Assembly (NCBI GenBank): GCA_017441585.1
Contig: JAFRWW010000043.1
Location: 1-64,000, forward strand
DNA: 64,000 nt
Origin: Lachnospiraceae bacterium
GTDB taxonomy: Bacteria; Bacillota; Clostridia; Lachnospirales; Lachnospiraceae
Direction: 5' to 3'
Under the pieces are notes generated by a model. The model searched no databases. It was not told where the DNA came from and saw nothing but the letters and a program-made list of their open reading frames with translations. Positions 1 through 64,000 of the stretch are shown one piece after another. The position numbers and the translations under genes were made by a program. How positions within the stretch are numbered: position 1 is the first letter of the stretch; every line of letters starts with the position of its first letter.

Positions 1-560
1 GAAGTGTTGGCTGCCTGAGCTGCCTGCCATGCCTTAAGAGCATCTGCCTTAGCCAGCTGTGAAGCCTGCCACTCACCAAGCCATGCGCTCTTTGCAAGCT
101 GAGCTGCCTGGAAATCTGCTACTGAAGTATCAGCTGCCTGAGCTGCCTGCCATGCCTTAAGATCGGCTGCCTTTGCAAGCTGCTTTGCCTGGAAATCTGC
201 TACTGAAGTATCAGCTGCCTGAGCTGCCTGCCATGCCTTAAGCTGCTCTGCCTTAGCCAGCTGGCCTGCCTGGAACTCAGCTACTGAAGAATTACCTACC
301 TGAGCTGCCTGCCATGCTTTAAGATCTGCGCTCTTAGCAAGCTGTGATGCATAGAACTCTGCAAGTGCTGCCTGAGCTGCCTCGTATCTGGCCTGTCCTG
401 CTGCCCTTTCTGCCTCGCCCTTTGCGATCTGTGATGCGTGAAATGCAGCGAGAGACTGGTTAGCATAATACTCTCCCAGTGCATCTGCAGATGCAGGTAC
501 AGCAAATACCAATGATGCCACCGCAGTTGCCAAAGCCATTACAAATAATTTGTTCTTCAT
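1..560 (-). CDS. Secreted Ala/Gln-rich 27-residue-repeat protein (3' end off window)
   Basis: The reading frame starts at an ATG at 560 preceded by an AGGAGG site and stays open to the window edge, so about 186 residues are visible and the C-terminus is missing. Residues 1-25 form a typical signal peptide ending in PASA. After about 50 residues the protein becomes a tandem repeat with a 27-residue (81-bp) period: repeat starts at DNA positions 134, 215 and 296 are exactly 81 bp apart, and one unit (11 to 134) is longer by 14 residues. Each unit carries LKAWQAAQ, then TSVA(D/E)FQA, then QLAKA. The repeats are rich in Ala, Gln, Lys and Trp with regular spacing, which suggests a helical surface or wall-associated protein. 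I do not recognise the family. Confidence 0.85.
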   Translation of the reverse strand, partial: MKNKLFVMALATAVASLVFAVPASADALGEYYANQSLAAFHASQIAKGEAERAAGQARYEAAQAALAEFYASQLAKSADLKAWQAAQVGNSSVAEFQAGQLAKAEQLKAWQAAQAADTSVADFQAKQLAKAADLKAWQAAQAADTSVADFQAAQLAKSAWLGEWQASQLAKADALKAWQAAQAANT

Positions 561-664
561 TCTGATATCCTCCTGATATTCTGCATGAAACACACCGAAA
601 ATCCGTGGCTTATACGTATTTTCGCGGGATGTGATCACACGCCTCTTTTATAAACCCAACAAAC

Positions 665-693
665 ATTATATGATTTTTTAAGCCTTTTGTAAA
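665..693 (-). promoter_or_regulatory. Sigma-A-type promoter for the repeat protein
   Basis: On the minus strand TTTACA (688-693) and a perfect TATAAT (665-670) are separated by 17 bp. The predicted leader before the ATG at 560 is about 98 nt, longer than usual for this window. Confidence 0.75.
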
Positions 694-702
694 TCCCAAA
701 AT

Positions 703-1356
703 TTAATTAACCTTAAATACACCGAACTCATCCTTATAAAGCAGGTTAAGTTCAACCAGATGCTTAAGTGCCGATGAAACCTCGGCAGGTGAGTAATAGA
801 TCCTGGGGATCTTCTTGGAAATGCTCACGCCGTCCATGCCGTCCGGATGCTTAAGCAGCAGATTTATAAGGCTGGTCTCCAGGGCGGATACATTTGCATC
901 GGCTGCTGCTGCGGGTGCTGCTGCGGCTGCTGCCTGAGTGGCCACATTCTGAGCTTCTTCCATGGCTCTGCGACTGTTGGCATGTTCCTCTTCACGGCGT
1001 CTGTTGGCAGCTTCCAGATCCAGCTGAGCCTGCTCTGCCTTCTGTGCAGCTACTTTTTCCTGATCCTCACCACTATGAGGGAATCTCACGGCAGTACCTG
1101 TCGCCGTAACAGCAACCTGATCTATCGTACCCAAAGCGGAAAAGCTGACGCTCACACCGACGATAGCATCAGCCCCCAAAGCTGCCGCTTCTTTGTCAAG
1201 TCTGTCCATGGAATCCGTAACAGCGTTTTTATGAAGCTGTTCGTGAGTAGCGGAGTCCTGAGACTGGCTAACTGAATACAGAACATTACCGAATACAACA
1301 CCAAGAACCTCGGTTATCTGCTTTCCGGGTACACTGTCTGTACTAGTCTTTAACAT
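703..1356 (-). CDS. YbjQ/UPF0145-type domain protein with coiled coil and C-terminal winged-helix-like tail
   Basis: Residues 1 to about 92 match the YbjQ (UPF0145, 'heavy-metal-binding') family: SVPGKQITEVLGVVFGN at the start and LGADAIVGVSVSFSA in the middle. Residues about 95-140 are charged and Ala/Glu-rich, likely a coiled coil, followed by an Ala-rich stretch (about 140-157). The last 60 residues (LETSLINLLLKHPDG onward) look like a small winged-helix module, with a helix pair and KDEFGVFKV strands. Standalone YbjQ proteins are about 105 residues, so this 217-residue form is an extended architecture. An AGGAGGT site lies 7 bp before the ATG. The role of YbjQ proteins is not established; none is assigned here. 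Confidence 0.75.
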   Translation of the reverse strand: MLKTSTDSVPGKQITEVLGVVFGNVLYSVSQSQDSATHEQLHKNAVTDSMDRLDKEAAALGADAIVGVSVSFSALGTIDQVAVTATGTAVRFPHSGEDQEKVAAQKAEQAQLDLEAANRRREEEHANSRRAMEEAQNVATQAAAAAAPAAAADANVSALETSLINLLLKHPDGMDGVSISKKIPRIYYSPAEVSSALKHLVELNLLYKDEFGVFKVN

Positions 1357-1389
1357 ATGCTATACCTCCTCACATAAAAATCTGATAAT

Positions 1390-1418
1390 ATAATAACTTT
1401 AAAAGCATGATTTTGCAA
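1390..1418 (-). promoter_or_regulatory. Sigma-A-type promoter for the YbjQ-type gene
   Basis: Minus strand TTGCAA (1413-1418), 17-bp spacer, TATTAT (1390-1395), about 25 nt upstream of the AGGAGG-preceded ATG at 1356. Confidence 0.7.
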
Positions 1419-1447
1419 GGTTTTTTGTCTAATTTCACGGATTTAGA

Positions 1448-2812
1448 CTAATTTTTAAAAGAATGTATGGGCGCGGGGATGCTTCCCGTCCTGCCGACGA
1501 AAGCATCACAGGAAAAGCTGTTGACCGGCATGATGGGTGCATATCCAAAAAGGCCTCCGAATTCCACAGTGTCTCCCACTTTTTTACCTGCCGCCGGGAT
1601 CACTCTGACAGCCGTGGTCTTCTGATTCACCATGCCTATGGCCATCTCGTCTGCAATGAGTCCTGCGATGGTACTCTCGGATGTATCTCCCGGTATGGCG
1701 ATCATGTCAAGTCCCACTGAGCACACACAGGTCATGGCCTCCAGTTTTTCAAGAGTGAGGGCCCCGGCCTTAACAGCATCTATCATTCCCTGATCCTCGG
1801 ACACGGGGATAAAAGCGCCGGACAGGCCGCCCACATAGGACGAAGCCATGACGCCGCCTTTTTTCACCTGATCATTCAAAAGAGCGAGGGCTGCGGTAGT
1901 GCCAGGAGCTCCTGCGTGTTCAAGACCCATTTCGCAAAGTATATCCGCAACGGAATCGCCGATAGCCGGTGTGGGTGCCAGGGAAAGATCCACTATTCCG
2001 AAGGGGATATTCATCCTTTTGGAGGCTTCCTTTGCCACCAGCTGTCCCACACGGGTAACCTTGAACGCGGTTTTCTTTATGGTCTCGCATAGGGTCTCAA
2101 AGCTTTCCCCTCTCACGTTTTCCAAAGCTCTCTTTACCACGCCGGGGCCGGATACACCAACATTTATAACGGCGTCCGCCTGGGTGACTCCGTGGAAGGC
2201 GCCTGCCATGAAGGGGTTGTCATCGGGAGCATTGCAGAAAACCACAAACTTCATGCACGCCTGTGATGAATTGACCGCATCAAGCGTTGCCGTCTCCTTT
2301 ATCATCTGTCCGATCAGCCTGACGGCATCCATGTTTATACCGCATTTTGTGGAAGCGGCATTCACGCTGGAGCACACTCTGTCAGTGACTTTAAGTGCCT
2401 TGGGGATGGATCTGATCAAAAGCTCGTCCGCCTTTGTCATGGCCTTTGAGACCAGGGCGGAATAACCTCCGATGAGATTTACTCCCACCTCTTTGGCCGC
2501 TTCATCCAGAGTTTTGGCCAGTTCCACAAAATCATCGCTGTTTTTGCAGGCTCCGGCCCCCACCAGGGCAATGGGAGTTACGGATATCCTCTTATTTACA
2601 ATGGGAACGCCGTATTCAGCCTCAATATCGTCTCCTGTCTTTTTCAGATCGCGCGCGGTGGTGGTTATCTTTTCGTATATGTTTTTCTTAAGAGTTTCCA
2701 GATCGCTGTCGGCACAGTCCAGCAGGCTGATCCCCAGTGTGATGGTCCTCACATCCAGGTTTTCATGCTCGATCATGCGGTTTGTCTCTGCTACTTCATA
2801 TATATTTATCAT
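1448..2812 (-). CDS. UPF0210 (DUF711/PFL-like) family protein
   Basis: This 454-residue protein has the hallmarks of the UPF0210/DUF711 family: [20 protein letters not shown] near the N-terminus, the Gly-rich [15 protein letters not shown] segment, and [11 protein letters not shown] in the middle. I chose the ATG at 2812 (MINIYEV) over a GTG three codons upstream because the GTG sits almost on top of the AGGAAA site while the ATG is spaced normally and matches the family N-terminus. It follows the ACT-domain gene by 57 bp on the same strand, a pairing that recurs in Firmicutes (UPF0237 plus UPF0210). The biochemical function is unknown; the partner suggests ligand-sensing or amino-acid-linked metabolism, as inference only. 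Confidence 0.9.
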
Positions 2813-2869
2813 AGGGGTCACTTTCCTGTTATCAGATTGATTATTATTTCAGTTTACAAAGAATACATT

Positions 2870-3142
2870 TTAAATCCGGTGCATCATATCGAAGATATCT
2901 TCACTCTGGCAGTTGATGACGCAGCCTATCTCCTCGCCTATCTGTGCCAGCTCGTGGGCGGCTTCCTTAATGGGCTTTGGCGAAGCGCTCATATCCACCA
3001 CCATCATCATGTTAAAATAACCTCCTGTTATGGTCTGGGATATATCTAGTATGTTTATCTGATTATTGGCAAAATAGGTACATACCTTCGCTATGATGCC
3101 CACGGCATCTTTTCCTACTACCGTCACTATGGTTTTTTTCAT
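2870..3142 (-). CDS. ACT-domain protein, UPF0237 family
   Basis: A 90-residue single ACT domain: MKKTIVTVVGKDAVGIIAKV is the usual beta-alpha start and FNMMMVVDM the second strand pair. ACT domains bind small ligands, often amino acids, and the UPF0237 group resembles the ACT half of the GcvR regulator. A GAGGAG site precedes the ATG. It lies 44 bp downstream of the MBL-fold gene and 57 bp upstream of the UPF0210 gene, so the three probably form one operon. Length and sequence are normal for the family. Confidence 0.9.
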   Translation of the reverse strand: MKKTIVTVVGKDAVGIIAKVCTYFANNQINILDISQTITGGYFNMMMVVDMSASPKPIKEAAHELAQIGEEIGCVINCQSEDIFDMMHRI

Positions 3143-3186
3143 TTTTTTCTCCTCTGTATCGATATATTTTTCAGCAATGCATGTTC

Positions 3187-3984
3187 TTAAAAATTTACCA
3201 CCTTTGATGGCTCAAAACGGGATGCGATACGAATCTTAAAATCCTTTGCCTTATAAGGGGTATCGCTCATATCCACTTCGAGCCTTACCGTTTCATAGGC
3301 CAGGTCTTCGTAATTGTTTTCCTGGGACAGATGTCCGAGATATATTTCCTTGATATTGTCATTGAGTACCTGGGAAAGGAGCCTTCCGGCATTTTCATTT
3401 GACAGATGGCCTTTTTTGCCCAGTATCCTTTGCTTTAGTTCATAGGGGTAGGAACCTGTCTCCAGCATCCTGATGTCGTGATTGGCTTCAAGCAGGAGGA
3501 AATCCAGTCCTTTGAGCTGTTTAATGATGTAGTCATCGTAGTATCCAAGATCTGTCATCACTGCGCCACAGCTTTTGTTATTTCCTATGCGGTATGCCAC
3601 GGGCTGGGCGGCGTCATGGGATATCCTCACGGGTTTGATGTTAAGGTCGCCTATGGTGAAATGCTCGTCTTCTTTGACGTCGACAAACAGTCCATCGGGG
3701 ATCTTTCCGGCTTTTGATGAAGTGAGGATGGCCTCTCTGGTGCCTTCGGTAGTGTATATGGGGATACCGTAGCGTCTGGCCATGACTCCGAGGCCGGAAA
3801 TATGGTCGGTGTGTTCATGGGTCACCAGGATACCGGAGAGTTCGTCCGGTTCTATGCCGAGTTCGTTGAGGCCGTTTTTGATGCGTTTACCGCTGATGCC
3901 GGCGTCGATGATCAGGTGGGTGTTGTCGGTGCCCATGTATATGCAGTTTCCTGAACTGCCGCTTGCTATGGAGCAGAATCTCAT
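3187..3984 (-). CDS. Metallo-beta-lactamase-fold hydrolase, YycJ/WalJ type
   Basis: A 265-residue protein beginning MRFCSIASGSSGNC, the typical start of the YycJ/WalJ group. The zinc motif HEHTDH (residues 56-61) and later metal ligands (HD in RISHDAAQP, and GHLSQ) are present, so it should be an active two-metal hydrolase, probably a nuclease by family analogy. I chose the ATG at 3984 because AAGGA lies 6 bp upstream and the family begins here; the open frame runs 23 codons further upstream into repeat DNA. In many Firmicutes this gene belongs to the walRK locus, but no two-component system is visible here. It heads the operon with the ACT and UPF0210 genes. Confidence 0.88.
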   Translation of the reverse strand: MRFCSIASGSSGNCIYMGTDNTHLIIDAGISGKRIKNGLNELGIEPDELSGILVTHEHTDHISGLGVMARRYGIPIYTTEGTREAILTSSKAGKIPDGLFVDVKEDEHFTIGDLNIKPVRISHDAAQPVAYRIGNNKSCGAVMTDLGYYDDYIIKQLKGLDFLLLEANHDIRMLETGSYPYELKQRILGKKGHLSNENAGRLLSQVLNDNIKEIYLGHLSQENNYEDLAYETVRLEVDMSDTPYKAKDFKIRIASRFEPSKVVNF

Positions 3985-4039
3985 GATTATCCTTTCATGT
4001 ATTATTGAAATTTTACGATTTACTTCGGATCGCGGTACA

Positions 4040-4170
4040 TCTAGATCTGACACGGCTCAGTCTTAGATCTATGCTTCGCTTCGGTCGCTGTGCATCTGGA
4101 TCTGACACGGCTCAGTACTGGATTTACGATCCGCTTCGGGTCTTGTACATCGCTCCTGACACGGCTCAGT
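4040..4170. repeat. Three direct repeats of about 55 bp
   Basis: The 15-bp core CTGACACGGCTCAGT occurs at 4047, 4102 and 4156, giving periods of 55 and 54 bp. Between cores the units keep a shared pattern (GCTTCG, TCGC, GTACATC or GTGCATC). Each core can fold as a small CTGA/TCAG hairpin. The array lies in the leader of the MBL-fold gene and ends about 60 bp from its start codon, so it would be transcribed if the promoter lies upstream of 4170. I see no coding potential kept across the units. Confidence 0.75.
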
Positions 4171-4174
4171 CATC

Positions 4175-4353
4175 ACTAAGCTCAAACTTCGCCTCATGGC
4201 AAGTCCGCGCCCCGTTACCGAAAATCGTATTTAATTTAGTGTTATAAGTAGGTTGAGCACGATTTTCTCCCTTGCGCGGACTAATCGGCTCGTTTGCACT
4301 AAGTGAGACTGGCTAATTGTGTCATACGCGAGTACAAGCACCCTCAGCTTAGT
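4175..4353. other. Nested long-range stem structure, possible structured RNA or leader
   Basis: Three perfect stems nest inside each other. ACTAAGCT (4175-4182) pairs with AGCTTAGT (4346-4353). AGTCCGCGC (4202-4210) pairs with GCGCGGACT (4274-4282). GAAAATCGT (4220-4228) pairs with ACGATTTTC (4259-4267). The middle and inner stems are 9 bp each and enclose a 30-nt loop; the internal loop between them is nearly symmetrical (9 and 6 nt). The chance of three such nested perfect stems within 180 bp is low. It could be an RNA leader of the MBL-fold gene on the minus strand or an independent RNA. I do not recognise it as RNase P, tmRNA, 6S or a known riboswitch. Confidence 0.5.
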
Positions 4354-4357
4354 TAAA

Positions 4358-4379
4358 TTTAACGATCTATAACGTTAAA
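4358..4379. promoter_or_regulatory. Inverted repeat, operator-like
   Basis: TTTAACG and CGTTAAA form a perfect 7-bp inverted repeat separated by 8 bp. It lies immediately outside the nested stems, where a promoter for a minus-strand leader would be expected. No clear -35/-10 pair was found, so a regulator-binding site is only a suggestion. Confidence 0.35.
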
Positions 4380-4434
4380 TCCATTTCAGTAAATTACTAA
4401 AACTTCCCACTTGATGATAAAATAGGCAATTTAT

Positions 4435-4460
4435 GTCATTCTGAGCGTAGCGAAGAATCT
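4435..4460. repeat. Mosaic stem-loop element, short form (ATTCT/AGAAT type)
   Basis: Starts GTCATTCTGAGC and ends GCGAAGAATCT; the outer arms ATTCT and AGAAT are complementary, as are CGTAGCG-type inner bases in part. It is a minimal member of the family described at 4500-4685. Confidence 0.75.
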
Positions 4461-4499
4461 TTATAAAGATGACCTTTTTAAATCCTTTAACTCTTTCAG

Positions 4500-4685
4500 G
4501 ATCCTTCCTGTTGCTTCGCAATCCCTCGATTTTCATCCTACGGGGGCGCTAAACGTCCGGGGGACGTTTGTTCAGCGCCGACCGAAGCGGAGCGTAGACA
4601 CACGAAGTGGTGGATTCCTTAGGATATCCCGGGGCGGCATCACATCATTTCATGATGTGATCAGCGTCGTTTCACTCAGGATGAC
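4500..4685. repeat. Mosaic stem-loop element, long form (ATCCT/AGGAT type)
   Basis: The ends GATCCTTC and CTCAGGATGAC are the family termini. Inside, in order, are a GTTGC/GCAA(T) hairpin, the 83-bp module 4542-4624 (with stems GGCGCT/AGCGCC and AAACGTCC/GGACGTTT), and a hairpin ATCACATCAT/ATGATGTGAT (4639-4648 and 4652-4661). The 83-bp module is present again, base for base, in the opposite orientation at 21497-21579. Confidence 0.8.
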
Positions 4686-4713
4686 ATGTGGGAAGTTTTA
4701 GTAAATTATATAT

Positions 4714-7011
4714 TTAAGTCAACAAATCTGTCTCGGACACATCAACTTCAGTGGTATCCGGTTCGGAGGCCGGGGGCTCAGGGGCAGGAGGCTCGGGAGG
4801 GAGTTCATCAGTGCCGTTTACCCATTTGATGGTGAGGTTGTCGCCTTCTTCGATGGGGGCGGAGAATTCGGTGCGGTAGCCGTTTCTGGCCACGGCCACG
4901 AGTACTCCTGCGGGCTTTTTAAGGTCAAAGTCGATCCTGTCCATGATGTCCACAAATACATAGGAAGATTTCCCTGTCAGTTCCAGTGGCAGGCCGTTGG
5001 CAGTCACATGGATCTTCTTTTCTTCTATTGGTTCAGGTGGTGTTTCCGGTTTAGAGCCCACAGCCACTCTGATAAGGCGTCCGTCGGGAGCCTTTACCCA
5101 CTGTATCTGTTCGCCGGGGCCGCTGACCATATCTTTCATCTCATCGGGAAGATGGGCTCTTTCCACATCACCTTCTTCTCCGGGAGGGAGATTTTCAAAT
5201 TTCTGGGCGTTCAGGGCTGCGTCATAATCATAATCGGAAAGCTTCTGTTCTTCCATGGTCCATTTTACGTCAAAGTTCTCATAGACCTTTTCATCCATGG
5301 AGGATCGTTTGTTATTGACATAGACATTCATGCCGTCCATGAGTTTTACATCCATGAACTCCACTATCTGTTCTATTGTATAATAGGGTAAGAGTTTTAT
5401 GATGTCATGATCCTGTATGGAATAAAACTCTGATTCCAGTTTTCCGTTTACCTGGGCGAATTTGGGCAGTTCCACCTTCTTATCGTTTACCACCACCACT
5501 ATCTTTGAATTGAACTCTGGCAACTGGCCGATGGTCAGATGGCCGGCTTCTCCTGCGGTGGATTCCTTTACTTCGATCTTGTCACCGGCGGATATGGGAG
5601 TATTGATATCTGCAGCATTTCCGTTTACGGTGATGACTGCAGCTTCGCCGGGGGCGCCTCTTTGTATCTTTTCCTTATCATTTATCGTGTACGTAAGGGA
5701 TGCTCCCCTTCTGGGGAATAGATATTCATTGGGGAAATCAGCCTGCATGGCAGCGTCCACCACCAGCAGATGATTATTGTCATACAGTTTTATCTGCTTT
5801 CCGTTAAAGGAGACAAAGATGAAATTATTGGACTGGTCATAGAAATTAAGGCAGATACCTATGGGCGTCACAAAAAGAGAATCCTTTTTACAGCCTGCGC
5901 ATTCATATTCTATCTTGCCCATGACTTCCTCGCCGCGAAGAGCCACTCTTTCAGGCGCTATACCCAAAGCTTTGGACAGGGCCTTTGTGTAACCGGCGAT
6001 CTTGCCGCCGCCTCCCACTACAAAAACGGCTGATACGGATTTGCCGCCGTTCAGTTCCTTAAGCTTAAGGGCCACTTCCTTAGCCATATCTTCAACTACC
6101 GGAGCAGTTATTTTATGAACGGCGGAGGGTGTTATTTTTTGAGACAGGCCCATTATATCTTTATAGGAAATAGATCCGCTCTTACCGCCTGCGGCCAGTT
6201 TAATCTTTTCAGCAGTGGCGAAGTCCACCAGAAGGCTCTGGGCTATGGCTTCCGTAAGCCTGTCGCCTGCAGTAGGGATCATTCCGTAGGCCACCACACT
6301 GCCGTCTCTGGTGATACATATATCGGAAGTGCCGGCGCCCACATCCAAAAGGGCTATATTCAGCATGCGGAAATTAAGGGGAATGGCCACCTTAATGGCT
6401 GCGATGGGCTCCAGTGTCAGGTTAACAACCGTGAGTCCTGCCATATCCACAGCCTTATACAGTCCGTCCACCACGTCATCAGGCAAAAAGGTGGCGATGA
6501 TCTCGGCACCTATGCTGCGGCACTTATGGTTTTCAAGTGTTGACATAGGGGAATTGTTTAGATAATACCTGGTAACCGTATATCCAACACAATAGAATTT
6601 TATGTCTGAATCCTTCTTCTCATTAAGCTTTTCGTAGGATTTTTCGACGCCGAGAAGATCCAGGGCATATATCATTTCCCGATTTACGGTGACATCTTCC
6701 TCAAACTCCTGAGTCACCTGAACAGTGACGGTACGCAGGACTCTGCCTGCCGCCGCTATGCATACCTCGTTAAGGTTCACCCCCAGAGTTTCCTCCAGTT
6801 CATTTTTTACATCCTTAACGGTAGCACCGACTGCGGCTATGTCATGTATCTGTCCGTCCAGCATGGACCGGCTGCTGTGTTCTCTGACCTTTTGTCCTAT
6901 TACATGGAAGATATCGTTCTCCAGATAACCCACCGTGCCGACTACGCTTCTGGTACCTATATCAAGTCCGAATACAAACTGTCCGGAATGTTTTTGTTTT
7001 CTAGATGCCAT
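4714..7011 (-). CDS. FtsA-like actin-fold ATPase with long C-terminal extension
   Basis: Residues 1 to about 400 have the FtsA/actin fold: phosphate-1 motif FGLDIGTRSVVG (about 14-25), an SHS2-like insert (VCIAAAGRVLRTVTVQ, about 83-98), phosphate-2 motif LLDVGAGTSDICI (221-233) and adenosine motif VFVVGGGGKIAGY (329-341). FtsA itself is about 420 residues; this protein has 765. The extra C-terminal half contains several strand-turn patterns of the form VxVNG or VVVNDKK followed by a hydrophobic/acidic strand, which I read as possible repeated beta-grasp-like modules. It ends in a Pro/Glu-rich tail. No ftsZ or divisome gene is adjacent; it follows coaE by 15 bp. A role at the membrane in division or envelope assembly is plausible but inferred. 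The ATG at 7011 has a GAGAGG site. Confidence 0.85.
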   Translation of the reverse strand: MASRKQKHSGQFVFGLDIGTRSVVGTVGYLENDIFHVIGQKVREHSSRSMLDGQIHDIAAVGATVKDVKNELEETLGVNLNEVCIAAAGRVLRTVTVQVTQEFEEDVTVNREMIYALDLLGVEKSYEKLNEKKDSDIKFYCVGYTVTRYYLNNSPMSTLENHKCRSIGAEIIATFLPDDVVDGLYKAVDMAGLTVVNLTLEPIAAIKVAIPLNFRMLNIALLDVGAGTSDICITRDGSVVAYGMIPTAGDRLTEAIAQSLLVDFATAEKIKLAAGGKSGSISYKDIMGLSQKITPSAVHKITAPVVEDMAKEVALKLKELNGGKSVSAVFVVGGGGKIAGYTKALSKALGIAPERVALRGEEVMGKIEYECAGCKKDSLFVTPIGICLNFYDQSNNFIFVSFNGKQIKLYDNNHLLVVDAAMQADFPNEYLFPRRGASLTYTINDKEKIQRGAPGEAAVITVNGNAADINTPISAGDKIEVKESTAGEAGHLTIGQLPEFNSKIVVVVNDKKVELPKFAQVNGKLESEFYSIQDHDIIKLLPYYTIEQIVEFMDVKLMDGMNVYVNNKRSSMDEKVYENFDVKWTMEEQKLSDYDYDAALNAQKFENLPPGEEGDVERAHLPDEMKDMVSGPGEQIQWVKAPDGRLIRVAVGSKPETPPEPIEEKKIHVTANGLPLELTGKSSYVFVDIMDRIDFDLKKPAGVLVAVARNGYRTEFSAPIEEGDNLTIKWVNGTDELPPEPPAPEPPASEPDTTEVDVSETDLLT

Positions 7012-7026
7012 CCTTACCTCTCGTAA

Positions 7027-7632
7027 TCAAATGTTCACCAAAAGAGCATCCACTGCCTTTTCGGTATCGGAAAAATTTCCGTTATTATCAATGATAATAT
7101 CACATAATCTTCGAAGTTCCAAATCCGACTCCTGATTTTTTAAAATACTATCTGTTTTTTCATATGAATAACCTCTGGAGTATTTTAATCGTTCCCGCCG
7201 GTTTTCATATGAGACATAAACGTACCAGCATTCATCACAGGAGTTATTCAATCCACTCTTGAATAACAGAGCTGATTCTATAACCAATAAATTGCAATCG
7301 TTGTTGTGGTTTTCACGAAAAAATCTCACCTCTTTTTCAACGAAATCGATAACAGCTCCGTGAATTATCTTATTAACACTTGACAGCAGTGTCGCATTTG
7401 ACTCATTAAAAATGATGTCTGCCATCTTCGCTCTGTCGATCTCTCCGTCTTCTTTCAGACATTCTTTACCCAGCAATTCAACAATTGATCCATAACACAT
7501 GTTGCCTTTCATTGTCAAACCGGCAGCGATAAGATCTGTCTTGAGTGCAATGGCTCCAAACTCCCTAACCAGGTAGTCTGCGACCTGTGTTTTGCCTGAA
7601 CCGACCATTCCGGTCAAGCCTATGACTTTCAT
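7027..7632 (-). CDS. coaE: Dephospho-CoA kinase
   Basis: CoaE phosphorylates the ribose 3'-hydroxyl of dephospho-CoA in the last step of CoA synthesis. The P-loop GMVGSGKT is at residues 8-15 (where many family members have GGIGSGKS), followed by IDRAKMADIIF and IIHGAVIDFVEKEV, which match the CoaE core. I chose the ATG at 7632 because GGAGG lies 5 bp upstream; an ATG four codons earlier overlaps that site. The protein is 201 residues, normal for the family. It lies between polA and the FtsA-like gene; polA-coaE adjacency is common in Firmicutes. Confidence 0.9.
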   Translation of the reverse strand: MKVIGLTGMVGSGKTQVADYLVREFGAIALKTDLIAAGLTMKGNMCYGSIVELLGKECLKEDGEIDRAKMADIIFNESNATLLSSVNKIIHGAVIDFVEKEVRFFRENHNNDCNLLVIESALLFKSGLNNSCDECWYVYVSYENRRERLKYSRGYSYEKTDSILKNQESDLELRRLCDIIIDNNGNFSDTEKAVDALLVNI

Positions 7633-7812
7633 AAAGTCCTCCATTTATATATCGTATGTGTTTTACGATTTTTGTCAGAATTCTTCGATAACGGTTGAAA
7701 TAATTTAGTCCGGTAAACTGTTGATAACTTATTGATACTGTTGAAATGTAACTAATGACATTTAATCCGTTTTTGATAACTTTAATATTTCGGTAGTAAT
7801 AAATCTTTTCTG

Positions 7813-10365
7813 TCAGTGAGTCTCATACCAGTTACAGCCGATATTGATATCTACCTCCAGAGAGACCGGCAAATCAATAACCCTCGTCATCTCCTTCCTT
7901 ATAATATCGACTGTTATCTCCTTTTCTTCCTCCGGAACCTCTACCAGAAGCTCATCATGGACTTGTAAAAGCACCTGTGATTTAAGGCCGTTATTCTTTA
8001 ATTCTCTTTCAACATTTATCATGGCCATTTTCATGATATCTGCAGCCGTCCCCTGAATGGGAGCATTCATGGCTACACGCTCTCCGAACTGACGCTGCAT
8101 GAAATTACCGCTCTTAAGTTCGGGAACAGGTCTTTTACGACCATACATGGTGGTCACATATCCTTTTTCCTTTGCATTTTTTACCAGTTCATCCAGAAAG
8201 CTTTTTACGCCGGGATATGTGGCAAAATATTTTTCTATATATTCGGCTGCCTCAGATCTGGTAATGGACAGATCCTGACTCAGGCCAAATGAGGAAATAC
8301 CGTATACGATCCCGAAGTTGACCGCCTTTGCATTCCGGCGCATCTGGGGTGTCACCTCATCAAAGGGCACATGGAATACCTGTGACGCAGTGAGAGCATG
8401 TATATCCTGCTGTTGATTATAAGCCTCGATCAGTTTTTCATCTCCGGACATGCACGCCAGGATGCGAAGTTCTATCTGTGAATAATCGGCATCGATGAAC
8501 ACACAGCCTTCTTTAGGTACAAAAACCTTACGAAGCTGCTTGCCCTGCTCGGTCCTGACGGGGATATTCTGCAGATTGGGGTCAGAAGAACTGATACGCC
8601 CTGTGGCTGTGACCGTCTGATTAAAGCTGGTATGTATCCTGCCGTCGGAATCTATATAGTCAAGCAGTCCCACCGCATAGGTGGAATATAGCTTAGACAG
8701 AGCCCTGTATTCCAGGATATCAGCCACTATGGGATTATTGGGAGCCAGCTTCTCAAGAACATCGGCCGCCGTGGAATATCCCGTTTTAGTCTTTTTGCCA
8801 CCCTCAAGGGCCATCTTCTCAAAGAGTATCACTCCCAGCTGTTTGGGAGAATTGATGTTAAACTCCTCTCCCGCCTTCTCATAGATGGCTTTTTCCAACC
8901 TGTCTATACCCACCTTAAGGGAGGCGGCATATTGTTCCAGTTCGTCACGACGCACCAGCACGCCGGTCTTTTCCATCTCATTTAACGTAAAGACCAGAGG
9001 CATCTCCATATCCATATACAGAGACTCCATACCCTCTTCCTTAAGCCTTTCCAGATAAGATGTATATTTTGTCAGGGTTTCCCGTGCGATCTCCCCCGCA
9101 TCCTTTGAATCCGGCATATAATCACCGGAAAGCGGATTCAGAAGATACTCCATGATAGAGACATCATAGAGTCCCTTTCGACGTTTTATATCAAAATATT
9201 TAAGTAAAGGTTTTAACGACCAGGCCGCTACGGTGACATTTTCATCATCAAGCAGATCACAGATCAGCTTATACTCGGGACTTATGATAAAAAGAGCAGT
9301 CAGGGGTATCCTGTACGCCTCTTCCTCGTTCATACATAGACCCAGAGAAACAACTTCACCGTTTTTATCCGTCACCATACTGACACAGGACAGTCCCTTA
9401 TGGGCAGCCATGGCCTCTGTCACGGTCTTTATATCATCAAAAGCCACAATTTCGGTGACCTTACATGCCTTTTTAACAGGGGTTGAGGTCGGGGTATCCG
9501 TCACCTCAAACTTTCTGTAAAGGCTTTTAAGCTCCAGCGAGCGTACAATCTCAAAAGCCGCAGGGGTAAATATATTTTTCATGACGGCATCTTCAGGTTC
9601 ATAAGGGATATCCGCCGTTGTATTTATGGTGGCCAGCACCTTTGACAGCTCAGCCAGTTCAAAATTATCCATAAGTGTCTGCTTAAGAGCCTTTTTCGTG
9701 ATCTCTTCACGATGCTCCTTAAGATTCTCTATGGTGCCGTACTGCCCTATCAGTTCGGTTGCAGTTTTTTCGCCCACCTTGGGCACTCCGGGGATATTAT
9801 CGGAAGAATCTCCCATCAGAGCCTTAAGTTCTATGATGCCAAGAGGCGTCACTTTATACTTTTCCAGTACGTCTTTGGCATAAAAAGAGTCCGTAACGGA
9901 CTTTTTATCCTTAGTATGTGGAAGGCGGATCTTGGTCCTGTCTGTGGCCAGCTGTAACAGATCTCTGTCACCCGAGAGGATACACACCTCGAAGCCGGCA
10001 GCCTCCGCTTTTTTAGCCATGGTCCCTATGAGATCGTCAGCCTCAAGACCCTCCATGGATATGATGGGGATCTCCATGGCTGTGAGCAGATCCTTTACCA
10101 GAGGGACCTGGGCCCTTAGTTCTTCCGGCATGGGCTTTCTGGTGCCCTTATACGCTTCATATATGCCGTGTCTGAAGGTGGGCGCAGAGGTGTCAAAGGC
10201 CACCATTAGATGATCCGGTTTTTCATCCTCTATCACGGACAGTAATATATTTATAAAGCCATATACGGCATTGGTATACTCGCCCTTTGAATTAGTCAAA
10301 GTGGGAACGCCGTAAAACGCTCTGTTTATCATACTGTGTCCGTCTACAAGCAGAATCCTGTTCAT
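7813..10365 (-). CDS. polA: DNA polymerase I
   Basis: An 850-residue family A polymerase. The N-terminal 5'-nuclease domain starts NRILLVDGHSMINRAFYG and carries SGDRDLLQLA and GDSSDNIPGVP. The C-terminal polymerase has motif A DADYSQIELR, motif B RRNAKAVNFGIVYG and motif C LQVHDELLVEVP. In the central 3'-5' exonuclease domain (about 310-480) the catalytic Asp-x-Glu of the Exo I motif is not seen (SCVSMVTDKNG occupies the place), so proofreading is probably lost, as in Bacillus and Thermus enzymes. The ATG at 10365 has AAAGG 8 bp upstream; the open frame extends 23 codons further but without homology. It probably serves Okazaki-fragment maturation and repair. Confidence 0.96.
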   Translation of the reverse strand: MNRILLVDGHSMINRAFYGVPTLTNSKGEYTNAVYGFINILLSVIEDEKPDHLMVAFDTSAPTFRHGIYEAYKGTRKPMPEELRAQVPLVKDLLTAMEIPIISMEGLEADDLIGTMAKKAEAAGFEVCILSGDRDLLQLATDRTKIRLPHTKDKKSVTDSFYAKDVLEKYKVTPLGIIELKALMGDSSDNIPGVPKVGEKTATELIGQYGTIENLKEHREEITKKALKQTLMDNFELAELSKVLATINTTADIPYEPEDAVMKNIFTPAAFEIVRSLELKSLYRKFEVTDTPTSTPVKKACKVTEIVAFDDIKTVTEAMAAHKGLSCVSMVTDKNGEVVSLGLCMNEEEAYRIPLTALFIISPEYKLICDLLDDENVTVAAWSLKPLLKYFDIKRRKGLYDVSIMEYLLNPLSGDYMPDSKDAGEIARETLTKYTSYLERLKEEGMESLYMDMEMPLVFTLNEMEKTGVLVRRDELEQYAASLKVGIDRLEKAIYEKAGEEFNINSPKQLGVILFEKMALEGGKKTKTGYSTAADVLEKLAPNNPIVADILEYRALSKLYSTYAVGLLDYIDSDGRIHTSFNQTVTATGRISSSDPNLQNIPVRTEQGKQLRKVFVPKEGCVFIDADYSQIELRILACMSGDEKLIEAYNQQQDIHALTASQVFHVPFDEVTPQMRRNAKAVNFGIVYGISSFGLSQDLSITRSEAAEYIEKYFATYPGVKSFLDELVKNAKEKGYVTTMYGRKRPVPELKSGNFMQRQFGERVAMNAPIQGTAADIMKMAMINVERELKNNGLKSQVLLQVHDELLVEVPEEEKEITVDIIRKEMTRVIDLPVSLEVDINIGCNWYETH

Positions 10366-10452
10366 ACGCCAAACCTTTCTATTCTTTGGCATGAGGTGGC
10401 ATCTGCAAAGCAGATGACGGAGCCCTGATGCCATTTTTATATTTAAACTCTA

Positions 10453-10806
10453 CTATACCATGACACCGGTCCAGTACAGCATAAGTGTGATAAGGCACAG
10501 ACCAATCAGTATAAGAAGCATGATCCTGGCTCTTACCGCCGTACTCACAAAGCCGTTCTTTTCCTTAAACATCTTTTTAAAGTCTTCATCCACATCAAAA
10601 TAAAGCCCCTCGTCAAGATAACGGTGACTTTCATGAAAAAGGTAAGAAACCCTGAGTTCCTCCATGCAGTTTTCGCAGCTTTTCACATGCTTTAAAAATG
10701 CCTGTTGCGTGGACAACTCCATTTCAGAGTCCAGAAATGAAGGGATGAGATCCATGGTCTCCCTGCAGGACAAACTGCTTTTATTCGTCTTATTTAAACG
10801 CATCAT
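10453..10806 (-). CDS. Zinc-finger (zf-HC2-like) membrane protein, putative anti-sigma factor
   Basis: The 117-residue protein has the ZAS-type motif H40-x3-C44-x2-C47 (FLKHVKSCENCMEEL), with C14 as a possible additional ligand. A single transmembrane helix spans about residues 92-113 (ARIMLLILIGLCLITLMLYW) near the C-terminus. This is the layout of short anti-sigma factors that hold an ECF sigma factor at the membrane. No sigma-factor gene is next to it, so the partner is unknown. The ribosome binding site is weak, so the exact start (two adjacent ATGs) is uncertain. It is 87 bp upstream of polA on the same strand. Confidence 0.75.
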   Translation of the reverse strand: MMRLNKTNKSSLSCRETMDLIPSFLDSEMELSTQQAFLKHVKSCENCMEELRVSYLFHESHRYLDEGLYFDVDEDFKKMFKEKNGFVSTAVRARIMLLILIGLCLITLMLYWTGVMV

Positions 10807-10935
10807 ATTTATAACAGATCAACTCCGAATATAATGTATGCACTTAATATTGTATAAAAAGCACTACCTTACAGTTTAAATCAGCATAGCACTAATTGCA
10901 AGATAAAAATCCTGACAGCCTTTGTTATGACACAA

Positions 10936-10964
10936 TTGTCTTATTTGCTTTTTTCTGCTATAAT
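10936..10964 (+). promoter_or_regulatory. Sigma-A-type promoter for the CheY/CheX pair
   Basis: Plus strand TTGTCT (10936-10941), 17-bp spacer, perfect TATAAT (10959-10964). The leader to the ATG at 11088 is about 117 nt. This is a divergent region with the anti-sigma-like gene. Confidence 0.75.
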
Positions 10965-11087
10965 CGTAAGAGTTAGTATTAATCGTTTAATTGTTTTCGC
11001 CTGCCAAATGTCGTGCCATAGTAAAATACACTGTATCGATATTAAATGGCAGGAATAATAATTATAGAAAGGTTATCAGGTGTGCTC

Positions 11088-11468
11088 ATGGAAGAAAAAG
11101 ATCTGACAATACTGATATGTGACGATTCACTGCTGGCAAGGAGAAGCCTTAAGGAAAATCTGGCTTCCCTTAATATTACTTCGATCCTGGAAGTATCCGA
11201 CGGCCAGTCAGCCGTGGATGTATTTAAGGAAAAACACCCCGATATCGTCTTTCTGGACATTGTAATGCCTGTAAAGGACGGGATTCAGGCCGTGCGCGAG
11301 ATGATCGAGCACGATCCTGCCGCCAGTATCGTGATGGTATCATCCGTGGGTACTCAGGCTAATCTTAGAGAAGCCCTGAAAGCAGGCGCAAAGGATTTCA
11401 TCCAAAAGCCCGCCGAATTTGAGCAGCTGAAGAACGTTATCACCACCATCGTAAAGAACAAGGTCTGA
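11088..11468 (+). CDS. CheY-like single-domain response regulator
   Basis: A 126-residue receiver domain with no output domain. The acidic pair D12-D13 (LICDDS), phosphoacceptor D57 (VFLDIVMP), the switch Ser in MVSS (about 85) and K107 (IQKP) are all in place. I chose the ATG at 11088 with AGG 8 bp upstream; the open frame begins 14 codons earlier. It is followed after 20 bp by a CheX-like gene, which in motility systems removes the phosphate from CheY. The pair therefore looks like a small phospho-signalling unit, for chemotaxis or another behaviour. Confidence 0.9.
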   Translation: MEEKDLTILICDDSLLARRSLKENLASLNITSILEVSDGQSAVDVFKEKHPDIVFLDIVMPVKDGIQAVREMIEHDPAASIVMVSSVGTQANLREALKAGAKDFIQKPAEFEQLKNVITTIVKNKV

Positions 11469-11488
11469 CCAGCCTTTCGGAGGTATTC

Positions 11489-11917
11489 ATGTCATACAGG
11501 GATCTGTATATTCAGGAATTAAATAACTGTCTTTTGGAAAATGTAGCCCCGGACTGTTCCATGAAGGAAGCCTTCGATCTGACATCCACGGACATAAGCT
11601 GCTATATCTCACAGCTTATCATAGGCGATTATGCGGCATTTACCGCCGTTTATTCTGCTCCTGAAGTGTTAAACGCCTTTGCCACAGCCTATGCCGGGTT
11701 TGATGTCACCGACGATGTCCGTGATGAGATCATCGGTGATTTCTTAAACCTTATAAACGGCAAATTTGCCGTAGCACTCTCCAATTCCAGATCTGTGGAG
11801 TGCACCCTGAGTGTGCCCGAGTTTACTCTCATTGATAAAGTAAAACTCCACGAGTCATCTTATGTGATTCCGGTGGAGTTTTCATTCGGGATTGTTAACT
11901 TTATATTTTCAGAATAA
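11489..11917 (+). CDS. CheX/CheC-like phosphatase-type protein
   Basis: A 142-residue protein. The segment DEIIGDFLNLINGKFAVAL resembles the CheC/CheX/FliY helix in which an Asp/Glu and an Asn attack phospho-CheY (E-x2-N or D/E-x3-N pattern). The rest alternates strands and helices as in the CheX fold. GGAGG precedes the ATG, and the gene begins 20 bp after the CheY-like gene, which supports the match. It ends 44 bp before the convergent thrC. Family membership is likely but the sequence is diverged, so phosphatase activity is an inference. Confidence 0.7.
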   Translation: MSYRDLYIQELNNCLLENVAPDCSMKEAFDLTSTDISCYISQLIIGDYAAFTAVYSAPEVLNAFATAYAGFDVTDDVRDEIIGDFLNLINGKFAVALSNSRSVECTLSVPEFTLIDKVKLHESSYVIPVEFSFGIVNFIFSE

Positions 11918-11961
11918 GATTTTATCACAACACCACAAAAGCCTGGATACTCATATCATTC

Positions 11962-13452
11962 TCACTGAGCAAATCCTCTTACCTGTTCTTCTATCCCGTC
12001 AATATCACATACTGTATCATGTAGTACGGGCGCATTCTTTATGCCTTGAATTGCTTCGGGTATGGCTACTTTTGAGAGCGCCGACAGTTCGTCTGCCAGT
12101 TCAAAATCTCCAAGGCCGTCATACTTTGCCTTATCTATGGCTGACAGAACAGAATGTGCGAACTTATAGGGCGACGCGGTGGATGCGATCACTGTCCTGT
12201 TTGTATCCTGCGTATCCTTTACATATTTATCATATACTGCGCCGGCGACTGCGGTGTGGGTATCAAGCACATAGCCCGTATCTTTGTAAAGGGATGCTAT
12301 CTTTGCAAACACTTCGGATTCCAGGGCAGTGCCGCCGTAGAAATCGGAAAGCTTTGCCTTCATGTCATCCGTGATCTCATATCTGCCCTTTTCCGAAAGA
12401 TCCTTCATAAGGGAAGCAGTCACCTCGGAATCCTCTCCTGCTATATGATAGATCAGTCTCTCCAGGTTAGAAGAGATCAGAATATCCATGGAAGGTGAAC
12501 TGGTGAGGATGAACTCACGATTCTTATCATATACTCCTGTCTTAAAGAAATCGTAGAGTACCTTATTTTCATTGGAAGCGCAGATAAGCTTATCCACAGG
12601 CAGTCCCATGCGCTTTGCATAATGGGCAGCCAGAATATTTCCGAAATTTCCTGTAGGAACGGTAATATTGATCTTCTCTCCCGCTTCTATCACGCCCTGC
12701 TTAAGAAGCTGCCCGTAAGCATAGACATAATATACGATCTGGGGCACCAGACGCCCTATGTTAATAGAGTTGGCTGAAGAAAATACAAAGCCCTTTTCCT
12801 TGATGTCCGCATTCAGTTTACTGTCAGCAAACATCTTTTTCACGGCGCTCTGACAGTCGTCAAAATTACCGTTAACACCTACTACTTTGACATTATTTCC
12901 CTTCTGTGTCACCATCTGACGCTCCTGGATATTGGAGACGCCGCCCTTGGGATAAAAGACCATGATCCTGGTACCGGGCACGTCCGCAAAGCCTGCCATG
13001 GCAGCCTTACCCGTATCTCCCGAAGTAGCTGTAAGGATCAGTATCTCGTCATTCACCCCATTCTTTTTAGCGCTGGTGGTCATGAGATGGGGAAGGATGG
13101 ACAGGGCCATATCCTTAAAGGCTATGGTCTGGCCATGGAACAGTTCCAGATAATATGCTCCGCCAGCCTCTTTCACGGGGGCTATCACGGGATTATCAAA
13201 TTTATCGTCATAAGCACTGTCGATGCAGTTTTTCAGTTCCTCATCGGTGAAATCAGTGAGAAACAGCTTCATAACCTCCATGGCGGTCTGTCTGTAGCTC
13301 ATATCCTTAAGGTCATCAAGAGACACCTTAAACTCAGGTATATATTCGGGGACAAAGAGACCTCCGTCGGGAGCCAGGCCCTTTATGATGGCCTGTGACG
13401 CAGTAACCTTTAAATCCTTGTTTCTGGTGGTGGTATAAAACAGTTCGCTCAT
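11962..13452 (-). CDS. thrC: Threonine synthase
   Basis: This PLP enzyme converts O-phosphohomoserine to threonine. The N-terminus (FYTTTRN, GLAPDGGLFVPE) and the PLP-lysine motif FHGQTIAFKDMA with K113 are typical of the longer (about 490-residue) threonine synthase subclass. ILTATSGDTGKAAMAGF and the phosphate-binding PTGNFGNILAA follow. Length is normal at 496. It is a single gene here, without homoserine dehydrogenase or kinase beside it. A GGAGA site precedes the ATG. Its promoter overlaps a dispersed repeat (see 13501-13530). Confidence 0.96.
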   Translation of the reverse strand: MSELFYTTTRNKDLKVTASQAIIKGLAPDGGLFVPEYIPEFKVSLDDLKDMSYRQTAMEVMKLFLTDFTDEELKNCIDSAYDDKFDNPVIAPVKEAGGAYYLELFHGQTIAFKDMALSILPHLMTTSAKKNGVNDEILILTATSGDTGKAAMAGFADVPGTRIMVFYPKGGVSNIQERQMVTQKGNNVKVVGVNGNFDDCQSAVKKMFADSKLNADIKEKGFVFSSANSINIGRLVPQIVYYVYAYGQLLKQGVIEAGEKINITVPTGNFGNILAAHYAKRMGLPVDKLICASNENKVLYDFFKTGVYDKNREFILTSSPSMDILISSNLERLIYHIAGEDSEVTASLMKDLSEKGRYEITDDMKAKLSDFYGGTALESEVFAKIASLYKDTGYVLDTHTAVAGAVYDKYVKDTQDTNRTVIASTASPYKFAHSVLSAIDKAKYDGLGDFELADELSALSKVAIPEAIQGIKNAPVLHDTVCDIDGIEEQVRGFAQ

Positions 13453-13500
13453 TCTTTTCTCCTCATATTTTCAGATTCTTCACTAAATTCCTCTTAAATG

Positions 13501-13530
13501 ACTATAACAGAGGTCATCCTGAGGAGGCAA
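13501..13530 (-). promoter_or_regulatory. thrC: Probable thrC promoter, -35 inside a mosaic repeat
   Basis: Minus strand TTGCCT (13525-13530), 18-bp spacer and TATAGT (13501-13506) preceded by TG one base upstream (extended -10). The -35 hexamer lies within the repeat element at 13513-13541. Confidence 0.55.
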
Positions 13531-13541
13531 GACGAAGGATC
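13513..13541. repeat. Mosaic stem-loop element, short form (ATCCT/AGGAT type)
   Basis: Begins GTCATCCTGAGG and ends GACGAAGGATC; the arms ATCCT and AGGAT pair. It sits just upstream of thrC and supplies its -35 hexamer. Confidence 0.7.
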
Positions 13542-13585
13542 TTTTTTTAATTTGCTTGATATTACAAAAGATTATACGTAAAAAA

Positions 13586-13613
13586 CAGACAGTGGTCAGT
13601 ATACCACAGTCTG
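13586..13613 (-). terminator. Rho-independent terminator, distal of a tandem pair
   Basis: Arms CAGACAGTGGT and ACCACAGTCTG (one mismatch, 6-nt loop). In minus-strand reading a run of six T follows. It lies 58 bp beyond the hydrolase stop codon. Confidence 0.75.
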
Positions 13614-13633
13614 CCCTTTCAGTCAAAACAAAA

Positions 13634-13657
13634 CGTCATGGCCCTACAGCCATGACG
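13634..13657 (-). terminator. Rho-independent terminator of the SleB-type gene
   Basis: CGTCATGGC pairs with GCCATGACG around a 6-nt loop, followed on the minus strand by TTTTGTTTTG. It begins 13 bp after the hydrolase stop codon, with a second terminator just downstream. Confidence 0.8.
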
Positions 13658-13670
13658 CCTTAATCAAAAA

Positions 13671-14537
13671 TTAATTAATGTAGAAACTCTGTCCGCCGTA
13701 GGTAAACATGTAAATCCTGTTTCCCCAGTTTGTGGGAGATGTGCTCTTTCTGAAATAAAGAGCGCCCTTTGAATTATCCTCACCCGAAAGAGCCTTATCT
13801 ACTGCCGCCATGGCTGCGGGGCTTGGCATGGATGCCGCGAACCTGCCTGATGCCACGGGTGAAAACTGTCCGGGCTGTGCGATGACTGCGGTAACAGAAT
13901 TAGGGAATCTGTAATTCTTAACCCTGTTAAGTACCACATTCGCCACCAGCTGCATACCTGCCACGCCCTGGGTATGTGCCTCTGCGTGAACTATCTTGCA
14001 AAGATTCATATAATCAGCGTCTGAAAGTCCGTAATGATCACCGTCATCAGGGGCCTGTGTCTGTCCCAGAACCTCAGTATCCTGTACCTGAGATTCTTCA
14101 GGTGCTGCGGTCTCAGCAGCCTTTGCTTCACTCTCTGCAGCCTTGGGCTCTCCTTTTACTTCCTGAACTTTTTCTTCGCTCTTTTTAGTCTCTTCTACCT
14201 TAGGTGCTGCGGCCTCTTCCTTTTCAGAATCTGCAGACGCCTCATCAGCGTCCTCGTCCTCACCTGAGCAGGCTACTTCATAAGAAATTCCGTCAGAATC
14301 GTCTCCGTCAAAATAATCATTATAGATTTCCATACCTCTGTCGGTATCTCCGCTGTTGATGGCTTCCTTGAACTCTGACATAACCTTTGAAGGAAGAACG
14401 AACTCACCCGCCAGGGTACTCTTTACAAAAGTTTCGTAATCAACCGGCGCTGCCATAACACTAACTGTGGAAAGCACGGTGATGGCACCTGATATCATGA
14501 TCGCCTTTACCGCTGCTTTTAACTTACTGGTCAACAT
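13671..14537 (-). CDS. Secreted cell-wall hydrolase, SleB/Hydrolase_2 family
   Basis: A 288-residue protein with a signal peptide (1-29, ending SVMAA). Next come an N-terminal segment of about 60 residues, an acidic and then Glu/Ala/Lys-rich low-complexity linker (about 90-160), and a C-terminal SleB-type domain. That domain has LCKIVHAEAHTQG (with the probable catalytic Glu), GMQLVANVVLNRVKNYRFP, GQFSPV and YFRKSTSPTNWG. The family is lytic-transglycosylase-like and cleaves peptidoglycan; SleB is a spore cortex enzyme, but many Lachnospiraceae use relatives in vegetative growth. GAGGAG precedes the ATG. Two tandem terminators follow the gene, so it is probably monocistronic. Confidence 0.88.
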   Translation of the reverse strand: MLTSKLKAAVKAIMISGAITVLSTVSVMAAPVDYETFVKSTLAGEFVLPSKVMSEFKEAINSGDTDRGMEIYNDYFDGDDSDGISYEVACSGEDEDADEASADSEKEEAAAPKVEETKKSEEKVQEVKGEPKAAESEAKAAETAAPEESQVQDTEVLGQTQAPDDGDHYGLSDADYMNLCKIVHAEAHTQGVAGMQLVANVVLNRVKNYRFPNSVTAVIAQPGQFSPVASGRFAASMPSPAAMAAVDKALSGEDNSKGALYFRKSTSPTNWGNRIYMFTYGGQSFYIN

Positions 14538-14793
14538 TATTACTCCTCTTTCATTACGGTTTCAAAAATGCTATAATTCAGTTGCATTTAACAAAACCTT
14601 AATATTTCTCCATTGCAACATTGGTAATTATAACGCAATTATCATCATTTGTTAAGGAAATGTTACAAAGTTTTTGCTTTTCGTAAATCCTTAACAAAAT
14701 TTTGGTCTACATAACAGTTGGCACATTGTTTAATATTACAACAGACTTGTGTTTGAGCAAAAATCGATTTGCATATATTGTATAGAGGTATTG

Positions 14794-15627
14794 ATGCTCC
14801 CGGGTGTATTTATTAACAAAAAGAAAAATAATGAGGTATATTTCAGGTCTTCCATCACTGTTTTTTCAAGACATATTTCCCTTGGAAGCTATGAAAGTGA
14901 AGAAAAAGCCCACCGGGCATACATGGCTGCGCATGTTCTTTTAAAGGATCTAACCTGCGCTCCCGGCGATTATTTAAGCCGTACAGAATATGCCCAAACC
15001 ATTCCTTTTGACAAATTCATCTGTCTTATAAACCTTCGCGACAATAAGGTTTATTTTTCCACTCCCATTTATATAATGAAAAACTTCTTCCGCTATTATT
15101 TGGAACCGGACAGATTTATGACCTTTGATATAGACGACCTTTTCTATTATGCAAGGCACAGGATACAGCGCCGGGGCGGACGGCTTTTCACCGCGGATTA
15201 CGGCATGCAGGTCACCCTCTCCACCCGCTACGGCATACGCCCCTATGCGGTTAAGGGCCGGGATTATGAGTTCATAAACGGGGATGAACTGGATTACAGA
15301 TATGAGAACATACGGATAATCAGCAGATATACAGGCGTCATACCCCGATATGCAAAAAAAGCCGGCACTAAGACCGACACCACAAGAGACCTTAAATATA
15401 AGGTAAAGATACATTTTAAGGGTAATTATTCGGTGGGGGACTTTGACGATGAGTCCACCGCCGCCATAGCCTATAATAAGGCGGCGGATCACATAAAGAA
15501 GTGTTTTCCTTCAAAAAACTACGCACAGAACTTTATAGAGGATCTGCCTGCCAGGGAATATGCGCGTCTGTATACCCAGATCGACATCGGCAGCTTCGAA
15601 GAAAGCTTTGATTCAAGGTATGGCTGA
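14794..15627 (+). CDS. AP2-like DNA-binding protein with a degenerate HNH-like middle segment
   Basis: I start the 277-residue protein at the ATG at 14794 because AGAGG lies 5 bp upstream; an in-frame GTG 15 codons earlier lacks a site. Residues about 15-55 (YFRSSITVFSRHISLGSYESEEKAHRAY) and about 205-245 (KVKIHFKGNYSVGDFDDESTAAIAYNKAA) both match the pattern of AP2/ERF folds: three strands, then D/E-x-A-x-x-A-Y. Between them, RYGIRPYAVKG...INGDELDYRYENIRII resembles the HNH region of AP2-HNH homing endonucleases, but I see no clear catalytic His pair. It may be a domesticated, nuclease-dead homing endonuclease acting as a DNA-binding protein. It converges on the GH25 gene with only 5 bp between stop codons. 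Some rare codon choices suggest it may be foreign. Confidence 0.6.
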   Translation: MLPGVFINKKKNNEVYFRSSITVFSRHISLGSYESEEKAHRAYMAAHVLLKDLTCAPGDYLSRTEYAQTIPFDKFICLINLRDNKVYFSTPIYIMKNFFRYYLEPDRFMTFDIDDLFYYARHRIQRRGGRLFTADYGMQVTLSTRYGIRPYAVKGRDYEFINGDELDYRYENIRIISRYTGVIPRYAKKAGTKTDTTRDLKYKVKIHFKGNYSVGDFDDESTAAIAYNKAADHIKKCFPSKNYAQNFIEDLPAREYARLYTQIDIGSFEESFDSRYG

Positions 15628-15632
15628 AGCCC

Positions 15633-16835
15633 TCATCTGTACTTATAATCCACGAAGCTTATATCCAGATCCACGGCGTCATCTATACCGTCAATACGCC
15701 CGTTGGAAGAATATTGCCACATGGTATATCTGTAAGGGTATTCTGACATGGTGAGCTGCTCTCCCTCCTTAAGGTGAGCTGCATCCACCAGCCACACATC
15801 ATAACCGTCCAAAAGCCCCGGGCTCATGTCCTTTGACAGACGGTGCTTAGAGGCGCCTATCATAGACCTGTAGCCATAGCCGTTCACCGTGTCGCAAAAG
15901 CGCTTTGCGATACCTGAGAGCTGCTCGGGATCAAGGCCTTCAGTCCTGCCGGGTTCGCCGGTGATCTCCTCGGAATAAAATACTATGGGATAGGATACCT
16001 TGTGTGCCGCAGCGGCAGCCACGGCGTAATTTGCCTCTTCCACTGCCTCTTGCTGATCCTTGGCCTGGGAATAAAAATATATCCCCACGTCTATCCCGTT
16101 ATCATTGGCACCTTTTATATTTTCTTCAAATCTTTCGTCAAAGACCACAGCTCCGGTGGAATAACCCCTCACTCCCATTCTGATCATGGCAAAATCTATT
16201 CCGGAGGCGGCCACCTTTTCCCAGTCGATCTTTCCCTGATACTTGGATACGTCTATACCATAGGAAGAAACCTTACGGCCTGAGCTGTAATACTGCAGTT
16301 CATTCCCTTCCTGCCTGAAAAAGTCGGAGGAATAAGTATTCCGGGGAATATTCTCATCTATTTCCAGAAGTTCTTCCTCACCGGAATCGGCACAGTTAAA
16401 TGTTCCCTCATCATCACGTTCCACAGCCTGCACGCCATCGGCGTTATCCCCGTCATCTTCATCCCGGGTGCTGTCGGACAGGCTGTCGGAAGTATATTTT
16501 CTCAATATCTCATCGGGGCTTACGCTCTTTTTAGAAGACGATGAATCCTTATCGCCATACATATTCCAAAAATCCAGATCATCCGAAGTGAGTCCGCTCC
16601 CGGTATACTCTCCCTCGGGAAAAGGATCACCCTCGTCGTTATCATCCGACTTTAAATCCTTTTCATCTTCCACCCGTACCACACTCTTTTTGTTTGATGA
16701 GAGCTTATCGGCATTCAGCATCAGAACAGCCAGGATAACCAGGGAAAATAAAGCAAGAGCTCCCAGAACGCTGAGTATCAGCTTCAGGGAGTCTCCTTTT
16801 TTATCTGAATAGAAATTGTCATCATTAAGCTTCAT
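15633..16835 (-). CDS. Membrane-anchored GH25 lysozyme-like protein
   Basis: Residues 1-17 are cytoplasmic, 18-41 a membrane anchor, 42-185 an acidic Ser/Asp-rich spacer, and about 192-400 a GH25 domain. Conserved features are YGIDVSKYQG (D195), FAMIRMGVRGY, GVYFYSQA-like GIYFYSQA, MWQYSSNG and DLDISF. The usual Asp-x-Glu catalytic motif reads Y287-S288-E289, so the first acid is replaced while the general-acid Glu remains; activity is therefore uncertain. The start codon overlaps the end of rnfB by 11 bp and the local ribosome binding site is weak, so translation is probably coupled to rnfB. It would act on peptidoglycan outside the membrane. Confidence 0.85.
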   Translation of the reverse strand: MKLNDDNFYSDKKGDSLKLILSVLGALALFSLVILAVLMLNADKLSSNKKSVVRVEDEKDLKSDDNDEGDPFPEGEYTGSGLTSDDLDFWNMYGDKDSSSSKKSVSPDEILRKYTSDSLSDSTRDEDDGDNADGVQAVERDDEGTFNCADSGEEELLEIDENIPRNTYSSDFFRQEGNELQYYSSGRKVSSYGIDVSKYQGKIDWEKVAASGIDFAMIRMGVRGYSTGAVVFDERFEENIKGANDNGIDVGIYFYSQAKDQQEAVEEANYAVAAAAAHKVSYPIVFYSEEITGEPGRTEGLDPEQLSGIAKRFCDTVNGYGYRSMIGASKHRLSKDMSPGLLDGYDVWLVDAAHLKEGEQLTMSEYPYRYTMWQYSSNGRIDGIDDAVDLDISFVDYKYR

Positions 16836-17631
16836 TCTTATTTATGATAGCCTTTCTCGGACATTTGAGGACACAGGCGCCGCACTCTACACACTTCTCA
16901 TAATCGATCTTTGCAAGGAAATCCTCTATAACCACAGCGTCATTGGGGCATTCCTTTTTACACATCATACAGCCTATGCAAGCAGTATCACAGGCCTTCA
17001 TGGCCACAGGGCCCTTATCCTTTGATGAACAGGCCACACGCACCTTTTTGTCCACGGGCACCAGCTCGATGATGCCTCTGGGACATGCCTTGACGCACAT
17101 GCCACAGGAGGTGCAAAGCATTTCATTTACCACGGCGATGCCGTTCCTGATACTGATGGCTCCAAACTGGCAGGCCTTCACACAGTCGCCACCGCCAAGA
17201 CAGCCATAGATACAGGCCTTGGGGCCCTTGCCGGGGGTATTGGATTGCATCACGCAGGAAGTGTTTCCAGTATAGTTATAATTGGTCTTTGCCTTTTCAC
17301 AGTCCCCTGCGCACTTTACATAGGCGCTCATCTTAACTCCACTGCCGGCAGCATCCAGTCCCATTATCACAGCTATGTTATCCGCCACCGGAGAACCGCC
17401 CACGGGGCAGGCGTTCACGGGAGCCTCTCCCTTCGCTATGGCCTCAGCCAGAGCCGCACAGCCCGCAAAACCGCAGCCGCCGCAGTTATTTCCTGGCAGG
17501 GCCTTTTCCACCGCTGCCTGTCTTTCATCCACCTTGACGCCGAACTTTTTGTCGGCCAGGCCCAAAAATATTCCTATCAGTAAACCGGTCAGCGCCACGC
17601 AGATGGTGGCTGTTATAATTCCCTGGATCAT
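16825..17631 (-). CDS. rnfB: Rnf complex iron-sulfur subunit RnfB
   Basis: RnfB receives electrons from reduced ferredoxin and passes them into the membrane part of Rnf. Residues 1-27 form the membrane anchor (ATICVALTGLLIGIFLGLA). A 4Fe-4S domain with NNCGGCGFAGCAALAEA follows. The C-terminal part has ferredoxin-type clusters: CLGGGDCVKACQF, CTSCGMCVKACPRG, CIGCMMCKKECPND and CVECGACVLKCPRK. The length of 268 is typical for clostridial RnfB. It is the last rnf gene and is separated from rnfA by 164 bp that contain two mosaic repeats; the GH25 gene overlaps its end. Confidence 0.96.
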   Translation of the reverse strand: MIQGIITATICVALTGLLIGIFLGLADKKFGVKVDERQAAVEKALPGNNCGGCGFAGCAALAEAIAKGEAPVNACPVGGSPVADNIAVIMGLDAAGSGVKMSAYVKCAGDCEKAKTNYNYTGNTSCVMQSNTPGKGPKACIYGCLGGGDCVKACQFGAISIRNGIAVVNEMLCTSCGMCVKACPRGIIELVPVDKKVRVACSSKDKGPVAMKACDTACIGCMMCKKECPNDAVVIEDFLAKIDYEKCVECGACVLKCPRKAIINKNEA

Positions 17632-17667
17632 TGATCAAACCTCTCCACACACATTATACCTTTATCT

Positions 17668-17698
17668 GTCATTCTGAGGAACGAAGTGACGAAGAATC
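17668..17698. repeat. Mosaic stem-loop element in the rnfA-rnfB gap (ATTCT/AGAAT type)
   Basis: Begins GTCATTCTGAGG and ends GACGAAGAATC, with complementary outer arms and an inner GAACGAAG segment. Confidence 0.75.
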
Positions 17699-17737
17699 AT
17701 TAAACACTATGCTTTATTATAAAATTGAACTCTTTCA

Positions 17738-17763
17738 AGATCCTTCGCTAAGCTCAGGATGAC
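17738..17763. repeat. Mosaic stem-loop element in the rnfA-rnfB gap (ATCCT/AGGAT type)
   Basis: Opposite orientation to the copy at 17668: AGATCCTTCGC to GCTCAGGATGAC. Its outer pair uses C:G where the neighbouring copy uses T:A. With the neighbour it could form a larger inverted structure between rnfA and rnfB. Confidence 0.75.
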
Positions 17764-17795
17764 AAATGGTTAATCAGCGTTACAAATTTCACTTA

Positions 17796-18374
17796 TTATT
17801 TCAACACTCCAAAGCCGCAGAACGCTATGGCCATGAGTCCGCCGGTCAGCAGCACTATGGGCATTCCTCTGAAGGATTCGGGGATGTCATTATATTCCAT
17901 TCTCTCACGCAATCCCGCCAGTATCACTATGGCAAAGGCGAAGCCCGCAGCAGTGGCGAAACCGTTGCACACGCTCTCCACAAAACCAAAGTCCTTCTGC
18001 ACGTTTGTAAGGGCCACACCCAGCACCGCGCAGTTGGTGGTGATCAGAGGCAGATACACGCCAAGCGCCTGATACAGTGAAGGCACTGCCTTCTTTAAAA
18101 ACATCTCCACAAACTGTACCAGAGCAGCTATTACCAGAATGAATACTATGGTCTGCAGATACGTGATATTAAAGGGCACCAGCACGAATTTATAGATAAG
18201 GGACGCCACCGCCGAAGCCAGTGTGATGACAAATATAACGGCCCCGCCCATACCGGAGGCAGTCTTTATCTTTTTTGATACTCCAAGAAAGGGGCACAGT
18301 CCCAGGAACTGGCTTAATACCACATTATTTATAAGCGAAGACAAAAGCATAATGCCTATTAATTTTGATATCAT
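17796..18374 (-). CDS. rnfA: Rnf complex membrane subunit RnfA
   Basis: A 192-residue polytopic protein with about six transmembrane helices. It starts MISKLIGIMLLSSLINNVVLSQFLGLCPFLGVS, the conserved RnfA/NqrE sequence with Cys in the half-membrane helix. LPLITTNCAVLGVAL carries the second conserved Cys; these two positions coordinate the intramembrane Fe-S cluster shared with RnfE. Its ATG overlaps the rnfE stop codon by 4 bp (ATGA), so translation is coupled. Confidence 0.97.
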   Translation of the reverse strand: MISKLIGIMLLSSLINNVVLSQFLGLCPFLGVSKKIKTASGMGGAVIFVITLASAVASLIYKFVLVPFNITYLQTIVFILVIAALVQFVEMFLKKAVPSLYQALGVYLPLITTNCAVLGVALTNVQKDFGFVESVCNGFATAAGFAFAIVILAGLRERMEYNDIPESFRGMPIVLLTGGLMAIAFCGFGVLK

Positions 18375-19015
18375 TTGTCACATCCTCCACACTCAGCGCA
18401 GTCCATGCCGCAGCCGCTGTTCTTTTTGCTCACCTTGAGCTTATTCATAAGAGCCACCAGGAATGCCAGTACAAAAAAGGCTCCGGGAGCCATTACAAAT
18501 ATGGCGGCGCCTTCATAGGCAGCGGGCATGACCCTATGGGAGAAAAGCTCTCCCGCGCCTATTAGCTCCCTCACCAGTCCTATGCAGGTGATGCCGGCTG
18601 TAAATCCAAGCCCCATTCCCAGTCCGTCAAAAAATGAGGACAAGGGTCCGTTGGAATACGCCCAGGCTTCCGCCCTGCCAAGGATGATGCAGTTTACAAC
18701 TATAAGAGGGATATATATTCCCAGCGCCGCATATATATCGGGGACATAGGCTTGCATCAACATCTGCACTATAGTCACGAATGATGCTATGATGACGATA
18801 AACGCCGGTATCCTCACCTTATCAGGGATCACCTTTCGAAGAAGTGATATCACCAGATTAGAAAGTACCAGCACCGCCGTAGTGGAAAGCCCCATGCCGA
18901 TAGCATTGATACCTGACGTAGTCACCGCCATGGTGGGACACATTCCCAGCATCAGCACAAAGGTGGGATTTTCCTTTATTATTCCATTATATAATCTCTC
19001 TCCTGCAAAATTCAT
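18371..19015 (-). CDS. rnfE: Rnf complex membrane subunit RnfE
   Basis: A 214-residue membrane protein with the RnfE/NqrD features NPTFVLMLGMCPTMAV and PLIVVNCIILGRAEAWA, each with the conserved Cys that pairs with RnfA. The C-terminal tail is Cys-rich (CGMDCAECGGCDK), which could bind an extra metal or cluster; similar tails occur in clostridial RnfE proteins. It directly follows upp (71 bp) and not rnfG, an unusual order. GAGGAG lies about 10 bp before the ATG. Confidence 0.96.
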   Translation of the reverse strand: MNFAGERLYNGIIKENPTFVLMLGMCPTMAVTTSGINAIGMGLSTTAVLVLSNLVISLLRKVIPDKVRIPAFIVIIASFVTIVQMLMQAYVPDIYAALGIYIPLIVVNCIILGRAEAWAYSNGPLSSFFDGLGMGLGFTAGITCIGLVRELIGAGELFSHRVMPAAYEGAAIFVMAPGAFFVLAFLVALMNKLKVSKKNSGCGMDCAECGGCDK

Positions 19016-19086
19016 TACTCATTTGCTCCTCTATAATCCTCTGTTTATATCTAACTGACAAAAAGGATCCTATTATGACCATAGCC

Positions 19087-19719
19087 TTACTTAGTACCAA
19101 AAATACGATCTCCCGCATCACCAAGGCCCGGACAAATATAAGCGTCTTCATTAAGTTCACGGTCCAGCTGACCCACATAAATCTGTATATCTGGATGTGC
19201 CGCTGATAATTTTCCAAGTCCTTCTGGGGCAGCCAGCAGGCACATGAATTTAATATGATTTCCACCGTGCTCCTTTATAAAATTTATCGCTGTCACTGCA
19301 GAACCACCGGTGGCCAGCATCGGATCAGTCACCAATACTATGCGCTCTTCAATAGGATCGGGAAGCTTACAGAAATACTCATGAGGCTCATGGGTTTCCT
19401 CATCACGATAAATACCTATATGTCCTACTTTCGCTGTGGGCGCCAGTGCCAGGATTCCGTTCGTCATTCCAAGTCCTGCACGCAGTATGGGAACCACTGC
19501 CAGTTTCTTCCCCGCTATCATAGGCGTCATACATTTCTCAAGTGGAGTTTCTATCTCCACATTCTCAGTGGGAAGATCCCTTAACGCTTCATACCCCATG
19601 AGCATGGATATCTCATTTACCAGCGCACGGAATTCATTTGTTCCCGTTCTCTTATCCCGCAGTAACGATATCTTGTGCTTGATAAGCGGGTGATCCATAA
19701 TAAAAAAGTTTTCCTTCAT
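19087..19719 (-). CDS. upp: Uracil phosphoribosyltransferase
   Basis: Upp converts uracil and PRPP to UMP in pyrimidine salvage. The 210-residue protein has the PRPP-binding motif [16 protein letters not shown], the uracil site at the C-terminus ([15 protein letters not shown]) and PILRAGLGM. All key segments are present and length is normal. What is odd is its place: it lies between rnfG and rnfE on the same strand, 66 and 71 bp from each, inside an otherwise canonical rnfCDGEAB order. A GGGGG site precedes the ATG. No terminator is visible on either side, so cotranscription with rnf is likely. Confidence 0.97.
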
Positions 19720-19785
19720 ATTTTGCCCCCATCTTCATCATAAAATCATATGATCAATTAATAGTTTATATCTTATATAAAAAAC

Positions 19786-20355
19786 TCAAATATCTTCCAC
19801 AGCCTTAAGAGCTGCATATACGGCACGTTTAACAGCGCCGGTGGTGATGGTGGCGCCGGATATGGCATCTACGCCGGACATGGCAGTAAGGGCATCAGCA
19901 TTATCTGTTCCATCTAGGGTAGTTCCCACGAATCTCTTTTTGAAATCCTCATCTTTAGCCTTCATGCCAAGGCCCGGGGTATCGTTGATTTCGAGGACTT
20001 CAATGGCACCGACGGTTTTATCGGATTTCACGCCTACAGCCAGGGTTACATCGCCTCCGTAGCTTTCATGATTGGTGACGTTTACCACATAGCCCACGAC
20101 TTCGCCGCCTGCCCCCAGGCCCTTCACTATGATAGACACATCGCCATCTTCGGATGTGATGGGATATGTAAGGTCCGTGAGTTCTTCAAAATCCTGTGCT
20201 TCGGGCAGGACCAGTTTATAGGCGGTAAGGGTGGACTCCTGAATCTGCTTTTCTATTGGTTCCTTGGTTATGCCGTAGACTGTTCCCAGCAAGAGGCCTG
20301 AGATCAGGGTTATGACGGTCAGGATCACTGTATTTTTTATCATTGGATTTTTCAT
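19786..20355 (-). CDS. rnfG: Rnf complex flavoprotein subunit RnfG
   Basis: A 189-residue protein with one N-terminal membrane helix (TVILTVITLISGLLLGTVYG) and a periplasm-side FMN-binding domain. The covalent FMN motif S(A/G)AT-type is seen as DAISGATITTGAVKRAV, where the Thr carries FMN through a phosphoester bond. VLEINDTPGLGMKAKD is also characteristic. A mosaic repeat lies in the 149-bp gap to rnfD upstream, and upp follows. Confidence 0.95.
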   Translation of the reverse strand: MKNPMIKNTVILTVITLISGLLLGTVYGITKEPIEKQIQESTLTAYKLVLPEAQDFEELTDLTYPITSEDGDVSIIVKGLGAGGEVVGYVVNVTNHESYGGDVTLAVGVKSDKTVGAIEVLEINDTPGLGMKAKDEDFKKRFVGTTLDGTDNADALTAMSGVDAISGATITTGAVKRAVYAALKAVEDI

Positions 20356-20414
20356 ATTTTTGCCCTATTTCATTAATACTTATCTTTCAAAATAGAATAA
20401 TAGCCACTCTTTCA

Positions 20415-20445
20415 AGATTCTTCGGGCTAAAGCCCTCAGAATGAC
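20415..20445. repeat. Mosaic stem-loop element in the rnfD-rnfG gap (ATTCT/AGAAT type)
   Basis: AGATTCTTCGGGCT and AGCCCTCAGAATGAC surround an AA loop; GGGCT/AGCCC makes a strong inner stem and ATTCT/AGAAT the outer stem. Confidence 0.8.
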
Positions 20446-20504
20446 AGCAGATATACTCTATTCCTATCATGACAACAGATCAGCTCTTTATTCAAAATAA
20501 ATGT

Positions 20505-21467
20505 TTAAAACCAGAACACTATATCCGGATATTTCTTCTGAAACTCATGTATTCCCTTATCGATAAGGGGCACCATCAGGTTTGAGATGATGATGGCGTA
20601 GGATACGCCTTCGGCCGTGGAACCGAATACTCTGAAGACTCCGGTCAGTATGCCGAGCAGTATGCCATATACGATGCGTCCGGGCTTGGTCACGGGGGAT
20701 GTGACATAATCGGTAGCCATAAAGAAGGCTCCCAGCATCAGGCCGCCACCTGCCAGTTGTCCCGTCAGATAATAGGGATCGGCGCCGTGTCCTCCGAATA
20801 TGATGTAAAAGATGGCAAAGGATATAATGTAGGCCGCAGGGATGTGAAGCTCGATCACGCCGAACATGAGCATGATGATGGCGCCTATGCATATGGCGAT
20901 GACGCTGGTCTCACCGATACAGCCTCCATGCAGTCCCAGCACCATCCTGTGCACATCGGCTCCCTGTCCGTTCTTTAACATGGAAAGAGGCGTGGCTCCC
21001 GTCATGCCGTCCGGCAGATAGCCCCAGCCTGTATGCACGCTGAAATCGGTCATATACTTGGCAAAAGAGATGACCAGAAAGCATCTGCCTGCCAGGGCGG
21101 GATTCATGATGTTCTGTCCCAAGCCGCCGAACAGGAGTTTTACCACAAAGATGGCAAATACGGAACCTATAACTGCCATCCACCAGGGTGCTCCGGGGGG
21201 CAGATTAAGTCCCAGCAGCAGTCCCGTCACAAGGGCGGAACAGTCCGATATGCTGATCTTTTTCTTTAATATGATGCAGCCTATCACCTCGGTGATCACT
21301 GCAGTCAGGGTAGATATGATCAGAAGCAAAAGCGCGTAGGGTCCGAAGAGATAGACTCCGAATCCTGCGGCGGGTAAAAGCGCCACGAATACTGTGAGCA
21401 TTATCTTCCAGGTTTTTGCACTGCTTCTGATATGTGGATTTGATGATACGTTTAACATTTTTTCCAT
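20505..21467 (-). CDS. rnfD: Rnf complex membrane flavoprotein RnfD
   Basis: A 320-residue polytopic protein with eight or more hydrophobic segments. The covalent FMN site TGATPLSML (Thr in GAT) is present, as are NPALAGRCFL and FMATDYVTSPV, all typical of RnfD/NqrB. It begins with SSNPHIRSS as in other RnfD proteins. The 148-bp gap to rnfC upstream contains a long mosaic repeat, so the operon is interrupted by folded DNA at this point. Confidence 0.96.
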   Translation of the reverse strand: MEKMLNVSSNPHIRSSAKTWKIMLTVFVALLPAAGFGVYLFGPYALLLLIISTLTAVITEVIGCIILKKKISISDCSALVTGLLLGLNLPPGAPWWMAVIGSVFAIFVVKLLFGGLGQNIMNPALAGRCFLVISFAKYMTDFSVHTGWGYLPDGMTGATPLSMLKNGQGADVHRMVLGLHGGCIGETSVIAICIGAIIMLMFGVIELHIPAAYIISFAIFYIIFGGHGADPYYLTGQLAGGGLMLGAFFMATDYVTSPVTKPGRIVYGILLGILTGVFRVFGSTAEGVSYAIIISNLMVPLIDKGIHEFQKKYPDIVFWF

Positions 21468-21480
21468 AACTGATATTTTA

Positions 21481-21605
21481 AGATTATTCGCTAATGTCCT
21501 AAGGAATCCACCACTTCGTGTGTCTACGCTCCGCTTCGGTCGGCGCTGAACAAACGTCCCCCGGACGTTTAGCGCCCCCTTAGGACGAAATTCGCTCAGA
21601 ATGAC
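21481..21605. repeat. Mosaic stem-loop element in the rnfC-rnfD gap, with the 83-bp module
   Basis: The ends AGATTATTCG and CGCTCAGAATGAC are the family termini (one mismatch in the outer stem). Inside, GTCCTAAGG (21496-21504) pairs with CCTTAGGAC (21578-21586), enclosing the AAACGTCC/GGACGTTT hairpin. Bases 21497-21579 are the exact reverse complement of 4542-4624. Confidence 0.85.
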
Positions 21606-21615
21606 AATTGATAAA

Positions 21616-22923
21616 CTACTTCTTTCTCATGCACTGACGACGCATGGTCTTAATGGACTGGGTGAGCTGGCGCTTGGCGGGGCATACGTAAGAACAGCAG
21701 CCGCACTCCATGCACTCCATTCCGTTATACTCCCTGAATGCCTCCTCATCGCCATTATCGGCCAAGACAGCCAGCTTGACGGGCAGAATCCTGGAGGGGC
21801 AGGCGTCCACGCATCTGCCGCAGTTAATACAGGGTGAAGGCTCTTCCTTTGAAACCTGATCTTCTTTCATGAACAAGAGGGCTGATGTGGTCTTGGTCAC
21901 ATATGCGCCGGTGTCAAACATGGCAAAGCCCATCATGGGACCGCCGCAGATTATCTTTTCCACGCCCTCCTTTGCGCCGCCCGCAGCCTCGATAAGTTCG
22001 GTAAGCTGCGTGCCTATGGGCACCTGTAAATTAACAGGTTCTTCTATGCCATCCCCAGTCATGGTCACGATGCGCTCCATAAGAGGCTCTCCTTTGGCCA
22101 CCGCCCTGTATACAGCGATCATGGTGTCGGCATTATTTACGATACAGCCCGCATCCGCAGGCAGCATCTTTGATGTGACACGTCTTTTGGTAACCGCATT
22201 GATGAGCTGTCGCTCAGAGCCCTGGGGATATTTGGTGATAAGGGGATATACGCTGATGCGATCATGACCCTCACATAGCTTTCCCATATGCTCTATACAG
22301 TCGGGCTTATTATCCTCTATGGCTATGACGCCCTTTGCATGGGGGAAAAGACTCAGGATTATCTCCATGCCTCCGACGAGCTCATCACCATGCTCCAGCA
22401 TCATGCGATAGTCCGAAGTCAGATAAGGCTCACACTCAGCGCAGTTTGCTATGATGTGGTCTATCTTATCCGGTTCCTTAGGGGCGAGCTTTACCTGCGT
22501 GGGGAAACCTGCGCCTCCCATGCCCACTATACCGGCAGCGCTTATGCGCTTCAAGATCTCCTCACCGGTTAGTTTTGAAGGATCTGCAACCTCTTCAAAA
22601 TCAACGGATTCAAACAGGCCGTCATTATCTATGATGACCGCGTCCGCCATGTCTCCCGTGGGGGTACGTCTCTTGTCTATGGCCTTAACCGTGCCGGAAA
22701 CAGAGGAATGTATATTTGCGCTGACGAATCCGCCGGCCTCGGCTATGAGCTGTCCCTTAAGGACCCTGTCGCCTTTTTTTACCAGAGCTTTGGCAGGGGC
22801 GCCTATGTGCTGTGACAAAAAGATGGCCACCTCGCCTTGGGGCTCATATACTCTTATTTCCTTATCCTTGGAGAGATCCTTTCCGTCATAAGGATGGACC
22901 CCTCCCATAAAGGTATATTTCAT
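21616..22923 (-). CDS. rnfC: Rnf complex NADH-binding subunit RnfC
   Basis: RnfC carries the NAD site of the ferredoxin:NAD+ oxidoreductase. The 435-residue protein starts MKYTFMGGVHPYDGKDLS, has the NuoF-like Gly-rich GIVGMGGAGFPTQVKL (about 125-140) and two 4Fe-4S motifs CINCGRCVDACP and CMECGCCSYVCP near the C-terminus. I chose the ATG at 22923 because AAGGAG lies 6 bp upstream; the frame stays open six codons further. It is the first gene of the rnf operon and lies divergent from the YprB-like gene. Confidence 0.96.
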   Translation of the reverse strand: MKYTFMGGVHPYDGKDLSKDKEIRVYEPQGEVAIFLSQHIGAPAKALVKKGDRVLKGQLIAEAGGFVSANIHSSVSGTVKAIDKRRTPTGDMADAVIIDNDGLFESVDFEEVADPSKLTGEEILKRISAAGIVGMGGAGFPTQVKLAPKEPDKIDHIIANCAECEPYLTSDYRMMLEHGDELVGGMEIILSLFPHAKGVIAIEDNKPDCIEHMGKLCEGHDRISVYPLITKYPQGSERQLINAVTKRRVTSKMLPADAGCIVNNADTMIAVYRAVAKGEPLMERIVTMTGDGIEEPVNLQVPIGTQLTELIEAAGGAKEGVEKIICGGPMMGFAMFDTGAYVTKTTSALLFMKEDQVSKEEPSPCINCGRCVDACPSRILPVKLAVLADNGDEEAFREYNGMECMECGCCSYVCPAKRQLTQSIKTMRRQCMRKK

Positions 22924-22950
22924 ATTTGCTCCTTTCAACAACCAAAAATC

Positions 22951-22956
22951 ATTATA
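22951..22956 (-). promoter_or_regulatory. Probable -10 of the rnf operon promoter
   Basis: A perfect TATAAT lies 28 bp upstream of the rnfC ATG on the minus strand. The upstream region is T-rich and the -35 is weak (TAGTAT at 17 bp), so an activator may be needed. Confidence 0.45.
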
Positions 22957-23062
22957 CTGTAAAAATAAAAAAAATACTATTGTTTCTTTAATATATGTGG
23001 TAGAATATTATGAGTGAATTTTCAGAAACATCGAAAAAAAATACAATGATAGGGGAGATGTC

Positions 23063-24166
23063 ATGAAAACCATCAAAAGTCAGTTAAAGACAGACCTGTC
23101 CACGTACCCTTACGAAAAACTGGGGAATCTGCAGGATGATCTGCTTTTTGTGGATATCGAAACCACAGGCCTTAACAGTTCCAGAGACTCTGTATATATG
23201 ATAGGCTGTGCCTATTGCCTTAAGAACAGTTTCTACTCCATCCAGTGGATAGCTGAAGCCGATTCCGACGAAGAGCAGGTGATATACAGTTTCTTTAATT
23301 TCGCCAAGAAATACAGAAAGCTCATACACTTTAACGGAAACCGTTTTGATATACCCTTCCTTCAGGACCGCATCAGCATCCTGGGGCTTCCTTATGACAT
23401 GAGATCCTTTGAGGGCCTGGACCTTTACAAACGTCTTCGTCCCTATAAGAGTTTCCTTAAGCTCTCTTCCATGAAGCAGAGCGCACTGGAGGAGTTCTTA
23501 GGTATAGACCGGGGCGACGATCTGTCCGGCGGCGAGCTCATATCAGTATATAAGGAATACACACAGACCCATGACAGCGCACTGGAGGAAGAGCTTTTAC
23601 ATCATAATTACCACGATCTTCGCGGCATGGTATGCATAGTGCCTTTGCTCTCGGTTCCCGACATGTTTAATGAAAAGATCCGTGTGATCAAGGCAGGTAA
23701 GAATCCCTACACAGACTCACAGGGAGTTAAGAAAAGCGAAGTCATTATGGAATTATCCCTTCCTTCTCCCCTGCCCGTTCAAATATCCTATGGATTTTCC
23801 GACTGCTATTTCACGGGCGAGGGCACCAGGGGTAAGCTCAGGGTTGCCATTTACGAAGGGGAGGCAAAGTTCTTCTATCCCAATTATAAGGAATACTATT
23901 ATATCCCCGATGAGGACATAGCGGTCCATAAGAGCGTAGCCACCTATGTGGATTCATCCCGCAGGGAAAGCGCAAAGGCATCCAACTGCTATACCAGAAA
24001 GGCCGGCATATTCCTGCCCATGTTCTCTCCCATATTTGCCCCCGAGTATAAGCTGTCCTATGCGGACAAGACCGGCTATGTGGAGCTGGATGACGCTTTT
24101 AAGAGGGATCCCAAGAAGTTTACCAGATATGCGGAGCATCTGCTTCAGACTTTGGTTACTGCGTAA
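23063..24166 (+). CDS. YprB-type RNase H-like (DEDD) exonuclease domain protein
   Basis: The 367-residue protein starts at an ATG behind GGGGAG. Its N-terminal half is a DEDD-type 3'-5' exonuclease fold: D31 and E33 in FVDIETTGL, Asp in FNGNRFDIPFLQ, and YHDLRGM for the third motif. The C-terminal half (from about 200) has no recognised motif and contains several Tyr-rich strands. Related YprB proteins in Firmicutes accompany a helicase (YprA), but no helicase is adjacent here. Substrate unknown. It is one of only four genes on the plus strand and ends before a bidirectional terminator. Confidence 0.85.
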   Translation: MKTIKSQLKTDLSTYPYEKLGNLQDDLLFVDIETTGLNSSRDSVYMIGCAYCLKNSFYSIQWIAEADSDEEQVIYSFFNFAKKYRKLIHFNGNRFDIPFLQDRISILGLPYDMRSFEGLDLYKRLRPYKSFLKLSSMKQSALEEFLGIDRGDDLSGGELISVYKEYTQTHDSALEEELLHHNYHDLRGMVCIVPLLSVPDMFNEKIRVIKAGKNPYTDSQGVKKSEVIMELSLPSPLPVQISYGFSDCYFTGEGTRGKLRVAIYEGEAKFFYPNYKEYYYIPDEDIAVHKSVATYVDSSRRESAKASNCYTRKAGIFLPMFSPIFAPEYKLSYADKTGYVELDDAFKRDPKKFTRYAEHLLQTLVTA

Positions 24167-24257
24167 TGATCAACGTTTACCGTTTCTGAATGAATAAGCT
24201 TTTTAAGAAGCTCAGAATGACAAAGGGAAAACAATATAATACAATATAAAAACAAAA

Positions 24258-24279
24258 CCCCGGAGATTTCTCTCCGGGG
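24258..24279. terminator. Bidirectional Rho-independent terminator
   Basis: CCCCGGAGA pairs perfectly with TCTCCGGGG around a TTTC loop. T-runs follow on both strands (GGTTTATAA on plus; GGTTTTGTTTTTAT on minus). It ends the YprB-like gene from the left and cheR from the right. Confidence 0.9.
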
Positions 24280-24290
24280 TTTATAATATT

Positions 24291-24317
24291 AAGATTCTTC
24301 GCTTCGCTCAGAATGAC
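24291..24317. repeat. Mosaic stem-loop element, minimal form (ATTCT/AGAAT type)
   Basis: AAGATTCTTCGCTTCGCTCAG.. to AATGAC, near-identical to the copy at 54768. A degenerate partial copy (AGCTCAGAATGAC) lies at about 24209-24221. Confidence 0.75.
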
Positions 24318-24354
24318 ATCTGAAAAAAATATGCTTTCTCATAATCTGAAAAAA

Positions 24355-25131
24355 TTATGCTTTCTCGTAGTAGAAGGAACTCTTCCTCAGATATCCCATC
24401 TCCTTATAATGCATGATCTGCTCGGTGGACCCTATGAACAGGAACCCGCCCTTTTTAAGGGATGCGGCAAACTTCTTAAAGACTTCGTCCTTCGCCTCTT
24501 CAGTGAAGTATATCAGCACATTGCGACATACGATAAGATCACAGTTCGTGGGATAGGTATCCTTTAAAAGATTGGCCTGCTTAAACTCGACTCTCGACTT
24601 TATCTCATCGGCGATCTTGTATGAGGGGCCTACCTTTTCGAAATACTTCTGTTTGAATTCCTTCGGTACGCCGGCAAGTGACTTTTCATTATAAAGACCT
24701 ATCTTAGCCTTTTCCATCACCTGCTTGTCTATGTCGGTGGCAAATATCCTGATCCGGTTGAGAGGCATGTGCTTTGAAAGAGCCATTACCAGTGAATAAG
24801 GCTCATCTCCCGTGGAACAGGCTGCCGACCAGATCTTCAGGTTATTGCCGAAGCGCTGGATCAGTTCCGGAATATACTGCTTATCAAGCAGTTCCCACTG
24901 ATCGGGATTCCTGTAAAACTCAGATACATTGATGGTCAGATAATTTACAAACTCTTCAAATTTTACGCTGTCTGTCTTTAATGCCTTGACGTAATTATCA
25001 TATCCAACAATTTTATTTTTCTGAATGAGCGTGTCTATACGACGCTTCATCTGTCTTTCCTTGTAGGCATTAAGGTCGATCTTTGTCAGATCAAAAACGG
25101 CCTTTTTGAAGTATTCGTAATCGTATGCCAT
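24355..25131 (-). CDS. cheR: CheR-type protein-glutamate methyltransferase
   Basis: CheR methylates glutamates of chemoreceptors using S-adenosylmethionine. The 258-residue protein has the helical CheR N-domain (YFKKAVFDLTKIDLNAYKERQMKRRI), NVSEFYRNPDQW, and the SAM-binding segment IWSAACSTGDEPYSLVM, then CDLIVCRNVLIYF. I chose the ATG at 25131: the rpsA stop codon ends 1 bp before it and GAGGAG at the end of rpsA serves as its site, so the two are translationally coupled. This is an unexpected partner for a ribosomal protein gene; other chemotaxis genes in the window are the CheY/CheX pair 13 kb away. Confidence 0.93.
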   Translation of the reverse strand: MAYDYEYFKKAVFDLTKIDLNAYKERQMKRRIDTLIQKNKIVGYDNYVKALKTDSVKFEEFVNYLTINVSEFYRNPDQWELLDKQYIPELIQRFGNNLKIWSAACSTGDEPYSLVMALSKHMPLNRIRIFATDIDKQVMEKAKIGLYNEKSLAGVPKEFKQKYFEKVGPSYKIADEIKSRVEFKQANLLKDTYPTNCDLIVCRNVLIYFTEEAKDEVFKKFAASLKKGGFLFIGSTEQIMHYKEMGYLRKSSFYYEKA

Positions 25132-25132
25132 A

Positions 25133-26311
25133 TTACTCCTCTGTATCTTCTGCTGCAGGAGCCTCCTCTGTTGCCTTTTCCTCATCCTGAGACTCGATAA
25201 CGGCATCTATATCAACGGACTTAACTTCATCATCCTCTTCCTCAGCTGCAAGAGGGGGAAGCAGAGCCTTCATGGAAAGGCTGATCTTCTTTTCTGCTTC
25301 ATTGAAGTCTACTACCTTTGCGGTAACTTCCTGTCCTACCTTAAGTACGCTGTCGGGCTTGTCGATGTGCTCTCTGGATATCTGTGATACGTGGAGCAGT
25401 GCATCTATGCCTTCCTGAAGCTCAATGAATGCGCCGAAGTCTGTCATGCGGGCAACCTTACCGGTAACCTCATTGCCGATGGCGTATTTCTCGGCTGCGT
25501 CCTTCCAGGGGTTCTTATCCTCGAACTTACGGGAAAGAGCTATCTTATTTCCGGAGATTTCCTTGATCAGTACCTGAAGTGTATCTCCTACCTTAAATGC
25601 CTTCTTGGGATTCTCGATCCTGCCCCAGCTCATCTCAGAGATATGAAGCAGTCCGTCTACTCCGCCCAGATCTACGAAGGCGCCGAACTCGGTGAGGTTC
25701 TTAACCGTACCCTCAACCACATCGCCGACCTTGATCTTCTCGAACAGAGCCTTACGCAGCTCTTCCTTTCTCTCCATGAGAAGGACCTTGCGGTCACCGA
25801 TAATGCGGCGACGGCGGGGATTGAACTCGGTGATAACGAACTCGATCTCCTGTCCTGCGTACTTGTTAAGGTCTCTCTCGTATGAATCCGAAACCAGTGA
25901 AGCGGGGATGAATACTCTCGCCTCATCGATAACCACTGAAAGTCCGCCTTCGAGTACCTTAACCACCTTGGCGGTAAGTACTTCGCGATTATTGAATGCA
26001 TCCTCAAGACGCTTATTACCCTTGTCTGCAGCAAGTCTCTTGTATGTCAATGTAACCTGTCCCTCGGTATCATTTACCTTAAGGACCTTGGCTTCCATCT
26101 CATCACCTACCGAAACTGCCTCGGTAAGATCCAGATTGCTGTCATTAGTGTACTCCGACTTCTTGATGACACCGTCTGAGCCATACCCATGAAGTGAAAG
26201 AATGATCTCATCGGGCTTGACCGAGATGACTTCACCTGTCACCACATCTCCATTGTGTATGCTTTTGGGATTTTGTTCTTCCAGTAATTGTTCAAAAGAC
26301 TGTTCTGACAT
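25133..26311 (-). CDS. rpsA: S1 RNA-binding domain protein, ribosomal protein S1 homologue
   Basis: The 392-residue protein has four S1 domains (about 18-90, 105-175, 190-260, 275-345); each shows the G-x-V-x-G-x-V strand and later FVDLGGVDGLLHISEMS or FIELQEGIDALLHVSQIS. The first two are more diverged, as in Firmicutes S1 proteins. The C-terminal tail (about 350-392) is highly acidic. The start overlaps ispH by 20 bp. The cmk-ispH-rpsA order is the usual clostridial arrangement, in which ispH and S1 are sometimes fused. It probably aids mRNA binding by the 30S subunit. Confidence 0.92.
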   Translation of the reverse strand: MSEQSFEQLLEEQNPKSIHNGDVVTGEVISVKPDEIILSLHGYGSDGVIKKSEYTNDSNLDLTEAVSVGDEMEAKVLKVNDTEGQVTLTYKRLAADKGNKRLEDAFNNREVLTAKVVKVLEGGLSVVIDEARVFIPASLVSDSYERDLNKYAGQEIEFVITEFNPRRRRIIGDRKVLLMERKEELRKALFEKIKVGDVVEGTVKNLTEFGAFVDLGGVDGLLHISEMSWGRIENPKKAFKVGDTLQVLIKEISGNKIALSRKFEDKNPWKDAAEKYAIGNEVTGKVARMTDFGAFIELQEGIDALLHVSQISREHIDKPDSVLKVGQEVTAKVVDFNEAEKKISLSMKALLPPLAAEEEDDEVKSVDIDAVIESQDEEKATEEAPAAEDTEE

Positions 26312-27152
26312 ATTTTTGAACCTCCTCTATTATTTTTTCCGGGGTGGAAGCCCCCGCAGTAATACCTACACATTGGATTGTTTCAGGCAATTCTAAAACC
26401 AAGTCATCAAGTGTCTGTATAAAATGAGTGTCCCCACACTCTTCACGACAGATCTCGTAGAGTTTACGGCTGTTCGATGAGCTTTTGGAGCCGATGACTA
26501 TCATCACGTCCGACTGTGAAGCTATCTCCCTGGCCTCCCTCTGACGTTCCTGCGTGGCGTTGCAAATCGTATTCACAACGTTGACATTATACCCTTTTTT
26601 CACGAAAATTTCAACAATATCTTTAAATTTATTTACATTAAACGTGGTTTGAGACACCACACACACTTCTTTTTCACCGAAATCCGCTTCAAAAGCCTCC
26701 GCTTCTTCTACAGAACCGATGATAAAGGCAGGAGCCGTGTCGGTGTCACACCAGCCTCTGATGCCCTCTACTTCGGGGTGTCCCTCATTACCGATTATGA
26801 TCACGGGATGGCCAAGGGAGCTTTGCTCATCCACTATCTTGTGGATCTTCAGCACAAAAGGACAGGTGGCGTCTTCCACCTTAAATCCCGCATCATCTAT
26901 CTCTTCATGGATCTTTCGGCTTATTCCGTGGGATCTGATTATCACCGTGCCCTTTGGAAGATTTTTGAGTTCTTCCGTATCATTGACCACAATCACTCCC
27001 TTTTCCTCCAGATCCCTTACCACCTCTTCATTATGTATTATGGGGCCGAAGGTATAGATGCGTCCGTCACCGTTTATGCCTTCATAGACTTTGTCTACCG
27101 CGCGCTTTACGCCAAAGCAAAAGCCCGCGGTCTTTGCAAGTTTTACTTCCAT
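26292..27152 (-). CDS. ispH: 4-Hydroxy-3-methylbut-2-enyl diphosphate reductase
   Basis: IspH makes IPP and DMAPP in the last step of the MEP isoprenoid pathway, using a 4Fe-4S cluster. Three cluster Cys are visible: C12 in AGFCFGVKRAVD, DATCPFV and NTICNATQERQ. Also present are SHGISRKIHEE, GNEGHPEVEGI and GSKSSSNSRKLYE. The 286-residue length is normal. Its end overlaps the start of rpsA by 20 bp. The 158-bp gap to cmk holds a long mosaic repeat. Confidence 0.97.
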   Translation of the reverse strand: MEVKLAKTAGFCFGVKRAVDKVYEGINGDGRIYTFGPIIHNEEVVRDLEEKGVIVVNDTEELKNLPKGTVIIRSHGISRKIHEEIDDAGFKVEDATCPFVLKIHKIVDEQSSLGHPVIIIGNEGHPEVEGIRGWCDTDTAPAFIIGSVEEAEAFEADFGEKEVCVVSQTTFNVNKFKDIVEIFVKKGYNVNVVNTICNATQERQREAREIASQSDVMIVIGSKSSSNSRKLYEICREECGDTHFIQTLDDLVLELPETIQCVGITAGASTPEKIIEEVQKYVRTVF

Positions 27153-27203
27153 TTATCTAAAATTCTTTCTCCGTTATAATCCTTGCGAAGCCACATCTTT
27201 CAA

Positions 27204-27292
27204 AAGATTCTTCCTGTTGCTTCGCAACCCCTCGCCGGGGTGGCATCATACCATTACATGGTATGATCAACGTCGCTGCGCTCAGAATGACA
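27204..27292. repeat. Mosaic stem-loop element in the cmk-ispH gap, long form
   Basis: The termini AGATTCTTCC and CTCAGAATGACA pair through ATTCT/AGAAT. Inside are the GTTGC/GCAAC hairpin and, after CCGGGGTGGC, a perfect 10-bp hairpin ATCATACCAT (27245-27254) / ATGGTATGAT (27258-27267). The same position at 4639-4661 has a different but equally perfect stem. Confidence 0.85.
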
Positions 27293-27310
27293 ATAATTAA
27301 AATCAATTTC

Positions 27311-27961
27311 TTAATTACAAAGTTTCAGTATTTCATCCGCCACCTGTTCAATGGTCAATTCGGTGGAGTCGATGAGCACTGCATCCTCAGCCTGCATCAG
27401 CGGCGAATTCTCGCGATGCATATCTCTGTAATCCCTGTCCGCGATCTCTTCCTCCACCTTTTTTAAGTCACACGCTTCACCCTTTGCCATCATCTCGTCA
27501 TAGCGCCTTTTTGCACGGCACTCAACCGATGCCGTAAGATAAACCTTGACCTCGGCGTCCGGCAGCACCTTTGTGCCTATGTCCCTTCCGTCCATCACCA
27601 CGGGGGTAGTCTTTGCCAGTTCCTGCTGCATGGATACCAGTTTTTCCCTGACATCGGCATTCTTGGAGGATACGCTGGCCATATTTGACACCTCAGGTGT
27701 CCTTATATAAGCGTTCACATTTTCATCTTCAATAAAAACAGCCTGAACTCCGTCTTCGTGGCGAAGGGAGATTTTTGCCCCCTTGCAGGTTTCGGAAAAC
27801 TTATCCTCATCTGAGGGAGTAAGCCCCTGACGTATCAGATAAAGGGCCATAGCCCTGTACATGGCTCCGGTGTCCACATATATGCTGCCAAGTTTAGCGG
27901 CCACTATTTTGGCAATGGTCGATTTGCCTGCGCCGGCAGGTCCGTCTATCGCAACGTTCAT
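27311..27961 (-). CDS. cmk: Cytidylate kinase
   Basis: Cmk phosphorylates CMP and dCMP. The P-loop GPAGAGKST is at residues 8-16, followed by YVDTGAMYRAMALYL, VVMDGRDIGTKVLPDAEVKVYLTAS and AKRRYDEM, all typical. Length of 216 is normal. It starts 6 bp after the STAS gene stop codon and precedes ispH and rpsA, the usual clostridial set. Confidence 0.97.
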   Translation of the reverse strand: MNVAIDGPAGAGKSTIAKIVAAKLGSIYVDTGAMYRAMALYLIRQGLTPSDEDKFSETCKGAKISLRHEDGVQAVFIEDENVNAYIRTPEVSNMASVSSKNADVREKLVSMQQELAKTTPVVMDGRDIGTKVLPDAEVKVYLTASVECRAKRRYDEMMAKGEACDLKKVEEEIADRDYRDMHRENSPLMQAEDAVLIDSTELTIEQVADEILKLCN

Positions 27962-27967
27962 AAGAGA

Positions 27968-28267
27968 TCAATCCTCCTTCGAAATATTCAAAAATTTAAC
28001 AAAACCGGTAAGGCTGAAGATATCCATAACCTTTTTGGTAACATTGATTATGGTCAGTTTATCTCTCAGCTTTTTCTGGAATTTCAGAAATATCCTAAGG
28101 CCCGCAGAGGATACATAGTTAAGATTCTTCAGATCCACCGTCACAGCCAGACCTTCAGCTGCGGCATCCGTCATGGCCAGTTCAAACCGGCTGGCATTAG
28201 ACCCGTCGATCTCGCCGGTCAAAGCAAGAATAACTCTGTTATTTTCAATAGTTTTATCTATCTGCAT
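27968..28267 (-). CDS. STAS-domain anti-anti-sigma-like protein
   Basis: A 99-residue STAS domain of the SpoIIAA/RsbV type: LTGEIDGSNASRFE, VTVDLKNLNYVSSAGLRIF with the phosphorylatable Ser in SSAGLR, then a terminal helix. The ATG at 28267 was chosen because GAGGAG lies 8 bp upstream and the family begins near here. Such proteins are phosphorylated by a serine kinase and release sigma or other partners. No kinase or sigma gene is adjacent; it sits directly before cmk in a housekeeping operon, so the partner must be elsewhere. Confidence 0.87.
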   Translation of the reverse strand: MQIDKTIENNRVILALTGEIDGSNASRFELAMTDAAAEGLAVTVDLKNLNYVSSAGLRIFLKFQKKLRDKLTIINVTKKVMDIFSLTGFVKFLNISKED

Positions 28268-28321
28268 GTACCATGCTCCTCTCATCATATTTCCGGATGC
28301 TCATCCAAAACCAACCTCCTG

Positions 28322-29533
28322 CTACACTCCTCCGGCCAAATGTCCCGTACTGAATGCGATCTGCAGGTTATAGCCTCCGGTCAAGGCGTCTACATCAAGC
28401 ACTTCTCCGCAAAAATACAGACCTTTTATCCTGTTGGATTCCATGGTGGAAGGATCGATATCCTTAACACTTACACCCCCGCCGGTGATTATAGCTTCAT
28501 TATATCCTCTTACCCCTTCATAATGCAGGGGCATATGTTTAAGGCTGTGCAAAAGCCTCTCTCTCTCGGCCCTGCTTACCTGTCCTGCTTTCTTATCTCT
28601 GTCTGTCTGCGCCAGATCCAGGATCACGCTTATCATGGATTTGGGCAGTAATTCTTTCATCACATTATATAAGCTCTTTGAAGGAGCGTTATCAAACTCC
28701 CTCTGCAGCCTTTTATCCAGCACGTCCTCACTAAGCGCCGGCTTAAGATCAAGGTATAATTCAAAATTCCCTGCCTCGCCTTTCGCATAAGAAGAAGCGC
28801 TAAGAACCAGAGGACCGCTTATTCCGAAATGTGTAAATAAGAGTTCTCCCTGCTCACGGTAGAGTATCTTTTTCCCTTTTTGTAAAGTGAGGGACACATT
28901 TTTTAATGTAAGGCCCTGCAGTTCCTTTACAAATTCATCACTCAGATTAAAGGGTACCAGCGAAGGGTAGGTCTTCTTTATCTCATGGCCCGTGGCCTTT
29001 GCCCACTTATATCCATCTCCGGTAGATCCGGTGGAAGGATATGAAAGACCCCCCGTAGCCACTATCACCCTGTCAGCCCTGATAAGTCTGCCGTCACACC
29101 TGACGCCTGCAGCCTCACCGTCCCGGATTTCGATTCCGGTCACTGTAGTATTCAGATATATGCTGACACTCAGACTTTTAAGTTTTTTCTCCAGAGCCTT
29201 TATTATGTCCGATGAATGGTCCGACACGGGAAACACCCTGTTACCCCGTTCTGTCTTAAGAGGGACTTCTGCCTCTTCAAAAAAAGCCATAAGGCTCTGA
29301 TTGTCAAAGCCGTAGATGGCGCTGTATAAAAATTTAGGGTTGGAACATACACTGTCAAAAAAATCAGTCACATCACAGGCGTTGGTCACATTGCATCTGC
29401 CCTTGCCCGTAATGAAAAGTTTCTTGCCCAGCTTTTCATTTTTTTCTAAAAGGAGGGTCTCATCACCCTTGGACGCAGCCGATATGGCCGCCATCATGCC
29501 CGCGGGACCGCCCCCTATAACTATGGTCTTCAT
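28322..29533 (-). CDS. HI0933/YhiN-family FAD-dependent oxidoreductase
   Basis: The 403-residue flavoprotein has the Rossmann motif VIGGGPAGMMAAISAA at its N-terminus, KLGKKLFITGKGRCNVTN, FATGG-type VATGGLSYPSTGSTGDGY, and the C-terminal ITGGGVSVKDIDPSTMES with GLYFCGEVLDVDALTGGYNLQIAFSTG-type sequence. All are hallmarks of the HI0933/BaiN family. Substrates are mostly unknown; some members act on bile-acid intermediates, which cannot be inferred here. The gene starts 3 bp after the RpiR-type gene and belongs to the same operon. Confidence 0.92.
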   Translation of the reverse strand: MKTIVIGGGPAGMMAAISAASKGDETLLLEKNEKLGKKLFITGKGRCNVTNACDVTDFFDSVCSNPKFLYSAIYGFDNQSLMAFFEEAEVPLKTERGNRVFPVSDHSSDIIKALEKKLKSLSVSIYLNTTVTGIEIRDGEAAGVRCDGRLIRADRVIVATGGLSYPSTGSTGDGYKWAKATGHEIKKTYPSLVPFNLSDEFVKELQGLTLKNVSLTLQKGKKILYREQGELLFTHFGISGPLVLSASSYAKGEAGNFELYLDLKPALSEDVLDKRLQREFDNAPSKSLYNVMKELLPKSMISVILDLAQTDRDKKAGQVSRAERERLLHSLKHMPLHYEGVRGYNEAIITGGGVSVKDIDPSTMESNRIKGLYFCGEVLDVDALTGGYNLQIAFSTGHLAGGV

Positions 29534-29536
29534 ATG

Positions 29537-30421
29537 TCAAAACGGTTCATCATCAAAAGCATCCAGCATATCCGGTCCGTACACCTGATAATCCTGCCAG
29601 ATATCCTCCAGTTCCTTAAGAGAATCCATGAGCTTATCTCCCTTCTTTATGCTGATGGCCACCACCAGCGCATTTATAAGGGAAAAGGGCGCAGTCATGG
29701 ACTGAAGGATGGAATGTGTCTTACTGCTGGCCGGCAGGTTCACGGAGGAATACATCCTGACGGGGGAATCCGCGTCATCCGTGATAGTTATGATGCCTGC
29801 CTTTTTTGTGCTGGCATACTCAAGGGCTCTAAGAACCCTGACTGAATATCTGGGAAAACTGATCCCCACCACCACATCATTTTCATCAAGGCTGATCAGC
29901 TGCTCGAAAAGTTCTCCCACATGGCTGGTATTCACCGCTCTGGCGTCCATAAACATGAGATTCAGATAAAAAGCAAGATGTGCTGCAAGAGCCGCCTCCT
30001 GTCTGATGCCGATGATGTATATGCGCTTTGCATTGCACAGCATGTCCACTGCCGCATTGAATAATACAGGATCGGTTCCTGACACCGTATCCGCCACAAG
30101 GCTCATATCGGAGGACATGACAGAGGCAAAGAGCTGGGTCTTACCCCTGTTATTGCTGCCTGCCACCTGTTCTTTGAGACTCAGTTTGTCCCTGAGCATT
30201 TTTGAAAGAGCCTCCTGAAATTCAGGGAAGCCCTTATAACCCATGGCCACCGCAAATCTGACCACCGTAGATTCGGATACTCCTGTCTTTTCGGAAATCC
30301 CCGCCGCTGTCAGAAAAGCCGCCTCATCAGGATTCTCCCTGACATAATCAGCTATTTTTTTCTGTCCCTTACTGAAGGACGGATACTTTTTATTAAGTGA
30401 TATGAGAAGATTCCTGGCCAT
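29537..30421 (-). CDS. MurR/RpiR-family transcriptional regulator
   Basis: A 294-residue regulator with an N-terminal HTH_6 domain (KKIADYVRENPDEAAFLTAAGISEKTGVSESTVVRFA) and a C-terminal SIS sugar-phosphate-binding domain (about 125-260; IYIIGIRQEAALAAHLA, VVGISFPRYSVRVLRALEYA). Such regulators sense phosphosugars, but no sugar catabolic gene is adjacent. Its ATG shares one base with the stop codon of the TetR-type gene (TAATG), so the two are translationally coupled. Confidence 0.92.
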   Translation of the reverse strand: MARNLLISLNKKYPSFSKGQKKIADYVRENPDEAAFLTAAGISEKTGVSESTVVRFAVAMGYKGFPEFQEALSKMLRDKLSLKEQVAGSNNRGKTQLFASVMSSDMSLVADTVSGTDPVLFNAAVDMLCNAKRIYIIGIRQEAALAAHLAFYLNLMFMDARAVNTSHVGELFEQLISLDENDVVVGISFPRYSVRVLRALEYASTKKAGIITITDDADSPVRMYSSVNLPASSKTHSILQSMTAPFSLINALVVAISIKKGDKLMDSLKELEDIWQDYQVYGPDMLDAFDDEPF

Positions 30422-30981
30422 TATACGCTGTAGCTCCTGAGTGCCTCAAAAGCCTGGGCCAGACTGGCTCTGACTTCATCTTCATTCATGTCCAGGTCGC
30501 CGTTTAAGCTCATGGCAGCCAGTCCGTTCACAAAGGTCCAGAACAGAGAGAATATCTCTCCCGCCCTCTGGGGCGTCACGCCTTCCACGCGCTTAAGTTC
30601 CTTGAGGACATACATCTTGTCCGAACCGTTAATGAACTCATAGGTAGACACCTGTCTCTTATATCTGCTGACAAAGAGGATACGGAAAAGATTTTCATGC
30701 TCTCTGGCAAAATTGATATAAGCTATCCCTAAGTCCACAAAGGGCGTGGGTGAATCCTTGGGTGACTTCTCATAATAATCGGCAAAAAATTCTCCCGCCA
30801 TCTTGATCACGTCAGCCTGCAGATCTTCCATATTTTCGTAAGCCCTGAATATCGGCTGAGTAGAGCAGTTGGCGCAGGCGGCCACACGTCTTGCCGTAAC
30901 CGCTTCAAGACCTTCTTCATGTGCCAGGTCAAGAGCTGCCTTCTGGATCATCTCTTTTGTTATACTCTGTTTTCTAGCCAT
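30421..30981 (-). CDS. TetR-family transcriptional regulator
   Basis: A 186-residue regulator. The N-terminal HTH reads ITKEMIQKAALDLAHEEGLEAVTARRVAACANCSTQPIFRAY, with the usual TetR spacing but Cys-rich at the recognition helix (CANCSTQPIF). The C-terminal ligand domain includes a WHG-like helix (RILFVSRYKRQ, SLFWTFVNGLAAM). The ATG at 30981 has GGGGG upstream and was preferred over one six codons earlier. It heads a long same-strand run reaching cheR. An inverted repeat overlaps its promoter, which suggests self-repression. Confidence 0.9.
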   Translation of the reverse strand: MARKQSITKEMIQKAALDLAHEEGLEAVTARRVAACANCSTQPIFRAYENMEDLQADVIKMAGEFFADYYEKSPKDSPTPFVDLGIAYINFAREHENLFRILFVSRYKRQVSTYEFINGSDKMYVLKELKRVEGVTPQRAGEIFSLFWTFVNGLAAMSLNGDLDMNEDEVRASLAQAFEALRSYSV

Positions 30982-31017
30982 AATTCCCCCTAATTGCAAA
31001 ATTGATCTGTAACAAAT

Positions 31018-31046
31018 AAAATAACATACGTTTCGTTAAATGTCAA
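31018..31046 (-). promoter_or_regulatory. Promoter and putative operator of the TetR gene
   Basis: Minus strand perfect TTGACA (31041-31046), 17-bp spacer, TATTTT (31018-31023). The inverted repeat TAAC-N9-GTTA (31022-31038) fills the spacer and would block polymerase if bound by the TetR protein. Confidence 0.65.
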
Positions 31047-31055
31047 GGTATGGGA

Positions 31056-33569
31056 TCACTTCACAATGTCCGGTTTGATCTTCTTAATTCCCGTATAATT
31101 TCCTTTTCCCATGACGGTCACACTGCCGCTTTTTTCATTAAAGCCGTCCTTGACGATATCAAAATCCTTTCCCTGCTTTATGCCTTTTATCTTAAAGCTG
31201 GAAGCAGATGCCTTCACTCCCGAAAGCTTTGATTTTTCGGCGCTATAGCTCTTTGCGGTGACAGCCATTTCAGACAGATCGGCAGGATTGATCTCAAAAA
31301 TTATGGGATCGGCTTTCATGGCCCTGTTAAGGTTCTTAAGGTATTCGGATAATTCTTTTCCCGCCTCCTTGTCAGACTTTTTGAAGGCCTTGCCCTCATC
31401 ATTGAGAGCCATGACTACCACAGCCGCAGGCTTTTTTGTAACCCCGGAATATGCACGGTTATTTTTAACATAGGCATTTTTAGCATTCTTAAAGCTGACC
31501 TTTTTTACCCTTAAGAACCTGCTCCACTTCGGATCGCAAGTCACCGGTACTTTTACAGCCTTAAAGAAATCTTCCTTTACGGGATTTTTCCCGGTGTAGG
31601 TCAGGACCGCATTATAAGAGACTTTAGCCTTTTGAGTGCTTTTATCCACGCTGTATTCCCGGGTACTGATGGTGCCTGTGTCAGCTGATGCCACCTTCTT
31701 GGCGCCATCGTTTTCTGGATCCGTGGTATCAGAGGATGAACTGCTTGCCGAAGAGCTGATGCTTCCTGAGGAACTGTCTCTGTCGGAAGAGCTGCTGCCT
31801 TTGTCCGAGGAACTCTGTGAAGAACTCGATGATCCACTGGAAGAATCCCCCGGATGATTTGGGACCGAAGATGAATCCTTATTATTTTCGGAGCTCGATG
31901 ATGAACTACTGCTGTCTGATGAGCTGCTGTCTGATGAGCTGCTGTCTGATGAACTGCTGCCTGATGAACTGCTGCTGCCTGATGAACTGCTGCCCGATGA
32001 ACTTCCGGAACTGGATGAACTGCTGCTGCCCGAGGAGCTTCCTTCATTTTCCTTTGCTTCCTTTTTTCTGTATGTATTGACCAGCCAGATACCGGTATCC
32101 CTCAGATTTTCTTCAGTCCACTTGCTGGTCTTCGTACATCCTGATTTGAAATATGATGCATCTTCATTTTTATTTGATATAGACCAGCACGCGTGGCTTA
32201 TATTATATTTGTCACAAAATTCCATCCACAGATCAGCCTCCGCCGTCTGGACATTACCATTTCCTGATGAATCACAGATTCCGAACTCTGTAATAAATAC
32301 AGGGGTTCCTGCGTTTATGGCATTGGTCACACGCTCCCTGAATGAGCTGCCGTGGGATCCGGAATAAAAATGGAAGGTGTACATTATATTGTCATAATCC
32401 GTGATGGGTTTATTATGTACATCATCCACATCCTGAGACCAGGTATTCGTACCCACGATTATGATGGCGTCATCATCATTGGCTCTGATAATGGGTATGA
32501 TCTCATTTGCATAGGTATAAATATCATTACCGCTGCCGTCGTACCAGGGAGTATTGGTGGGCTCATTACAGATTTCGTAAAGCACATTGTCATAGTCCGC
32601 ATACATTTTGGAATACTTTGCAAAAAATGTTTTTGCCGCCTCTTTATCTTCATTAGGGTTGTACTGGTGCACATGCCAGTCTACTATAGCGTACATTCCC
32701 AGATTCTTTGCATAGTTCATTCCATTTACGATAAGACCATCCAACATGTCCTTTCCGCCGTTAAGATAGCCGTTATAGTCTCTGGGATAACATACCAGAC
32801 GGATAAGGTTTACGCCCCATTCATCCCTGAAGGTATGGAAGGCCTCCTCATTAATAAAGGGAGTGCAGATATCCCACTGCATGCCGTGGGTACTGGCACC
32901 GCGAAGCTGCAGGGCCTGTCCCTTCTCATCCACGATGACAGGGGCATTCCCATATTTTTCCACAGTGGCCAGGTGCAGTTTTCCATGCTTTCCCACGGGC
33001 GTATCCGCAGGATCAAGATCCTTAAGTTCTCCCGTAAGTTCATATTCAAGAGACTGGGAGGACGAGGAAGTACCGCTGCCCGAGCCTGAGCCTGATGAAT
33101 CACCATATTCATGAGTACTGCTCCAGCTTTTACTCTCGTTGACCGCATATACCTTTGCATCACCTATGGTTATGGGATTTGTCTTGGGGTTTATTCCCAT
33201 CTTTTCAAGGGTGACGCTGCTGCCGGATGCAATATTTACAGGAGCACATAACAGCACTCCCCCGGCCTGCGCATCATAGGTCAGGGACTGGTTTCCATAG
33301 GTCTCGCATTTGTTCATATCACCGCTGGTGGGGATCAAAAGGATGACACTTGAAACCGACTGAGCCGTATTATTCTTTACGGTGTAGACATACTCATGCC
33401 AGTATTCATTTGCTGTGCTTTTCTGTTGTGTAACGGTAAAATCACCATCATTCACCGTATCGGCAAAACTTATTACACTGAGCGTACTCAATGTCATTGA
33501 AATGGTGATGAGAACTGTAAGCATTCTTTTTATCAATGACTCGTTTTTCTTTTTAATACCTTTTTTCAT
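31056..33569 (-). CDS. Secreted GH5 endoglucanase with Ser-rich linker
   Basis: An 837-residue secreted protein. Signal peptide about 1-36 (SVISFA end); an unassigned beta-rich N-terminal domain, possibly carbohydrate-binding (about 40-150); a short Gly/Ser linker (156-172); a GH5 catalytic domain (about 185-505). Acid/base E336 (YEICNEP) and nucleophile E428 (VFITEFG) are present, with LRGASTHG, DWHVH and HFYSGSH, resembling GH5 subfamily 2 cellulases. A Ser/Asp-rich linker of about 115 residues (507-622) leads to an unassigned C-terminal domain (about 630-837) ending with SVTVMGKGNYTGIKKI, a module seen in many secreted Lachnospiraceae proteins. It probably cleaves cellulose or mixed-linked glucans outside the cell. 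AGAGGA precedes the ATG. Confidence 0.94.
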   Translation of the reverse strand: MKKGIKKKNESLIKRMLTVLITISMTLSTLSVISFADTVNDGDFTVTQQKSTANEYWHEYVYTVKNNTAQSVSSVILLIPTSGDMNKCETYGNQSLTYDAQAGGVLLCAPVNIASGSSVTLEKMGINPKTNPITIGDAKVYAVNESKSWSSTHEYGDSSGSGSGSGTSSSSQSLEYELTGELKDLDPADTPVGKHGKLHLATVEKYGNAPVIVDEKGQALQLRGASTHGMQWDICTPFINEEAFHTFRDEWGVNLIRLVCYPRDYNGYLNGGKDMLDGLIVNGMNYAKNLGMYAIVDWHVHQYNPNEDKEAAKTFFAKYSKMYADYDNVLYEICNEPTNTPWYDGSGNDIYTYANEIIPIIRANDDDAIIIVGTNTWSQDVDDVHNKPITDYDNIMYTFHFYSGSHGSSFRERVTNAINAGTPVFITEFGICDSSGNGNVQTAEADLWMEFCDKYNISHACWSISNKNEDASYFKSGCTKTSKWTEENLRDTGIWLVNTYRKKEAKENEGSSSGSSSSSSSGSSSGSSSSGSSSSSGSSSSDSSSSDSSSSDSSSSSSSSENNKDSSSVPNHPGDSSSGSSSSSQSSSDKGSSSSDRDSSSGSISSSASSSSSDTTDPENDGAKKVASADTGTISTREYSVDKSTQKAKVSYNAVLTYTGKNPVKEDFFKAVKVPVTCDPKWSRFLRVKKVSFKNAKNAYVKNNRAYSGVTKKPAAVVVMALNDEGKAFKKSDKEAGKELSEYLKNLNRAMKADPIIFEINPADLSEMAVTAKSYSAEKSKLSGVKASASSFKIKGIKQGKDFDIVKDGFNEKSGSVTVMGKGNYTGIKKIKPDIVK

Positions 33570-33638
33570 GATTTCCTCTTAAAATATCAGAGTTAAAAAT
33601 CTGAATAACTAAAACATCTGAAAAAATAAACGAAAAAG

Positions 33639-33669
33639 CGGCTCCTCCGATATTATATCAGAGAAGCCG
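33639..33669 (-). terminator. Terminator of the decarboxylase operon
   Basis: A 14-bp stem with two mismatches (CGGCT...AGCCG ends, ATA/TAT at the loop) followed on the minus strand by CTTTTTCG. It lies 37 bp after the oadA stop codon and upstream of the endoglucanase. Confidence 0.85.
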
Positions 33670-33705
33670 TAGATTTCATATAAACATGCTAATGATCAGC
33701 AAACA

Positions 33706-35127
33706 TTATACGGGATAAGCCTCGTTCTTCTTGTCAGCCTTGGTGACGTCGATCTTTTCCTGCTGTGCCTGGCGATATTTGAAGAAGTCTGTAGCAACCT
33801 GAGGAAACAGTGCGTATGAAAGCACGTCCTCATCCTGCTGCTTGTATTCCTTCATGTCTGCCTCGATCTTGTCCATCTCGTTCTCAATGAGATCTGCGGG
33901 ACGGCAGGTGATCCTCTCCTCGCCGGGGATAACCTTTTCGATAACCTCGGGGTTCATAGGCTTAACGGTCTGACCATACTTACCACGAAGCAGATCCTTG
34001 GTCTGGTCGGTAGCCATCTTGTATCTCTCACCCATGAGTACGTTGAATACAGCCTGTGTACCAACGATCTGTGATGAAGGAGTAACAAGAGGGGGCTCGC
34101 CCATGTCCTTACGTACTCTGGGGATCTCGTTGAGCACTTCATTATACTTATCCTCTGCATTCTGCTCCTTAAGCTGGGATACCATGTTGGAAAGCATACC
34201 GCCGGGAACCTGATACAGCAGAGTCTTGATATTAACGCCCATAACCTTGGGATTGAGAAGGCCTGTCTTTAAGCACTCCTCTCTGTAGGGAGCAAAGTAG
34301 TCAGCGATCTCAGCCAGAAGCTCCTGATCGTAACCTGTGTCATACTCTGTGCCCTTGAAGGTCTCTACCATAACCTCGGTAGCGGGCTGTGATGTACCCA
34401 TTGAAAAAGGTGACATAGCGGTATCGATGATATCACAGCCTGCCTCTACAGCCTTGAGATAGGTCATGCCTGCCACACCTGAGGTGTAATGTGAATGCAG
34501 ATCAATGGGAAGATTCGTAGCACTCTTCATAGCTGTGATCAGTTCCTGTGCCTTATAGGGAAGAAGGAGGCCCGCCATATCCTTGATACAGATGGAATCA
34601 GCTCCCATCTCCTCGATCTCCTTTGCCATCTTCATCCAGTAATCAAGGGTATATGCATCACCGAGAGTATAGGAAAGAGCGATCTGTGCATGTCCTCTTC
34701 CTTCTCTCTGCTTGATCTTGATGGTGGCATCTACTGCTGCCTTAAGATTTCTAAGGTCGTTAAGGCAGTCAAAGATACGTATTATATCTATTCCGTTTGC
34801 GATGGACTTTTCTACAAAGTTCTCCACTACGTCGTCAGCATAGTGACGATAACCCAGGATGTTCTGTCCTCTGAAAAGCATCTGAAGCTTTGTATTGGGC
34901 ATACCCTTTCTGATGAGCCTCAGTCTCTCCCAGGGATCTTCCTTAAGGAATCTTAAAGATGCATCAAAGGTAGCACCGCCCCAGCACTCTACGGAGTGAT
35001 AGCCGACCTTGTCCATCTTCTCCAGAATGGGGAGCATGATCTCGGTAGGCATTCTGGTGGCGATCAGTGACTGATGGGCGTCACGCAGGATAGTTTCACA
35101 TATTTTAACCGGTTTTTTCTCTGCCAT
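33706..35127 (-). CDS. oadA: Oxaloacetate decarboxylase alpha / pyruvate-type carboxyltransferase
   Basis: The 473-residue protein is the pyruvate/oxaloacetate carboxyltransferase (5S type): ETILRDAHQSLIATRM, GGATFDASLRFL, FRGQNILGYRHYADDVV and the metal ligands DLHSHYTSG. It lacks the fused C-terminal biotin domain of many OadA proteins; a separate biotin carrier lies in the same operon. It transfers CO2 between oxaloacetate or pyruvate and carboxybiotin. It is the last gene of the operon, separated from oadB by 240 bp that hold a folded element. Confidence 0.95.
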   Translation of the reverse strand: MAEKKPVKICETILRDAHQSLIATRMPTEIMLPILEKMDKVGYHSVECWGGATFDASLRFLKEDPWERLRLIRKGMPNTKLQMLFRGQNILGYRHYADDVVENFVEKSIANGIDIIRIFDCLNDLRNLKAAVDATIKIKQREGRGHAQIALSYTLGDAYTLDYWMKMAKEIEEMGADSICIKDMAGLLLPYKAQELITAMKSATNLPIDLHSHYTSGVAGMTYLKAVEAGCDIIDTAMSPFSMGTSQPATEVMVETFKGTEYDTGYDQELLAEIADYFAPYREECLKTGLLNPKVMGVNIKTLLYQVPGGMLSNMVSQLKEQNAEDKYNEVLNEIPRVRKDMGEPPLVTPSSQIVGTQAVFNVLMGERYKMATDQTKDLLRGKYGQTVKPMNPEVIEKVIPGEERITCRPADLIENEMDKIEADMKEYKQQDEDVLSYALFPQVATDFFKYRQAQQEKIDVTKADKKNEAYPV

Positions 35128-35177
35128 GATTTTTCCTTTCCTTGTTATTTCTAAATAATTTGTATAGATGACAACTC

Positions 35178-35196
35178 AAAGATGCTTCGCATCTTT
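35178..35196. other. Strong 8-bp hairpin downstream of the multibranched element
   Basis: AAAGATGC (35178-35185) and GCATCTTT (35189-35196) pair around TTC. It lies 50 bp upstream of the oadA start and could act as an RNA-processing or attenuation site. Confidence 0.5.
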
Positions 35197-35226
35197 TTCG
35201 TTGCGCTGCTCGTCTTATACCTTTTC

Positions 35227-35350
35227 GTATGAAACCACATCCCGATCATGATCGGGATTACTCACGATGTAAACATCGTCTGTTGCAAGCGAGCTTGCAC
35301 ATCCGATATTTCCTTCGTGAGACATCCGCTAAAGCGAATGTGTTTCATAC
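35227..35350. other. Multibranched stem-loop element between oadB and oadA
   Basis: A perfect 9-bp closing stem GTATGAAAC (35227-35235) / GTTTCATAC (35342-35350) encloses four hairpins in a row: palindrome TCCCGATCATGATCGGGA (35240-35257), ACGATGT/ACATCGT (35264-35279), TGCAAGC/GCTTGCA (35284-35299) and CATCCGC/GCGAATG (35323-35340, one mismatch). The element begins 17 bp after the oadB stop codon in transcription direction and ends about 100 bp before oadA. The regular succession of tight hairpins inside a closing stem suggests an RNA structure or a mobile hairpin element. I do not recognise it. Confidence 0.6.
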
Positions 35351-35367
35351 TTGAGGTGCAATCCTCG

Positions 35368-36492
35368 TCAGATGCCGAAGATGGCCATAAAGGTTCCTGC
35401 CGCAACTGCAGTTCCAATAACGCCTGCTACGTTCGGGCCCATGGCGTGCATCAGAAGGAAGTTTGTGGGATCATACTCTGCGCCCACCTTCTGGGATACT
35501 CTGGCGGCCATGGGTACGGCGGACACGCCGGCCGAGCCGATCAGAGGATTAACCTTGCCCTTAGTGGCTATGCACATGAGTTTTCCGAAAAACACTCCCG
35601 CTGCTGTACCAAACATAAATGCAACCAGACCAAGTAAAACAATCTTAAGCGTGGTTTCATTCAAAAATGCCTCTGCGGAAGTGGTAGCTCCTACGGAAGT
35701 TCCAAGGAAGATGACCACGATGTACATAAGTGCATTTGATGCGGTATCTGTCAGCTGTCTTACCACGCCGCTCTCCTTAAAAAGGTTACCAAGCATCAGC
35801 ATACCTACCAGGGGTGCCGTGGTGGGAAGGATCAGACATACCACTATGGTAACGATTATGGGGAAGAGGATCCTCTCCAGCTTAGACACGGGACGAAGCT
35901 GTCCCATCTTAATCCTTCTCTCCTTATCAGTGGTCATGGCCTTCATGATGGGAGGCTGGATAATGGGAACCAGCGACATATATGAATATGCTGCCACCGC
36001 GATAGGGCCCAAAAGGGAAGTCTGTCCAAGCTTACCTGCAAGGAAGATCGATGTAGGGCCGTCAGCTCCTCCGATGATGGATACGGCTGCTGCTCCCTTA
36101 TCATTAAAGTTCATGGCTATAGCCAGGAAATAAGCTGCAAATATTCCGAACTGTGCCGCAGCTCCCAGAAGGAAGCTGGCGGGATTTGCGATAAGGGGTC
36201 CGAAGTCAGTCATAGCGCCTACACCCATGAATATAAGTGAAGGCAGGATGGACCACTCATCCAGCAGATAAAAATAATGAAGCAAACCGCCCTCGGCCAT
36301 GATATCCGGATAGATATTGACCAGAAGCATACCAAAGGCTATGGGGGTCAGAAGAAGGGGCTCAAATCCAAACTTGATAGCAAGAAACAGGAAAAACAGT
36401 GCCACTACGATCATGATGACATTCTTGATATCAATGGTCATGAATGCCGTCTGTCCCCAAAGGTTTGCCAATGTTTCTGTAATATAAGACAT
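35368..36492 (-). CDS. oadB: Na+-translocating decarboxylase beta subunit
   Basis: A 374-residue polytopic membrane protein of the OadB/MmdB/GcdB family. The ion-pathway motif [15 protein letters not shown] with its conserved Asp is present, as are [15 protein letters not shown] and [17 protein letters not shown]. The subunit decarboxylates carboxybiotin and pumps Na+ out. It follows the biotin carrier by 22 bp. A structured element separates it from oadA. Confidence 0.95.
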
Positions 36493-36514
36493 CGCTTAAC
36501 CTCCGTAATCTCCT

Positions 36515-36880
36515 TTAGTTCATGGTTGCAAGTACTGCACCTGCCTCAACAGGGTCGCCTACTGCCACATCTATGCTGGCAACGGTACCGTCCTGGGGTG
36601 CTACTACAGGGATCTCCATCTTCATGGCTTCAAGTATGACTACGGTATCTCCGGTCTTAACGCTCTGGCCTACGGAAGCCTCGATCTTAAACACCTTTCC
36701 GGCTGCACCGGCCTCGATCTTAATGGATCCGGCGCCTGCGGAAGCGGGCTTTGCTGCGGGAGCAGGTGCTGCTGCGGGTGCTGCTGCTACAGGTGCTGCC
36801 ACGGGTGCTGCGCCCTGGCCGCCTTCATCAACAGTCACATCATATACATTTCCGTTTACGGTAATAGTGTAATTTTTCAT
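36515..36880 (-). CDS. Biotin carboxyl carrier protein of the decarboxylase
   Basis: A 121-residue protein: N-terminal strand segment (1-22), an Ala/Pro-rich flexible linker (about 24-48) and a biotinyl domain (about 50-121) with the attachment motif EAMKMEIPV, biotin on K87. It resembles GcdC/MmdC and the 1.3S subunit of transcarboxylase. It lies between the OadG-like and oadB genes (11 and 22 bp apart), so it is part of the membrane complex and can serve both carboxyltransferases in the operon. Confidence 0.94.
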   Translation of the reverse strand: MKNYTITVNGNVYDVTVDEGGQGAAPVAAPVAAAPAAAPAPAAKPASAGAGSIKIEAGAAGKVFKIEASVGQSVKTGDTVVILEAMKMEIPVVAPQDGTVASIDVAVGDPVEAGAVLATMN

Positions 36881-36891
36881 TTTATTTCTCC

Positions 36892-37725
36892 TTATCTTTT
36901 CTTAATAGATCTGACTACATATCCGCCTGCAGGTACTGAAGCGCCGCGTGAAGATTCATATGCCGCTATGGCTGCGCTGATAACGGCTATCAGTTCCGTA
37001 TCGTCGCCGCGGTTCTCTGTCTCCACGATCCTTGCAACAGCATTGTCGATGGCCTGCTTCTTTTCAGCCGGAGCCTTCTTTTTGCTTTCAAAATGCTTCT
37101 CAATAACCGAAATGTACTTAAAGCAATAGATCAAAAGTGCGATCACTATGAGTACTGCAAACACGGTTCCCATACCAAGTACGGTATTGAGTGCGGCATT
37201 TTGCATATTCTCGCTCATGGGTCTGTTGATATTGGTAACGCCTGAGGTGAGCTTTAATCTCTTATCAAAGATATACTCAACCTGAGCGGTACGCTGAACG
37301 CCCTTGGCGTCCTTACCATCACCCTTTACATTTACCTTTACGATGACCTCGTCCGTATCCGGTTCGATAGTCACATCCTGTTCGCTGACTGCTTCCAGAT
37401 CCACATTACCCAGCTCTTCCTTTGCGGTAAGCCATGAATCAACGGCAGAATAAAATGCTGCACCGTCAGCCTTTATACCCAATCTGTCAGACTTGAGCTG
37501 CTCCTCTATCTCCTCTTCGGACAGTTCGTTCTCAAGTTTTGTCAGATATTCCCTGTCAACCGAATCGATCAGCAGGGTGATCTTGAATGCGGTCTGCTTA
37601 AGGGCTGCCTCATCATACTGAACCAGTTCCTTTTCCTTACCGCAGGATGTAAGCACGAAAACCAGAGCCATCAGGACGCTTGTCAACAATAAAATTTTCT
37701 TAATACTTTTTTTCACTGTAAACAT
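36892..37725 (-). CDS. OadG-type subunit with an N-terminal lipoprotein domain
   Basis: The 277-residue protein has a lipoprotein signal ending LTSC (C28), a periplasm-side domain (about 29-175) and one transmembrane helix (about 182-204) followed by a cytoplasmic tail with an OadG-like end (ISAAIAAYESSRG). Canonical OadG/MmdD gamma or delta subunits are only about 80-120 residues with one helix, so an outer lipid-anchored domain has been added here. The start lies 14 bp after the MmdA-like gene. It presumably assembles the complex; the function of the outer domain is unknown. Confidence 0.82.
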   Translation of the reverse strand: MFTVKKSIKKILLLTSVLMALVFVLTSCGKEKELVQYDEAALKQTAFKITLLIDSVDREYLTKLENELSEEEIEEQLKSDRLGIKADGAAFYSAVDSWLTAKEELGNVDLEAVSEQDVTIEPDTDEVIVKVNVKGDGKDAKGVQRTAQVEYIFDKRLKLTSGVTNINRPMSENMQNAALNTVLGMGTVFAVLIVIALLIYCFKYISVIEKHFESKKKAPAEKKQAIDNAVARIVETENRGDDTELIAVISAAIAAYESSRGASVPAGGYVVRSIKKR

Positions 37726-37739
37726 CCTCTCTGAAATAA

Positions 37740-39170
37740 TTATTTTGTGCCGTGCTTCTTATCGGGATGGCTCTCGCCCTTGGTATAGAGCATCTCAAAT
37801 GCACCGATCACATACTTTCTGGTCTCCATGGGTGCGATCACGCTGTCCACATAACCTCTCTTAGCTGCTGAAAGAGCGCTTCCGGAAAGCTCCTCATACT
37901 CCTTAGCCTTCTGGGAGATCACATCTGCGCCCTGGCCCTCATACATGATCTTTGCTGCCAGATTGGAATCCATGACACCGATCTTGGCGCCTTCCCATGC
38001 GAAGGTGATGTCAGCGCCCAGAGCCTTTGAATTCATGGCAACAAACGCGCTGCCCCATGCCTTCTCGGTGATGACATTTACCTTAGGCACGGTAGCCTCG
38101 GCAAAAGCATACTCCAAAGATGCTGCGGCCTTAGCCATCTGCTTCTCTGAGCACTCACATGCACAGAAGCCATTTACATTGGTAATGGTGAGGATCGGTA
38201 TGTCAAAGCTGTCGCAGAAACGTACGAAATCGGTAGCCTTGCGAACGCCCTTTAAAGTAAGGGATGAATCAAAGGTATCCTCCTTCTTTCCCTCGCTGTT
38301 ATATACCACGCTGCGGTTTGCGATTGCGCCTACGGTGATGCCGTCAAGCTTGATGAGGGCTGTCACCATATCCCTGGCGTACTTATCCTTGAGTTCAAGA
38401 TATGACCCCTTGTCTGCCAGGTTATACAGCATGATGGATGTATCCTCTGCCATATTTTTGATATCGGGGATGATCCTGTTGAGATCGTCCGTGCAGTTTG
38501 CGTCTGCAATATCTGCATTATTTGAAGGCAACATGGAAACAAGGGCTCTCATCTTTGCGATGATGGAAGCCTCATCTCCGGATCCGTCTACCATGTCGGA
38601 TTCCTTTGCCTTAAATTCACAGGAGGCTGTATCCTTTTTAGCTTCATTATTACCGGGAATTGCATTAGGAGAATTTACATAGAGCTTTCCGTTCTCTTCC
38701 ATGAAGACAAAATCGGAAAGTCCGCATGTAATGGCCATACCGCCGCCGCACTCGCCGAATACGGCTGTAACCTGAGGTATAACACCTGATGCAAGAGCCA
38801 TGTTCCTGTGGATGCTGCCCATGGACATAAGAGAGTCCATAGCCTCGCGGATCCTCACACCTGAAGAATCGATAAGGCCGATCACAGGTGCGCCCACTTT
38901 CATGGCCAGCTTATAGATATGACTGATCTTCTTGGCGTGCATTTCACCAATAGATCCGTTAAGCACCGATGCGTCCTGGCTGTAGATATAGACTGCCTTG
39001 CCGTCTATCACTCCGTAGCCCGTGATGACACCGTCTGAAGGTGTCTCGGCGCTGCCCTCGTTAAAATCGGTGATCCTGGCTGTTACCTCGCCTCCGATCT
39101 CAACGAAACTGTTCTCATCGAGCAGTGATGCTATGCGTCTGCCCGCTGAGCTTGAAGGATAATTGCTCAT
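37740..39170 (-). CDS. Acyl-CoA-type carboxyltransferase, MmdA/PccB-like
   Basis: A 476-residue crotonase-fold carboxyltransferase (12S type). Motifs: DGVITGYGVIDGKAVYIYSQD, GAPVIGLIDSSGVRIREAM, FGECGGGMAITCGLSDFVFM, and the C-terminal YEELSGSALSAAKRGYVDSVI. The family transfers CO2 between biotin and methylmalonyl-, malonyl- or glutaconyl-CoA; the substrate cannot be fixed by eye. It is the first gene of an operon that also carries an OadA-type enzyme, an unusual combination. GGAGG precedes the ATG and an extended -10 lies upstream. Confidence 0.92.
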   Translation of the reverse strand: MSNYPSSSAGRRIASLLDENSFVEIGGEVTARITDFNEGSAETPSDGVITGYGVIDGKAVYIYSQDASVLNGSIGEMHAKKISHIYKLAMKVGAPVIGLIDSSGVRIREAMDSLMSMGSIHRNMALASGVIPQVTAVFGECGGGMAITCGLSDFVFMEENGKLYVNSPNAIPGNNEAKKDTASCEFKAKESDMVDGSGDEASIIAKMRALVSMLPSNNADIADANCTDDLNRIIPDIKNMAEDTSIMLYNLADKGSYLELKDKYARDMVTALIKLDGITVGAIANRSVVYNSEGKKEDTFDSSLTLKGVRKATDFVRFCDSFDIPILTITNVNGFCACECSEKQMAKAAASLEYAFAEATVPKVNVITEKAWGSAFVAMNSKALGADITFAWEGAKIGVMDSNLAAKIMYEGQGADVISQKAKEYEELSGSALSAAKRGYVDSVIAPMETRKYVIGAFEMLYTKGESHPDKKHGTK

Positions 39171-39214
39171 ATTTCGCCTCCACTATAATATAAGTATGAT
39201 TACAAAACAGAAGC

Positions 39215-39220
39215 ATTATA
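39215..39220 (-). promoter_or_regulatory. Extended -10 promoter of the decarboxylase operon
   Basis: Perfect TATAAT preceded by TGC on the minus strand (TGn extended -10). The leader to the ATG at 39170 is about 38 nt. The -35 region is A/T-rich without a clear hexamer. Confidence 0.55.
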
Positions 39221-39400
39221 GCATAAGACAAAAATTATTTCTACCTATAATTATTAAAATTTTAACATTCTTGATTTTATCTAATTTTGGTATGAAATTA
39301 TCAGATTTTTTGGGCAAATATAAGAATGCCGGGGTACTGCCCTGACCAATATCGGATGACAGTCCCCGTACAGAACTATGGAATTAAAGATATGGGTTGT

Positions 39401-40057
39401 TTATACTCTGACTTCTTCTATCTCTGCCTCTGCCTGAGCGCGGAAATCCTCGATTTCCACCGGTGATGCCACGGGAAGCTCGTCTATGGAGGATACGGCA
39501 AAGCTCTTAAGAAACTGCTCCGTGGTTCCAAATAGCAAAGGCTTACCGGGAACATCCAGACGGCCCAGTTCCTTTATGAGGTCGTATTCCAGGAGCTTAT
39601 TTATCTGATGTCCGCAGGATACGCCTCTGATGCTTTCTATCTCCACTCTGGTGACAGGCTGCTTATAGGCCACGATGGCCAGTGTCTCCAGAACAGTTTC
39701 GCTCAAAGTCGCACGTTTGGGTGCACCGAGGAGTTTTCTCATCACGGGATAGCAGGACTTCTTGGTACAAAGCTGGAGGGAGTTTTCCAGTCGCAGAAGT
39801 TCCAGGCCACAGCGCTTATTCTTATACCTGTTGGTCAGCGTATCGGCAGCCTTGGTGACTTCCTCCGGAGTCTTGTTCATGTAGCCGGCCAGGGCGTTTA
39901 TGTCCATGGAGGCGCCTGTCGAGAACAACAATGCCTCAAGTGCCGCTACAGTCTCTTCTTCATCGAGGTTTATTTCTTCCTCAACTTCAGTGAGTTCTTC
40001 TTCGATTTCCTCGTTTTCTTCAAGTTCATTATTTTTAATATCTTTTTCTTTACTCAT
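39401..40057 (-). CDS. scpB: Segregation and condensation protein B
   Basis: ScpB works with ScpA and SMC to condense and separate chromosomes. The 218-residue protein opens with an unusual acidic stretch (about 10-35, mostly Glu). It is followed by two winged-helix domains: VAALEALLFSTGASMDINALAGYMN and LSETVLETLAIVAYKQPVTRVEIESIRGV, the latter the ScpB signature. It starts 7 bp after the scpA stop codon. Confidence 0.96.
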   Translation of the reverse strand: MSKEKDIKNNELEENEEIEEELTEVEEEINLDEEETVAALEALLFSTGASMDINALAGYMNKTPEEVTKAADTLTNRYKNKRCGLELLRLENSLQLCTKKSCYPVMRKLLGAPKRATLSETVLETLAIVAYKQPVTRVEIESIRGVSCGHQINKLLEYDLIKELGRLDVPGKPLLFGTTEQFLKSFAVSSIDELPVASPVEIEDFRAQAEAEIEEVRV

Positions 40058-40064
40058 TTTTCAC

Positions 40065-40862
40065 TCAATCTCCACCGTCTAATACAATCCCGTCCTCGGA
40101 GTACGGATCCAACGCCTCCTCATGAAGCTCGATCTCGATATCCCCGAACTGCTCCTCCTGAACCGCGGTAAACCGTCCCGTCTTGATATATTCCAGCACC
40201 ACCAGGAAGGTTACGATAAGTTCTGCCCGGCTCTCCTGTTTTTCCAGAAGCTGCCTGAAGGAAAACTTCTTATGCTCCATTGCATAGCTTCTGATATAGG
40301 AAACCCGCCTCGTCAGGTCCACTTCCTCCTTTTCGATGTTGCCGAACTTACTGCGGATAGGATCCACCTTATCTGCCTGACGCTTAAGAAGTTCCTGGAA
40401 GATATCATTCAGTTTCTTCAGCGTGACATCGCCGACTAACTCTTCATAATTGACAGGTGCCTCATACTCCGCGATCTCCTTTGGAATAGTGGGTTTCTTG
40501 GTGATGTTCAGCCCATCGTTTTCCATCTGGCGGTCCTTAAGCTGAAGGGACATATACTTATACATCTTATACTCAAGGAGCTGGCGTACCATCTCAGCTC
40601 TGGGGTCGATCTCCTCACCCTCTTCGTCCACTTCCTTGGGCAAAAGCATGCGGCACTTGATATCCAGAAGTGTAGCCGCCATCACCAGGAACTCGCTCAT
40701 GATGGAAAGGTCACGGCTTTTTGCTTCATCTATGTATTCCATATACTGATCAGTGATCATGGCTATGGGGATATCATAGATGTCCACTTTATTCTTTTCT
40801 ATCAGATGAAGCAGCAGGTCCAGAGGACCTTCGAATGCTTCCAGTTTTACTTCTATCGCCAT
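40065..40862 (-). CDS. scpA: Segregation and condensation protein A
   Basis: The kleisin-type partner of SMC. The N-terminus EVKLEAFEGPLDLLLHLIEKNKVDIYDIPIAMITDQYMEYI is the ScpA signature, and the C-terminus has the winged-helix VTFLVVLEYIKTGRFTAVQEEQFGDIEI. The length of 265 is normal. It is followed immediately by scpB. Confidence 0.96.
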   Translation of the reverse strand: MAIEVKLEAFEGPLDLLLHLIEKNKVDIYDIPIAMITDQYMEYIDEAKSRDLSIMSEFLVMAATLLDIKCRMLLPKEVDEEGEEIDPRAEMVRQLLEYKMYKYMSLQLKDRQMENDGLNITKKPTIPKEIAEYEAPVNYEELVGDVTLKKLNDIFQELLKRQADKVDPIRSKFGNIEKEEVDLTRRVSYIRSYAMEHKKFSFRQLLEKQESRAELIVTFLVVLEYIKTGRFTAVQEEQFGDIEIELHEEALDPYSEDGIVLDGGD

Positions 40863-40900
40863 ATTTTGATCAAATTCTTTACTGCATAAATTTTAAAATA

Positions 40901-41749
40901 TTACTCCGGAATAAGTTCCAGCTTTATAAGCTCCGCCGGATTAAACATCCTGACATGAACCGTGTGATTACCCAGTCCCGCACTCAGGACCATGGTAGTA
41001 TTACCTTTTTTATAAATCCCTCTGTCATATATGGGAAACAGCTTAAACATGGGGGATATCAGTCCTTTGCGCCAGGGAGTGCCTATCATGCCGCCGTGTA
41101 TGTGTCCTGCCAGCACCAGATCGGCGCCCCAGTCGGAATAAGCGTCAAGCTGGTCAGGATTATGTCCCATCAGTATATTAAGATGGTCATCCGAGGGTTC
41201 ACCCACGAGAGCCTTAATATGCGCAGCATCCGTTTTTCTTAAGATCACCTTTCTGAAATAATCATATTCCAGATTTAGTCCGTAAAACCTGATGCCGTAC
41301 TCATCAAAATCCCTGCACTCATTATCCAGGATCCCCAGCCTTTTAATGGGCTCATTGCGCTCCTTACTGTCACGCCGCAGGCGCTTATCCTCATGGTTCC
41401 CACAGCCGTATACAAAAGTATGTTTCTCACTGATCCTTGTGAGAAATTCAAAGGTCTTTGCATCCCGGCCGTCGAAACAGGAGGCGGTTATCATATCGCC
41501 TGCGCTCACCACCAGGTCAGGCTTTATCTCATCTATGGCCTGCATCAGCCTTTCATTATCCTCACCGTAACAGTAGTCATGGAGATCCGCCAGAACGGCC
41601 ATGGTCACCTTTTTCTTTAATTTAGGACACTTAAGCTCATAGCAGGTCACTTTAAAATGTGTATTCTCATATCTGATGACAAAGATGCAGACAAGGGCGA
41701 GCAATATGATGATACCTGTAATGATATAAACAAACAAAGGTGTAACCAT
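40901..41749 (-). CDS. Membrane-anchored metallophosphoesterase (YkuE-like)
   Basis: A 282-residue protein with one N-terminal membrane helix (FVYIITGIIILLALVCIFVI) and a calcineurin-like domain. Metal ligands: DLHDYCYG, AGDMITA, GCGNHEDKR, MGHNPDQL and LAGHIHGGM. The family dephosphorylates phospholipid-like or other substrates at the membrane. It follows a short unknown gene by 2 bp and precedes scpA by 38 bp. Confidence 0.88.
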   Translation of the reverse strand: MVTPLFVYIITGIIILLALVCIFVIRYENTHFKVTCYELKCPKLKKKVTMAVLADLHDYCYGEDNERLMQAIDEIKPDLVVSAGDMITASCFDGRDAKTFEFLTRISEKHTFVYGCGNHEDKRLRRDSKERNEPIKRLGILDNECRDFDEYGIRFYGLNLEYDYFRKVILRKTDAAHIKALVGEPSDDHLNILMGHNPDQLDAYSDWGADLVLAGHIHGGMIGTPWRKGLISPMFKLFPIYDRGIYKKGNTTMVLSAGLGNHTVHVRMFNPAELIKLELIPE

Positions 41750-41751
41750 AT

Positions 41752-42222
41752 CTACGCCTCACTGATTTCCCTGTAGTATGTCTTTACCAGCCCCTCCAGG
41801 AAATTCACCAGAACTTCATGCTTTTCCTTATATCCCGGGGGCATCATCACCATACCGTGGGCCTTAATGGTCTGATTGTCAAAATCGGCCTTAAGATCAA
41901 AACTGTGGCCCGTGGCTATCACAGAATTATTCTTGTTAAAACCATCCCACAGAAAGATTTCCTCGGACGCGATGAGTGCCTTAAGCTTATTCAGCATATT
42001 GAGCGGTATCAAAAAAGAACTGCCCACTTCTCTGCCATCCTCCATGGACACATTCTTGTAGGTCATGGAAGCGAACTCACCCTCCTCAGTGATCACAAAG
42101 ACCTTCATACCCTCTCCCATACTGCCAAAGCTGTAGGAAAAATATCTGAGTATGCCGGATTTTTTAAACCTGTCGGTCTTTTTTGCATTTATATGATTTT
42201 TAATGTTATCGATAAAGATCAT
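41752..42222 (-). CDS. Conserved-looking hypothetical protein, 156 residues
   Basis: I do not recognise this protein. The start at 42222 (MIFIDNIKNHINAKK) is uncertain because the AAGAGA site is weak; a longer frame runs back through rpsU but in a shadow phase. It is a soluble alpha/beta protein without membrane helices or Cys. One stretch (about 35-90) has alternating strands (GMKVFVITEEGEFASMTYKN), followed by a helix and another strand group. The start lies only about 20 nt past the rpsU terminator, so it depends on read-through or an unseen promoter. It is probably coupled to the downstream phosphoesterase. Confidence 0.6.
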   Translation of the reverse strand: MIFIDNIKNHINAKKTDRFKKSGILRYFSYSFGSMGEGMKVFVITEEGEFASMTYKNVSMEDGREVGSSFLIPLNMLNKLKALIASEEIFLWDGFNKNNSVIATGHSFDLKADFDNQTIKAHGMVMMPPGYKEKHEVLVNFLEGLVKTYYREISEA

Positions 42223-42240
42223 ATCTCTTATGAAACGAAA

Positions 42241-42267
42241 CGCCCTTGACAAAACTGCCAAGGGCGT
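42241..42267 (-). terminator. rpsU: Terminator after rpsU
   Basis: CGCCCTTG and CAAGGGCG pair around a loop of about 10 nt, followed on the minus strand by TTTCGTTTCAT. It lies 8 bp after the rpsU stop codon. Confidence 0.8.
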
Positions 42268-42274
42268 ATGAACA

Positions 42275-42451
42275 TCAGTTGAATTTACGCTTGCGGGCGA
42301 CTTCAGACTTTTTCTTACGACGCACGCTGGGCTTCTCATAGTGCTCTCTCTTACGGATCTCCTGCTGAATACCCGCCTTAGCACAATTTCTCTTAAATCT
42401 GCGCAGTGCGCTGTCAAGAGATTCGCCTTCTTTAACTATAACGTTTGACAT
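42275..42451 (-). CDS. rpsU: 30S ribosomal protein S21
   Basis: A 58-residue basic protein beginning [20 protein letters not shown], continuing [20 protein letters not shown] and ending [15 protein letters not shown], the complete S21 sequence pattern. AGGTAAAG and GGGAGG lie before the ATG. It has its own consensus promoter and terminator, so it is a single-gene transcript. Confidence 0.97.
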
Positions 42452-42509
42452 CTTTACCTACCCTCCCTTCAAATGGGAATATAGTACGCGAAGCCGCATA
42501 CAAGAAGAT

Positions 42510-42538
42510 ATTATACATATCTGTCTATTTTCTGTCAA
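42510..42538 (-). promoter_or_regulatory. rpsU: Consensus promoter of rpsU
   Basis: Perfect TTGACA (42533-42538), 17-bp spacer and perfect TATAAT (42510-42515) on the minus strand, the best promoter in the window. Confidence 0.9.
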
Positions 42539-42574
42539 GCATTTTTTGCCTATAAACGCTTTTTTGCATATGAT

Positions 42575-42613
42575 TTACTCAGCCGTCACGGTTCCAATGA
42601 AGTTATATTTACA
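42575..42613 (-). pseudogene. Possible relic of a secreted-protein C-terminal module, short
   Basis: After the SGNH gene stop codon, a frame reading YNFIGTVTAE then stop resembles the end of the module at 45106-45186 (GNFTGTMTAKIN). The DNA around GCCGTCA-GGTTCC-TGAAGTT is also shared. It is short, so the call is weak. Confidence 0.35.
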
Positions 42614-42615
42614 TT

Positions 42616-43653
42616 TCAATACAGTTTATCTGATTTTCCACTCACATAATCATCGATTATCTGAGCGCTTACATCCCAGGACTCATACCCGGCGCTGCCC
42701 CGCCGGTCAGGTATATCATAGAGTGAAAGCAGTTCATCCGCCAGATACTCGGTGAATTTACAGCTTCCCTCGTAATTCAAATGGGAATCATCACAGAAAT
42801 CCTTTTCAAAATCAATCCCCATCATATCATAATCATAATTTGTACTGTTAAAATCTATCTCTTTCTCTTCTGCTATCTCCCTTATCCTGTTATATACCAG
42901 TTCATCATCATCGTTGGTAATATACGGAGTCACTATCAAAAAAAGGGTTATGTTTTTTTCCTTGGTATAATCTATGATCTTTGAAAGATATATCTCCGAT
43001 TTCATAGTTATACCGCCACTGTTTTCCTCCTCCAGATCGGGTTCCTCCTGTACATCTACACCCATGTAGGGAGTATAACCTTTAAAATTGGCCAGTCTTT
43101 CCATATGGAAGAGGGCATCCACATCCTCTATGGACAGATCCGAATATCTGCTGTGATAGGTGACAAATGACGGAAAATATCGCTCATAAAGCCCGGGTTC
43201 GGAGCTCGCTGAGAGCATCTCCAGCTTATTCATTGAAAACTTCATGCCGCTCAGATTATCATTCAGCCAGTAATACTGATAGTCATCCTTAAACCTCGCA
43301 GGAGAATAAAGATCCAGTACCACCACCTTTGGATCCTGATATTTGCATATCTCCTTAAGGTAATAATAGGTCTCCCAAAGAGGCTGCTCAGCTGCACTGT
43401 AGTCATAGGCCGCTATTCCGTAATCCCTCCAGAGCATAGCCGTATTTATATCACAATGTATGTGACTCGAACCAAGCATTACCACATCAATGGTATTTCG
43501 GGGCTGGTAATACATGGCTCGTGCCTGTATTATCCCATTGGAAGACTTTATACAAAAAAGCCGGTCCAGAGCATTCACCGACAGGACCAGAGCAAGCACA
43601 AAGACCAGCACCGCCAGATTTTTTTTTATTTTGACCGTAAATAATTTTTCCAT
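42616..43653 (-). CDS. Membrane-anchored SGNH-type hydrolase, partner of MBOAT
   Basis: A 345-residue protein with an N-terminal membrane helix (AVLVFVLALVLSVNALDRLF) and an outer SGNH-like domain: VVMLGSSHIHCDI with the Ser nucleophile, an Asn-rich middle region, and DDSHLNYEG with the Asp-x-x-His pair. This arrangement matches DltD/AlgX/AlgJ-type proteins that complete O-acyl transfer begun by an MBOAT protein. It starts 3 bp after the MBOAT gene, which supports that pairing. Confidence 0.85.
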   Translation of the reverse strand: MEKLFTVKIKKNLAVLVFVLALVLSVNALDRLFCIKSSNGIIQARAMYYQPRNTIDVVMLGSSHIHCDINTAMLWRDYGIAAYDYSAAEQPLWETYYYLKEICKYQDPKVVVLDLYSPARFKDDYQYYWLNDNLSGMKFSMNKLEMLSASSEPGLYERYFPSFVTYHSRYSDLSIEDVDALFHMERLANFKGYTPYMGVDVQEEPDLEEENSGGITMKSEIYLSKIIDYTKEKNITLFLIVTPYITNDDDELVYNRIREIAEEKEIDFNSTNYDYDMMGIDFEKDFCDDSHLNYEGSCKFTEYLADELLSLYDIPDRRGSAGYESWDVSAQIIDDYVSGKSDKLY

Positions 43654-43656
43654 TTA

Positions 43657-45099
43657 TTAAAACCGCATGTATATAAAATCGGAAGGGTCATACCCGGGAC
43701 CGTATACTCCAAAGATGATCAGGATCATTATCATAAAATATATCAGGACCAGACGTTTCACATATGGAAGTGTGCCCATGAGCTGTGGAACACTCTTCTT
43801 CGCCTTATATGACAGAATGTCGGCAGCTATAACAAAGATGATACCGATAATGAAAACCCACAGATCCCAACCGTTCAGTTTAAGCTGCGTAGCCAGTTCC
43901 AAAAAGCCGGTACCTTTGTCAAAATGAGTCAGACAGGCGCCCACATATGCCACTCCCGTAGCTGCATCCTTAACCCCGAAAAATATCCAAGCAAAGGATA
44001 CGGCAAGAAAAGTCATAAGAGTCTTTAACGCATCGGGGATACGCTTATAAAATCCCCTGTTTTTTACCAGATCGTCAAGGATGGTAAAACAGCCGTGGAA
44101 AATACCCCATATGAGAAAGCCTCCGCCGCTGCCGTGCCATATACCGCAGACTATGAAAACTATCAGGGTATTTATATACTTTCTTATCTTGCCCTTTCTG
44201 TTTCCCCCCAGGGGGATGTATATATAATCCCTGAGCCAACTGCTAAGAGTCATGTGCCAGCGCCTCCAGAATTCCCCAAATCCTTTGGAAAGGTAGGGCG
44301 CATTAAAATTCTGTGACAGTTCAAGATCAAAGAATTTCCCCACACCTATAGCCACTGCCGAATACCCTGCAAAATCAAGATATATCTGAAGCGTGTACAA
44401 AAAGGAAGTCAGTATAAGACAGGAACTGCTGTATTTTACAGGTTCATTGAACACAGCCGAAACAACAGGTCCTATCCTGTCTGCCAGCAGTGTCTTCATG
44501 AAAAATCCATACAGTATCCATGACACCGCCTTCGAGAATCTGGAAAGATCCCAGATCTTAAGTTTCTCAAGGGATGCTATCTTTGGTATGAAATCTCCGG
44601 CACGTCCTATGGGGCCACTGATTATCTTTGGGAAAAAAGCCATAAAAAGCGCGAAACTTATGAAATCCTTTTCCGCACTTATCCTGCCTTTATGAATATC
44701 CGTCAGATACCCTATGGCCTGAAACATATAATACGAAAAACCTATGGACATAAAAAGCCATTCAAGAGCATAATTCGCCGACGGGGCAGATTTCTGCCTT
44801 ATCATCGCAGGGAATACTTTGAACACACTCATGGAGGCTACACTCAGGACCACAAAGACCGTTAATACCATACCTGACAAACGAGTACCGGATTTTTTGC
44901 GAAAGTATTCCATCAAAAGACCGGTCAGGTAAGTCAGGATCGTACAAAAGGCCAATGTGATCGGTGCGACTTCGTTAAACTTACAGCAGAAAAGCATACT
45001 GCCCGCAAGCAGTATGACTTTTCTGATCCGGGGATGAACAAAATACACCAACAAAAGGATCGATATAAGGAATAATAATTCAAAAAAGGAAAAACTCAT
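43657..45099 (-). CDS. MBOAT-family O-acyltransferase (AlgI/DltB-like)
   Basis: A 480-residue protein with about 11-12 membrane helices. MBOAT features: FSYYMFQAIGYLTDIHKG, FFPKIISGPIGRAGDF, YLDFAGYSAVAIGVG, FGEFWRRWHMTLSSWLRDYIYIPLGG and the catalytic His in VCGIWHGSG. The family moves acyl groups across the membrane to extracellular polymers. It is paired with the SGNH protein downstream and lies after the CotH-like gene, so the target is probably a cell-surface polysaccharide; this is an inference. Confidence 0.94.
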   Translation of the reverse strand: MSFSFFELLFLISILLLVYFVHPRIRKVILLAGSMLFCCKFNEVAPITLAFCTILTYLTGLLMEYFRKKSGTRLSGMVLTVFVVLSVASMSVFKVFPAMIRQKSAPSANYALEWLFMSIGFSYYMFQAIGYLTDIHKGRISAEKDFISFALFMAFFPKIISGPIGRAGDFIPKIASLEKLKIWDLSRFSKAVSWILYGFFMKTLLADRIGPVVSAVFNEPVKYSSSCLILTSFLYTLQIYLDFAGYSAVAIGVGKFFDLELSQNFNAPYLSKGFGEFWRRWHMTLSSWLRDYIYIPLGGNRKGKIRKYINTLIVFIVCGIWHGSGGGFLIWGIFHGCFTILDDLVKNRGFYKRIPDALKTLMTFLAVSFAWIFFGVKDAATGVAYVGACLTHFDKGTGFLELATQLKLNGWDLWVFIIGIIFVIAADILSYKAKKSVPQLMGTLPYVKRLVLIYFMIMILIIFGVYGPGYDPSDFIYMRF

Positions 45100-45105
45100 A
45101 AATTA

Positions 45106-45186
45106 TCAATTAATCTTTGCCGTCATGGTTCCGGTGAAGTTCCCCTTACCCTTGAGCGTAAAGGTTTGGTCAGCATTGACCGTCAC
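45106..45186 (-). pseudogene. Relic of a secreted-protein C-terminal module
   Basis: An in-frame stretch of 26 codons on the minus strand reads VTVNADQTFTLKGKGN then FTGTMTAKIN and stops. It is preceded by an in-frame TGA and has no start or promoter. It matches the end of the GH5 protein (SVTVMGKGNYTGIKKI). It lies between the CotH-like and MBOAT genes, so it probably remains from a larger decayed gene or an insertion. Confidence 0.5.
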
Positions 45187-45242
45187 ATATCACAATTTTT
45201 TAACTGCGAAAAAAAACATTATAAATATAATTTACGATAAGA

Positions 45243-47570
45243 TCACTCGTTGAAATATTCATCCAGACAGTCCAGCCGAATCTTCATACCATCTGCCATC
45301 TCGTCGCATTTTTTAAGATAATCCGTGCCATAGAAGCAGTCATCATTTATCTTATAGGAATCGGTATACAGCGTCTTATACCACTCAAAGCTGCCGGCGC
45401 CTTCGCTGTTATCGATCATCTCATCGCTTATGCTGCGACGCAGGGGAAATGAAAATTTTTCCTTCCACTCTTTTGAAAGCATGCTCCTGAAATCTTCATG
45501 CTGATATGGCCAGGTCCAGAAATTGCCGTTGACCCTTCCGTTTACGGAACAGTCCGCGCCCTTTTCCACCCTGCGCATGAGGAAATGAGTATTGAGCCGA
45601 CTTGAATCCGTAAACATATGCTCCGCATCCCAGTACCAGGAAGCATGTATCTTTCCGTCACCCACTTCGTCGGAGTCCTTGTAATAATACACGCTGTTCA
45701 CATTTGACAGATCCGCCGACAGTTCATAGAGTATCCACTGATCCGTAAAGGATTCCATATCAATATAATCCGCGTAATAGACGCCCTTTTCATTATATCC
45801 GTCGGGACTGGCCACGGCGTCCTCATAGTCCTGAAACAGGGTGCTGATATAGTCAAGCTGGCCACGGCTAAGATATGGATCGCCCTTTGATGAAATGACC
45901 ACATTCCGGCCGGTTTTAAAGCGGCTGTCCCTATCCAGATAGTCCTGCATCGTCACTTCCATGAGATAGCCGCCTGTTATGTCATCGCACTCATGTGGCA
46001 GGGCGTAACATACCTTCTCTCCCATCCGACCGTCACCGCCTTCACGCACAATAGGATAGTTATATAATTCATAACCGTTGAGACGACGGCTCATCTGTGG
46101 CAGGTTTTTAAGGTCAAAGGAAGACTTTGATATCTCCATCTTTTCCGTCAGAAAATACATACCTTCATATTTTCCGTTGACAAAAAGATTCACCGGCCTA
46201 TAATCATGTGCATAGTCAAGGCCCAGCCCCCGGAAGAGATCACGGGTATATATATATGTCAAAAAGCAGTTGTCACGATAACATGAGATCAGATTGAAGC
46301 CCTTGGCCGCATCCATGCCGGCCACAGACACTTCCTTTTTCATCTCAAAAGCATAACCTTTTTTTCTTGCCATATATGAATCGTTTCCTCTGCCGTTAAA
46401 GGTGATCCCACGCTCATATATTTCAGTTTTTCCATCCGTATCTATACCGGTCAAAGCGCCATCCTTGTACAGCAGTTTGGAGGTATCAAGGGATGAGAGT
46501 TCCTGATTATCGTAAAACTCCACCATGAGAGTGTAAACATCATCGTAAGGTCTTATATCCAGATCATAGCTTTCACCCTCAAAAATAAAAACCGGATCAT
46601 CGCCCCTCATCCGTGTCTGTCCTGTTTTTCCGTCCGTAAAATGAAGTTTGACCGGATACTCATCCATGGTAAAGCTTTGAGGCAGGGGCAGTATCCAACG
46701 CCTTAAAGGCAGGGAAAAAAATGCCCCGAAATCAACCGTCCTTCCGGACAGTTTTACACCGACAGACACTTTGTCAATCTCCTCATTCTTAATATCCGAA
46801 AGATACATCTTTCCGTTTTCCGTCTTCCAGCCATTATAGGCATACTCCGGATTTAAAAAACGGATATTCCGGTTAAGCTCATCCGCAAGGCTTTCGGATC
46901 CTTTGTTCTTATCGCTGAGTTCATAGATATAACGGACTCTTTCATCATCATACGTGTATCCCACAGCAGGCAGATCACAGCAACAGATACAATTATCCAC
47001 ATATCCGCTGTTAAGGGCACAGATCCCGGCAGCACATTCCCCCGAAATGACTGCTCCCTGCACGATGCAGTTGGATATATTTCCCTTTTCCATCACTTTC
47101 GCCGCTATTCCACCGGCACGCCGACCTGAAAACTCACAGTTATTCACCTTTAAATTGTGGACACTTCCCATGAGCACGGGAAAAAGTCCCGCATAATCTC
47201 CACTGTCCCTAAGACCTGATATGCTGTGTCCGTCTCCGTCAAAGACTCCGGAAAAATAAATCTCCAGCTCATCATTTCCGATAACGCTGTCACAGTCACT
47301 TTCATCCAGCACTATATCCTCAGCCAGTTTCACATAACAGTTATGATAGGGGCTTTCATATATATCAAACTGTGAAGTAAAGAAAAGATAATCCTCAAGA
47401 TTTTCAATGAGATAAGGATCACTCTTGATCCCCTTACCCCTAAGGTTTCCGTCAGATCTTTCCCTATCATACCTCAGCATAAAAAAAATAGTAACGACGG
47501 CCACAGCGAAAAAGGCCGTCATTACTATAATATTAAAAATTGTTTCCGCTTTTTTATAAATAAACTTCAT
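45243..47570 (-). CDS. CotH-like protein with beta-helix-type N-terminal region
   Basis: A 775-residue protein with one N-terminal membrane helix (about 9-31), so it faces outward. Residues about 85-215 carry GLUG-like repeats (YFSGVFDGDGHSISGL, SGRRAGGIAAKVME). The C-terminal half (about 390-760) is a CotH-like kinase domain: KKGYAFEMKKEV, VNGKYEGMYFLTEKMEI, GGYLMEVTMQDYLDRDSRFKT, and YWDAEHMF at the Mg site where family members often have WDxD. CotH proteins phosphorylate spore-coat or surface proteins. With the downstream MBOAT and SGNH genes it could act on a cell-surface structure. Confidence 0.8.
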   Translation of the reverse strand: MKFIYKKAETIFNIIVMTAFFAVAVVTIFFMLRYDRERSDGNLRGKGIKSDPYLIENLEDYLFFTSQFDIYESPYHNCYVKLAEDIVLDESDCDSVIGNDELEIYFSGVFDGDGHSISGLRDSGDYAGLFPVLMGSVHNLKVNNCEFSGRRAGGIAAKVMEKGNISNCIVQGAVISGECAAGICALNSGYVDNCICCCDLPAVGYTYDDERVRYIYELSDKNKGSESLADELNRNIRFLNPEYAYNGWKTENGKMYLSDIKNEEIDKVSVGVKLSGRTVDFGAFFSLPLRRWILPLPQSFTMDEYPVKLHFTDGKTGQTRMRGDDPVFIFEGESYDLDIRPYDDVYTLMVEFYDNQELSSLDTSKLLYKDGALTGIDTDGKTEIYERGITFNGRGNDSYMARKKGYAFEMKKEVSVAGMDAAKGFNLISCYRDNCFLTYIYTRDLFRGLGLDYAHDYRPVNLFVNGKYEGMYFLTEKMEISKSSFDLKNLPQMSRRLNGYELYNYPIVREGGDGRMGEKVCYALPHECDDITGGYLMEVTMQDYLDRDSRFKTGRNVVISSKGDPYLSRGQLDYISTLFQDYEDAVASPDGYNEKGVYYADYIDMESFTDQWILYELSADLSNVNSVYYYKDSDEVGDGKIHASWYWDAEHMFTDSSRLNTHFLMRRVEKGADCSVNGRVNGNFWTWPYQHEDFRSMLSKEWKEKFSFPLRRSISDEMIDNSEGAGSFEWYKTLYTDSYKINDDCFYGTDYLKKCDEMADGMKIRLDCLDEYFNE

Positions 47571-47621
47571 GGATCAATTATCAAATCTTCCCATTTATCA
47601 TCCTGAGCAAAGCCTGTTTTA

Positions 47622-48599
47622 TTAAAACTTCAAACCTGCAAGAAGGGAGCCAAGGCTGGTTCCCAGTTCTTCTGACTGAGGCAGTTCCACCTCTTCCTCG
47701 GTGATCTCACTGGCTGACACATCCTCCAGTGCCTTCTTTGAAAGGGATATCTTTCCATCATTAATACCGATGACCTTAACCTTTACGGTCTCGCCTTCTT
47801 TGAGCACCACGCCGGGATGCTTGATGCGGACGTTGGAAATCTGGGATATATGAAGCAATCCGGTAAGACCGTTGGACAGCCTCACGAAAGCGCCATATTT
47901 CTGAAGGCTCTCAACCACGCCCTCAGTCACCAGACCTACTTCCACATTTGAGGCCATACGCTTTTCCTTTTCGCGGCGTTCCTCCATCAATATCTCTTTA
48001 GCGGACATCACCAGTTTCTTATCGCCCTTATCCACATTGATGACTCTGACCTCGATGACCTGGTTAAGGAACTTTTCAAGGTCTTCATCCTCCACAAAAT
48101 CAAGAGCCAGCTTGGAAGCGGGGATGAAGCCTCTGATGCCCTCAAGGTAAGCCACCACGCCCTTATTTACGACCTCGGCCACCTTAACCTTCACATTCTT
48201 CTGGTTATCCATATAGCCCTTGAGCCTCTCCCATGCAAGGACTGAATTCGCTTCCTTTTTGGATAAAAGAATGCGGCCGTGTCCGTCATCACGCTTGATG
48301 ACTGTCGCCTCGATCTCATCACCGACCTTGACCTCATCCATGGCGGTCACCGTGGGGTCATCGGAATAATCATCTGCCTTTATCACGCCCTCGGCATAAT
48401 ACTGCAGGTCGATGACTATCTCTTCCTCATTTACATCAAGGACCGTACCCTTGAGGATGTCGCCCTCATATATCTTTCTCATTGACTTGTTTATGGCGTC
48501 CTCATAGTCGGCCATGGTTTCTGTCTTTTTATTTACTGCTGCAATTGTCGCTGCATCAGGTTCTGTTTTTACTTCTGTCTTTACTTCCGTTTCGCTCAT
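47622..48599 (-). CDS. Three-domain S1 RNA-binding protein (S1 paralogue)
   Basis: A 325-residue protein with three S1 domains (about 42-112, 130-200, 215-290). The first is diverged; the second has KVAEVVNKGVVAYLEGIRGFIPASKL and the third GLVTEGVVESLQKYGAFVRLSNGLTGLLHISQIS. The N-terminus is Glu/Lys/Thr-rich and the tail acidic. It is a second S1-type gene in the window besides rpsA and follows alaS by 34 bp. It may bind mRNA or act in translation regulation; the exact role is not known. Confidence 0.88.
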   Translation of the reverse strand: MSETEVKTEVKTEPDAATIAAVNKKTETMADYEDAINKSMRKIYEGDILKGTVLDVNEEEIVIDLQYYAEGVIKADDYSDDPTVTAMDEVKVGDEIEATVIKRDDGHGRILLSKKEANSVLAWERLKGYMDNQKNVKVKVAEVVNKGVVAYLEGIRGFIPASKLALDFVEDEDLEKFLNQVIEVRVINVDKGDKKLVMSAKEILMEERREKEKRMASNVEVGLVTEGVVESLQKYGAFVRLSNGLTGLLHISQISNVRIKHPGVVLKEGETVKVKVIGINDGKISLSKKALEDVSASEITEEEVELPQSEELGTSLGSLLAGLKF

Positions 48600-48633
48600 T
48601 TTTACTCCTTGTGTAAATCATATTATAAATCTG

Positions 48634-51285
48634 TCACTTCATCATTTCCTCAAGATATGCCTCGGCCTTGCCGATCATCTCAGGGATGCCCGCAGGATTC
48701 TTACCGCCGGCCTGGGCCATGTTGGGACGGCCGCCGCCGCCACCGCCGATAAGTGCTGCCAGCTGTTTAATCAGGTTACCGGCGTGAGCCTTTCTCTTCT
48801 GAGCCTCATCCGTAGCCATTACCACCAGGTTTGCCTTACCGTCCATATCGGAAGCAAGTACCACCACGCCCTCGCCGATCTTTGTCTTGATATTGTCTGC
48901 CAGATCACGCAGGGAATTCATGTCAGCGCCGGGCACGGAAGCTGCCACCATCTTTACGCCCATAACTTCCTTTACGTTATCCATGATATTGCCCAGCGAA
49001 TCCCTGGCAGCGGCAGCTTTTAATTCTTTAACTTCCACAGTCAGATCCTTTACCAGTCCCAGCATGGACTTGATCTCATCAGCCAGATGATCGGGAGTGG
49101 TCTTCATAGCGTGGCAGATCATATTCATCTTCTCTTCGATATTTTCATAATAAGCCCTTACATTGTCTCCCGTGATGGCTGTGATCCTTCGAACGCCGGA
49201 AGCCACGGAATTTTCGGATATGATCTTAAACATTCCGATATCGCCGGTATGGGATACGTGGGTACCACCACAAAGTTCCTTTGAAAAATCACCCATGGAT
49301 ACGACTCTTACGTCATCCGCATATTTTTCTCCAAAGAGAGCCATGGCGCCTGACTTCTTAGCCTCTTCTATGGACATCACCTGAGTATCCACGCAAAGGT
49401 CCTCGGCGATCTCCTTATTTACCAGTTCTTCCACCTTCTTAAGTTCTTCAGCAGTCATGGCCTGGAAATGTGAGAAGTCAAATCTGGTACGTTCGCCGTC
49501 CTGATATGAACCGCTCTGCTCCACATGGGTTCCCAGCACCTCGCGAAGAGCCTTCTGAAGAAGATGTGTAGCCGAATGGTTGCGGCAGATATTATGACGT
49601 CTTGTCTCATCCACACTGAGGATAGCCTTATCACCGGTCTTTATCACGCCGGCCTTGACCACGCCGTAATGACCGATCCTGTTACCGGTAAGCTTCTCCG
49701 TAGCGGTAACCTCGAATTCACCCTCGGCAGTCTTGATGATACCGGTATCGCCTTCCTGACCGCCCATAGTAGCATAAAAAGGAGTAACGGGAGTAACTAT
49801 ACAGCCGTTCTGCCCCTCACTTAACACCTCGGTGATACTGGTGCCGTCCTCCTCTATGACTGCCATGGCAGATATGCTCTGCTCCATGGTCAGCTTGTCA
49901 TAGCCGTCAAAGACGCTGGTCACATTTGCATCATAATCATCCCAGACTGTGGCGTCGGCACCCATATAATTGGTGGTCTTTCTGGCTGCCCTTGCCTTTT
50001 CCTTCTGCTCCTGCATGCATTTCTTAAAGCCTTCTTCATCCACCTTAAGGCCCTTTTCTTCCAGTATCTCCTTTGTCAGATCGATGGGGAAACCGAAGGT
50101 ATCATAAAGCCTGAAGGCATCCTCACCGCTAAGAACCTCACTGTTTTCGCTCTTAAGCTTCTCTTCATACTCAGCCAGAATGGAAAGACCGGAATCGATG
50201 GTCTTATTGAACTGCTCCTCTTCCTTGGTAAGATTATTGATGATGAAGTCATGCTTTTCCATGAGCTCGGGATATCCGTCCTTTGAGCCCTCGATGACCG
50301 TCTCAGCCAGCTTTGCCAGGAAAAGCCCATCAATATTCAGTTTTCTTCCCTGACGCGCAGCCCTTCTAATGATACGGCGCAGCACATAGCCTCTGCCCTC
50401 GTTCGAAGGCATGATGCCGTCAGAGATCATGAAAGTGGCAGAACGCATGTGATCAGTGATTATACGGATGGAAACGTCCGTGTCATAGTCTTTTTTGTAC
50501 TCCACTCCTGCCAGCTGGCACACATGGGAACGCAGGGCGTAGATGGTATCCACGTCAAAAATGGAATCCACATCCTGAACCACGGAAGCCAGTCTCTCAA
50601 GACCCATTCCGGTATCAATATTCTTCTGTGCCAGCTCGGAATAATTACCCTGTCCGTCATTGTCAAACTGGGTAAATACATTGTTCCAGATCTCCATATA
50701 TCTGTCACAGTCACAGCCCACGGTACAATCGGGCTTGCCGCAGCCGTACGTCTCTCCACGGTCATAATAAACCTCTGAACAGGGACCGCAGGGGCCTGAG
50801 CCGTGCTCCCAGAAATTATCCTCCTTGCCGAAACGGAATATCCTCTCGGCAGGAATGCCTATCTTCTTATTCCAGATCTCAAAGGCCTCATCATCCTCAA
50901 GATAAATGGAAGGATAGAGCCTGTCGGGATCAAGACCTACTCTCTCAGTCAGAAACTCCCAGCACCAGGAAATAGCCTCTTCCTTGAAATAGTCACCGAA
51001 GGAAAAGTTACCCAGCATCTCAAAAAAAGTACCATGGCGGGCAGTTTTACCCACATTCTCCAGATCGCCTGTTCTGATACACTTCTGGCAGGTGGTCACC
51101 CTGCGCCTGGGGGGCACTTCCTGACCCGTAAAATAGGGCTTGAGGGGCGCCATTCCCGAATTTATCAGAAGAAGGGAATTGTCATTATGGGGGATCAGGG
51201 AAAAGGACTTCATCTTCAGATGACCTTTCTCCTCAAAAAAGTCAAGAAACATTTTTCTCAGTTCATTTACGCCGTACTTTTCCAT
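48634..51285 (-). CDS. alaS: Alanyl-tRNA synthetase
   Basis: AlaS charges tRNA-Ala and edits mischarged Ser/Gly. The 883-residue protein has the class II core (LLINSGMAPLKPYFTGQEVPP, ARHGTFFEMLGNFSFGDYFK), the editing domain with HSATHLLQKAL and the zinc motif ELCGGTHV, and a C-terminal DHHA1-type domain with a Gly run GGGGGGRPN. Length is normal. No T-box leader was found upstream, where A/T-rich 14-bp repeats lie instead. It is followed by the S1-domain gene. Confidence 0.97.
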   Translation of the reverse strand: MEKYGVNELRKMFLDFFEEKGHLKMKSFSLIPHNDNSLLLINSGMAPLKPYFTGQEVPPRRRVTTCQKCIRTGDLENVGKTARHGTFFEMLGNFSFGDYFKEEAISWCWEFLTERVGLDPDRLYPSIYLEDDEAFEIWNKKIGIPAERIFRFGKEDNFWEHGSGPCGPCSEVYYDRGETYGCGKPDCTVGCDCDRYMEIWNNVFTQFDNDGQGNYSELAQKNIDTGMGLERLASVVQDVDSIFDVDTIYALRSHVCQLAGVEYKKDYDTDVSIRIITDHMRSATFMISDGIMPSNEGRGYVLRRIIRRAARQGRKLNIDGLFLAKLAETVIEGSKDGYPELMEKHDFIINNLTKEEEQFNKTIDSGLSILAEYEEKLKSENSEVLSGEDAFRLYDTFGFPIDLTKEILEEKGLKVDEEGFKKCMQEQKEKARAARKTTNYMGADATVWDDYDANVTSVFDGYDKLTMEQSISAMAVIEEDGTSITEVLSEGQNGCIVTPVTPFYATMGGQEGDTGIIKTAEGEFEVTATEKLTGNRIGHYGVVKAGVIKTGDKAILSVDETRRHNICRNHSATHLLQKALREVLGTHVEQSGSYQDGERTRFDFSHFQAMTAEELKKVEELVNKEIAEDLCVDTQVMSIEEAKKSGAMALFGEKYADDVRVVSMGDFSKELCGGTHVSHTGDIGMFKIISENSVASGVRRITAITGDNVRAYYENIEEKMNMICHAMKTTPDHLADEIKSMLGLVKDLTVEVKELKAAAARDSLGNIMDNVKEVMGVKMVAASVPGADMNSLRDLADNIKTKIGEGVVVLASDMDGKANLVVMATDEAQKRKAHAGNLIKQLAALIGGGGGGRPNMAQAGGKNPAGIPEMIGKAEAYLEEMMK

Positions 51286-51314
51286 GGAATATTTTTTCTC
51301 CTTTTTTTATTTAT

Positions 51315-51375
51315 TGATCATTTATTAACCGAACATCTATTATTCGACATCTATTAATCGAAGATCTATTAATCA
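51315..51375. repeat. Short tandem A/T-rich repeats upstream of alaS
   Basis: Four loosely conserved 14-16-bp units of the pattern ATCTATTAATCGA, at about 51315, 51332, 51347 and 51361. They lie in the alaS leader and could be a small regulatory region or slipped DNA. Confidence 0.5.
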
Positions 51376-51419
51376 TTTATTACAATGAGCTTACTCACTT
51401 TGATAATCTTTACCCTCTA

Positions 51420-51443
51420 TCATCCTGAGCGCAGCGAAGGATC
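51420..51443. repeat. Mosaic stem-loop element, minimal form (ATCCT/AGGAT type)
   Basis: TCATCCTGAGCGC to GCGAAGGATC, with complementary ATCCT/AGGAT and GAGCGC region. It lies in the gap between alaS and the antiporter gene. Confidence 0.75.
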
Positions 51444-51547
51444 TTTATAATAAATCATAATAGTCCTTCCATTCAGGATTGAATGCTTCTACCAGACTAT
51501 TTTTCTTATCTCTTTTAAACCCTTTTGAATGACACAAAAACACATCA

Positions 51548-52771
51548 TCAGTAAGAATCCACGAAATCTTCCTCTCCGCCCGAAGCCGTGGCCTCCTGAA
51601 CCGGTGATTCACCGGAATACAAAAGCTTGAGCGCTATGGGCGTCACCAGAGAAGATACGATGATCAAAAGGATGACCGGGGTAAAATACTTCGCCTCCAT
51701 AAGTCCCGCCGACAATCCTTTTTGTGACACGATGAGGGCCACCTCGCCCCTTGTCATCATGCCCACACCTATCTTAAGGGCGTCCTTGTTGTTATATTTA
51801 AACAGTTTTCCTGCCAGACCGCAGCCTATGATCTTTGTGATAAGGGCCACAAACACAAACAGCAGACTGTATACTATCATACTACCGTCTATATGGTCAA
51901 ACTGGGTCTTTATTCCTATGGAAGCAAAAAATATGGGGCCAAAGAACATGTAGGAAGACACATCCATTTTTTCCGCTATATAATCGGAATCCTCTATGGA
52001 GCAAAGGATCACGCCTGCCACAAAGGCGCCGGTGATGTCCGCTATACCGAAAAACTTTTCAGCCACAAAGGCAAGGGCCAGACACACGGCAAGCGAGAAA
52101 ATGGGAAGCCGGCGCATCCTGTGATATCTGTTATCCATCCACTTAAAGGCATGATACAATATCACGCCCACCCCCAGGGCAAACACAAAGAAAAGGACCG
52201 TGTGCATCACCACCGAAGTGGGTTCCACATCCTCCGACACAAAACCGATCACAAAGGTCAGCACTATAATGCCTATGACATCATCGATTATGGCTGCGGA
52301 CATGATCAATGTCCCCACCTTACCGTTAAGATGTCCCAGTTCCTTGAGCACCTGGACCGTGATGGATACGGAGGTAGCCGTCATAATACAGCCGGTGAAC
52401 AGAGCTTTGTAAAACTCCATATCCCCCGGGTGGGAAAAGCCAAAGAAAAAGCTGTGGAGCAGATATCCTCCATACAGCGGCACCGCCACTCCCACACAGG
52501 CTACGAGCAAAGCCTGAGGGCCGGTCTTTATCAGTTTTTTAAGGTTCGTTCCCAGTCCTGCCGAAAACATCAGGAGCACTACTCCGATCTCAGCCATCTG
52601 GGATATGAATTCTTTGGGCTGCACCAGTCCCAAAAGGCAGGGACCGATGAGAATTCCGGCGATAATCTCGCCCGCCACCTCGGGGATCTTGATTTTCTTT
52701 GCGCAAAGCCCGAGAATCTTTGCGGTGATCACGATGATCGCCAGATCATCGAGTATTCTGTAGGTTTCCAT
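51548..52771 (-). CDS. Cation/proton antiporter, CPA2/Kef family
   Basis: A 407-residue protein with about 12 membrane helices. Family features: KIPEVAGEIIAGILIGPCLLGLV, SAGLGTNLKKL, TATSVSITVQVLKEL, SAAIIDDVIGIIVLTFVIGF with the Asp-Asp ion site, and MMTRGEVALIVSQKG. It exchanges Na+ or K+ for protons. There is no C-terminal TrkA-N domain. The ribosome binding site is weak. Two blocks of 106-bp repeats begin about 50 bp upstream of its ATG, between it and the FAD enzyme. Confidence 0.93.
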   Translation of the reverse strand: METYRILDDLAIIVITAKILGLCAKKIKIPEVAGEIIAGILIGPCLLGLVQPKEFISQMAEIGVVLLMFSAGLGTNLKKLIKTGPQALLVACVGVAVPLYGGYLLHSFFFGFSHPGDMEFYKALFTGCIMTATSVSITVQVLKELGHLNGKVGTLIMSAAIIDDVIGIIVLTFVIGFVSEDVEPTSVVMHTVLFFVFALGVGVILYHAFKWMDNRYHRMRRLPIFSLAVCLALAFVAEKFFGIADITGAFVAGVILCSIEDSDYIAEKMDVSSYMFFGPIFFASIGIKTQFDHIDGSMIVYSLLFVFVALITKIIGCGLAGKLFKYNNKDALKIGVGMMTRGEVALIVSQKGLSAGLMEAKYFTPVILLIIVSSLVTPIALKLLYSGESPVQEATASGGEEDFVDSY

Positions 52772-52819
52772 TTTAAATTAGATTCATCTCGATTCTATTA
52801 ATTCTATTGTGTAATTCCG

Positions 52820-53335
52820 GTACGTACGAAATTGCGTTTTTCATTGATTCGTCCGTATCGCATTTTTTCCAATACAGACGAGATTACCTTTTTCACGTTT
52901 TCGTATGTATCATTTCATTCTTTAAATACAGACTAAATTACATTTTTCTTGGTTTCGTCTGTATCGCATTTTTTCCGATACAGACTAGATTACCTTTTTC
53001 ACAGTTTCGTATGTATTATTTCATTCTTTAAATACAGACTAAATTACATTTTTCTTGGTTTCGTCTGTATCGCATTTTTTCCGATACAGACTAGATTACC
53101 TTTTTCACGTTTTCGTATGTATCATTTCATTCTTTAAATACAGACTAAATTACATTTTTCTTGGTTTCGTCTGTATCGCATTTTTTCCGATACAGACGAG
53201 ATTACCTTTTTCACAGTTTCGTCTGTACCATATTTTTCTTCAGATACAGACTAAATTACATTTTTCTTGGTTTCGTCTGTATCGCATTTTTTCCAATACG
53301 GACAAAATTACCATTTCACAGTTTCGTCCGTACCA
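52820..53335. repeat. Hairpin repeat array 1: five 106-bp periods, nine hairpin units
   Basis: The array alternates A and B units of about 53 bp. A has arms TTTCGTCTGTAT and ATACAGACTAGATTACC around CGCATTTTTTCCG; B has arms TTTCGTATGTAT and ATACAGACTAAATTACA around a CATTTCATTCTT loop. Five A and four B hairpins are complete, and half-sites flank both ends (GGTACGTACGAAATT on the left; GTTTCGTCCGTACC on the right). Because 106 is not a multiple of 3, frames shift at each period and long shadow frames result; it is not coding. It fills most of the 592-bp gap between the antiporter and FAD genes. Confidence 0.9.
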
Positions 53336-53363
53336 AATCTCAAAAACAACCGGGCATCACACC

Positions 53364-54749
53364 TTACTTGCCCTGCACTCCGGCTATGGTCCTGGCCACG
53401 AATACGCCCGAAGCCGATGCATGGGACAGGGAGTGGGTCACTCCGGAGCCGTCTCCTATCACATACAGTCCGGGATAATTCGTCTCCAGCTGTTCGGTGA
53501 GCTTAACTTCCATGTTATAGAACTTAACTTCCACGCCATACAGCAGGGTATCGTCATTGGCAGTGCCCGGCGCGATCTTATCAAGGGCATGTACCATCTC
53601 GATGATGCCATCCAATATGCGCTTGGGCAGTACCAGGGACAGATCTCCGGGAGTAGCCGCCAGAGTCGGTCTCACCGTACTCTCACGGAGTCTCTTTTCA
53701 TTGGTACGGCGGCCTCTTTCCAGATCGCCGAAGCGCTGTACTATGACTCCGCCTCCCAGCATGTTTGAAAGCCGGGCTATACTCTCGCCGTATCCGTTTG
53801 AATCCTTGAAAGGCTCGGAAAAATGTTTAGCCACCAGCAGGGCGAAATTGGTATTGTCAGTCTTCCTCTGAGGGTCCTCAAAGCTATGTCCGTTCACCGT
53901 CACGATGCCGTTGGTATTTTCATTTACCACGATGCCGTTGGGGTTCATACAGAAGGTACGCACCCTGTCCTCAAACTTTGACGTGCGGTAAACTATTTTA
54001 CTCTCATAGAGCTCATCCGTCAAATGTGAAAAGATAACCGCCGGGAGTTCCACCCTGACGCCTATGTCCACGCGGTTCGAACTGGTAGGGATGGACAGTT
54101 TCTCACACAGGCTCTCCATCCACTTGCTGCCGCTCCTTCCCACGGATATGATACACTTATCCGCCTCCAGAGTATCACCCTCATAGATCACCTTATAGCG
54201 TTTATCTTCGGTCACTTCCACGCTGTCCACGGGAGTGTGAAAAAGGAATTCCACCTTGTCCTTGAGCTGGTCATAGATATTGCCCAGCACCACATAATTC
54301 TTATCAGTGCCCAGGTGTCTCACGGAAGCATCCAGCAATGACAGCTTATTCTGAAGGCAGAGCTTTTTAAAGCCGCTTCCCGCGGTGGAAAACATGTGAG
54401 TTCCTTCACCGCCGTTGGTCATATTGATGCCGTCCACGTACTTCATCAGCTCAATGGCTTCTTCCTTACCTATGTATTCGTACAGGGTACCGCCGAAATC
54501 ATTGGTGATATTGTATTTTCCGTCAGAAAAGGCACCGGCCCCGCCAAAGCCCTTCATTATGGCGCAGGTAGGACACTTAATGCAGCTTTTCACCTTGCCT
54601 GTGTTTATGGGACATTTCCTCTCACTCAAAGGAAAGCCCGCCTCAAACACGGTTATCTTCAAAGAAGGATCCAGCTTTATCAGCTCATATGCCGCAAAGA
54701 TGCCTCCAGGTCCTGCTCCGATTATCGCTATATCAGCTTTTTTCCCCAT
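53364..54749 (-). CDS. Uncharacterised FAD-dependent dehydrogenase
   Basis: A 461-residue flavoprotein. The FAD motif IAIIGAGPGGIFAAYELIKL is at the N-terminus. CPINTGKVKSCIKCPTCAIMKGFGGAGAFSDGK carries four Cys (possible 4Fe-4S or metal site) and an FAD loop. The C-terminus has GLYVIGDGSGVTHSLSHASASGVFVARTI. These match the COG2509-type FAD-dependent dehydrogenases. Substrate not known. It lies between glyQS and array 1. Confidence 0.85.
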   Translation of the reverse strand: MGKKADIAIIGAGPGGIFAAYELIKLDPSLKITVFEAGFPLSERKCPINTGKVKSCIKCPTCAIMKGFGGAGAFSDGKYNITNDFGGTLYEYIGKEEAIELMKYVDGINMTNGGEGTHMFSTAGSGFKKLCLQNKLSLLDASVRHLGTDKNYVVLGNIYDQLKDKVEFLFHTPVDSVEVTEDKRYKVIYEGDTLEADKCIISVGRSGSKWMESLCEKLSIPTSSNRVDIGVRVELPAVIFSHLTDELYESKIVYRTSKFEDRVRTFCMNPNGIVVNENTNGIVTVNGHSFEDPQRKTDNTNFALLVAKHFSEPFKDSNGYGESIARLSNMLGGGVIVQRFGDLERGRRTNEKRLRESTVRPTLAATPGDLSLVLPKRILDGIIEMVHALDKIAPGTANDDTLLYGVEVKFYNMEVKLTEQLETNYPGLYVIGDGSGVTHSLSHASASGVFVARTIAGVQGK

Positions 54750-54767
54750 ACCATACCTCCACTAATA

Positions 54768-54793
54768 AGATTCTTCGCTTCGCTCAGAATGAC
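54768..54793. repeat. Mosaic stem-loop element, minimal form (ATTCT/AGAAT type)
   Basis: AGATTCTTCGCTTCGCTCAG to AATGAC; same core as 24291-24317. It lies in the gap between glyQS and the FAD gene. Confidence 0.75.
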
Positions 54794-54824
54794 AAGATAT
54801 ACTATGAAAATGACAATAATAACA

Positions 54825-54963
54825 ATCATCCTGAGGCTTCATCCGACGCATATCACATCACGAAGTGGTGTGATGCCGCCCTTTTGGTGTCATAAGGAAT
54901 CCACCACTACGTGGTACCCCTTATGACGAATGACGAGGGGTTGCGAAGCAACAGGAAGGATCT
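54825..54963. repeat. Mosaic stem-loop element, long form (ATCCT/AGGAT type)
   Basis: Starts TCATCCTGAGG, ends AGGAAGGATC. Inside are hairpins ATCACATCAC/GTGGTGTGAT (54852-54874), TCATAAGG/CCTTATGA (54890-54897 with 54919-54926) and a GTTGC-type hairpin (about 54940-54952). The stems occupy the same places as in the elements at 4500 and 21481 but with different base pairs. Confidence 0.85.
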
Positions 54964-55021
54964 TTCTTATGCTCTTGCCCTACACAGTCAGTCCATCCCT
55001 TACAGTCTGAATGACCATTAT

Positions 55022-56419
55022 TTAAAACTTAAACTTATCCTCAAAGTAATCCAAAAGATCCGCTATAGCCACTCTCTCCTGCTCCATGGAATCCCTGAAT
55101 CTGACGGTAACCGCGTTATCCGTCTCGGAATCAAAGTCATAGGTCACGCAGAAAGGAGTACCGATCTCATCCTGCCTGCGGTATCTCTTTCCGATATTAC
55201 CCCTGTCGTCAAACTCACAGTTGTACTTGGCAGTGAGCATATCGAACACCTTCTCTGCAGGCTCTGAAAGCTTCTTTGAAAGAGGCAGCACGCCGATCTT
55301 TACGGGCGCCAGAGCGGGATGAAAATGCAGTACCGTACGTACATCGGGAGCCTCTTCGGTTCCTATATTCTCCTCGTCATAGGCTGCGCAAAGGAAAGCA
55401 AGAACCACACGGTCCGCACCCAGTGAAGGCTCGATGACGAAGGGCAGATACTTCTCATTCTTTGTATCATCAAAGTATGTCATATCCTGACCGGATACAT
55501 TCTGATGCTGGGTCAGGTCATAGTCGGTTCTGTCAGCTATGCCCCAGAGCTCGCCCCAGCCAAAGGGGAAGAGGAACTCGATATCCGTGGTAGCCCTGGA
55601 ATAGAAGGACAGCTCTTCCTTCTCATGATCCCTGACTCTCATCTGCTCATCCTTCATGCCCAGGCTCTTGAGCCAGTCGATACAGAACTTTTTCCAATAT
55701 GCAAACCACTCAAGATCGGTATCGGGCTCACAGAAGAACTCCAGCTCCATCTGCTCAAACTCACGGGTCCTGAAGGTAAAGTTACCGGGAGTGATCTCAT
55801 TTCTGAAGGACTTTCCTATCTGACCGATACCAAAGGGTATCTTCTTTCTGGAAGTACGCTGTACATTTTTGAAATTGACAAATATACCCTGGGCCGTCTC
55901 GGGACGAAGGTAAACCGTATTCTTGGCATCCTCCGTCACGCCCTGGAAGGTCTTAAACATCAGGTTAAACTGTCTGATATCGGTAAACTCATGTCCGCCG
56001 CAGGAAGGACAGGGCACGTTGTTGCTCTTAATGAACTCAGCCATCTCCTCCTGTGAGAAAGCATCCACGCTCTTTTCAAGGGTGATACCTTTCTCGGCCG
56101 CATAATCCTCTATTATCTTATCCGCACGGAATCTCTCATGGCACTGCTTGCAGTCCATCAAAGGATCGGAAAAGCTGCCCAGGTGTCCTGATGCCACCCA
56201 GGTCTGGGGATTCATCAGGATAGCACAGTCCACGCCCACATTGTACTTATTCTCCTGGATGAACTTCTGCCACCAGGCCTTCTTTACGTTGTTCTTAAGC
56301 TCCACGCCCAGATTTCCGTAATCCCAGGTATTAGCCAGTCCTCCGTAGATCTCTGAGCCCGGATATACGAACCCTCTTGCCTTTGCCAGCGCGGCGATTT
56401 TCTCCATTGTGTATTCCAT
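55022..56419 (-). CDS. glyQS: Glycyl-tRNA synthetase, single-chain type
   Basis: A 465-residue class II synthetase of the eukaryote/archaea/Gram-positive single-chain type. It starts [23 protein letters not shown], has [45 protein letters not shown], and ends with the anticodon-binding [15 protein letters not shown]. Two Cys pairs are visible: [10 protein letters not shown] and [11 protein letters not shown]. The gene follows an unknown membrane protein gene by 57 bp. A mosaic repeat lies downstream, before the FAD gene. Confidence 0.97.
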
Positions 56420-56475
56420 TTTATTTCTCCTTTCATAATGAAACTTGGGAACCTTCCTTCATTTCATTCTTTGTT

Positions 56476-57255
56476 TCACTCATCTTTCTTTTCAAACAAA
56501 GCTCTTTTATATATAACATAAGCCCTGCCGTCGCCGTCACACACGGCGCTCTTTTTACCGGTCAGGGTCACATTATCACTGTAGTACAAAATTTTACCCG
56601 GGACCTTAAGCTCTGCCCGCTCGCCGGTGACAGCCGCCATGTACCCCTTAATCTCATCCTTCCTGAAAGACAAAAGCTTGCTCCCGTCTTCCTTATAAAA
56701 GGATGCATCCGCACTGATCCCGTATTTTCCAAGATTATCCACGGGACACACGTACAGTTCCTCTCCGTTAAACAGCCTGTAGCTGGCGTCAGAGTCATAT
56801 TCCATCACCAGCCTGGCCCGGCCCTTTGAAACATTCACGTTTTTTAATTTAACCGGCTTCGGTGAAGCTGAGGTAGTCTCAAAGGTCTTTATCTCATCTT
56901 CCACAAAGGACTTAAGCTCATCTTCATTATATCTGCCCTTTTCAAAGTTTTCATTCACCGTAACCTTAAGGGTGTGATCTTTTGCAATGTCAATAAAGGT
57001 TTCGCCTGCATCAGTATCCTCGATGGAGCCATCTCCATCGGCAGCATCCTCGGAAACTGAGAAAGCATCCTTTGAACTGTCCTTGAATATCCCGCCGATA
57101 CCTTTAAAAATGAGTACAATCATCCCTATCAAAAACAGCAGCGCCAGTATATTTAAAATATAAGCCCGAATGATCCGCGCACGCTTTCTCTTATTTTTCC
57201 TGCGGCGCGTCCCTCTGCGGCGTCTTTGTCTGTCCCGATTATCGTATGCGCTCAT
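56476..57255 (-). CDS. Uncharacterised membrane protein with Arg-rich N-terminus
   Basis: A 259-residue protein of unknown family. Residues 1-30 are extremely basic (RQRRRRGTRRRKNKRKRAR), followed by one membrane helix (about 31-52). The outer part has an acidic stretch (about 60-85) and a beta-rich C-terminal domain (about 150-250) with YVCPVDNLGKYGISADASFY. A basic cytoplasmic end and single helix suggest nucleic-acid, lipid or complex binding. It lies between recO and glyQS in the era-recO-x-glyQS run, a common clostridial context. Confidence 0.65.
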   Translation of the reverse strand: MSAYDNRDRQRRRRGTRRRKNKRKRARIIRAYILNILALLFLIGMIVLIFKGIGGIFKDSSKDAFSVSEDAADGDGSIEDTDAGETFIDIAKDHTLKVTVNENFEKGRYNEDELKSFVEDEIKTFETTSASPKPVKLKNVNVSKGRARLVMEYDSDASYRLFNGEELYVCPVDNLGKYGISADASFYKEDGSKLLSFRKDEIKGYMAAVTGERAELKVPGKILYYSDNVTLTGKKSAVCDGDGRAYVIYKRALFEKKDE

Positions 57256-57393
57256 ACGTCCCTTTGTTTCAAAAACTCCCTCTGACAGTTTTCGTGACCG
57301 GTCTCTCTCAAACTGCTTAAAAAACCAATATATTTTAACATAAATGATAAAATTTTACCACACAAACTTTATTATCCCGTATCAGCCTAGAAT

Positions 57394-58053
57394 TCAGGTC
57401 AGGATCATATCCAGGCTGTTGAAATGCCGGCCAATGAAACGCCTGCACAGATCGTCACACAGATCACTGATCTCGGCAAGCACATTATCGCTCACTGAAA
57501 AAGCAAACAGTTTCTTTAAAGGAGCAGTCTCCACATAATATAGAGCATACTCAGCCCCCTCCGAAAGCTTATCCATGTTATCCCTGCCGGGATATTCGCC
57601 GTTCACCATCAGCGTCCTTAATTCAAACACTCGACGGACAAGATTCTGATCCAGCACAGGCTCGGCCCCACAGGTCTTTGTCAGTGCGCGCAGTGACGTG
57701 TACAAAAGCTTAAACATCTCCAGGTCATCATTATTTTCTCTGGTATAATAGTCCGCCACTTCCAGAAAATACATTCCCATGCAGGAAGCCTCAAAGTCAC
57801 TTCTCAGCTTTTCAAAAAACTCACTAACGGCAAAATCCATGAAGGAATAGGCATCCCTGCCGGGAAAAGCCTGGAGCTGTCCATACGAAAAAGGAGAGCA
57901 GGCTGCCAGAAACTTACTGTTCTGACGTCTTACTCCCTTTGCAAAAACTGTTATCTTACCGAAATCCGAAGTCAGCATGACCAGTCGCTTGTCATACTCT
58001 CCCAGATTTGAAGTTTTCAGGACTATCGCCTGTGTTGTTATGAATTGATTCAT
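57394..58053 (-). CDS. recO: DNA repair protein RecO (no zinc finger seen)
   Basis: RecO loads RecA with RecF and RecR. The N-terminal OB domain is clear: TTQAIVLKTSNLGEYDKRLVMLTSDFGKITVFAKGVRR, and a helical part follows (PFSYGQLQAF, FFEKLRSDFEA). At 219 residues it is shorter than most Firmicutes RecO proteins (about 240-255). The usual four-Cys zinc finger in the C-terminal half is missing: the sequence after FELRTLMVNGEYPG has no CxxC pair. It follows era as in many Firmicutes. Confidence 0.93.
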   Translation of the reverse strand: MNQFITTQAIVLKTSNLGEYDKRLVMLTSDFGKITVFAKGVRRQNSKFLAACSPFSYGQLQAFPGRDAYSFMDFAVSEFFEKLRSDFEASCMGMYFLEVADYYTRENNDDLEMFKLLYTSLRALTKTCGAEPVLDQNLVRRVFELRTLMVNGEYPGRDNMDKLSEGAEYALYYVETAPLKKLFAFSVSDNVLAEISDLCDDLCRRFIGRHFNSLDMILT

Positions 58054-58118
58054 TTCATTTATGCCATGCTTTTACTCAGGCCACTAACAATTCCATTTTT
58101 TCAGATGATTTAATCTTT

Positions 58119-58153
58119 CAGAATTCTTCTTCGTTTCACTCCTCGTAAATGAC
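58119..58153. repeat. Degenerate mosaic stem-loop element
   Basis: AGAATTCTTCTTCG to CGTAAATGAC resembles the family in its left end but its right end lacks the matching AGAAT. It lies in the gap between era and recO. Confidence 0.4.
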
Positions 58154-58174
58154 AATAGGTCAAATTATATAATC

Positions 58175-59068
58175 TCACAATTCCTTCTTGTCATATCCAA
58201 AATTCTTAACAAGGTAATCGGAATCCCGCCAGTCCTTTTTCACCTTAACAAAAAGCTTAAGATTCACGTGACAGCCCAGCATACGCTCAATCTGTCCCCT
58301 GGCCCTGATACCGATTTGCTTGAGCATGCTTCCGCCCTTTCCTATGATGATGCCCTTGTGTGAATCGCGCTCACAGATTATGGTGGCTTCAATGGTCACC
58401 AGTTTCGACGTCTCCGTCATGGCATCTATGGCTACGGCTATTCCATGGGGAATCTCATCGGACAGTAAATACAGAGCCGACTCTCTCACCATCTCTGCCG
58501 CGATCTGTTTTTCAGGCTGGTCAGTGACTGTATCTTCATCATAGAAAGGCATCCCCTCAGGCAAATACTCAAATATGGTATTTATAAGTTCTTCCTTATT
58601 TGTCCCTTTAAGCGCGGAAACCGGCACTATCTCGGCAAATTCATGTTCCTTTGAGTAGGCTGCTATGACTCCCAGCACCTCATCTTTTTTTATCTTGTCT
58701 ATCTTGTTGATGATAAGGATCACGGGAGTGTCGGTGTGCTTTAATTTCTCGATGATCTTTTTATCCTCTGGATGGATCTGGTCTCTGGCCTCCACCAGAT
58801 AGAGGATGACGTCCACATCTTTAAGGGTATGCTCTGCCACAGCCACCATGTAATCACCCAGTTTATTCTTTGCCGAATGCATGCCGGGGGTATCCAGAAA
58901 TACTATCTGACCTTTTTCCTCGGTATACACAGTCCTGATCCTGTTCCTCGTAGTCTGAGGCTTCGGCGATGTGATGGCTATCTTCATCCCGATTATATTA
59001 TTCATCAGCGTGGATTTACCCACGTTCGGCCGTCCTATGAGCGCCGCAAATCCCGATTTCTTCATCAT
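58175..59068 (-). CDS. era: GTPase Era
   Basis: Era is a small GTPase that helps mature 16S rRNA and the 30S subunit. G-motifs: G1 GRPNVGKST (12-20), G3 DTPGMH, G4 NKID. The C-terminal KH domain has KGIIIGKGGSMLKQIGIRARGQIE and WRDSDYLVKNFGYD. The length of 297 (or 296 from the second Met) is normal. It heads the run era-recO-membrane protein-glyQS and is preceded by array 2. Confidence 0.97.
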   Translation of the reverse strand: MMKKSGFAALIGRPNVGKSTLMNNIIGMKIAITSPKPQTTRNRIRTVYTEEKGQIVFLDTPGMHSAKNKLGDYMVAVAEHTLKDVDVILYLVEARDQIHPEDKKIIEKLKHTDTPVILIINKIDKIKKDEVLGVIAAYSKEHEFAEIVPVSALKGTNKEELINTIFEYLPEGMPFYDEDTVTDQPEKQIAAEMVRESALYLLSDEIPHGIAVAIDAMTETSKLVTIEATIICERDSHKGIIIGKGGSMLKQIGIRARGQIERMLGCHVNLKLFVKVKKDWRDSDYLVKNFGYDKKEL

Positions 59069-59092
59069 TCCTCTTCCTTATCCTGTAAGTCC

Positions 59093-59830
59093 ATACCCAC
59101 GAAATTGACTTTTCATTTATTTCGTCCGTATTATTACACATTTTTTATACGTACTAAAACAGTTTTCCTCTGTTTCGTCCGTATGCCTTCATGACACCAT
59201 ACCCACGAAATTGACTTTTCATTTATTTCGTCTGTATTATTCCATATTATTCAGAATTTTTCATACGTACTAAAACAGTTTTCCTCTGTTTCGTCCGTAT
59301 ACCTTCATGACACCATACCTACGAAATTGGCTTTTCATTTATTTCGTCCGTATTATTACACATTTTTTATACGTACTAAAACAGTCTGCCTCTATTTCGT
59401 CCGTATGCCTTCATGACATCATACCTACGAAATTGACTTTTCATTTATTTCGTCCGTATTATTCTTCGTTTTTTATACGAACCAGATCAGTTTTCCTCTG
59501 TTTCGTCCGTATGCCTTCATGACATCATACCTACGAAATTGGTTTTTCATTTATTTCGTCCGTATTATTACACATTTTTTATACGTACTAAAACAGTCTG
59601 CCTCTGTTTCGTCCGTATGCCTTCATGACACCATACCTACGAAATTGGCTTTTCATTTATTTCGTCCGTATTATTACACATTTTTTATACGTACTAAAAC
59701 AGTCTGCCTCTGTTTCGTCCGTATGCCTTCATGACATCATACCTACGAAATTGGCTTTTCATTTATTTCGTCCGTATTATTACACATTTTTTATACGTAC
59801 TAAAACAGTTTCCCTCTATTTCGTCCGTAT
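59093..59830. repeat. Hairpin repeat array 2: seven 106-bp periods
   Basis: Seven A hairpins (arms TTTCGTCCGTAT and ATACGTACTAAAA around TATTACACATTTTT) alternate with six complete B hairpins (arms TTTCGTCCGTAT and CATACCTACGAAATTG around GCCTTCATGACA), with half-sites at both ends. Units differ by a few substitutions; one A unit at about 59220-59270 is longer by about 9 bp and the one at about 59450 has a changed arm. The array fills most of the 852-bp gap between era and the peptidase gene; 59831-59920 holds only A/T-rich sequence without a gene. Arms match array 1. Confidence 0.9.
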
Positions 59831-59920
59831 ATCCTTATAACACCATCCACACATAATGATATCTCTAAAAGAAATATCTCTTAAAAAATCTTCTCTTAAA
59901 GGTGTTCTCAAAAAAACATC

Positions 59921-62900
59921 CTAAAACAGATTCTTAACTTCCTTAAACTTATCCTTACACTCTTCCACCTTATTCTCAGAGCCGATGACGCACAGATACC
60001 CCTGGTCGATCACCGCCTTAAGATAAGCCGAAAGTCCCCTGATGGTATTGACATCACAGGAGAGTACCTCATCCCTTTCCTTCTGGACGAACTCATCAGT
60101 TATGCCCTGGAGGAACATGCCGCGGCTCCGGTCGGCCTGCATATGGGGCGTGCGGGGAACATCAGTCTCGGATATGGTCCCTATAATAAACTTCCTCATA
60201 TCCCTGTCAGACACATCAAAGCCCAGCACATAATCAAAGGCCTCTTTATATACTTCCAGCGTGCGGTCCAGATTCGGATCACGGTATGAAACAAAGTCAA
60301 GGTATCCGAAACAGTTAACCTTGAACATGCCTCCGTAAGCACCGCCTAAAAGCCTTACATTCTTCCATAGATACTCATAGGACATAATGGACTTAAGCAC
60401 CTTAAGAGCGCCGTTATACTTAAAGCCCGCAGCCATATAATCTCCGCCCATGGCCACATACTGCACCTGGGAAGCGCACTTGAAGCCTTCATTCAAAGCT
60501 CCCAGCGCCTTTCTGCACTCGGCCTTCACAGGCTTCTCATCGAAAAGCTCTGCCGCAAAATCAGCTATCTTTCCCTTTAACTCCTCATACGCCTGTCTGC
60601 TGCCGCCAAAGTCCACCAGCAGATTGGCCTTGAGATAGGTGAGTTTCAGCACCTCCCTTAGTTTCTTCGATATTTCCTCTTTCTTGTTATCAAAATCGGC
60701 CAGAAGTTCATCCACAAATCTGTAATACTCAAACCCGCTTATGGCATCGGAAAATGCGGATACGCCGTGATAATAGGAATCCATCCTGCCCACAGCGAAT
60801 GAATGTCCCGCAGACATCATAGCCATCTGGAAGCGGCTCTTTGTCATCATCAGAATTTCCCTGATGCGGTCATGCTCCTCCAGTTTTTCCCTGAAAAGGA
60901 TCTCCTTAGCCATCCTGATCACAAAGTCCAGTTTGTCATACAGATATGAAGCCTCCAGCACCAGATATGAAGTAAATTCCTGGGAACCCACCTTTCTGTA
61001 TGGCGACACGTTGACGCTCATGCCGCCGGTCTGTGCATTAATCTCATTGGTCAGCTCAAAATATGAATAATTCTCCGTGGAGATCAGCCCCATCAGGCTC
61101 TTCAAAAGTCCCACATAACCGTGATACTCGGCAGGCACATTAGCCATCTCAAACATGATATTCAGATATCCTATACCGTTTGAATCCACCTCATGAAACA
61201 GATATCTGATACCGTCCTCCTCGGAGTATTCATTGCAGGAAGGCTTTATCTTCTTATCAATATCTGCTATCTCCAAAAGAGGTATAGTCAAAAGTTCTTC
61301 CTGGGTGGAAGGCTCCTCCTGATACTTTTTAAGCGCCACCGTATCTGCGGCAATGGCCTTAACCTCATCCTCACTTAAAGACTGTCTGTACGCTTCCAGC
61401 TTATCGGCCAGTTTCTTATCATTTATATCCGTAAGGCCCCTGACCGGCTTAGCTATCACGAAGGCACAGTGCTTATTATCCAAGATATACTTTCTGATCA
61501 GCTGCTCAAAATATCCGGTATCGATCTGACCCTTAAGGAACTCTATGGTGCTGACGGCACTTATGTGCATAAAGGGGTCAGACTCATCATAGAGCCAGCT
61601 GTCAAGACACTGTAGACCATACATCAATCCCTTGGGATAAGACCCGAAATCCGCCTCACGATACTTGAATTCAAAATAGTTTATGCCGGCTTCCAGAGCC
61701 TTTTTATTAAGGCCTTCGGCGCAAAGATTTTCCAGAGTATCCCTCACCAGGCCGATAAAACGGTCCTTATCTTCATATTTTGCATTTTTGACGGTTATGG
61801 AAAAGGTGGGCTGATATATGCTGTTTTCATATCCACCCATGACATCGGCGCCGATGCCTTCCTTTATGAGCTTATCCTTAAGAGGCGCTCCGGGAGCGGA
61901 CAAAAGCGTATAGTCCAGTATCTGGAAAGCGAGGTAAAGATTGCGGTCCAGCACCGTATCCACCACATATCCCAGATCAAAATAAGTATTGTTTTCTACA
62001 GGCTCCTCCGCGGAAATACCATACTCCATCTCCACCGTCTTCATCTCATCAAAAGGCTGCTGGAATTTTATATCCGTCGCCGGATCTATGCGGTCATATT
62101 TTGACAGATACTCCTGATCCAGCCAGTCAAGACGCTCCGCCATATCACAGTTTCCGTACAGGTAGATATAGGAATTCGATGGATGATAATAGCGCTTATG
62201 AAAAGCGATAAAGTCCTCATATGACAGGGAAGGTATATCCTGCGGATCTCCGCCGGAATCATTGGCATAGCAGGTATCGGGATAAAGAGTCTGCATGGCC
62301 TTTCTGCCTATGACCTCATCCGGTGAGGAATATGCTCCCTTCATCTCATTGTAGACCACGCCGTTTATCGTGATCTCACTGTCTCCGGAAGCTTTATCAG
62401 CCATCTCGGACAGTGCTGCCTTGAGAGCCTCACAATCATGTGATTTTTCGCATGTATCACAGGCGGTTCCATCTTCGGTGTCGCAGGATATGCCGTTAAT
62501 ATCCATCCCGCCTTCCACCTCGTAATGCCAGCCCTCCTGCTTAAAGATCTGGGGCCTGTCATAGATATTTGGATGAAATACGGCGTCCATATACACGTCG
62601 CAAAGATTCTTAAAATCCTTGTCATTGCAGCTGGCCACAGGATATACGGTCTTGTCCGGATATGTCATGGCATTCAGAAAAGTGTTAAGGGAGCCCTTTG
62701 CCAGCTCCACAAAAGGATCCTTGGGGGGATACTTCTTCGAACCGCAGAGCACGGAATGCTCCATTATATGCGGAACGCCCCTGCTGTCCTGGGGCGGAGT
62801 CCTGAAGCCGATATAAAAAACCTTGTTATCATCTTCATTTTCCAGCACAAAGATCCTGGCGCCGGTCTTTTTGTGAGACAAAAGGTAACCGGTACTCTTT

Positions 62901-62953
62901 AACTCCTCCACTTCTCTTTTTTCTTTCAGTTCATATTTTTCACTTATATTCAT
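59921..62953 (-). CDS. M16C-family zinc metallopeptidase (PreP-like)
   Basis: A 1010-residue peptidase of the presequence-protease type. The inverted zinc motif HIMEH is at residues 62-66 (H62, E65, H66), followed by the helix ELAKGSLNTFLNAMTYPDKTVYPVAS. The four M16 modules are present in one chain, with a Glu-rich linker near the middle. An insertion at about 155-185 holds five Cys (CDTEDGTACDTCEKSHDC) that I would not expect in this family. It has no signal peptide, so it is probably cytosolic and degrades peptides. Confidence 0.93.
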   Translation of the reverse strand: MNISEKYELKEKREVEELKSTGYLLSHKKTGARIFVLENEDDNKVFYIGFRTPPQDSRGVPHIMEHSVLCGSKKYPPKDPFVELAKGSLNTFLNAMTYPDKTVYPVASCNDKDFKNLCDVYMDAVFHPNIYDRPQIFKQEGWHYEVEGGMDINGISCDTEDGTACDTCEKSHDCEALKAALSEMADKASGDSEITINGVVYNEMKGAYSSPDEVIGRKAMQTLYPDTCYANDSGGDPQDIPSLSYEDFIAFHKRYYHPSNSYIYLYGNCDMAERLDWLDQEYLSKYDRIDPATDIKFQQPFDEMKTVEMEYGISAEEPVENNTYFDLGYVVDTVLDRNLYLAFQILDYTLLSAPGAPLKDKLIKEGIGADVMGGYENSIYQPTFSITVKNAKYEDKDRFIGLVRDTLENLCAEGLNKKALEAGINYFEFKYREADFGSYPKGLMYGLQCLDSWLYDESDPFMHISAVSTIEFLKGQIDTGYFEQLIRKYILDNKHCAFVIAKPVRGLTDINDKKLADKLEAYRQSLSEDEVKAIAADTVALKKYQEEPSTQEELLTIPLLEIADIDKKIKPSCNEYSEEDGIRYLFHEVDSNGIGYLNIMFEMANVPAEYHGYVGLLKSLMGLISTENYSYFELTNEINAQTGGMSVNVSPYRKVGSQEFTSYLVLEASYLYDKLDFVIRMAKEILFREKLEEHDRIREILMMTKSRFQMAMMSAGHSFAVGRMDSYYHGVSAFSDAISGFEYYRFVDELLADFDNKKEEISKKLREVLKLTYLKANLLVDFGGSRQAYEELKGKIADFAAELFDEKPVKAECRKALGALNEGFKCASQVQYVAMGGDYMAAGFKYNGALKVLKSIMSYEYLWKNVRLLGGAYGGMFKVNCFGYLDFVSYRDPNLDRTLEVYKEAFDYVLGFDVSDRDMRKFIIGTISETDVPRTPHMQADRSRGMFLQGITDEFVQKERDEVLSCDVNTIRGLSAYLKAVIDQGYLCVIGSENKVEECKDKFKEVKNLF

Positions 62954-63035
62954 TTAATCCTCCAAAAAAATTTAATCCGGTCTATTCTCTGTACTAATCC
63001 TAGAAAAGCCCTTATATCCTGATCATTAAAACATT

Positions 63036-63929
63036 TCATTCCACATGAGTATGGGTAAAGAGATGATCCTCACAGTATTCAAAACTGCCCTTGCACTTTG
63101 AACAGTATCTGAAGGTCATATCGGGGGCGTCCTTTTCCGTGACGCCGCAGACTGCGCATTTATGCATGGGGCGGGATTCGGGATCATAAGCTCCCTTGTG
63201 GACGGAAAAGCCCTTATAAGACTTAGGCCTAGGGCTGTTACTCTTAAATACGGGACCCGATGGTCTCCTGCCTCTGCGGTTCATTACCATGAGGATGATA
63301 AAATTCAATACGGAAAGTATAATGATCGCATTGGGCACAATAGAGTAAATCTTGAAAGACATCACATACGAAGCCATATCCCAAAGAATAAAAGCAGCCT
63401 CGATATAAGCCAACACCTTCATCCTGATGGGAATTATAAACATGAACCGCACCTGCATATCCGGCACCGTCATGGCAAAGGCCATGATCACGGATACGTT
63501 TATGTAATAGGTCGACGTACAGTTACTGATATACTGGCCCATGGCATCTGCAGGAATATGAAGAAGCAATCCTCCTACGCCATAAAGCACAAATGCACCT
63601 ATCAGCACAAAAAGGATCCCTGAAAACACATAAAAGGTATATCTGAAACTTCCCCATATCCGCTCCAGGATACGGCCGATGCTGTATATGAAAAAGATAT
63701 TTATGATCGTGAATATTCCAAAGGCGTATGGCGGGATCAGAAGCCATGTGAAGATACGCCACAGCTGTAAATTATGAATGATGGCATGTGGATTGAGTGT
63801 GATCAACTGATATGCTCCTGGCAAGGCGATTTCGATAACATATCCCAGTGCATACATGCAGACAATATAAAGTGACAGGTTCGGGATGGCAAACTTCCCG
63901 AACTTGCGCTCAAGATCATATATATTCAT
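63036..63929 (-). CDS. Rhomboid-like membrane protein with C-terminal zinc ribbon
   Basis: The 297-residue protein has about six membrane helices; LQLWRIFTWLLIPP and FTIINIFFIYSIGRILERIWGSFRYTFYVF match the loop-and-helix pattern of rhomboid/derlin-type proteins. The GxSG motif and a clear partner His are not visible, so it is likely not a protease. The C-terminal 60 residues form a cytoplasmic zinc-binding module: CAVCG, CSKCKG, CEDH and HTH. The function is unknown; derlin-like roles in protein handling are one possibility. Confidence 0.75.
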   Translation of the reverse strand: MNIYDLERKFGKFAIPNLSLYIVCMYALGYVIEIALPGAYQLITLNPHAIIHNLQLWRIFTWLLIPPYAFGIFTIINIFFIYSIGRILERIWGSFRYTFYVFSGILFVLIGAFVLYGVGGLLLHIPADAMGQYISNCTSTYYINVSVIMAFAMTVPDMQVRFMFIIPIRMKVLAYIEAAFILWDMASYVMSFKIYSIVPNAIIILSVLNFIILMVMNRRGRRPSGPVFKSNSPRPKSYKGFSVHKGAYDPESRPMHKCAVCGVTEKDAPDMTFRYCSKCKGSFEYCEDHLFTHTHVE

Positions 63930-63959
63930 GTTCTACCTCAACTTAATTTTATATTATTT

Positions 63960-63983
63960 GTCATTCTGATCGTAATGAAGAAT
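63960..63983. repeat. Mosaic stem-loop element, minimal form (ATTCT/AGAAT type)
   Basis: GTCATTCTGATCG to AATGAAGAATC lies 31 bp upstream of the rhomboid-like start, with a CGTAATG loop variation; it is cut off from further context by the window end. Confidence 0.65.
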
Positions 63984-64000
63984 CCTGTCAGAATAGAGTT

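Follow-up and report, generated by a model that had tools for sequence, protein, structure and literature searches.

Helix-spaced tandem arrays linked to a nuclease-like gene: a possible new system of protein and arrays in Lachnospiraceae and other Clostridia

We describe a family of tandem arrays that is scattered over the genome of a Lachnospiraceae bacterium. Inverted motifs of the same helix-spaced kind also lie just upstream of a widespread, uncharacterized nuclease-like gene, and we take this as a sign of a so far undescribed system of protein and arrays in Lachnospiraceae and the Clostridia related to them. The window analyzed here is a stretch of 64,000 nucleotides (contig JAFRWW010000043.1, positions 1 to 64,000, of assembly GCA_017441585.1) from a MAG of 2.7 Mb that is 85% complete (G000), and it contains two of these arrays. 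In our reading, the arrays probably form the DNA side of a two-part system not described before, whose other half is a PD-(D/E)XK-type protein of about 270 amino acids that is predicted to bind them cooperatively. If this is true, about a third of Lachnospiraceae genomes, which belong to major gut and rumen bacteria, would encode an unrecognized nuclease-like protein that defines its own landing arrays. The numerous natural variants, in each of which half-site and spacing can be read directly, would offer a test bed for co-evolving DNA-binding specificity and helical phasing, and the system could be a regulatory, selfish or defense module of a new type.

The two arrays of the window (Table 1) have a common architecture. 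In array 2, half-sites L (TTTCGTCCGTAT on the + strand) alternate with inverted half-sites R (ATACSTACKAAA-like on the + strand) in units of 53 bp, two of which form a 106-bp repeat; in array 1, L reads TTTCGTCTGTAT or TTTCGTATGTAT and R reads ATACAGACTAAA. Read unit by unit, the basic unit is ~53 bp and not 106 bp, with L (TTTCGTCCGTAY) and inverted R (RTACRGACKATT) alternating every 26-27 bp. The 106 bp correspond to a two-unit higher-order repeat that is present in most arrays of the window's genus, where a period of 105-106 bp arises because spacers of ~14 and ~15 bp alternate. The R-to-L linker is pyrimidine-rich on the + strand, often with T5, and the purine-rich strand of array 2 is the - strand, which is the sense strand of the flanking genes. 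With up to one mismatch allowed, the window contains 31 copies of the motif TTTCGTCYGTAT, versus 0.45 expected from shuffled sequences. A sequence-only reading of this DNA had described the two arrays as sharing a 106-bp period and a left arm while differing in their right arms, as lying 5.8 kb apart with minus-strand neighbors on each, and as related through the left edge of array 1, which resembles a unit of array 2; the analysis agrees with it on each of these points. Its claim of a common origin is also supported, the half-sites and unit architecture being common to ~13 further arrays in G000.

Table 1. Positions in the window of the two arrays and the neighboring genes
Feature	Position	Strand	Details
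Cation/proton antiporter-like gene	51548-52771	-	Downstream of array 1; context, outside the proposed system; sequence inspection
Array 1	52820-53333	-	TRF period 106 (call at 52829-53327), 92% match, score 809; about 9.5 units
FAD enzyme, glyS, hypothetical, recO, era	53364-59068	-	Supposed block; syntenic in G002 without arrays
Array 2	59093-59830	-	TRF period 106 (call at 59241-59830), 91% match, score 996
Irregular unit of array 2	59226-59300	none	L-to-L distance of 63 bp (59226-59289) versus 53 bp, i.e., one helical turn more
M16-type peptidase gene	59921-62953	-	Upstream of array 2; context; sequence inspection

About 15 arrays with inverted half-sites of the form TACRGAC/GTCYGTA and a 52-53 bp unit are scattered over G000. 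A scan of GTDB (84,980 species) found such an array in ~14 species, all of them gut Lachnospiraceae or Clostridiales MAGs apart from a few unrelated chance matches. Among 397 sampled Lachnospiraceae genomes, the array occurs in G000 and in one other genus, and two further species of the window's genus have none of these arrays. Different genera have some array sites in common, which lie beside rlmH, fba, dprA-topA and a permease gene. At one site, G000 carries ~6.5 units where its sister species (G002, whose Era is 96% identical) has just one R-linker-L element of 38 bp, and this difference at the same site suggests that the 38-bp sequence is the minimal element, from which arrays would grow in tandem. 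Two contig ends of G000 (C45:1-436 and C69:19191-19545) carry near-identical arrays with the same flank that differ at one or a few bases; these are probably strain variants of one locus, i.e., array polymorphism in the population. IMG/VR contained neither an array with the half-site motif nor a relative of the ~270-aa protein, and a phage origin was rejected on these grounds. Rfam gave no match near the arrays. A reading as CsrA-like sites (ANGGA) was dropped because many units read ACAGAC. A CRISPR array was likewise rejected: the spacers are homogenized rather than unique, and no cas genes were recognized in the flanks examined.

The distance between half-sites hardly varies, with 25 bp from L to R and 28 bp from R to L in nearly all units of ten genomes, 26 and 28 bp in two, and 26-27 bp in the window's genus. 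The spacer sequence itself (13-16 bp between half-sites) is about as similar between genomes as shuffled sequence is (0.31 versus 0.30). Half-sites and spacing are therefore constrained, and spacer sequence is free. Similarity is higher among the arrays of one genome (0.41 versus 0.30), some spacers being related, and inside an array the 13-15 bp spacers are homogenized (identity 0.72). Judged by gene context, array orientation is locked to transcription or replication; the purine-rich strand is the sense strand in all 31 of the 31 arrays that lie between co-directional genes. Spacing irregularities inside GTCCGTA arrays showed no significant phasing.

The linked gene encodes a protein of ~270 aa. 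In G206 (RUG12564; 100% complete), a 270-aa copy lies between two GTCCGTA-type arrays, and arrays of this type adjoin the gene in G206, G424, G425, G430 and G002. The members scanned match no Pfam family at the curated cut-off and no NCBIfam family. Across 36 homologs, the C-terminal half carries SKSE, PDF and EHxG motifs that are invariant or nearly so, with H/G replacing the usual K of PD-(D/E)XK. The main PADLOC match of this half is to the C-terminal domain of the defense candidate PDC-S68 (E about 1e-28 to 1e-29). Other PDDEXK models of PADLOC match as well, and for PDC-S68 and HEAT_CxxC_PDDEXK together the E values span 1e-28 to 1e-8. AlphaFold, run on the single sequence only, gave a pLDDT of 37, and this model was set aside. 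Homologs are present in 124 of the 397 sampled Lachnospiraceae genomes and in several other Clostridia families, with up to 7 copies per genome; in several array-positive MAGs the nuclease-like gene was not found. Other homologs are accompanied by arrays with different arms, e.g., CTACGTA, AACCGTA, GATGCTTT, GTGACCGC and CCCAC. In G206, tandem copies (40-45 bp) of the beginning of the reading frame (MNTNTYK-like) lie between the large upstream array and the gene (C5, ~7957-8330). The same PDDEXK-type domain also occurs in large, PDC-S68-like open frames of Clostridia (about 650-1100 aa; e.g., G565:C12, G594:C4 and G707:C12).

In the window's own species, we found only a 58-aa C-terminal remnant of the gene (C25:283-420), close to the G002 copy, which has itself lost the nuclease core through an in-frame deletion but continues to adjoin an array. 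The gene appears lost or unassembled in this species, whose arrays may therefore now be orphans; an intact copy may also lie in the unassembled 15% of the genome. At the expected array position upstream of the remnant (C25:500-700), there is a short tandem repeat of ~14 bp (GTCATTCAAAGA...).

Arrays lie upstream of the gene far more often than downstream. The first set comprised 87 genes flanked on either side by 400 bp or more; a tandem array, defined as a TRF repeat with a period of 40-130 bp, lay upstream of 59 of them and downstream of 10. A second set, mostly from other families, gave 14/44 versus 2/44, and clustering at 50% protein identity left 34/69 versus 9/69. Background DNA contained 18 such repeats in 800 kb. 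TRF detected no array at about one gene in three in the first set and two in three in the second. The upstream periods cluster at 42-44, 52-55, 62-64, 73-75 and 83-85 bp. Of 83 such periods, 75 are no more than 1.5 bp away from a multiple of 10.5 bp, versus ~24 expected. When each 50%-identity cluster was represented by a single gene, a Rayleigh test on the periods gave p = 3e-9; clustering at 45% gave 1.6e-3, the held-out second set, unused in forming the idea, 4e-4, and control repeats 0.58. Unit lengths that change by whole turns point to double-stranded DNA with protein on one helix face, and they count against a purely RNA-level role. More specifically, this pattern in the repeat periods points to cooperative DNA binding by the ~270-aa protein as the predicted partner.

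Among 84 consensus units, 42 carried perfectly matching inverted arms of 7 bp or more, versus 10 of 420 shuffles, and in 74% of the units with such arms one of the two distances between arms is 28-34 bp and the other varies with the period. Arms are shared between homologs with an identity of 55% or higher (permutation p = 0.0002), and over all pairs there is a weak trend (p = 0.08); a trio of homologs has the common arm GATGCTTT with periods of 62, 62 and 73 bp. The purine-rich strand of gene-linked arrays is the sense strand of the gene in 63 of 84 cases.

We propose that the ~270-aa protein couples a putative N-terminal DNA-binding region to its C-terminal PD-(D/E)XK-type nuclease domain, and that its dimers would bind inverted half-sites about 30-32 bp, or three helical turns, apart. 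With a whole number of helical turns from one tandem element to the next, neighboring dimers would be placed on one DNA face, where cooperative binding is possible. The founding array would be the one just upstream of the gene, and binding there would most likely regulate the gene or load or store the protein. Additional arrays, built from the same half-sites and dispersed between genes, would provide extra landing sites; these would gain and lose tandem units and differ in presence from one sister species to another, as arrays 1 and 2 do. We infer from these patterns that the protein binds the arrays, regulates in cis there and possibly drives array turnover through its nuclease; the role of the system could be self-regulation, array spread or defense. 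It is an evenly balanced call whether the model extends to an undescribed class in which each fast-diversifying PD-(D/E)XK protein would have its own helical-turn array (4 to 8 turns), with the protein on one DNA face and arrays escaping genome-wide. Counting against the proposed system, arrays persist in G000 and in G002, which have only the remnant and the coreless copy, with half-sites not visibly more decayed than elsewhere, and a sequence link between arms and protein is seen only above 55% identity.

Several known arrangements share parts of this design. In cooperative operator and iteron arrays, repeated, helically phased half-sites precede the gene of the protein that binds them. The present arrays resemble them in having helically phased half-sites upstream of the gene for a protein proposed to bind them, but the partner here has a putative nuclease domain, arms differ between homologs and arrays occur genome-wide. 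MIRU/BOX-type elements, like the arrays described here, are tandem repeats that lie in the intergenic regions of co-directional genes, favor one orientation and vary in copy number; to our knowledge, they have no cognate DNA-binding or nuclease gene and no helical-turn quantization of their units. The PADLOC defense candidates PDC-S68 and HEAT_CxxC_PDDEXK have the same C-terminal PDDEXK-type domain, but PDC-S68 proteins are ~1200 aa long and the small array-linked protein has only the nuclease domain in common with them. A literature search with the half-site string returned only primer-like chance matches, and the open-access papers searched contained no description of a system combining these features. 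Among known systems, REPIN-RAYT and type III toxin-antitoxin systems follow the most similar logic.

The arrays could instead spread selfishly, with the nuclease cutting or nicking its own half-sites and thereby driving array amplification and gene conversion into new intergenic sites in a homing- or REPIN-RAYT-like manner. Dispersal, turnover between G000 and G002, the single minimal element facing 6.5 units at one site, the partial relatedness of spacers within a genome and the multiple gene copies all fit such a process. We nonetheless consider it unlikely: no target-site duplication or insertion mechanism is apparent, most arrays of one genome are not recent mutual copies, and some sites are common to different genera, which implies long residence.

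A type III-like toxin-antitoxin system, in which the upstream array would yield a repeat RNA antitoxin and the dispersed arrays co-transcribed extra antitoxin RNAs, seems to us quite improbable. Type III systems (ToxIN, CptIN and TenpIN; PMC4627078, PMC6315513) also have a tandem array directly 5' of a nuclease gene and are common in Firmicutes, with ToxIN/CptIN known in Eubacterium rectale (PMC4627078). The frequent upstream position of our arrays, in 59/87 and 14/44 genes, and the sense-strand bias of both linked and dispersed arrays would suit this reading. However, the unit lengths follow DNA helical turns, which a single-stranded RNA does not need, and arm covariation as a sign of RNA structure showed no excess over independence except at one position with a lineage effect. 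Moreover, arrays are dispersed without the gene and sometimes antisense, as is the large upstream array of G206; the putative PD-(D/E)XK-like nuclease domain appears unlike the ToxN fold, and there is no match to a pseudoknot RNA family.

It is highly improbable that the arrays are REP/BIME-like elements moved by a RAYT (Y1) transposase. REPIN-RAYT systems (PMC3116915, PMC3733652) likewise form a within-genome population of dispersed, intergenic, palindromic repeats with an enzyme gene flanked by the same repeats, and some carriers have RAYT-family matches. Their enzyme is a Y1 tyrosine transposase, however, whereas the linked gene here encodes a PD-(D/E)XK-like protein, and G206, complete and array-positive, has no Y1 transposase (RAYT, PF01797). 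Their repeats are short hairpins, while here half-sites 13-25 bp apart form long tandem arrays with helical-turn units. REP sequences are GTAG/CGTC-tagged hairpins of 20-40 bp with short loops (4-5 bp in CGTC repeats; PMC3733652); the present arms are 7-12 bp long with 13-16 bp between them.

That the two arrays bound a mobile or amplifiable gene block, as the sequence-only reading had proposed, has next to no chance of being right, since, although they do flank the genes from FAD enzyme to era in G000, a check for arrays elsewhere found ~15 at unrelated places in that genome and G002 is collinear and array-free. In G002, the M16 peptidase gene, era and recO follow in the same order with a gap of ~24 bp between the first two, and on the same contig the FAD enzyme gene is followed by the antiporter gene after ~230 bp; neither junction contains an array. 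To judge from this synteny, the 53.3-59.1 kb interval is ordinary core genome that lies by chance between two members of a dispersed family. The FAD enzyme adjoining array 1 has two copies in G002 (C163 and C164). A different dispersed intergenic repeat (GATTCTTCGCTTCGCTCAGAATGACA type) is found near the FAD enzyme gene at 54765-54965 of the window and at another junction in G002, between era and recO, and a 15/29-bp tandem repeat that bears no relation to the arrays lies upstream of alaS at 51308-51382.
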